33,705 nucleotides of DNA from an uncultured Bacilli bacterium (GTDB taxonomy: Bacteria; Bacillota_I; Bacilli_A; RF39; UBA660). Positions 1 through 33,705 of the stretch are shown in pieces. The stretch is from NCBI GenBank assembly GCA_947589195.1, contig CANPZX010000010.1, positions 1-33,705 on the forward strand, in the 5' to 3' direction. The notes under the pieces are model-generated. The model saw only the letters and a list, made by a program, of their open reading frames with translations, made no database searches and was not told where the DNA came from. Position 1 is the stretch's first letter. Every line of letters begins with the position of its first letter. A program made the translations under genes and the position numbers.

Positions 1-87
1 ATTCCCAATTTTATATCATTTTTATCATCAATGTGGAATTAATTAATTTTTTATTGTTTAGGCTGTAAATAGTAACAATTATCTCAA

Positions 88-299
88 AACAAAAAGTTAC
101 AGTTCAGTCAAGGAATTAAAAAATATAAATAAACCATTGTAATTAAAGGGAATAATAGATGTTTAAAAAAAAGTATCAAACTCTCTTTTTAGGGCAAAAA
201 TTATAAATATTCATTGATTTTTGCTTAAAAAACATTATTTTTATACTAAAAATGACCATTAATCCCTGTATTTATCTGACTGAACTGTAACAACAAAAA
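88..299. mobile_element. MITE-like element, 196 bp, with 15-bp terminal inverted repeats and 8-bp flanking direct repeats
   Basis: GTTACAGTTCAGTCA (96-110) and its exact reverse complement TGACTGAACTGTAAC (277-291); AACAAAAA directly flanks both sides (88-95 and 292-299). No ORF inside. Confidence 0.6.
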
Positions 300-330
300 A
301 GCAAGGTCTTTTTTTAAATACCTTACCCTT
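299..330 (-). terminator. Probable intrinsic terminator downstream of mutM
   Basis: Minus strand reads GTAAGGT...ACCTTGC followed by a T-run, just after the mutM stop. Confidence 0.5.
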
Positions 331-331
331 A

Positions 332-1150
332 TTATTTTTGACAATGAGGGCAATAATAAGTACTCCGACCATTTACTTTTTCATTTTTAATTAAAGTATG
401 ACAAATCTTACATTCTTCATTTTCCCGTTTATGTACCATTAATTCTTGTTGAAATTTACCCGTTACCCCTAAACTAGAAGTATAACTTTTAATCGTTGTA
501 CCTCCAAGTTCTATTGCTCTTTTAATTATATTCTTGGCACTTATAATAATATCTTCTGCTTCCTTTTTAGTTATATCTTTACCTTTTTTTAACGGATTGA
601 TATGTGAAGCAAACAATACTTCATTAGCATAAATATTGCCTAAACCACTAATAATAGTTTGATCAAGTAAAATAGTTTTAATTGGTAAATTTTTATTCTT
701 TAACTTACTTAAAAGATAAGTACTAGTTAAATCTTCATCCCCTGGCTCTAAACCTTGTTTTTTAATAGCCTCGACTGTTTCTAAATCTTCCTTATTTATT
801 AAATTCATCCGGCCAAATTTTCTTGTATCATGATATCTTAAATCAGTGTTATCTTGAAAAGTAATAATAATATGTTCATGTTTTTCTATTGGTTCATCAT
901 GTTCTTTTAAAAAGTATTTACCTTCCATTCTTAAATGACTTAATAAATAATGATTTTGAAGTTCAAAAATTAACCATTTACCTTTTCTTTTAATATCAAT
1001 AAATTCATCGTTAATTAAATCTTTTTTAAAGTCTATTGGATTACTTTCTAACATTTTTTCATATAAAACTTTAACTTCTTTTATTTTTTTATGTAATATT
1101 TGTTTTTTTAAAGTTTTTCTTACGGTTTCTACTTCAGCTATCTCAGGCAT
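332..1150 (-). CDS. mutM: Formamidopyrimidine-DNA glycosylase
   Basis: N-terminal MPEIAEVETVRKTL and C-terminal zinc finger CKICHTLIKNEKVNGRSTYYCPHCQK; adjacent to polA. Confidence 0.95.
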   Translation of the reverse strand: MPEIAEVETVRKTLKKQILHKKIKEVKVLYEKMLESNPIDFKKDLINDEFIDIKRKGKWLIFELQNHYLLSHLRMEGKYFLKEHDEPIEKHEHIIITFQDNTDLRYHDTRKFGRMNLINKEDLETVEAIKKQGLEPGDEDLTSTYLLSKLKNKNLPIKTILLDQTIISGLGNIYANEVLFASHINPLKKGKDITKKEAEDIIISAKNIIKRAIELGGTTIKSYTSSLGVTGKFQQELMVHKRENEECKICHTLIKNEKVNGRSTYYCPHCQK

Positions 1151-1164
1151 TCTTATATCCTCCT

Positions 1165-3744
1165 TTATTTAGTCTCATACCAATCACTACCATAATCACT
1201 ACTTACTTTTAAAGGAACAGATAACTTAATAACATTAGTCATTTTTTCTTTTACGATATTAGTGACAACTTCTTTTTCCTCATCTCGTAAATCAAAAATT
1301 AATTCATCATGAACTTGTAAAATTAATTTACTTTGAATATTTTCCTTTTTAAATTCATCATATATTTCAATCATGGCCTTTTTAATAATGTCAGCACTTG
1401 TTCCTTGAATTGGGGTATTAAGAGCTATTCTTTCCCCTGCTTGTCTTACCATATAATTACCACTATTTAATTCTTCAATTGTTCTTTTTCGATTAAATAA
1501 AGTTCTTACACAACCATCATGATAAGCTTCTTTAACAATATTATCCATATAATTTTTAACTCCGGGATATAATTCATAATACTTATCAATAAATTTTTTG
1601 GCTTCTTTCGCACTTATTTCTAAGTTTTCGCCTAAACCAAAACCACTGATTCCATAAACGATACCAAAAATAACCGCTTTGGCAGTCGACCGCATTTTTT
1701 TGGAAACCGCTTCTTCTGGTACACCATAAATATCACTTGCTACTTTGGTATGAATATCAGCATCATTATTAAAAGCCTTAATTAATTCTTCACTTCCACT
1801 TATGTGAGCTAAAATGCGGAGTTCGATTTGAGAATAATCAGCACTTAAAAAACAATCATTCGTCGGTAAGAAAGCTTTTCTAATTTTTCTTCCCCCTTCA
1901 TCCCGCACTGGAATATTTTGAAGATTTGGTTCTACTGAAGAAAGTCTTCCAGTTCTTGTTAAATTTTGTTTAAAAATGGTATGAATTTTCCCATCTTCCA
2001 AAATATAATTTTCTAAACCTTCTAAATAAGTTGAATAAATCTTAGTTAGATTACGATATTCTAAAATTTTCTCAATAATCGGATGACTTCCTAATAATTT
2101 ATGCATAACTTTAACATCTGTTTTATATCCTTTTTGGGTTTTAACTCCTCCTGGTAAACCTAATTTTAAGAATAAGATTTCGCCTAGTTGTTTCGTACTC
2201 GCAATATTAAATTCTTCTCCAGCTAAATTATATATTTCATTAGATATCGCATCAATTTTAACTTTAATTTCTTCTTTCATATTATCTAATATTTTACTAT
2301 CGACTTTAACTCCAGTAAGTTCCATACTAGCTAATACTTTAACTAAAGGCATTTCAATTTCTTCATATAACTTAAACATTTCTTCTCTTTTAAGTTCCGT
2401 AATAAAACGTTCATGAGTATCATAAATAAACTTACTTTTTAAACATATTTCTTTTTTTACTTCTTCTAAATCAAAATTTCCTTTTAAAATATAGTCTTCA
2501 TATAATTCCACTTGATAACTTTCAGGCTTCATTAAATAAGCAATATCATCTTTAATAGTATAATTAAGTAAGTAAGCAGCCAACATTAAATCATATTTGG
2601 CATCTTCTAAAAATACTCCCATTTTATTTAAAACGCAAATATCTTTTTTTAAGTCAAACGTATATAAAGTTTTATTTATTATTTTAAGAAAACATTCTTT
2701 AATTAATTCTGGTTTAATATAGTAAGTATTATCTTTATCAGTAATGGCCATTCCTAGTATATGAGCTAAGTGATAATTTGAGTTATCTACTTCAATATAG
2801 AATGCTACTGTATCATTAAGAACTAAATCACTTGGATCATTTACCATTATGACATTTTCAATTGTTTTTGAAGGATTGGGTTTCGTAAATTTTTTTAATA
2901 ATGAATAAAACTCTAATTCTTCAAATAAACTATATAATTCTGGTGTTTCTTTTGGTTCATATTTTAAATCTTCTAAATCTTTAATATCTAAAGGAACTTC
3001 CTTATAAATTGTGGCTATTTCTTTACTCGTAAAAGCCATTTCTTTATCGACAAGAAGTTTTTCTTGAGCTTTACCTTTAATGTTTTCGATATTATCATAA
3101 ATACCTTCTATAGTTTTATATTGGGCAAGTAAATTAAGAGCTGTTTTTTCGCCAATACCTTTAACTCCGGGAATATTATCCGAAGTATCTCCCGCTAGAG
3201 CTTTTAAATCAATAATATTAATTGGTTCTATTTTAAATTCTTCATAAAAATTTTGCGGATTATACCTAATATAACCTTTTTGTTTTAATAATTTAATATC
3301 TATTTGGTCATTAATTAGTTGGATTAAATCCCGATCACTCGATACAATAGTTCCAATAAAATCGGGATCATCGACAACTTTTTTAGCTAATGTGCCAATT
3401 ATATCATCAGCTTCATAAGGAGCAAGTTCAAAGTATTTAATTCCCATCCCTTGAAGAATTTTTCTGGCATAAGGCATTTGCATTTTTAATTCTTCCGGAG
3501 TTTCTTTTCGTCCTTCTTTATAAAAAGCATATTTCTCCGCCCGAAAGTTTTTGCCAATATCAAAGGCTACGGCCATATACAAAGGATTTTCTTCTTCAAT
3601 TATTTTATTAATCATTGATGTAAAGCCATATAAAGCATTGGTGGGAAAACCTTTAGAGTTTTTCATCATACTTCCCGAATAAGCTGTAGCATAAAAACTC
3701 CGAAATAATAAGTTATTCCCATCAACTAAAATTATTTTTTTCAT
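1165..3744 (-). CDS. polA: DNA polymerase I
   Basis: 5'-nuclease domain (MKKIILVDGNNLLFRSFYA), pol A motifs (DYSQIELRILAHISG, QVHDELIF). Middle exonuclease-like domain appears to lack the DxE motif (VAFYIEVDN). Confidence 0.95.
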   Translation of the reverse strand: MKKIILVDGNNLLFRSFYATAYSGSMMKNSKGFPTNALYGFTSMINKIIEEENPLYMAVAFDIGKNFRAEKYAFYKEGRKETPEELKMQMPYARKILQGMGIKYFELAPYEADDIIGTLAKKVVDDPDFIGTIVSSDRDLIQLINDQIDIKLLKQKGYIRYNPQNFYEEFKIEPINIIDLKALAGDTSDNIPGVKGIGEKTALNLLAQYKTIEGIYDNIENIKGKAQEKLLVDKEMAFTSKEIATIYKEVPLDIKDLEDLKYEPKETPELYSLFEELEFYSLLKKFTKPNPSKTIENVIMVNDPSDLVLNDTVAFYIEVDNSNYHLAHILGMAITDKDNTYYIKPELIKECFLKIINKTLYTFDLKKDICVLNKMGVFLEDAKYDLMLAAYLLNYTIKDDIAYLMKPESYQVELYEDYILKGNFDLEEVKKEICLKSKFIYDTHERFITELKREEMFKLYEEIEMPLVKVLASMELTGVKVDSKILDNMKEEIKVKIDAISNEIYNLAGEEFNIASTKQLGEILFLKLGLPGGVKTQKGYKTDVKVMHKLLGSHPIIEKILEYRNLTKIYSTYLEGLENYILEDGKIHTIFKQNLTRTGRLSSVEPNLQNIPVRDEGGRKIRKAFLPTNDCFLSADYSQIELRILAHISGSEELIKAFNNDADIHTKVASDIYGVPEEAVSKKMRSTAKAVIFGIVYGISGFGLGENLEISAKEAKKFIDKYYELYPGVKNYMDNIVKEAYHDGCVRTLFNRKRTIEELNSGNYMVRQAGERIALNTPIQGTSADIIKKAMIEIYDEFKKENIQSKLILQVHDELIFDLRDEEKEVVTNIVKEKMTNVIKLSVPLKVSSDYGSDWYETK

Positions 3745-3820
3745 TTTGTACCTCCATTTTTTTAATTATAACATAAAGCCAATATTTTTCAGTTTTTTGC
3801 TAGTTATAGTGATAGAAAAT

Positions 3821-6800
3821 CTAAAATAAACTTAATTGACTTGTTTCAGGCATTCCTTCAAATATTCCCATCAACCGCATTTTTTCAATTGTTGATTGGT
3901 TTACTTTGCCCCGATTTTGGAAATCTTCGACACTATAGAATGGTTTAATATTTCTTTCTTCAATTATCTTAGCCCCGACAGCATCACCTAAGCCATCTAA
4001 ACTCATAAATGGTAAAGTTAAACTATTATCTTCTTCATTCATTACAAAGTTTTTACCTTCGCTCTTTTTAATATCAATCATTTTAAATTTGATACCCCGA
4101 GCACTAGCTTCTAAAGCAATTCTTAAAGTTTCAAGTAAGGACTCATCTTTATTAGTTGCTTCATAACCTTTGGTTTGAATTTCTAATATTTTAGCTTTGA
4201 TAGCATCATAACCTTTGACCATCGCCTCAGGATCAAAATCACTTAAACGAGTTGAAAAATAAGTACAATAATAAACTAAAGGTTTATGAACTTTATACCA
4301 CGCAATCCGAAAGGCACTGGTGACATACGCTGCAGCATGGGCTTTTGGGAACATGTATTTAATTTTTTGACAAGAGGTAATATACCAATCCGGAACATTA
4401 TATTCTTTTAAAGTTTTAACGTGTTCCGCCCAAGCCTCTGGTTCTTTACTTGCTTTACCTTTTCGCACAAATTCCATAATTTTGAAAGCTTTTAAAGCTG
4501 GTACTCCTTTATTCATTAATTCGACCATAATATCATCCCGACAACCAATTACATCTTTAAATGGACAAATATTTTTTTGAATTAATTCTTGGGCATTACC
4601 AAGCCAAACATCGGTTCCATGAGCAAGGCCAGAAATTTTAACTAGTTCCGCAAAAGTAGTTGGTTTAGCATCTTTAACAAGTTGAATCGTAAATGGAGTA
4701 CCAAATTCCGGAACACCTAAAGTACCGGTTTCACACATAATCTCTTCTTTCGTAACTCCTAAAGCTTTAGTCGAAGTAAATATCGACATCGTGTCTTTAT
4801 CATCTAAAGGTACTTCGGTTACATCATCTCCGGTTAAATCTTGAATCATTCTAAGTTGCGTTGGATCAGTATGGCCTAAAATATCTAGTTTTAAAACATC
4901 GGCATCAATGGCGTGATAATCGAAATGAGTAGTCCGCCAAACTTGAGTGGGATCTTCTGCCGGAAATTGCACCGGCGTAAAGTCATATACTTCCATATAA
5001 TCCGGAATTACGACAATTCCTCCTGGGTGTTGGCCTGTTGTTCTTTTAACTCCCGTACAACCAATCGCTAATCTTTCGACTTCAATATTCCGCATAATAA
5101 TGCCTTTTTCTTCACAATAACCTTTGACATAACCATAAGCTGTTTTCTCGGCCACAGTTCCAATAGTTCCGGCCCGGTAAACATTATCAACCCCAAATAA
5201 TACTTTGGTATATTCATGGGCACTAGCTTGGTTTAAATCGGAGAAGTTAAGATCAATATCTGGTACTTTATCCGCGTTAAAGCCTAGGAACGTAGCAAAC
5301 GGAATATCTTGGCCATCTTTAGCCATTTTAGCTCCACACTTCGGACACGTTTTATCAGGTAAATCAAAGCCGCAAGAATAAGTTGCCCCGAGTGGTTTAC
5401 CTTCATCATCTAAAAAGATGCTATGCTTGCAATTTGGACAACGATAATGCGCTGCCAAACTATTAACTTCGGTTATTCCCATCATATTAGCAACAAATGA
5501 GGAACCAACGCTACCTCGAGACCCTACTAAGAAACCTTCGTCGTTAGAATGTTTAACTAACTTTTGGGCAATTAAATAAATAACGTCATAATTAGCTCCA
5601 ATAATACCCCCTAATTTTTGGGAAGCAATTTTTTCTCGTTCTTCTTCCGTTCCTTCTTCCTCTAAATGTTTCTTGACGATTTCTACTACGGCTTCTTTTC
5701 CTTTATTAATAACCTCATGAACTAATTGAAAAGCTTCCGCTTCAGCACTTTTTTCTAGTTTACAAGCATTGATGACGGCATCACCATATAACTCCTTGGC
5801 TAATCTTTCTTCAATATTAATTGGTAAAGGTTCCCCATATAACTCCCTTGCCCTCGTATAAACAAGTTCAGTCATTGTCTCAACCGATTTTTCGATTCTG
5901 GGAGCAAAAGGTTTTGGGGTATCAATAATTACTTCAATTTCTTCACAAAGATTAGCTATCTCATTAGTATTTTTAACCACTATTTCATAAGCTTCCTCGG
6001 AATCTAGAAAATTAAAAGCTTCTAACATTTCCGCCGTCGTTCTTAAATACATATTAGGTACTTCTAAACCTTTTCTTTTTAAAGGATGTAATTTACCATT
6101 AAACTTTTGATTAATAATAATTTCCCGATAAATCTTATCATCTTTCGTTAAATTATGAACATCACCTGTAGCTACAACTGGTTTACCAGCTTCTTTAGCA
6201 ATTCTAATAATCTTTTTTAAATATTCATTAGCTTGATCTAAATTTAAAAACTTTTGGTCAGGTCCAATTAAATGACTAAATACCGCGGGCGGTTGAACTT
6301 CAATATAATCATAGAAATTCATCATGTTAACTAATTCTTCATCTTCTTTACTTCCCGCTTTGTCAAATATTTCCCCATTAATACATCCTGATCCAATTAG
6401 TAAACCTTCTCTTAATTTTTCCACATCTTTTCTAGGTATTTTCGGTTGTTCATTTTTATATAAATATTTGGTATTAGCTAAAGATATTATTTTAAATAAA
6501 TTTTTTAAACCATCCCGATTTTTAGCAATTAAAGTGGCATGAAAAGGATAAGAGAACTTAACTAAAGACTCCGTATCAATATTAGATAGTAATTCATCGG
6601 TCGTACTAATATTTTGGTCATATAAAGCTTTACACATTTTATAGAAAGCTAAACTGGTTCCTTCAGCATCATAATCCGCCCGATGGTGTTTTTCTTCATC
6701 CCATTCGATATCTAACTTTTTGGTTAAAGTTTGTAATTTATGATTAGGCCACTCGGGATGAAGCATCCTAGCAATACTCATCGTATCTAATACTGTATAA

Positions 6801-8317
6801 TCAAATTCTTTTAAATTATATTTAGTACAAGCCGCTTTCATAAATGAGATATCAAATTTAGCATTATGGGCAACCATTGGTAAATCCCCCGCCCATTCAA
6901 AGAATCTTTTGGTTACGTTTTCTTCCGTATCTTTGCCCTTGACCATATCATCAGTAATAAAAGTAAGTTCGGTAATTTTTTTCGGAATTGGACGATGGGG
7001 ATCAATTAATTCATCAAAGCGATCTAATATTTTACCATTTTGAATCTTAACTGCCCCGATTTCAATCATTTGATCTGAACCAGCATAAAAACCTGTGGTT
7101 TCAGTATCGAATACAACATAAGTATCTTCAAGTAAATTAAAGGTCCGATTATTAAAAATAATATCCACATCATCATTAACGATATTTAACTCCGCCCCAT
7201 ATAATACTTTAAAACGTTCACTTTCTTCTTTTCCTTTATTATAATCACAAACGGCATGATAAAGATCCGGGAAAGCTTGACAACAGTTGTGGTCAGTGAC
7301 AGCGATCGCTTTTTGCCCAATTTTAGTAGCATATTTAACTAAAGCTTTGGCATCAATTACACCATCCATGGCACTCATCATCGTATGGGTATGAAGTTCT
7401 ACTCTTTTAACTTCCGCATCATCCTTTAAAACTTCGTCTTTAGAAAGGATACTTTCAAATTTCCGTATTGATAATACTAAATCTTTACTAAAAGAATCAA
7501 ACTCTACTTTACCTTGAAAACGATACCAAGAGCCTACCTTTAACTCCTTTAAAGTACTTTGATATTCTTCTTTTTTCTTTTTAAATATTTTAGCCAGTAA
7601 ACTATTAGTTTTATCACTTATCTTTAACGTAATGATATTAATCGTTTCTCTTTCCATCGTATCCAACCCAAAGATATATGCTTCAACTGTAATACTTTTC
7701 ATATCCCCCATAATATTATTAATAGTTGTTATTTCTCCCGTAAAGGGTTGTTCTTCTTTTTCTTCTTTATTTTTAACTGGGGTAATAATTTCTAACTCAG
7801 CCGTTTTGGCTTTTTCAATAGAGTCTTTAACTTCTTCTTTTTTCTCTTCATTAATTACACTCGTAATTTCAAATTCTCCTAAACCAAAACTTAAAAGTTC
7901 AACTTGTAAATTCTTCGCTTCTTTTTTAACTTCATTTTCTTCTAATTTAGATGATACTTCAACCGTAATTATTTCATCTTCAATACTAATTAAAGAATCA
8001 TTTAAATTAACTAAACTAGGTCTTTTATTTGTTAATTTCTTAATCAATTCTTTAAAATAAGCCAAAATATCTTCATTAGTTATTTCTTCATATAAAAATT
8101 TAACAACACATTTCTTTTCTTTATTTATTCCAAAACTTGCACATTCTTTTAATTTTTCTACTTCAAAAAAAGGTAAAACTTCTTTATTTTTTAAATATAC
8201 TTCAAATTGATCTTTACTCGTTATAAATACAACTTTGGCTACTTGACAATTGTTATAACAATCACTATTGGGTTCATAATTAATACTCTTAAAAAAACGT
8301 TTTAATTCTTCATTCAT
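3821..8317 (-). CDS. polC: DNA polymerase III PolC-type alpha subunit
   Basis: 1498 aa; PHP HTHTMMSAMDG...VTDHN, embedded exonuclease YVVFDTETTGF, zinc-finger cysteines, PolC catalytic region (VPDIDLNFS). Confidence 0.96.
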   Translation of the reverse strand: MNEELKRFFKSINYEPNSDCYNNCQVAKVVFITSKDQFEVYLKNKEVLPFFEVEKLKECASFGINKEKKCVVKFLYEEITNEDILAYFKELIKKLTNKRPSLVNLNDSLISIEDEIITVEVSSKLEENEVKKEAKNLQVELLSFGLGEFEITSVINEEKKEEVKDSIEKAKTAELEIITPVKNKEEKEEQPFTGEITTINNIMGDMKSITVEAYIFGLDTMERETINIITLKISDKTNSLLAKIFKKKKEEYQSTLKELKVGSWYRFQGKVEFDSFSKDLVLSIRKFESILSKDEVLKDDAEVKRVELHTHTMMSAMDGVIDAKALVKYATKIGQKAIAVTDHNCCQAFPDLYHAVCDYNKGKEESERFKVLYGAELNIVNDDVDIIFNNRTFNLLEDTYVVFDTETTGFYAGSDQMIEIGAVKIQNGKILDRFDELIDPHRPIPKKITELTFITDDMVKGKDTEENVTKRFFEWAGDLPMVAHNAKFDISFMKAACTKYNLKEFDYTVLDTMSIARMLHPEWPNHKLQTLTKKLDIEWDEEKHHRADYDAEGTSLAFYKMCKALYDQNISTTDELLSNIDTESLVKFSYPFHATLIAKNRDGLKNLFKIISLANTKYLYKNEQPKIPRKDVEKLREGLLIGSGCINGEIFDKAGSKEDEELVNMMNFYDYIEVQPPAVFSHLIGPDQKFLNLDQANEYLKKIIRIAKEAGKPVVATGDVHNLTKDDKIYREIIINQKFNGKLHPLKRKGLEVPNMYLRTTAEMLEAFNFLDSEEAYEIVVKNTNEIANLCEEIEVIIDTPKPFAPRIEKSVETMTELVYTRARELYGEPLPINIEERLAKELYGDAVINACKLEKSAEAEAFQLVHEVINKGKEAVVEIVKKHLEEEGTEEEREKIASQKLGGIIGANYDVIYLIAQKLVKHSNDEGFLVGSRGSVGSSFVANMMGITEVNSLAAHYRCPNCKHSIFLDDEGKPLGATYSCGFDLPDKTCPKCGAKMAKDGQDIPFATFLGFNADKVPDIDLNFSDLNQASAHEYTKVLFGVDNVYRAGTIGTVAEKTAYGYVKGYCEEKGIIMRNIEVERLAIGCTGVKRTTGQHPGGIVVIPDYMEVYDFTPVQFPAEDPTQVWRTTHFDYHAIDADVLKLDILGHTDPTQLRMIQDLTGDDVTEVPLDDKDTMSIFTSTKALGVTKEEIMCETGTLGVPEFGTPFTIQLVKDAKPTTFAELVKISGLAHGTDVWLGNAQELIQKNICPFKDVIGCRDDIMVELMNKGVPALKAFKIMEFVRKGKASKEPEAWAEHVKTLKEYNVPDWYITSCQKIKYMFPKAHAAAYVTSAFRIAWYKVHKPLVYYCTYFSTRLSDFDPEAMVKGYDAIKAKILEIQTKGYEATNKDESLLETLRIALEASARGIKFKMIDIKKSEGKNFVMNEEDNSLTLPFMSLDGLGDAVGAKIIEERNIKPFYSVEDFQNRGKVNQSTIEKMRLMGIFEGMPETSQLSLF

Positions 8318-8335
8318 TTTCTTTAATACTCCTTA

Positions 8336-11239
8336 CTACTTTTTAATTAAATTATTAACATTTATTTGATATTTATCGTATCTTTTAACTACTCTACCTT
8401 GAATTTCCACGATACTTCCTTTTTTTAAATCATCTATTAATTTTATTTGTTTATTAAATATAACAAAACTAGCTCTTCCCGTTTCATCACTAGCCTCTAA
8501 AAAAGCCATTTCTTCTCCTTTTTTGGTATTAACTTTTTTGATACTTTCAATTAGTACTCCACATTTTATATATTTATCAAAATATTTAGAGATTAATTTT
8601 AATTTAATAAAATCATTTTGACGAAATAAACTTGCGGGATGATTACTAATATAAAAACCATAACTTTCTAATTCATTAGCTATTTCATTTTCTTCATTTT
8701 CATATTCTTTTAAGACTGGTTTTAAGATTAAAGGGGAATCTATTTCACTAGCTAATTCAGCATAATTTAAACAAATATCTAAGTTATTTTTTAAAGTTGT
8801 AGAATTATTAAATTCCAAAAACACTCCCGCTTTAATTAAAATTTCGATAATTCTTTCATTAATATTTTTATTATAAGTTCTTTTTAAAAAATCAATAAAA
8901 TCACTAAATGGGCCATTCTTTTTTCTTTCTTCTAAAATACTGGTAATAGTTAAACTATTTAAACCTTTTATAATACTTAAGGGTAAGTATATTTTATTAT
9001 CTTTAATAAAATAAGTATCTTCACTTATATTAATACTAGGCTTTACTAAAACTAAATTATGTTGTTTGGCTTCGGTTAAATAATCGGCCGTTTTTTCTTC
9101 ACTACCTATACTCATATTAAGTAAGTTAGTAATAAAATACTTGGGAAATTTGACCTTTAAGTAAGCCATCTGATAACCAATTAAAGAATAAGCTACCGAA
9201 TGGGATTTATTAAAACCATAGGATGCAAACTTTAAAATTAAATTATATATTTTCGTCGCTATTTCTTTGGTATAACCATTATTTAAAGCTCTTTTCATAA
9301 ATTTAGTTTGTTCTTCTAACATTATTTCTTTTTTCTTTTTACTCATGGCTCTTCTAACGAGGTCGGCCTCAGCATAACTATAACTTGCAATAACCGAAAG
9401 GATTTGCATAACTTGTTCTTGATAAATTATTATTCCTTCGGTTTCTTTTAAGATTGGTTCTAATTCTTTCGTAATGTAATCGACAGGTTCTTTCTTTTCT
9501 TTTCTTTTTATAAACGAATCAATATTTTCCATCGGTCCGGGCCTAAAAAGTGCAATCGCCGCGATAATATCACTAAACGAACGTGGTTTTAACTTTTGTA
9601 AAAACTTCCGCATCCCATTACTTTCAAATTGAAATATTCCCGTCGTATCGGCTTTCGTAAATAAATCTAAAACTTCTTTATCATTTAAATCAATTTGATT
9701 TAAATTTAAACTTCTTCCCGTATCTTTTTTAATTAAATCTAGAATATTCATTATAATAGTTAAATTTTTAATTGCTAATAAATCCATTTTTAAAAGACCT
9801 AGTTCTTCTAAATATTCCATTGTAATTCCTGTCATTAATAAATCATCATTATCAATAACCGGGATTAAATCATCTAAACGTTCTTTAGAAATAACAACTC
9901 CCGCGGCATGGGTCGAGATATTTTTCTTCAGTCCTTCTAAAGTTAAAGCAATTTTATAAATTTTTTTAAGTTCATTATTTTCTTGAATTAATTTTTTAAC
10001 TTCTGGAATATTTAAATTTTCTTTTAAACTTAAATTAGAACTAATATTTTTAATTAATTCTTCAAAATCTTTTTTTTGATAATCTAAAATTCTCGTAACT
10101 TCTCTTAAAATAAGTTTACTTTTTAAGGTAGCAAAAGTCATAATCGAAGCTACTTTATCTTTTCCATATCTTTCTTTAATATAATCGATAATTAAATAAC
10201 GTTTGGTATTTTCAAAATCAATATCAATATCGGGCATCGTTATTCTTTCGGGATTTAAGAATCTTTCAAATAGTAAATTATATTTTAAAGGGTCAATATC
10301 AGTTATTCCTAGGGTATAACAAACTAATGAACCCGCGGCACTTCCTCGCCCTGGTCCCACTAAAATATTATTTTTTTTAGCATATAAAACATAATCATAA
10401 ACAATTAAGATATAATCTACAAATCCCATTTTTTTAATAACATTTAATTCATAGTCTAATCTATTTTGATATTCTCTTGGAATTTCATCTTTTAATCTTT
10501 TCTTTAAACCTTTTTGAGTTAAATTTTGTAAATAAGTATAAGTATCAGTTAATTCGGCATTATATTTGGGAATATGATTTTCTCCTTTAGGAATTTCTAA
10601 AGAAATTAAATCGCTAAAATCAAGCGTGGTTAAAGCATCGGCTCCCGAGATAGCCCCATCTAAAACATTTGATTTATAGTCTATAAAAGTAAAATCACTT
10701 ATTTTTTGATCTAATTCAATCATTTTTAAATAATTTAAATAATTACAAGTTTCTATTGCTAAAGAAAGAACATTTTTAACATAAACAAGATGATTATCTT
10801 TAATTAAACAAGTCCTTTTTTCTTCTTCATTTTGATAACCGAGAAAAACTATTTCATAAATTTCTTTAATTTCCGAAAAAATATCTAAACTAGCATAAGG
10901 GATTATAACCATAATATTTTCCTTATATTTTTCTAAATCTTCTAAAGTTAACTCCCGACTAGTTTTAATGGTATTGATTTTTAAAAGATTTTGGTAGCCA
11001 GCATAATTTTTAGCATATAAATAAATATGAAGTTTATTAATAAGACAATCTAAACCAATAATAGGTTTAATATTATTTTTAAGACATTTATTATAAAATT
11101 CCATTACCCCATATAAATATTCATCACAAAGAGCACAGGAAGTGATATTTCGCAGTTTTAAAGTATTAATTAAATCATCAATCTTAATCATACTTTTTAA
11201 AAGACTGTAATCCGTAGTAATTTTAAGTGGTACATACAT
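8336..11239 (-). CDS. dnaE: DNA polymerase III DnaE-type alpha subunit
   Basis: GPGRGSAAGSLVCYTLGITDIDPL, PDIDIDFEN, FRPGPMENI, C-terminal OB fold. Confidence 0.94.
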   Translation of the reverse strand: MYVPLKITTDYSLLKSMIKIDDLINTLKLRNITSCALCDEYLYGVMEFYNKCLKNNIKPIIGLDCLINKLHIYLYAKNYAGYQNLLKINTIKTSRELTLEDLEKYKENIMVIIPYASLDIFSEIKEIYEIVFLGYQNEEEKRTCLIKDNHLVYVKNVLSLAIETCNYLNYLKMIELDQKISDFTFIDYKSNVLDGAISGADALTTLDFSDLISLEIPKGENHIPKYNAELTDTYTYLQNLTQKGLKKRLKDEIPREYQNRLDYELNVIKKMGFVDYILIVYDYVLYAKKNNILVGPGRGSAAGSLVCYTLGITDIDPLKYNLLFERFLNPERITMPDIDIDFENTKRYLIIDYIKERYGKDKVASIMTFATLKSKLILREVTRILDYQKKDFEELIKNISSNLSLKENLNIPEVKKLIQENNELKKIYKIALTLEGLKKNISTHAAGVVISKERLDDLIPVIDNDDLLMTGITMEYLEELGLLKMDLLAIKNLTIIMNILDLIKKDTGRSLNLNQIDLNDKEVLDLFTKADTTGIFQFESNGMRKFLQKLKPRSFSDIIAAIALFRPGPMENIDSFIKRKEKKEPVDYITKELEPILKETEGIIIYQEQVMQILSVIASYSYAEADLVRRAMSKKKKEIMLEEQTKFMKRALNNGYTKEIATKIYNLILKFASYGFNKSHSVAYSLIGYQMAYLKVKFPKYFITNLLNMSIGSEEKTADYLTEAKQHNLVLVKPSINISEDTYFIKDNKIYLPLSIIKGLNSLTITSILEERKKNGPFSDFIDFLKRTYNKNINERIIEILIKAGVFLEFNNSTTLKNNLDICLNYAELASEIDSPLILKPVLKEYENEENEIANELESYGFYISNHPASLFRQNDFIKLKLISKYFDKYIKCGVLIESIKKVNTKKGEEMAFLEASDETGRASFVIFNKQIKLIDDLKKGSIVEIQGRVVKRYDKYQINVNNLIKK

Positions 11240-11379
11240 TTTTAAAACACCTCCCCTGTATAATAAGTATTATAACATATTTGCTAACAAATTTTAGATA
11301 CTTAATTATTCTTTTTACATATTTTAGATTTTTTTCTAATTAAATTTAGATTATATAAAAATAAAGGCATTTTATCTAC

Positions 11380-11433
11380 ATCGTACAAAATTGGAAATTT
11401 TAGTAATTTTGTACGATAGAGAGTACAAAATTG
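11380..11433. promoter_or_regulatory. Triple GTACAAAATT operator-like repeat upstream of the AAA ATPase gene
   Basis: ATCGTACAAAATT (11380-11392), inverted AATTTTGTACGAT (11405-11417), third GTACAAAATTG (11423-11433) running into the -35. Confidence 0.6.
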
Positions 11434-11459
11434 ACATATAATTTAAAATGATATATAAT
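11431..11459 (+). promoter_or_regulatory. Consensus promoter TTGACA-17-TATAAT
   Basis: TTGACA 11431-11436, 17-bp spacer, TATAAT 11454-11459. Confidence 0.85.
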
Positions 11460-11484
11460 GTTAAAAGAAATGGGGAATGTTAAA

Positions 11485-12678
11485 ATGCTAAAAAGAGAAA
11501 AATATTTAAAAGATATTAGACCCTTTTATGATGAAGATTTAATTAAAGTTATAACCGGTATCCGTAGATGTGGCAAATCAATTTTATTAGAACAAATTGT
11601 TGACGAATTAAAAGAAAGAGTTGCTAATAATCACATAATCTATATTAACTTTGAAGATGTTAATTATTCTGATATTAAAGATTTTAAAGATTTAAATAAT
11701 TATATTGTTAAACAAATTAAAGATGAAAAGAAATATTACTTATTTTTTGATGAAATTCAAAATGTTTTAGAATGGGAAAAAACTGTTAATTCCTTAAAAG
11801 CCACCAAAAATGTTTCTATCTTTATTACTGGTTCTAATAGCGATTTATTATCTGGCGATTTAGCAACTCTTCTTTCCGGAAGATATGTAAGTTTTAAAAT
11901 GCAACCTTTTGTCTTTTCCGAAGTATGTAAATTAAAAGATACTAAGGAAAATCTTGAAGATTTATTTTTAGATTATCTAAAATGGGGAGGAATGCCTCAA
12001 AGATTTAGATTTGATGAAGAAAAACAAATAAGAACATATTTATCAGATGTTTATGATTCAATAATTATGAAAGACATCATTCGCAGATTTAAGATAAATG
12101 ATTTAGATTTATTCAGTCGTATTGTAGAATATATTATGACTACTCCATCCCAAATATTTTCCGCGGAAAATTTAGCTGAATATTTTAAAAATAATGATAA
12201 ACGTATAGTATCAAAAGAAACTATTTATAATTATTTAGAATATATGTGCAAAGGTTTATTAATTTCTAAAGTCTTTAGATACGATGTAAGAAAAAAGCGC
12301 ATATTAAATGGTAAATATAAATATTATTTAACAGATTTAGGCTTAGGGCGTGTAATGAATACATCCAAAAAAGAACAACTAGGAGCTTATTTAGAAAATA
12401 TCGTTTATAATGAATTAATTTATCGCGGATATGACGTAAAAATTGGCTATTTAGAAAATAGTGAAATTGATTTTATCGCACTTAAAGATGGAAACAAAGA
12501 ATATTATCAAGTTGCTTTCCAAATTGGTGATAATACAAATGTAATGGATAGAGAATTTGGGGTATACAAAACCATTGATGATAATTATCCTAAATATGTT
12601 ATCTCTACTGATAAATTCGATTTATCGGAAAATGGAATTATCCATAAAAATATAATTGATTGGCTTTTAAATAAATAA
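11485..12678 (+). CDS. AAA ATPase with DUF4143-like C-terminal domain
   Basis: Walker A TGIRRCGKS, Walker B YLFFDEIQN, C-terminal YLENIVYNELIYRGYDV...EIDFIALKDG. Start moved from 11458 to the ATG at 11485 because 11458 lies inside the -10. Confidence 0.88.
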   Translation: MLKREKYLKDIRPFYDEDLIKVITGIRRCGKSILLEQIVDELKERVANNHIIYINFEDVNYSDIKDFKDLNNYIVKQIKDEKKYYLFFDEIQNVLEWEKTVNSLKATKNVSIFITGSNSDLLSGDLATLLSGRYVSFKMQPFVFSEVCKLKDTKENLEDLFLDYLKWGGMPQRFRFDEEKQIRTYLSDVYDSIIMKDIIRRFKINDLDLFSRIVEYIMTTPSQIFSAENLAEYFKNNDKRIVSKETIYNYLEYMCKGLLISKVFRYDVRKKRILNGKYKYYLTDLGLGRVMNTSKKEQLGAYLENIVYNELIYRGYDVKIGYLENSEIDFIALKDGNKEYYQVAFQIGDNTNVMDREFGVYKTIDDNYPKYVISTDKFDLSENGIIHKNIIDWLLNK

Positions 12679-12745
12679 CCAGGATTGTTTATAACTTGCA
12701 TAAATACTAATTTTATAATATTATGTATTTAATAGAGAGATGAGA

Positions 12746-12776
12746 CGATGAATACAATTAATGTATTCTCGTTTTT
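12746..12776 (+). terminator. Intrinsic terminator after the AAA ATPase gene
   Basis: CGATGAATACA-ATTAA-TGTATTCTCG followed by GTTTTTC. Confidence 0.6.
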
Positions 12777-12993
12777 CATTTCTTTCAAATCTTCTTTCGT
12801 TTAGAATTATAAGATAGACAATTCAACAACACCAAGTAAGACTTTTTCTATTCTATTTTAATTTTACTTGACAAAACTTTCCTGTATCCTTTAAAATTAA
12901 ATTGACTTTTTACTTAAGAAAACTTTTATTTATGACACCTTAGTTGCTCGAAGATCATTCGGGATTTTTGTTTTGAAAAAAGGAGTGGTGAAA

Positions 12994-15009
12994 ATGAATA
13001 ATGAAGAAAAAACAAAAGAAATCAAAAATTTAGAAAAAACAGTACAATATTTAAATCACAAGATTGAAGAAATGGAACTAGATATTTTTGCAGATACAGA
13101 AAAAATTAAAGAATTTCGAAAATATGCCTGGGAAAACAAAGGCGGAATGGACGCTCAAGAATTAAATAGTGTTCGAACTAGCAGTGAACAAGAAGCTATT
13201 CTATTACTAAGAGAAAGAGATTATTTTAAAAAACTATTAAAAATAAAAGATGCCCCCTACTTTGCTTCCATTGTTGTTGATGATGAAAACCAAGAAAAGC
13301 AAAAAATTTATATTGGGATGACTTATTTAAAAGATGACAATAAAGATAATTTAATTTATGACTGGCGAGCTCCCATCTGTAGTATTTTTTATGATTATGA
13401 AAATGGTCCTTGTAGTTATGAAGCCCCCATGGGCATCATAAAAACGCACCTTTATCAAAAAAGACAATATAAAATTGAAAATCAAAAGCTAAAACGGATT
13501 ATCGATAGTGCAATTAACATTGATGATGATATCTTGCAAGAAGTTCTTTCGGAAGCCTCAACTGAAAAAATGAAAAATATTGTTAACACCATTCAACAAG
13601 AACAAAATAGCGTAATAAGAAATACCAAAGATAAACATTTAATCGTCCAAGGAATCGCGGGTTCTGGAAAAACTAGTGTTGCTCTTCACCGGATTGCTTT
13701 TTTACTCTATAAAATCAAAAACTTATCATCTGATAAAATCTTAATCTTTTCTCCTAATCAAATATTTACGGAATGCATATCTAATGTCCTACCCGAACTA
13801 GGCGAAGAAAATACTTTAGAAACTACTTTTCATGACTATCTATCCAAAATAATTAACGAATATGACCACGTTGAAAGTTATATCGATTTCTTAAATCGGT
13901 ATTATGCTAACGATACTACTAATATAGAACTACTTAAATATAAACAAAGTAATGAAATTATTAAAGACTTAGAAGACTTTGTAAAATATTTAGAAGATAA
14001 TATTAGTTTTAAAAAAGGAATTGTTGAAAATAAAGTATTTGAATATTCTAAAGAAGAATTAAATGACTTATTTAAAAATAGATATTCTAGTGTTGTCTTC
14101 TTTGAACGAATCGATGCGATGGCCTTAAAATTTAGCGAAAATAATTACCGTGGTAGTAAAAAGAAAGCTAAAACTTATCACAAACTTTTATTGGAGGCGA
14201 TGGAATTTAAAAAAGATTATAAAGAAATATTACGCATGTTTTATGAAAGTGATTTTTTTAAAGGTAAATTAAAAGAAGTAGAACTTAAAAACTTAAAAAA
14301 TAAAAAAATGATTAATTACGATGATGCTTTAATTCTTATTTATTTAAAAGGCTTAATGGAAGGATTTCCCTATGAAGCATATATCGAACAAGTTGTTATT
14401 GATGAAGCCCAAGATTATAGTTATTTACAATATTTAATTTTAAATAAAATATTTAAAAAAGCTTCATTTACAATCTTAGGAGATGTTAATCAAAATATTA
14501 ATCCTTTTTATAATTATAATTCTTTAGCGGAATTAAATAATATTTTTAAAGGTAAATATATTGAACTTACTAAAACTTATCGTTCTAGTGAAGAAATAAT
14601 TGAATTTGCTAATAAAATACTTAATTTAAATCATATTTGTGCGATAAGAAAAGATAATCATAAACCAGTTATTTTAAGAGATAAATTAACTTATTTAAAA
14701 AAAGATGTTCTTTATTTAAAAAATAGTTATAAATCCTTAGCAATTATTACGAAAAATATGGATATGGCTAAAAGTATTTATGAATATTTAAAAGATAAAA
14801 TAAATATCTCTTTGGTGGATATTAATACCACTCTTTTTAACAAGGAATGTGTCGTTATGCCAGCTTATTTAGCCAAAGGCTTAGAATTTGATAGTGTCAT
14901 TGTTTATCAAGATAGTAAAGCATATTTTACCGATTTAGAAAGTAAACTTTATTATGTGGCCGTAACAAGAGCACAACATGAGTTAATTGTTTATCGAGTC
15001 CTTGACTAA
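12994..15009 (+). CDS. helD: HelD-like UvrD/Rep-family helicase (RNA polymerase recycling)
   Basis: IVQGIAGSGKTSVALHRIAFLLY, VVIDEAQDYSYLQY, N-terminal coiled coil, YDWRAPICSIFYDYENGP. ATG at 12994 has an AAGGAG-type RBS and fits better than 12973. Confidence 0.85.
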   Translation: MNNEEKTKEIKNLEKTVQYLNHKIEEMELDIFADTEKIKEFRKYAWENKGGMDAQELNSVRTSSEQEAILLLRERDYFKKLLKIKDAPYFASIVVDDENQEKQKIYIGMTYLKDDNKDNLIYDWRAPICSIFYDYENGPCSYEAPMGIIKTHLYQKRQYKIENQKLKRIIDSAINIDDDILQEVLSEASTEKMKNIVNTIQQEQNSVIRNTKDKHLIVQGIAGSGKTSVALHRIAFLLYKIKNLSSDKILIFSPNQIFTECISNVLPELGEENTLETTFHDYLSKIINEYDHVESYIDFLNRYYANDTTNIELLKYKQSNEIIKDLEDFVKYLEDNISFKKGIVENKVFEYSKEELNDLFKNRYSSVVFFERIDAMALKFSENNYRGSKKKAKTYHKLLLEAMEFKKDYKEILRMFYESDFFKGKLKEVELKNLKNKKMINYDDALILIYLKGLMEGFPYEAYIEQVVIDEAQDYSYLQYLILNKIFKKASFTILGDVNQNINPFYNYNSLAELNNIFKGKYIELTKTYRSSEEIIEFANKILNLNHICAIRKDNHKPVILRDKLTYLKKDVLYLKNSYKSLAIITKNMDMAKSIYEYLKDKINISLVDINTTLFNKECVVMPAYLAKGLEFDSVIVYQDSKAYFTDLESKLYYVAVTRAQHELIVYRVLD

Positions 15010-15056
15010 ACAGGGATTTAATGATAAGATTTTAAAAGAAATTGGGAGGTGGCAAA

Positions 15057-15215
15057 ATGGCTCGTAATATATCAGCAAAAAAACCTTTAACAGCTAATTT
15101 TAGAAGTAAAGCAAATAATGCTACTAAACGCAGACAAAAACCAAACTTACAAAAAAGAAAAATTAATGGTGAATCTGTTTTAATCAGTACAAGAGAAGCT
15201 AAGAAATTAAATTAA
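15057..15215 (+). CDS. rpmB: 50S ribosomal protein L28, short form (52 aa), absent from supplied ORF track
   Basis: Translation MARNISAKKPLTANFRSKANNATKRRQKPNLQKRKINGESVLISTREAKKLN; RBS GGGAGG upstream; lies next to the rpe/rsgA/prkC block as in Bacillus. Confidence 0.9.
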   Translation: MARNISAKKPLTANFRSKANNATKRRQKPNLQKRKINGESVLISTREAKKLN

Positions 15216-15250
15216 AAACCATCAATGATGGTCTTTTATTTTTATTTTTT
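15214..15250 (+). terminator. Intrinsic terminator after rpmB
   Basis: ACCATC-AAT-GATGGT (15218-15232) followed by a T-rich tract. Confidence 0.75.
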
Positions 15251-16015
15251 TTAATCTTCTACTTCAAAATTTAATAATTCTTTACAAGTCTTTTCATATA
15301 AATCTTGTTCATGTTTTATCGTATCTATTAAAAACATTTTATCTTTTTCATATTCTCTTAAACCTCTTAAATAATAAGATTTATCTTTGTCTAATATAAT
15401 AAAAGGCATAATATTATTTCTTAAACATTCCTTAAACATAATAATTCTTCCAACCCGGCCATTGCCATCGCCAAAAGGGTGAATCATCTCAAATTTAAAA
15501 TGAAAATCAATAATATCTTCCAAAGTAATATTAGTTTTAGCATTATATTCTTTTAATAATTTGTTAATTTCTTTTAAAACATCTTCCGGAGCAGTTGTAG
15601 AAATTACATTAACTGCTCCTATTATATTAGGAACAACTTTAAACCCACCAACCTTATATCGCGGATTTTGTTCATCACTAGTATTTCTCTTTAAAATTTT
15701 ATTCATTTCGATAATCATTTCTTTTGATAATTTAGTGTCAATATTATCTAACATATAATCAAATAGCTTAAAATGATTTTTAGTTTCTATTAAATCATCT
15801 AATTTAATTAATTCATCATTTTTAGAAATAAATGAATCAGTAGTAAAGATGGCTTCTGTTTGGTCACTAGAAAGCCTACTACCCTCTATTTTATTAGAAT
15901 TATAAGAAAAGTTAACTTGGGAAAAATGATATATATTTCCTTTAAATTTACTTTCTTTTTGTTTAATTAATTCTTTTCTTATTTTTGCAATATTCATAAA
16001 TACCTTCACCTCCAA
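15251..16015 (-). CDS. Fic family protein (putative AMP transferase)
   Basis: Fic motif HPFGDGNGRVGR and N-terminal (S/T)xxxE(G/N)-type inhibitory motif SNKIEG. Confidence 0.9.
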   Translation of the reverse strand: MEVKVFMNIAKIRKELIKQKESKFKGNIYHFSQVNFSYNSNKIEGSRLSSDQTEAIFTTDSFISKNDELIKLDDLIETKNHFKLFDYMLDNIDTKLSKEMIIEMNKILKRNTSDEQNPRYKVGGFKVVPNIIGAVNVISTTAPEDVLKEINKLLKEYNAKTNITLEDIIDFHFKFEMIHPFGDGNGRVGRIIMFKECLRNNIMPFIILDKDKSYYLRGLREYEKDKMFLIDTIKHEQDLYEKTCKELLNFEVED

Positions 16016-16029
16016 GTATTATAACATAA

Positions 16030-16055
16030 AAAGACACCTCTTAAAAAATGTCTTT
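16030..16055 (-). terminator. Intrinsic terminator after rpe
   Basis: AAAGACA...TGTCTTT stem; minus strand continues with TTTTTATG. Confidence 0.65.
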
Positions 16056-16700
16056 CTATCCATTAACTTGTTTTAAACTTTCAACTCTTTCTTTAAAATC
16101 TTTATAAGTACAAATATAAGTACCCGCAACGGCGATATCTAAATTATCATCAAATAATTTAATTGTTTCAGCATTAATTCCCCCATCAACACTAATTAAA
16201 AACTTATATTTTTCTTTAGTCCTAATCTTTTTTAATTGATTAAACTTATCGATTGTTCCTGAAATAAACTTTTGTCCCCCATATCCCGGAACTACTCCCA
16301 TTAATAAAACTAAATCGAGTTTAGGTAATAATGAAGTAATTTCTTCGATACTGGTTAAAGGATTAATCGCCATCCCAACTTTAATTTTCTTTTCTTTTAG
16401 ATAAGCAATAATTTCTTCAGGATTACTAGTCGCTTCATACGAAAAAGTAATAAATGTAGGATTAATCAACGAAAATAAATCAATAAAATCTTTAATATGT
16501 AAAGTCATTAAATGAACATCTTTTTTTACTTTACTTTTCTTTAAAAGATTTAACATTTCTTTATCTAAATAAGTTTTATTATTAACAAATAAACCATCCA
16601 TGACATCAACATGAATAAAATCAGCTTTTGCTTCTTCAATTTTTTCTAAGGTTTTATTAAAACTAAAATTACTTTTTAAAAAAGATACCGCTACTTTCAT
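16056..16700 (-). CDS. rpe: Ribulose-phosphate 3-epimerase
   Basis: FIHVDVMDGLFVNN, VLLMGVVPGYGGQKFI, ISVDGGINAETI. Confidence 0.95.
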   Translation of the reverse strand: MKVAVSFLKSNFSFNKTLEKIEEAKADFIHVDVMDGLFVNNKTYLDKEMLNLLKKSKVKKDVHLMTLHIKDFIDLFSLINPTFITFSYEATSNPEEIIAYLKEKKIKVGMAINPLTSIEEITSLLPKLDLVLLMGVVPGYGGQKFISGTIDKFNQLKKIRTKEKYKFLISVDGGINAETIKLFDDNLDIAVAGTYICTYKDFKERVESLKQVNG

Positions 16701-16701
16701 T

Positions 16702-17535
16702 TTACTTACCCCTATTTCTTATAAAACTTAAATAATTATCATAACGACTTTGACTGATTTTATTATTCTTTACCGCTAATTTTACTTGGCAACCAGTTTC
16801 TTCTTTGTGATAACAATCTTTAAATTGACAAGTATATTTTTGAAACTCTAAAAAAGAAGATTTAATTTGTTCATTAGTTATATCTCTAAAATCTAAACTA
16901 GAAAAACCTGGTGTATCGGCAATTTTAAAATGTTTAAGTTTAAAAATTTCTACATGTCTTGTGGTATGTTTTCCTCGTCCTAAACTTTTCGATATTTCAT
17001 CAGTTTTTAAATTAAGATTTTTATCTAATTTATTAATTAAAGTACTTTTGCCACTTCCCGTTTGACCCGTAATTACCACTAATTTATTTTTAAATATTTT
17101 ATTTATTTTCCGAATATCCGTATTTAAAACAACTTGATAACCAATTTTTTGATAATCTTTAATTATTTGTTTTAATTTTCTTTTTTCATTTTTATCTAAT
17201 AAATCGACTTTGGAAAAACAAATAACAGGTTTAATATTATTAATCGTAATTAATGAAAGCATTTTATCTAATAAAGTTAAAGATAATTCGGGATTTTTTA
17301 CACTCGTCATTACAAGAGCATAATCGACATTACTAATAAGTGGGCGATTTAAACTATTTTTCCTAGCCATAATTTTTGTTATATAAAGATTTTTTAAATC
17401 AACTTCACAATAATCGCCAACTAAAGGGGTTATTTCTTCATTTCGAAATTTCCCCCTAGCTCGACAATCATAAGTTTTATTATCAATTTCTACTGTATAT
17501 AAATTACTAATTATTTTAATTATTTGCCCGGTCAT
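16702..17535 (-). CDS. rsgA: Ribosome small subunit-dependent GTPase A
   Basis: Circularly permuted GTPase: CFSKVDLL, GQTGSGKSTLIN, DTPGFSSLDF, Zn-binding C-terminus. ATG at 17535 overlaps the prkC stop (TAATG) and is preferred over 17553. Confidence 0.94.
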   Translation of the reverse strand: MTGQIIKIISNLYTVEIDNKTYDCRARGKFRNEEITPLVGDYCEVDLKNLYITKIMARKNSLNRPLISNVDYALVMTSVKNPELSLTLLDKMLSLITINNIKPVICFSKVDLLDKNEKRKLKQIIKDYQKIGYQVVLNTDIRKINKIFKNKLVVITGQTGSGKSTLINKLDKNLNLKTDEISKSLGRGKHTTRHVEIFKLKHFKIADTPGFSSLDFRDITNEQIKSSFLEFQKYTCQFKDCYHKEETGCQVKLAVKNNKISQSRYDNYLSFIRNRGK

Positions 17536-19274
17536 TAACACAAGCCACCACAATCATCATCGACATCATCACTTAAAACTGGCGCTTTGGCAACACGAAT
17601 AGTAAGCGTTGTTCCCGCAACTATGGTATAACCTTGCGGCCGACTTTGATAGAAGATAGCCCCATCGGCATATTCATCCGTTTCCACTACTTCAGGTTTT
17701 AAAGTAATATTATATTCATCACAGAAAGCTTGAACATCTTCTAAGCTATAAGAACCATCGGTAAAATCAGGATATTCACTGACAATATCGGGAATATAAA
17801 GAGTTATGGTATCACCCACAGATAACTTTTCCCCACTGGCTACAGATTGCTCAATAATTTCGCCATCTTTCGCGCTTTCGACTTCTTCCACATCTTTTTT
17901 CTCAATTAAAACTTGTAAACCTAAAGCTTCTAGAGCGCCTTTAATTTCTAGATAATTCTTTCCTACATAATTTTCAATCGTTATTTTCGTATCCCCTAGT
18001 GAGACATAAAGCGTCACCACCGTATTTTTTGTTCTTTTACTATCGGCCGCGGGATTGGTTTTAATAACTCTTCCTTCCGCGATCGTACTTGAAGGTTGTT
18101 CTTGTTGTTCATCACTTACTTGAAAACCTTTTTCTTGTAATAAATTAATAGCTTCATTAATTGTTAAATTACTTACATCGGGAACGATTATTTCTTTTTC
18201 CGTTGTAATAATTGGTATTAAAACCACAATCGAAGTAATTACCACAATTAATCCCGTAAAAATGGAAGCTAATATTAATAATAATTTATTTTGTTTCTTT
18301 AAATCATCTTTCGTAATTTGCTTAGCTATAGGATCTTCACCACTTTCTTTATCTTTTTTAAGGGCACTATCTTGGAGCATTTTCGTCACTTTAGTTTCAT
18401 CAAAATTATTCTCGGAATATTTTAAAGTTAACATTGGTTCATGCAGACGATTTTCTTCTAAACAGGTTTTTAAATCTTCATGCATTTCTCTAGCATCAGC
18501 ATATCTATTTTTGGGATTTTTCGCGGTAGCTTTCGTAATAATGTTAACAATACTATTGGGAATATTCGGAAGTTCTTCTTTAATATTAGGAATAGGTTCT
18601 TTTAAATGTTTTAAAGCTATTTCGACTGCATTTTCTCCGCGATAAGGTAAATTACCAGTTAATAACTCATACATTAAAATGCCCATTGAATAAATATCAC
18701 TTTGTAAACTAGAACCTTTACCACTAGCTTGCTCAGGAGGAATATAATGAACACTTCCCATTACCGAATTAGTTTGGGTTAACTGGGTGGCATTCATAGC
18801 CATCGCAATACCAAAATCCGTGATTTTAACTAACCCATTTTCTAAAATCATAATATTTTGGGGTTTAATATCGCGATGGATTATATAAGAATCATGGGCA
18901 ACACTCATTCCATCAGTTATTTGGAGCATTATATCTATTACTTCGGTCGTTGTCAGTTTCCCCCGTTTTTTTAGTAAATCTTTTAAATGTTTACCTTCTA
19001 TATATTCCATGACAATATAATAATCGCCATTATCTTCCCCGACATCATACACTTCAACAATATTCGGATGATTAAGACTACTAGCCGCTAAGGCTTCTCT
19101 TTGGAACCGCCGCACAAATTTTTCATCAGTTGCTAAATCTCCTCGTAAAATCTTAACTGCCACATTGCGATCTAAAATCGTATCATATGCTAAATAAACG
19201 TTAGCCATCCCGCCTTCGCCAATACTTTTAATTATTTGGTATCGATTACTAATCTTTTGCCCTTTCATTATCAT
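17535..19274 (-). CDS. prkC: PASTA-domain Ser/Thr protein kinase
   Basis: Kinase domain (GEGGMANVYLAYD, HRDIKPQN, DFGIA), one TM segment, PASTA-like repeats. Confidence 0.95.
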   Translation of the reverse strand: MIMKGQKISNRYQIIKSIGEGGMANVYLAYDTILDRNVAVKILRGDLATDEKFVRRFQREALAASSLNHPNIVEVYDVGEDNGDYYIVMEYIEGKHLKDLLKKRGKLTTTEVIDIMLQITDGMSVAHDSYIIHRDIKPQNIMILENGLVKITDFGIAMAMNATQLTQTNSVMGSVHYIPPEQASGKGSSLQSDIYSMGILMYELLTGNLPYRGENAVEIALKHLKEPIPNIKEELPNIPNSIVNIITKATAKNPKNRYADAREMHEDLKTCLEENRLHEPMLTLKYSENNFDETKVTKMLQDSALKKDKESGEDPIAKQITKDDLKKQNKLLLILASIFTGLIVVITSIVVLIPIITTEKEIIVPDVSNLTINEAINLLQEKGFQVSDEQQEQPSSTIAEGRVIKTNPAADSKRTKNTVVTLYVSLGDTKITIENYVGKNYLEIKGALEALGLQVLIEKKDVEEVESAKDGEIIEQSVASGEKLSVGDTITLYIPDIVSEYPDFTDGSYSLEDVQAFCDEYNITLKPEVVETDEYADGAIFYQSRPQGYTIVAGTTLTIRVAKAPVLSDDVDDDCGGLC

Positions 19275-20020
19275 TCTTTTTCACCACTTTCTTTAAGCAT
19301 TAAATAAGCAATTGAGATATTATCCTGACCACCACGAGCATTACATTTTCTTACTAATTTAATAACTTTTTCTTCCACTTCTAACGTATTATCATTTAAC
19401 ACATTTTCAATTTGTTCATCTGTTAACATATTAGTTAAACCATCACTACATAATAAAATAGCATCAATTGTTAAATCTACATCAAAGATATCTAAATCAA
19501 TCTTTTCCATCGCTCCTAAAGCTTTCATTAAGACATTTTTCTTTGGATGATTTCGGGCTTCTTCTTCAGTTAAATCTCCCGCTTTAACAAGTAAATTTAC
19601 TAAAGTATGATCATGGGTCACTTTATGTAAATGACCATTTTTTAAAACATATCCTCGGGAATCTCCAATATTACCAAATATTAGATATTCTTTAGTTAAA
19701 AGCGCAATTACTAAAGTAGTTCCTAACCCAGTTGAATTAGGATTATTATTAGCATACTCAATTATTTCATTATTTATTTCATTAACATTATCATTAAGCC
19801 AATTAACTGCATCTAATTTTGAACCAATGGAAGCTACTTTACTAAATCTTTTACCTAAATGCGCAACAGCTAAACTAGAAGCCACTTCTCCAGCCCGATG
19901 ACCACCCATGCCATCAGCGACAATTAACAAATATTCATTACTAGCATTTTTTAAAATTGTCACACTATCTTCATTATGACTTCTTACTCTTCCGGTATCC
20001 GTTAAATAAAATGATTTCAC
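19271..20020 (-). CDS. prpC: PP2C-family Ser/Thr phosphatase
   Basis: VADGMGGHRAGEVAS, GDSRGYV, LLCSDGLTNM, GGQDNISI; overlaps prkC. Confidence 0.95.
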   Translation of the reverse strand: MKSFYLTDTGRVRSHNEDSVTILKNASNEYLLIVADGMGGHRAGEVASSLAVAHLGKRFSKVASIGSKLDAVNWLNDNVNEINNEIIEYANNNPNSTGLGTTLVIALLTKEYLIFGNIGDSRGYVLKNGHLHKVTHDHTLVNLLVKAGDLTEEEARNHPKKNVLMKALGAMEKIDLDIFDVDLTIDAILLCSDGLTNMLTDEQIENVLNDNTLEVEEKVIKLVRKCNARGGQDNISIAYLMLKESGEKE

Positions 20021-21051
20021 TATTCCACCTCTTTACTTCTTAATTGCCCACAAGCAGCAGAAATTTTACTGCCAAACTCTTTTCTAATTGTCACATTAAT
20101 TTTATTATTTTTTAAAGTTTCACAAAACTCACTAATTGTTTTAGGATCACTTTTTTTATATTCTAAATGATTTGTTTCATTATATGGGATTAGGTTAACA
20201 TAAATGTTTAACCCTTTTAAAAGATTAGCTAATTCTAAAGCACACTCTTTACTATCATTTACCCCTTTTAGCATAACATATTCTATCGTTACCCGTCTAT
20301 TAGTTCTTGCAATATAATCCTTAATTGCTGTCAATAATTGACTAATATTATACACATTATTTACTTTCATTATCTTAGAACGTAAATTATCATTCGGAGC
20401 ATGCAAAGAAATAGCTAGGTTTATTTGTAAATCTTTATTCATTAAATCATATATTTTAGGAACTAACCCACTAGTTGATAAAGTAATATGACGAATACCT
20501 ATTGCTAAACCTTTAGCATCATTAATTATATTTATAAAGTTCATTACATTATCAAAATTATCTAAAGGTTCACCGATACCCATAATTACGACACTAGATA
20601 TTCTTAATTTTAAATCAGCTTCAATTTCTAATATTTGGCTGACCATTTCAAAAGTCTCTAAATTCCGGACTTTTTTAAGGCGCCCACTTTCACAAAAAGA
20701 ACAACCCATATTGCACCCAACTTGACTAGAAACACACAAACTATTACCATAATCATGAAACATCACAACAGCCTCAATATAGTTTTTATCTTCTAATTCA
20801 AATAAGTATTTACGAGTTAAAGTATCGGCTTCTTTTTTTATTATTTTAGGTCTAGCAAATGATAAATCTTCACTTATTTTATCTCTTAAATCTTTTTTTA
20901 AATTACTCCATTCTAAAACATTATTGGATTTTTTTTGATATAACCATTCTAATACTTGAATAGCTTTAAATTTTTTTTCACCTAAATTTTGAAAATAGTT
21001 TTCTAAATCAGTTCGAGTCATCCCATAGATATTTTGCATAATCTTCACCAC
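20020..21051 (-). CDS. rlmN: 23S rRNA (adenine2503-C2)-methyltransferase
   Basis: Radical SAM CNMGCSFCESG, MGIGEPLDN, conserved neighbourhood. Confidence 0.95.
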   Translation of the reverse strand: MVKIMQNIYGMTRTDLENYFQNLGEKKFKAIQVLEWLYQKKSNNVLEWSNLKKDLRDKISEDLSFARPKIIKKEADTLTRKYLFELEDKNYIEAVVMFHDYGNSLCVSSQVGCNMGCSFCESGRLKKVRNLETFEMVSQILEIEADLKLRISSVVIMGIGEPLDNFDNVMNFINIINDAKGLAIGIRHITLSTSGLVPKIYDLMNKDLQINLAISLHAPNDNLRSKIMKVNNVYNISQLLTAIKDYIARTNRRVTIEYVMLKGVNDSKECALELANLLKGLNIYVNLIPYNETNHLEYKKSDPKTISEFCETLKNNKINVTIRKEFGSKISAACGQLRSKEVE

Positions 21052-21078
21052 TTTAAGTATATCATAAACTTAAGAAAA

Positions 21079-21104
21079 AAACTTATCGTTTTACAGATAA
21101 GTTT
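21079..21104 (-). terminator. Strong intrinsic terminator after the surface protein gene
   Basis: AAACTTATC-GTTTTACA-GATAAGTTT perfect 9-bp stem, T-rich tail on minus strand. Confidence 0.85.
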
Positions 21105-23055
21105 AAAAGACGAGAACAAGACGGAAACCAAAATATACAGCCGCAGCGCCACTATCCCTACTGAAGTAGAACAGACCCGCATCCGTACCATTCCAGCTAA
21201 TACCACCACGATTCACCCAAAGAGCATCCGAATACATGGGCCATGCACCGTCACTATACCAACTTCCTATTAGTCGAGAATACGGTTTAGCTTCTGCAGT
21301 TGTCCCAATATATTCTATGCTTCTAAATGGTCCCATTTCGTTTGTTGCATCCCCCAAGATAAATTTTGTATAGTCATTTCCATTTGTATTATATGGATAT
21401 ATATCATAATATCTCGAATCTTCTGGTAAAGCTATCCCATCTTTAACTTCACTATTATCAGTATTTTTACCATTAAATCCAGAGTTATTACTAGAATTTA
21501 AACCAGAAGCTAATTTATTTGAGTCAAGAGAATCTTCCATACCTGCCATCACATATTCCCAAGTTCCACCACTCATATCAAAGATTCCACTATAATTATT
21601 GGTGGTAGAAGCAACTACACTTGCAGAATTAAAGTAATTTACATTTACTTCACCATCTGATCCCTTAGTTGCTCCACCATATTCATTACAAGCTTTTGGA
21701 TAAGTCGTGCATGGTTCATTTGTTCCGGTATTTCCCGTTGTAGGAGCATTCTTTGCTGCATATCCCGTTAAATAACTTTCATTATTATTTATCCTTACTT
21801 CTTGTCTACTTCCATAGATACTTTGGCTTAAATAGGCAACTGCTCCCCATTCCGTATTCTTCATCATATGGCTATTTAATTCTTCTTCATAATTTCTGCC
21901 AACGATATAAGCCCGAGAAACTTGTATTCCTCGCCAACTATATACATTGGGTTTAATGATGACATTTTTAGCTTCTTCTATAGCATCATTTTCATCAGTT
22001 GGATTTTTTTGAGCTTCTTCTTTGCTATTTGCTCCTTTATATCCTGTTTCAAACTTTCCTACCCAAATGCCATTTGTATTGAAAGCGGTAAATGCCGGAT
22101 GCGTTAGCCATTTGCCTTTAGTATTTCCCTCGGATTTTTCAGTATCCTTATTTTCAAATACGACTTGAATTGTTTGTACTCTATCTTCTATCTCTTCTGA
22201 TAATTTATCATATTTCTCATCACTAAATATTTTATATCTGTATCTTGGGATCCACACAAAATAACTTTCGATATCATTTTCATTTATTGTTGCTCCTACT
22301 TTCGGAGTTTCAACATTATCATTTAAAATAACTGCATTCGCCCATTCTTGATTAGAGTAATTGTACCATTTTTGATTTAGATCTGCTCTTGTTACTTCTC
22401 CTTTATCATCAACTACTACTGGGATAAGTTTTTCATCAAGGACTGGGTCGGCTCCATTTAAGATATCTTCTTTATATTTGCCTTCAGTTTTTTCTACGGC
22501 TGCTTCAACAGTTATTTTACTTTCAAAGATTTTATTCATTGTTGCCTCGGCAACTTCGATCGTAACACTTTCATCCATCCATAGTCTTACTTCAAAATTT
22601 ATGACTTGGTCTTTTCTTAAATGACCTTCAGCTATCTTATAACTTTCAGCGTGGTCTTCTAAAATACCATCACTTGTTGTATATTCACTTAATAGTTTTG
22701 AATCTTCACTATTTACTTTTAAGGCTATATATTTACTTGCTAATTCATTATCTAATACTTCTAAATTGACTTGATATTTTGTCTCGGCATCACATATATT
22801 TTTTATTGTTAATGTATAAGGAGTCAACTTTTCTCCTTCACTATTTAATATGGGTATTGCTTCTTCTAAATCAATATTATTTCCTTCACTAAATTCTAAT
22901 TTAAAACAATCACTTGCTAATTTATTAGCATCTACTTGAGTAAATGTTGTCTGCCAATAGGCATATGTTACCCCTATTAATAAAGTTATTAAAAGAATTA
23001 TTAAAGATGTAAGGATTACTTTCTTACTCTTAAATAACCCCCCCCCCATTTGCAA
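21103..23055 (-). CDS. Exported surface protein with FGE/C-type-lectin-like C-terminal domain
   Basis: Signal/TM segment VILTSLIILLITLLIGVTYAYWQTTF (SipW-substrate/camelysin-like), FGE-like YSGIFDMSGGTWEYVM, C-terminus WVNRGGISWNGTDAGLFYFSRDSGAAAVYFGFRLVLVF. The ORF caller used TTG at 23055; the best ATG (23065) is out of frame because of a G10 tract. Confidence 0.8.
   Translation of the reverse strand: MQMGGGLFKSKKVILTSLIILLITLLIGVTYAYWQTTFTQVDANKLASDCFKLEFSEGNNIDLEEAIPILNSEGEKLTPYTLTIKNICDAETKYQVNLEVLDNELASKYIALKVNSEDSKLLSEYTTSDGILEDHAESYKIAEGHLRKDQVINFEVRLWMDESVTIEVAEATMNKIFESKITVEAAVEKTEGKYKEDILNGADPVLDEKLIPVVVDDKGEVTRADLNQKWYNYSNQEWANAVILNDNVETPKVGATINENDIESYFVWIPRYRYKIFSDEKYDKLSEEIEDRVQTIQVVFENKDTEKSEGNTKGKWLTHPAFTAFNTNGIWVGKFETGYKGANSKEEAQKNPTDENDAIEEAKNVIIKPNVYSWRGIQVSRAYIVGRNYEEELNSHMMKNTEWGAVAYLSQSIYGSRQEVRINNNESYLTGYAAKNAPTTGNTGTNEPCTTYPKACNEYGGATKGSDGEVNVNYFNSASVVASTTNNYSGIFDMSGGTWEYVMAGMEDSLDSNKLASGLNSSNNSGFNGKNTDNSEVKDGIALPEDSRYYDIYPYNTNGNDYTKFILGDATNEMGPFRSIEYIGTTAEAKPYSRLIGSWYSDGAWPMYSDALWVNRGGISWNGTDAGLFYFSRDSGAAAVYFGFRLVLVF
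23038..23047 (-). repeat. Homopolymeric G10 tract (C10 on + strand) at the 5' end of the surface protein gene
   Basis: Direct count: taaataa-CCCCCCCCCC-attt. Confidence 0.97.
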
Positions 23056-23090
23056 TTTTTTCCATTTTTATCTTCTCCATTCTTATCTAT

Positions 23091-23119
23091 AGTATAAGAT
23101 AAATTAAATTTAATTTCAA
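23091..23119 (-). promoter_or_regulatory. Promoter TTGAAA-17-TATACT of the surface protein gene
   Basis: -35 complement TTTCAA 23114-23119, -10 complement AGTATA 23091-23096; GGAG at 23075-23078, 9 nt before ATG 23065. Confidence 0.75.
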
Positions 23120-23124
23120 TTACT

Positions 23125-23152
23125 AAAAAAGAACTTCACTTGAAATCCTTTT
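23125..23152 (-). terminator. Probable terminator of the 23166-23945 gene
   Basis: Minus strand GGATTTCAAGTGAAGTTCTTTTTT. Confidence 0.55.
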
Positions 23153-23165
23153 TAATAATTATAAA

Positions 23166-23945
23166 TTATTCAATAACATCAAATAAATACATTGAATTTT
23201 TTTTATCATTAACAACACTTTTATTTAATTTTTTACCATTATAAGCATATAACTTATTTTCGTAAATACCAATATGTTCAAAATTATAAGCATTAATATA
23301 ATTTTCCTTATTATTTCTATCTCTTGTTGCATCTCTTACTACTTTAAACTTTTTATTTTCATAATGTAAATCAGTTATTATTAAATCTTTATTTTCCGTT
23401 AAAGTAATAATTCTTAAAATACTTGATATACCATTATCACTATCTTCTTTAAATTCATCATAAACCTCTTTATTAAAATATTTACCATTTTCAATTCCAA
23501 AATAACCATCATTTTTGGCTTCATCAATAGTATATTCTTGAGGAATGAGTTCGATCTTTTTTAAAGAAGTATCGATATCACAAGTATTACCAATAGCATA
23601 GTAAATTGATATTTCATTTAACCATTTTTTCTTAATTTCATAACGACTTACGGTAAAATCTTTTTCTTCATTATAATAATAAGTTTTACCATCACAATTT
23701 ATTTTTTGATATTTACTTAAAAATTTATTAATATCTTTTTGTAATCCCCATTTACTTCTTAAAGTTTGAAATTTAACTTCACTAGCACTTACTTCTTCTT
23801 TAAATTTAACTAAATTAGGAATTTCTAATACTTTTAAACTATCTTTTGTCACATATATTGTTCTTCCTAAAGGGATTTCTAATATTATTAAAACTACCAA
23901 AGCAATCATGGCGATAATAATTAAATATCTGGCTTTAATATTCAT
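23166..23945 (-). CDS. Hypothetical protein with N-terminal membrane anchor
   Basis: YLIIIAMIALVVLIILEIPLG followed by an apparent extracellular domain; no family recognised. Confidence 0.75.
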   Translation of the reverse strand: MNIKARYLIIIAMIALVVLIILEIPLGRTIYVTKDSLKVLEIPNLVKFKEEVSASEVKFQTLRSKWGLQKDINKFLSKYQKINCDGKTYYYNEEKDFTVSRYEIKKKWLNEISIYYAIGNTCDIDTSLKKIELIPQEYTIDEAKNDGYFGIENGKYFNKEVYDEFKEDSDNGISSILRIITLTENKDLIITDLHYENKKFKVVRDATRDRNNKENYINAYNFEHIGIYENKLYAYNGKKLNKSVVNDKKNSMYLFDVIE

Positions 23946-24003
23946 TTAATCCACCCCAAATTTCTAAAAGTATTATAATCATTCTTTTTTTAAAAAGATA
24001 GTC

Positions 24004-25659
24004 TTAATTTAAAATTCGGTTAAATCTTTCGGTAATCCGATCTTTTCCTAAAATTAACATAATATTATAAAGATTTGGTGTATTATCTAAAGTAGTTAGG
24101 GAAATTCGCATTATATTGGTTATATCGATTATACTTCCTTTGTATTTCGTAGGATCTTCTTTATACATTTTGACTTCACTAGCATAACCTAAATTAGTCG
24201 TCATTTCTTTTATTTTATTAAACCATTCTTCTTGGGTATCGGATTCATTAAAGTAATCATTATCTAAATAAGTTTTTAAAACTTTTTTAACTTCTTCTAA
24301 ATTATATTCTTTAAAGTCATAATTTATATCATAAAAATATTCATCATACATATACCAAGTTTTATCTTTAATTTCACTATAATAACTATAATCTTTACGT
24401 GGTTTCTTTTGTTCTCTTTCGATATTATAAATAGCCATCGAATAATCAGGATATTTCTTTAATATTTCATTAAATTCTAAATCATATTTACTACTCCAAT
24501 TAAGTACTTCTTTATATATTTGTTCTTTAGTTAAATGACTTAAATAATTTTTAGATATATTATCTAGTTTATCTAAATCAAATAATGCGCCACTGGCACT
24601 CATTTTTTTAGGTGAAAATTCAAAGTCTGTGAAAGGTGCATCGGGATGTCCTTCTCGCCAAGTTTCATAATTAGAGTTAGCAATGGTCATAATAGCTTCG
24701 ATTACCGCATAAGTTGGATATCCTTTTTCTTCATAAAAACTCATCTTCGCTTCTGGATCATATCTTTTTGATATTTTTCTAATCTTTTCACCATCTTTTT
24801 TCAAGATTAACGGAATATGAATATACTTGGGCATTTTAAAATCAAAAGCTTTAAATAATTCGTAATGAACGGGAATAGAACTAATCCATTCTTGTCCTCG
24901 AACAACGTGTGTTGTCCGCATTAAATGGTCATCAACTAAATGGGCAAAATGATATGTTGGTAAGCCATTTGAAGATTTCATAATGGGAATATCAATGTCA
25001 TTTTCGGGAAATTCTAACTCCCCAAAAGCTAAATCATTAAACTTAAATTTATGATTAAAATCTCCCGTACTTTTAAGTCTAATCGTAAACTTTTCACCAG
25101 ATTCAATTCTTTTGATGGCTTCTTCGACTGGTAAATCCCGATATTTAGCATATCTGCCATAGATGCCTATTCTTCTTTTATCTTTACTTTGGGCTTCTCT
25201 TATCGCATCCATTTCTTCTTGGGTTAAAAAACAAGGATAAGCTTTACCTTCAATTATTAAATGTTTAATAAAAGCATGATATATTTCTTTTCTTTCACTT
25301 TGAATATAAGGTCCATATTCTCCTTTAGTTTCTTTTAAATCTTTATATTCGTATTCATCAGGATTTAAGCCATAAGTAGCCAGAACAGTTCTTATGTACT
25401 CAACTGCTCCTTCAACTTCTCTTGTTTGATCAGTATCTTCATTTCGTAAATAAAATACTCCCTTACTTTGATGAGCTAAAACATAATCAATTAAAGCAGG
25501 CATAAAGTGTCCAATATGCATAAATCCTGTAGGACTAGGAGCAAAACGTGTTACCTTCGCATTCTCTGGTAAATTCCGGGGAGGATATTCTTTTTCATAA
25601 TCTTCGATTGTTTTGGTAATACTCGGAAATATTAAATTAGCTAAATCTTCTCTATTCAT
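24004..25659 (-). CDS. gltX: Glutamate--tRNA ligase
   Basis: RFAPSPTGFMHIGH signature, KISKR in place of KMSKS, class I aaRS layout. Confidence 0.92.
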   Translation of the reverse strand: MNREDLANLIFPSITKTIEDYEKEYPPRNLPENAKVTRFAPSPTGFMHIGHFMPALIDYVLAHQSKGVFYLRNEDTDQTREVEGAVEYIRTVLATYGLNPDEYEYKDLKETKGEYGPYIQSERKEIYHAFIKHLIIEGKAYPCFLTQEEMDAIREAQSKDKRRIGIYGRYAKYRDLPVEEAIKRIESGEKFTIRLKSTGDFNHKFKFNDLAFGELEFPENDIDIPIMKSSNGLPTYHFAHLVDDHLMRTTHVVRGQEWISSIPVHYELFKAFDFKMPKYIHIPLILKKDGEKIRKISKRYDPEAKMSFYEEKGYPTYAVIEAIMTIANSNYETWREGHPDAPFTDFEFSPKKMSASGALFDLDKLDNISKNYLSHLTKEQIYKEVLNWSSKYDLEFNEILKKYPDYSMAIYNIEREQKKPRKDYSYYSEIKDKTWYMYDEYFYDINYDFKEYNLEEVKKVLKTYLDNDYFNESDTQEEWFNKIKEMTTNLGYASEVKMYKEDPTKYKGSIIDITNIMRISLTTLDNTPNLYNIMLILGKDRITERFNRILN

Positions 25660-25660
25660 T

Positions 25661-26272
25661 TTAATCTACAACCTTTACAAAATAAATTCTTTTAACAACT
25701 ATATCTTTAAGTGGTTTATCATTCTCATCTGTTATTACATTAGCAATTGAATCGACAACATCCATTCCGGCGATTACTTTACCAAAAGCCGCATAATTAC
25801 CATCTAAATAAGTACTATCTTCTTGAACAATAAAGAATTGACTACTCCCCGAGTTATAATCATTGGCCCTAGCCATCGAAACTATTCCTCGCTCGTGAGA
25901 TAAGTTATTTTCTACTCCATTACTCTTAAATTCCCCTTTAATGGTTTTAGCTTCTTTTCCAAGCGGGGTTCCATCTCCTGTTTGAATCATAAATCCTTTA
26001 ATAACACGATGAAAGATTACCCCATTATAAAATTCTTCTTTAACTAACTTTTGAAAATTTTTTACACTTAAAGGAGCAATATCGGGATATAATTCGATTA
26101 AGATTTTTCTTTCATCTTCTAATTCTAAAACGACATTATTACTTTTTAAATTAGTTTCTTGATAACTAATATTTTCTAAAGTTTCCACATCTTTTAAAAC
26201 TTCTTTTTCTTTACTACACCCCATAAATAAAATAATCATTAAAATTAAACTAACTATTTTAAATTTTTTCAT
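25661..26272 (-). CDS. Cyclophilin-type peptidyl-prolyl isomerase, lipoprotein
   Basis: Lipobox LFMGC; FHRVIKGFMIQTGDGTPLG, SMARANDYNSGSSQFFI. Confidence 0.92.
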   Translation of the reverse strand: MKKFKIVSLILMIILFMGCSKEKEVLKDVETLENISYQETNLKSNNVVLELEDERKILIELYPDIAPLSVKNFQKLVKEEFYNGVIFHRVIKGFMIQTGDGTPLGKEAKTIKGEFKSNGVENNLSHERGIVSMARANDYNSGSSQFFIVQEDSTYLDGNYAAFGKVIAGMDVVDSIANVITDENDKPLKDIVVKRIYFVKVVD

Positions 26273-26981
26273 AACCTAGTCCTTCCTTTTTTAAAGTTAA
26301 TAAATAATCTTTCATTTCTTTACTAACTCGATAACTATCCCTTATTTTACTGATAGTTTTGTTAAAAGTAAATGAATTTAAAGTATTTTTCTTTAAAAAT
26401 AATAAAGTTTCTTCCGGATATTTAATAAAACACTCACATAATAACCATGAAATAGCCATATTAACATAATAAGCATTCGTATTTAATTTACTTACTTCTT
26501 TAAATATTTTAGATAAATATTCTTTTTTAACATAAAAATTTAAAAGAATTACTAAACCAAAACGAATAGTATATATTTCATTACTTTTTAAATAATTTAA
26601 AAATTTAAAAAACCAATAATCTTGTTCTTGTAAAACTATCTTTAAACTGTGGGCAACAGTATCACAAATAGACCAATTATCAATTAAAGATACATAATTA
26701 TCTAAATATTGAAGTAATAATTCTTTATCTTTTAAAGTAGTTAAAACTAACCCTTTTATCATTACTTCTTCAAAATAAATATTATTACCTAAATTTAAAA
26801 AACTAATAACATCCGTTTTACTTATTTCTCTCGCCATTTTGTGTAAAAAAGGAATTCTTATCCCAATTAATTCATATTTTGAAGAAACAAGTTTTAAAGA
26901 AAAATCGTGATATTTTTCATCTTTTAAACTTGTTAAATATTTTAGATATTCTTGATAAGTTCTTTTATTCCATTTTTTCAT
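26259..26981 (-). CDS. DNA alkylation repair (AlkD-like, HEAT-repeat) protein
   Basis: MKKWNKRTYQEYLKYLTSLKDEKYHDFSLKL...GIRIPFLHKMARE. ATG at 26981 preferred; the track start 27011 overlaps the -10. Confidence 0.8.
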   Translation of the reverse strand: MKKWNKRTYQEYLKYLTSLKDEKYHDFSLKLVSSKYELIGIRIPFLHKMAREISKTDVISFLNLGNNIYFEEVMIKGLVLTTLKDKELLLQYLDNYVSLIDNWSICDTVAHSLKIVLQEQDYWFFKFLNYLKSNEIYTIRFGLVILLNFYVKKEYLSKIFKEVSKLNTNAYYVNMAISWLLCECFIKYPEETLLFLKKNTLNSFTFNKTISKIRDSYRVSKEMKDYLLTLKKEGLGYEKI

Positions 26982-27071
26982 AAACTGCACCTTTGTATAA
27001 GTATTATACAAAATAATTTAATTTTAATAAATAAAAAGAAGCTATCACTAGCATCTTAATTTTCTACATTT

Positions 27072-27160
27072 ATTGCTAAAATTAGAAGTTTAATTCTATC
27101 TTTAGTAATTCTTATCTTCCTATTAATATTATTACTATTTATAGTTTTAAAAAGAAAATC
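27072..27160 (+). pseudogene. Degenerate copy of the small hydrophobic peptide gene found at 33228 and 33606
   Basis: Frame reads IAKIRSLILSLVILIFLLILLLFIVLKRK; aligned ATG is ATT, no GGAGG RBS, no stop at the homologous position. Confidence 0.6.
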
Positions 27161-27189
27161 ATCTAACTTTAACAATAATTTAGGATCTT

Positions 27190-27289
27190 GCAAACAATAC
27201 GGCAACACTCATATTGAATGTGCCTTTTTTATTTTATGCAAGGCATCCTTGACATATTCATAATAACATAAAAAACTACTTATTGGCAA
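27190..27289 (-). ncRNA. Divergent third copy of the candidate antitoxin RNA and its promoter
   Basis: Minus strand TTGCCA-18-TATTAT, then ATGTCAAGGATGCCTTGCATAAAATAAAAAAGG, matching ATTTGTCAAGGAAACTTGCATAAAATAAAAAAGG in the right-end copies. Confidence 0.65.
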
Positions 27290-27298
27290 TTCGTCTAA

Positions 27299-27670
27299 TT
27301 AATCTTTTTTTATCCCTAATTTTTTTAAAATGGTAAAAGCATTGGAGCCTTTAACAATCACGGTTGATATAATCATCGTTACAATAGCAGTTGAACTAAA
27401 TGTTTCTAAAACATCTTGATTAACTAAATTATTAAAACCAAATTTTCTTAAAACAATTGGTAATAAAATAACTCCCAACGATAAAATTCCTAAGCCCAAA
27501 TAAATAGAAAAATCTTTCTTTAGTCTTCTAATAATATCTTGTCTTTTAATCACCATATTTTCCATATAAACTTTATAAGTAATTTCTAAGATTAAAACTG
27601 CTAAATTTATTAAAATTAAAATAAGAACTAGCATGCCAATTCCTAGTAAAGAATTAAAAAAAGTTATCAA
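27299..27670 (-). CDS. Hypothetical membrane protein
   Basis: Several hydrophobic segments (LGIGMLVLILILINLAVLIL; YLGLGILSLGVILLPIVL; IVTMIISTVIVKG). Confidence 0.7.
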   Translation of the reverse strand: MITFFNSLLGIGMLVLILILINLAVLILEITYKVYMENMVIKRQDIIRRLKKDFSIYLGLGILSLGVILLPIVLRKFGFNNLVNQDVLETFSSTAIVTMIISTVIVKGSNAFTILKKLGIKKD

Positions 27671-27785
27671 GTTTTATCACCCTAATATAAAGTATGAAAA
27701 AATTAATTTAACAGTTATTGTTTTAGTGGAAAAATTTTAATTTTTTTGCTAAACTTTCTTTAAGAGTATAGGAGTTTTAGGGAAT

Positions 27786-28961
27786 ATGGAAAATGAGCAT
27801 CAAAAAACAATTAAAGTCATCGTTATTTGTTTAAGTTTAGCTTTAATCTTAGTTACGATAAGTGCAGTTTATTATATATTAATTTATAAAAAAGCCAAAA
27901 GTTTAAAAGATTTAGAAAATATTATTCCCGATATATTTATTCCAGAAGTAAAAGAAGAAAATATTAGTTTTAAAAAAGATACTTATTATGTTGGCGAAAA
28001 TGAAACAATTTTAATTGGGATTAATAATCCCGATAATATAGAATATGAATTACAAATTAATGATGAAAATTTAGGTGTTTTAAATAATTTAGAATTAACC
28101 GGTCTTACCGCGGGGAAAACAACCTTAACTCTTACTACTTTACAAAAAAAAGTTATCGAAGCAACTTTATATATTGTTCGGGGAATGGGTCCAAGGCCTA
28201 ATGAATTTGACAAGAAAAAAGCTTATGTAAGTTGTGATTCTTTTACGGAAGAAGAAAACAGAATTATTGATGAAGCTTTGCAAGATCGCCTTAATGATGT
28301 TGTTTATCCTAGTCGAGCTAGTGTTGTTGAAGCGGCAAGATTTCTTACTTTAAGTTTTACTTATCGGATTCCTTATTTTTATGAAAATGGTCGACTTAAT
28401 AATTATGTCCCCGCTAAACACGTTGATGGTGAAGGAAGATATTATCATAAAGGTTTATATTTAAGTAGCAGTAAATATGCGGATTTAGAAGCCAGTTTTG
28501 TGGGACCAGCGGCTTGGGGTTGTAAACTTAAAAACTTTCAAACTAAAGAAAAATATGGTTATTATCGGGGTCAAATGAAACCTAATGGTTTTGATTGCAG
28601 TGGTTTTATTTCTTGGATTTTATATAATGGTGGTTATGATGTTGGCGATGTGGGAGCTGGTGATTTACCAGAACGAAAAGACGATTTATATGATTTAGGG
28701 GAGAAAAAAAATATTAGTGTTGACATTCTAAAAAGCGGCCAAGTTAAAGTTGGTGATTTAATAGCTTACTTTGGACATATGGCTCTAATCGCCGGGATTG
28801 ATGAAAATTATAATTACTATATTGCCGAATCTCTTCCTTATTTAAAAGGAGCCGTGATTAAAAAATATACTCCCGAAGAAGCCGTTAAAAATTTTGTTAA
28901 TGTTATGCTTATGGATAGTGTTTATCAAAATGATGGCAAGTTAACCAATATGTGGTATTAA
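27786..28961 (+). CDS. Membrane-anchored NlpC/P60-type cell wall hydrolase
   Basis: N-terminal TM, Ig-like region, FDCSGFISWILYNGG and GHMALIAGID catalytic motifs. Confidence 0.85.
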   Translation: MENEHQKTIKVIVICLSLALILVTISAVYYILIYKKAKSLKDLENIIPDIFIPEVKEENISFKKDTYYVGENETILIGINNPDNIEYELQINDENLGVLNNLELTGLTAGKTTLTLTTLQKKVIEATLYIVRGMGPRPNEFDKKKAYVSCDSFTEEENRIIDEALQDRLNDVVYPSRASVVEAARFLTLSFTYRIPYFYENGRLNNYVPAKHVDGEGRYYHKGLYLSSSKYADLEASFVGPAAWGCKLKNFQTKEKYGYYRGQMKPNGFDCSGFISWILYNGGYDVGDVGAGDLPERKDDLYDLGEKKNISVDILKSGQVKVGDLIAYFGHMALIAGIDENYNYYIAESLPYLKGAVIKKYTPEEAVKNFVNVMLMDSVYQNDGKLTNMWY

Positions 28962-30031
28962 AGTGAACTTTTTAATTCATCTGGTTCAATATCCATATTA
29001 GCAACTTTCATTTTATTTCTTAATTCAGCAATCCATAAAGTAAGGGTTTGATTAGAACACTCCATTAACCATAAAGCCATTCCCTTATAATCTTGATTAT
29101 TAATAAAACTAATATATTTTTCGCGAGAAACTTCCGTAATTAAAACTGGAGCTAAACCTTGTTTAATTAAATTACAATTTAGTATAATTCTTCCACATCT
29201 ACCATTACCATCACTAAAAGGATGTAATCTTTCTAATAAAATGTGAAATCTTGCTTCCTTTTCAAATATTTCTAAACTTAATTTTCTTCTTTCTTCATGG
29301 GTTAAAGAATTATCTTGATAATTACCTATATTTTGGCCAAAATTATTATCATATTCATAAACTAACTTAGCTACTTCAGTAGGAATAGCTTCTTTAGTCA
29401 TCGTGGCAAAAGAAGAACCTTCAATTATATTATTAACTTTTTTATAGCCGATTTCTTTATTTTCACTACCCTCATTAACCATTGTATTAATAGTAATTAT
29501 TTCTTTGGGACCAATATGTTCTAAACTTAAAGCATAATCAAAAGCTTTTAAGTGATCTTCTTTAATTTTTCGGGCTTGTTCTAAAGCCAATTTATAATTT
29601 GGTAAAAGTTGAAATAACTCAATTACTTTTCGATAAGTAGCTTTCATATCATATTCTTTATTTTCAAATACGATATAATTATAAATATAATTATCAAAAT
29701 AACTAAACATTTCTTCATAAATTTTATTTATTTTATCTTGATCTTTCTCTGTTATCCCTCTTGGAATAATTCCACGATACATCGCTGAATAAATAACAAA
29801 ATAACGAAGTTGATTAGTTATTTTTTCTTGTTCTTTTTTATCTAAACTTTGATAAGTTTCAAAACTATTTTTTATAATTCCTAATTTAATTTGTTCTTCT
29901 AATTCGTAAACTTCTTTAAAAATCATTTCAATCGATAAACTAGAATGAGCTAGTCCTTCCTTAAAAATTTCAATATTTTGTTTAAATACTTCTTCGGGAA
30001 AATAAAAACCATCAATAAATACTTTTGGCAT
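28958..30031 (-). CDS. Fic family protein
   Basis: HPFSDGNGRCGR Fic motif; N-terminal HSSLSIEM resembles the inhibitory helix. Confidence 0.88.
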   Translation of the reverse strand: MPKVFIDGFYFPEEVFKQNIEIFKEGLAHSSLSIEMIFKEVYELEEQIKLGIIKNSFETYQSLDKKEQEKITNQLRYFVIYSAMYRGIIPRGITEKDQDKINKIYEEMFSYFDNYIYNYIVFENKEYDMKATYRKVIELFQLLPNYKLALEQARKIKEDHLKAFDYALSLEHIGPKEIITINTMVNEGSENKEIGYKKVNNIIEGSSFATMTKEAIPTEVAKLVYEYDNNFGQNIGNYQDNSLTHEERRKLSLEIFEKEARFHILLERLHPFSDGNGRCGRIILNCNLIKQGLAPVLITEVSREKYISFINNQDYKGMALWLMECSNQTLTLWIAELRNKMKVANMDIEPDELKSSL

Positions 30032-30092
30032 AAACCAAACCCTCTTTCTAAAAATATTTTTTATTATACAATAAATTACTAAATATTACCAG

Positions 30093-30121
30093 TTGTCAAA
30101 TTATTCTTATATCGTTATAAT
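30093..30121 (+). promoter_or_regulatory. Promoter TTGTCA-17-TATAAT of the Y-family polymerase gene
   Basis: TTGTCA 30093-30098, TATAAT 30116-30121. Confidence 0.8.
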
Positions 30122-30129
30122 GAATTTAT

Positions 30130-30141
30130 AAACATTTGTTC
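30130..30141. promoter_or_regulatory. LexA/SOS box candidate
   Basis: AAACATTTGTTC; reverse strand CGAACAAATGTTT fits the Gram-positive consensus CGAACRNRYGTTY. Confidence 0.75.
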
Positions 30142-30152
30142 GGAGGAAAATT

Positions 30153-31406
30153 ATGGAAAAAGAAAGTCATTTTTTATGTATTGATTTAAAAAGTTTTTTT
30201 GCATCTTGCGAATGTGTTATGCGGGGTCTTGATCCTTTTACCACTCCATTAGTGGTAGCTAATAAAAATCAAGGAAATGGCGCTATTACTTTAGCTGTCA
30301 GTCCTTATTTAAAACAAAAAGGGATTAAAGGAAGAACTAGACTTTATGAAATACCCAAAAATATTAAATATCAAATTGTTAATCCTCGGATGAAATTATA
30401 TTTAGAAATGTCAAAAAAAGTTGTTTCTATTTATTTAGATTATGTTTCGGAAAATGATTTACATATTTATTCCATTGATGAATGTTTTTTAGATGTTTCT
30501 TCTTATTTAAAAATGTATCAAAAAAGTGATTATGAATTAGCCTTGGATATTTTAAAGACCATTAAAAAGAAAACAGGTCTTACCGCGACTTGTGGCATTG
30601 GTCCCAATATGCTACTGGCTAAAGTCGCCATGGATATTGAAGCTAAACACCAAAAAAATTGTCTTGCTAAATGGACATATGAGGATATAAAAACAAAATT
30701 GTGGGCAATTAGTCCTTTAAGTGAAATGTGGGGGATTGGTCCGCGAATGGAAAAAAGATTAAATGCCTTAGGAATTTTTTCCATTCAAGATTTAGCTTTA
30801 ACAGATAAATATAAATTAAAATATAAATTTGGGGTAATGGGTTTAGAACTTTGGAATCATGCAAATGGCATTGATACTTCTAAAATTAGTGATTTAAAAA
30901 ATATTACTAAAGAAAAATCTTTTAGTCATAGTCAAGTTTTGTTTAAAGATTACTATGGCGAAAATGCGAAATTAATCATTGAAGAAATGACGGAAGTTTT
31001 AACGGCTAGATTAAGATTAAATAATTATGATGCTTCCGTAATTGGACTGGGTATTAGTTATTCTAAAAATATAAATGATGGTTTTTATCACCACTTAAAA
31101 CTAGAAGTACCTACCCATAATCAAAAAACTATTTTTGATACCCTGATGATTATCTTTGATCGTTTTTATGAGGATTTACCTATTCGTAAAATTTCTTTAT
31201 CAGTTGGTAATTTAACTAAAATAAAAGGAAATCAATTAAATCTTTTTGAAGATTATGAAGAAATTAAAAAAGAAGAACAATATATTAAAACGATTGATGA
31301 AGTAAAAATGAAATTTGGCAAAAATAGTTTATTAAAAGCCTCTAGTTTACTTCCGGATTCAACTATTAAAGAAAGGAATCATAAAATAGGTGGTCATGAT
31401 GAATAA
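30153..31406 (+). CDS. Y-family DNA polymerase (UmuC/DinB/UvrX-like)
   Basis: FLCIDLKSFFASCECVMRG, YSIDECFLDVSSY, CGIGPNMLLAKVAMD, WGIGPRMEKRL. Confidence 0.93.
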   Translation: MEKESHFLCIDLKSFFASCECVMRGLDPFTTPLVVANKNQGNGAITLAVSPYLKQKGIKGRTRLYEIPKNIKYQIVNPRMKLYLEMSKKVVSIYLDYVSENDLHIYSIDECFLDVSSYLKMYQKSDYELALDILKTIKKKTGLTATCGIGPNMLLAKVAMDIEAKHQKNCLAKWTYEDIKTKLWAISPLSEMWGIGPRMEKRLNALGIFSIQDLALTDKYKLKYKFGVMGLELWNHANGIDTSKISDLKNITKEKSFSHSQVLFKDYYGENAKLIIEEMTEVLTARLRLNNYDASVIGLGISYSKNINDGFYHHLKLEVPTHNQKTIFDTLMIIFDRFYEDLPIRKISLSVGNLTKIKGNQLNLFEDYEEIKKEEQYIKTIDEVKMKFGKNSLLKASSLLPDSTIKERNHKIGGHDE

Positions 31407-31716
31407 CGATCGTGGTATCATTAAATGGCTACCATTTCAAAGTTTAGTACCTAATAAAGAAATAATAAAAAAGATAAAAGAAGAAAAAAACATTATAGAA
31501 AAACCTTTACTTTCTAAAGAACAACAAATGGATATTGAAAATAAATTAATTGAAGCTTTTTATGAACAAATTAATATTACTTTAGATTATTATTTAAATG
31601 GTCATATTAAAACTATTAAAAGTAAAATTATTAATATTGATTACGTTTATAAAAAAATTACTTTTGAACATAATCTTATTCTTTTATTTTCCCAAATAAT
31701 TAAAATTAGTTTGTAA
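31390..31716 (+). CDS. YolD-like protein
   Basis: NNDRGIIKWLPFQSLVP; overlaps the 3' end of the Y-family polymerase gene, a typical YolD setting. Confidence 0.75.
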   Translation: MVMMNNDRGIIKWLPFQSLVPNKEIIKKIKEEKNIIEKPLLSKEQQMDIENKLIEAFYEQINITLDYYLNGHIKTIKSKIINIDYVYKKITFEHNLILLFSQIIKISL

Positions 31717-31728
31717 TATCTTAAAAGT

Positions 31729-32667
31729 TTGTTTATAATAACATTCCAAGTGATGCTTATGTATAAATATTATTATGCGAAAAATGAAAAATTTTATAGT
31801 TTAACTGATAAAACAAGGCTTTATGAAATAACCTGTAAAAATAATTTAGAATTAATTTTACAATTAGAAAATGTTATTGAAAGTTTGACTAGTGATTTAA
31901 ATACCGAAGATTATAAATATTTAGAATTTAATAATTTATCAAATAAAGAAAAATATTCTCTTATAGAAATGTTAAAAATGATTCCAATATTGTTTTCTAA
32001 CTATTTACCTAATAGTTATCCCGAATTAATTACTTTAGAAAGTAGTATTCTTCTTGCAGCTATCAACGACTTTATAAAAATGAAAAATGAAAGAAATCTT
32101 AACATTGATAATTATTTAAATGATGCTTTAACTAGATATCTTAAAGAATTAAAGGAAGAACTCATAAATATTAAAAATATTTCTAAGTATACCCAACAAG
32201 AAGTTGATTTAAGTAATCTTGAACCTCAAACTGTTAAATTTTATTTACCGGATATTGAAAAATTAACAGATGAACATTATAAACATATTGATTTAATAAC
32301 AGCCTCTAATGAAGCACCTCAAAAAATATTAGATGAAAATTTAAAAAATCAAATATATACTTATGCAGAGCAAATAATAGTAAATAAAATTAAAAAAGAA
32401 AATGATTTAGAAAAAATTACTGCCAAAATTAATTATCAATATTTAAAAACTGAACAAATAAAGAATACTTATTTTAAATATATAAGTTATCTTTTAGCTA
32501 CTCCCCTTACTTTTTTTATATTTAATAATAGCCAAAATAATAAAACTAAAATTTGTTTAGCTTTATATCTTTTAGGAATCTTAGGTTATCAAAAAATAGA
32601 TTATGATTTACAAAATAAATTAAAAATTACATCAAACCCTATTCTTACTTTAAATAAAAAGAATTAA
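31729..32667 (+). CDS. Hypothetical protein
   Basis: ORF of 312 aa; real start may be ATG 31759 (MYKYYYAKNEK). No family recognised. Confidence 0.6.
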   Translation: MFIITFQVMLMYKYYYAKNEKFYSLTDKTRLYEITCKNNLELILQLENVIESLTSDLNTEDYKYLEFNNLSNKEKYSLIEMLKMIPILFSNYLPNSYPELITLESSILLAAINDFIKMKNERNLNIDNYLNDALTRYLKELKEELINIKNISKYTQQEVDLSNLEPQTVKFYLPDIEKLTDEHYKHIDLITASNEAPQKILDENLKNQIYTYAEQIIVNKIKKENDLEKITAKINYQYLKTEQIKNTYFKYISYLLATPLTFFIFNNSQNNKTKICLALYLLGILGYQKIDYDLQNKLKITSNPILTLNKKN

Positions 32668-32733
32668 AGTAAGAAAATAGGAATATAATAAGTATTGACA
32701 ATAATTATTTAAAAATGGGAATATTGTCATATG

Positions 32734-32803
32734 AAAACTCTATTCAATCCGAAGTTTTACGTTTAGTACGTGAAAGGTTTATGTAGGAAGAATGGAGTTT
32801 TTT
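32734..32803 (+). ncRNA. Structured RNA or elaborate bidirectional terminator
   Basis: Outer stem AAAACTCTATTC/GAATGGAGTTTT (32734-32745/32790-32801), inner hairpin TTTTACGT-TTAGT-ACGTGAAA, T-run; TTGACA at 32695. Confidence 0.45.
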
Positions 32804-33059
32804 ATTTTGAATTTTTAGTTAATGATGAGTCAAATACACTATTTTTTGATTTAAAACACCAATGGTAATAGGGATCTTTCCAATTATTAGTAAAATCACC
32901 ACGACTATTAGTTGATACACCAATATTAAAATTAGGATAAATGGTTTTGATATTTCTTAAAATATTTTTATATAATTTTTCTTTTGCAATAGTCCTTTTG
33001 CCACGTAATCGACTACCTGGCACTTTTTCTTTATCCATACTATTTAATTTAAAATTCAT
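32802..33059 (-). CDS. Hypothetical small protein or remnant
   Basis: 85-aa ORF with no clear RBS or recognised family. Confidence 0.3.
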   Translation of the reverse strand: MNFKLNSMDKEKVPGSRLRGKRTIAKEKLYKNILRNIKTIYPNFNIGVSTNSRGDFTNNWKDPYYHWCFKSKNSVFDSSLTKNSK

Positions 33060-33065
33060 TGTGAC

Positions 33066-33213
33066 TTGTCAAGAAACCATCTTTATGTTATTATGTATTT
33101 GTCAAGGAAACTTGCATAAAATAAAAAAGGGAATACTTAACAACACAGTGTTGAGTACTCACCAAATAATTGGGTAGCACTTAATCTACTGAAAGTAAAT
33201 TGAGTGCTTTTTT
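33066..33213 (+). ncRNA. Candidate antitoxin RNA copy 1, with promoter and terminator
   Basis: TTGTCA (33066-33071)-17-TATTAT (33089-33094); SL1 CAAG-GAAA-CTTG (33103-33114); SL2 33131-33160; terminator 33176-33208 plus T-run. Confidence 0.75.
33176..33213. terminator. Bidirectional terminator shared by antitoxin RNA and toxin mRNA, copy 1
   Basis: AGCACTTAATCTACT-GAA-AGTAAATTGAGTGCTTTTTT; A-run on the other side is limited but the stem is near-palindromic. Confidence 0.7.
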
Positions 33214-33227
33214 CTTATTATAGATTA

Positions 33228-33311
33228 CTAAATTATCAAAGTAAAAAGTAAGGCTATTAGTAAGAAGATAATTAGAATAAGAGATAAGATTAAAAAATCT
33301 TTCTTATGCAT
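33228..33311 (-). CDS. Candidate type I toxin, 27-aa hydrophobic peptide, copy 1
   Basis: MHKKDFLILSLILIIFLLIALLFTLII with AAGGAGG RBS 8 nt upstream; identical peptide in copy 2 despite two synonymous changes. Confidence 0.8.
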   Translation of the reverse strand: MHKKDFLILSLILIIFLLIALLFTLII

Positions 33312-33354
33312 ATCATCAGCCTCCTTCCATATAGAAGTTGGCAAGCACTCAACT

Positions 33355-33383
33355 ATTAAATATTCCTAAAATAATTTTATCAA
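33355..33383 (-). promoter_or_regulatory. Candidate toxin promoter TTGATA-17-TTTAAT
   Basis: -35 complement TATCAA 33378-33383; -10 complement ATTAAA 33355-33360. Confidence 0.55.
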
Positions 33384-33393
33384 ACATTTGTTC
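33382..33393. promoter_or_regulatory. LexA/SOS box candidate overlapping the toxin -35
   Basis: AAACATTTGTTC, identical 12-mer to the polymerase box at 30130-30141. Confidence 0.65.
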
Positions 33394-33446
33394 ATAAAAC
33401 AATAATATTTTGTACTAGATCAACTCTAAATGAAATTATTTAAGAC

Positions 33447-33590
33447 TTGTCAGAAAGCCATCTTTATGTTATTATGTATTTGTCAAGGAAACTTGCATAA
33501 AATAAAAAAAGGAATACTTAACATCGCAAAGTTGAGTACTCACCAATGTGGTTTGCACTTAATCTACTGAAAGTAAATTGAGTGCTTTTT
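33447..33590 (+). ncRNA. Candidate antitoxin RNA copy 2
   Basis: TTGTCA (33447-33452)-17-TATTAT (33470-33475), same SL1, SL2 with altered loop, terminator GCACT...AGTGCTTTTTT. Confidence 0.75.
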
Positions 33591-33605
33591 TCTTATTATA
33601 GGTTA

Positions 33606-33689
33606 CTAAATTATTAAAGTAAAAAGTAAGGCTATTAGTAAAAAGATAATTAGAATAAGAGATAAGATTAAAAAATCTTTCTTATGCAT
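33606..33689 (-). CDS. Candidate type I toxin, 27-aa hydrophobic peptide, copy 2
   Basis: Same peptide MHKKDFLILSLILIIFLLIALLFTLII, RBS AAGGAGG; upstream region outside window. Confidence 0.8.
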   Translation of the reverse strand: MHKKDFLILSLILIIFLLIALLFTLII

Positions 33690-33705
33690 ATCATCAGCCT
33701 CCTTC

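Follow-up and report, generated by a model that had tools for sequence, protein, structure and literature searches.

A run of ten G residues (G10) at the 5' end of a surface-protein gene probably acts as a slipped-strand phase-variation switch that chooses among surface proteins with DGR-type variable tips; the probability of this reading is put at about 0.82. The gene lies in the window, the whole stretch of 33,705 nucleotides analysed here. In the proposed mechanism, DNA polymerase slippage would lengthen or shorten the run by a single G. With nine or twelve Gs a strong start codon, ATG 23065, would be in frame and the membrane-anchored surface protein would be made; with ten, the only start in frame would be a weak one that overlaps the run, ATG 23049, and with eight or eleven there would be none. 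Most of the approximately 71 run-bearing members of two protein families, A and B, would stand at G10, OFF or low at any time, with the few at G9 ON, and adenine-directed mutagenic retrohoming (DGR) in the lineage would make the C-terminal variable regions of both families. The switch would thus pick from a stock of surface proteins that differ in their tips. Poly-G phase variation and DGRs rank among the fastest known means of altering a bacterial surface, and an uncultured gut lineage appears to hold dozens of genes that join both systems; by inference, one cell line would likely be able to turn these proteins on and off and also to keep a large set of variants at the ready.

Anatomy of the proposed switch and its genome-wide set

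The anatomy of the locus is shown. The window gene belongs to family A, encodes an exported surface protein and is read from the minus strand (21103..23065, counted from ATG 23065), as are the other features of this locus. Its coding strand carries, in order, GGAG (23078-23075)-N9-ATG (23065)-GAAAAAATTGCAAAT-G10 (23047-23038)-TTATTTAAGAG. The Shine-Dalgarno-like GGAG (23075..23078) stands 9 nt 5' of the main start (23063..23065), and the G run (23038..23047), the proposed slippage switch, starts six codons past that ATG. At G10 the main start is out of the protein frame and reads MEKIANGGGVI followed by a stop; the frame downstream of the run is open for about 640 codons, to 21103, and only G9 or G12 would fuse ATG 23065 to the intact exported protein. 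Two claims of the original prediction, that the run throws a well-placed ATG into a stop and that nine or twelve Gs restore the frame of a whole 640-residue exported protein, therefore held. Its statement that an ORF caller could use only TTG 23055 was not exact: a second ATG (23047..23049), the last base of which opens the run, shares that frame and at G10 reads MGGGLFKSKK... The resulting product, MGGGLFKSKKVILTSL, retains the whole hydrophobic N-terminal export or anchor segment (VILTSLIILLITLLIGVTYA, 22960..23019; helix 9-28 in a low-confidence fold model). By overlooking this in-frame start, the description of the locus as captured in the OFF state was too strong, and "OFF or weak" is the appropriate term. 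Because ATG 23049 lacks a well-placed Shine-Dalgarno sequence, output is inferred to be graded, likely high at G9 and G12, low at G10 and absent at G8 and G11. The promoter-like TTGAAA-17-TATACT that had been noted upstream is present (23091..23119, 10/12 matches), but it is a consensus match only; with 15 promoter-like matches found in the region vs 12.1 in shuffles, it proves little by itself. The neighbouring gene on the same strand (window 23166-23945) encodes an N-terminal hydrophobic segment and has a weak DUF4362 match (E 7.5e-4, below cut-off).

Contig C10, which makes up the window, comes from a MAG (G000) of 1.35 Mb and 88.6% completeness, in which pattern searches found 84 runs of at least seven Gs; sequence was examined only in stretches around the runs, not over the whole genome. 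The fetched stretches hold 85 runs, one of them cut by a contig end, with 65 at G10, 10 at G9, five at G11, four at G8 and one at G7. A first-order Markov model built from the window, which is 72% AT and whose A and T runs do not exceed 8, predicts only about 0.13 G/C runs of at least 10 and 3.4 of at least 8 in 1.354 Mb; the MAG has 83 of at least 8 and 79 of at least 9. Such runs are thus far more frequent than chance predicts. The picture of a lone switched surface protein had to be corrected: the window protein has 30 matches within its own genome, and its gene is a member of one of two extensive families whose tips vary in the DGR manner.

About 71 of the runs lie at the 5' ends of these two paralogous exported families, 60 of the 71 at G10. 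The 25 family A runs (19 G10, three G9, two G11, one G8) share the anatomy of the window gene and nearly all lie 18 nt past an RBS-ATG; an overlapping ATG is in frame at G10 in 11 of the 25, and in all three G9 copies the upstream ATG reads into the protein. The 46 family B runs, a count that leaves out one acyltransferase (L070) from a class of 47, are mostly 50 or 74 nt past the RBS-ATG and encode glycines within the N-terminal hydrophobic segment of exported proteins that extend about 350-376 residues past the run. In both families, every run with a visible upstream ATG needs a length divisible by three to close the frame, so that the common G10 is off by one and G9 is ON. Lengths from G8 to G11 occur among paralogs with similar flanks. 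At the two ends of contig C70, 169 identical nt surround a family B run that is G10 at one end and G9 at the other; these may be tandem or otherwise separate gene copies, or possibly one locus caught at two lengths.

The pattern extends beyond this genome. Such runs were found in 22 of 22 genus members, with G10 the commonest length across the genus, and a combined sample of 106 ORF-type runs comprised 14 ON, 83 off by one and nine off by two. A binomial test of the ON counts (P 2e-6) ignores paralog kinship and serves as a guide only. G8, G9 and G10 all occur among the ORF-type runs of one relative, G014. Among 289 genomes sampled from the order, the MAG studied here ranks first for runs of at least nine Gs, and 115 have none. 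Several relatives encode the same surface family without a coding run and carry instead a promoter-spacer run, TTGAC(A/T)TA-G10-N8-TATAAT, mostly 36-41 bases 5' of the start codon. At G10 the spacer is 20 nt, three above the usual 17, and under both wirings, therefore, expression is probably weak at the commonest length. Promoter-spacer runs of G9-G10 stand ahead of relatives of the window protein at L155, L156, L158, L162, L166-L168, L171 and L173.

The OFF-length copies keep open frames, with a median dN/dS of 0.29 in family B (all 540 pairs below 1) and 0.65 in family A, and purifying selection on them is shown. In the same MAG, G10 keeps several polysaccharide or membrane genes in frame (two at L053, an ATP-grasp gene at L069 4754 and an acyltransferase gene at L070), which argues against a base-count artefact, as a constant miscount would break them; L069 3636 is in frame at G9, and further run-bearing genes of this kind are out of frame. 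The run length in a consensus assembly likely represents the majority length of the population, an inference under which uniform G10 fits a fast switch favouring G10. At L069 and L070, on contig C18, acyltransferase genes are clustered with ATP-grasp genes for sugar transfer; their runs, from G8 to G10, are partly in and partly out of frame, and the cluster may be a phase-variable polysaccharide locus.

Variable tips and DGR cores

The codon alignment of family B shows a near-invariant scaffold with scattered NNC/NNT codons, whose neighbours are constant even at synonymous sites. Variation falls mostly at the first and second bases of these NNY codons and uses all four bases, a mark of adenine-directed mutagenic retrohoming. 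When 29 template-like family B regions, 22 of them within OFF-length genes, were compared with the template of the relative G008, entropy was 1.43 at template-adenine columns and 0.30 elsewhere (p 1.6e-10); family B variable regions thus differ from this template mainly at adenines, and adenine-directed variation in this family is shown. For family A the evidence is less direct. The third base is C or T in 0.87 of the hypervariable codons vs 0.45 in the body, and the variable region of the window protein (21130..21255, minus strand), ahead of a conserved GFRLVLVF end, displays the same third-base bias; a template of a similar C-terminus is present in a relative, L362. Family A, however, varies also at non-adenine sites, and divergence at other bases is high, so that a DGR origin of its tips is likely but inferred, and with drift at other bases it is not proven. 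L067 and L110 have a variable region in common in different backgrounds.

The fold around the variable region is weakly supported, and ligand binding by the tips is an inference. A C-type-lectin/FGE fold rests only on weak FGE-sulfatase and DUF6273 matches, the models being too poor to add support. The FGE-sulfatase-like stretch of the window protein (21535..21699, minus strand; E 0.03) recurs in 6 of 25 relatives with a best E of 6e-4, in both cases below the curated cut-off. Two fold models had a mean pLDDT of 59-60, and their Foldseek matches, none to a lectin, were disregarded; searches of solved structures gave nothing useful.

DGR cores in relatives are shown. A complete element (RT with an IGxxxSQ motif, Avd, template and target) is present in G008, G011 and G021, while G010 has an RT of a second lineage, accompanied by a bAvd gene and by the template for a C-terminus like that of family A. 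The G008 element comprises an RT with the motif IGSQISQ, an Avd-like protein, a template and a family B target; the type-1 Avd-like protein has no Pfam match and was named from its position and size. G011 combines in a single genome an intact core and targets that bear G10 and show an adenine bias in their changes. Between Avd and RT, G008 L352 has a second, mutated template copy, and at G010 L353 the template's place holds a near-copy of the variable region without adenines.

In the window's own MAG, by contrast, no RVT_1 profile match was found in the 88.6%-complete assembly, nor was the predicted template, with up to three mismatches allowed, found in the genome. A DGR was initially set aside for want of the RVT_1 match, a decision reversed by the family B codon pattern and the relatives' cores. 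A protein search revealed on contig C90 (L384, 671-2517) a fused Avd-like fragment followed by a 45-residue RT C-terminus, beside a family B gene; this core remnant lacks the template and most of the RT. An intact core may lie in the roughly 11% of the genome that the assembly does not cover; otherwise the strain keeps a repertoire made earlier. Present DGR activity here remains an inference. Near position 5759 of L202, a G8 run lies in a gene resembling a small MutS-domain-I accessory that adjoins DGR RTs in relatives; it is possible that this accessory of the mutator is itself switchable. Proteins encoded on viral IMG/VR contigs (L331-L341) share 35-38% identity with the C-terminal half of family B; no family A relative was found on viral contigs.

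Weighing the explanations

Programmed slippage is one rival: G10 would be a fixed site at which RNA polymerase or the ribosome slips, giving steady low protein from every copy without heritable switching. The predominance of G10 in the two families and genus-wide, together with the selected frames behind it, fits this view. Against it, runs with near-identical flanks can also be G8, G9 or G11, the ORF-type runs of G014 include G8, G9 and G10, other genes have the run in promoter spacers, where frameshifting would be senseless, and polysaccharide genes are in frame at G10. This explanation is unlikely, yet no length variation within a population has been seen at any one locus, and given the uniformity of G10 some fixed-length mechanism remains possible. 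Equally improbable is that ATG 23049 is the working start and G10 the ON state, with ATG 23065 a decoy or the start of a short leader. The in-frame position of ATG 23049, the retained hydrophobic segment and the 11 similar family A runs speak for it; but G10 is also found in the other family A members and in nearly all of family B, which lack such a start, the GGAG is better placed for ATG 23065, and in the three G9 family A copies it is the upstream ATG that is in frame.

Variable C-termini could also arise without a DGR, by gene conversion and diversifying selection among paralogs. The lack of an RT or template in the assembly, the variable region shared by L067 and L110 and the non-adenine variation of family A favour this account, which is nevertheless unlikely: variation in family B is concentrated at adenines of a relative's template with the fixed codons constant even synonymously, and an Avd/RT remnant adjoins a family B gene on C90. 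Assembly or sequencing error, with a true G9 and genes constitutively on, would be conceivable because reads through G runs are error-prone (PMC9187656); it is very unlikely, since other genes of the same MAG are in frame at G10, all lengths from G8 to G11 are called in the same contexts and the pattern repeats in independent MAGs.

Slipped-strand ON/OFF switching, as originally predicted, is thus supported by every check possible without reads or strains and has not been shown directly: slippage in living cells, reversible expression and expression of the proteins are all inferred. No second strain of the species exists in the data; run lengths differ among paralogs and among species. In a bolder extension of the slipped-strand reading, retrohoming would rewrite the tips while poly-G silences the genes and shields them from selection, and slippage would then reveal a few variants per cell. 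This idea is judged less likely than not; if true, silent diversification would constitute a two-layer system of antigen or phage-receptor variation. Whether silent copies are rewritten before they are switched on is a question that existing metagenomes could address. Many such proteins will be given a wrong start, or lost, by gene callers and in MAG consensus sequences.

Relation to known systems

Surface genes switched by poly-G and DGRs with several targets each have precedents (PMC4965091; PMC9187656; PMC4891356; PMC6642488). In the open literature searched, by titles and abstracts, no paper on DGR targets under homopolymer phase variation was found, which is not proof of absence, and nothing relevant emerged on phase variation in RF39 or from metagenomic repeat surveys.

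C. jejuni NCTC11168 has 29 poly-G/C loci of at least 7, and runs of G8 and G11 switch readily there (PMC4965091). The present set resembles these loci in its G runs of 8-11 in surface-structure genes, its frame switching and its many loci per genome, and differs in having about 84 runs, mostly in two paralogous exported families with variable tips and nearly all at one out-of-frame length. The pilus G-tracts of Bifidobacterium breve, likewise intragenic and in a gut commensal, lie between a signal-encoding and the main ORF and are of mixed length (PMC9187656), but there are one or two pilus clusters per genome, with no DGR-type variable regions reported. The lic loci of Haemophilus influenzae exemplify a repeat-driven frame switch in which alternative start codons in different frames grade expression; these rely on tetranucleotide repeats and encode glycan enzymes, with no known paralog repertoire. 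Isolates of Treponema denticola have two to seven exported DGR targets, TvpA and its paralogs, in which a single template directs diversification at adenines (PMC4891356), as opposed to the dozens of targets here, most of them behind a poly-G switch, with RT and template missing from the MAG or lost. What is new, then, is the pairing of a poly-G switch with DGR targets on the same genes.
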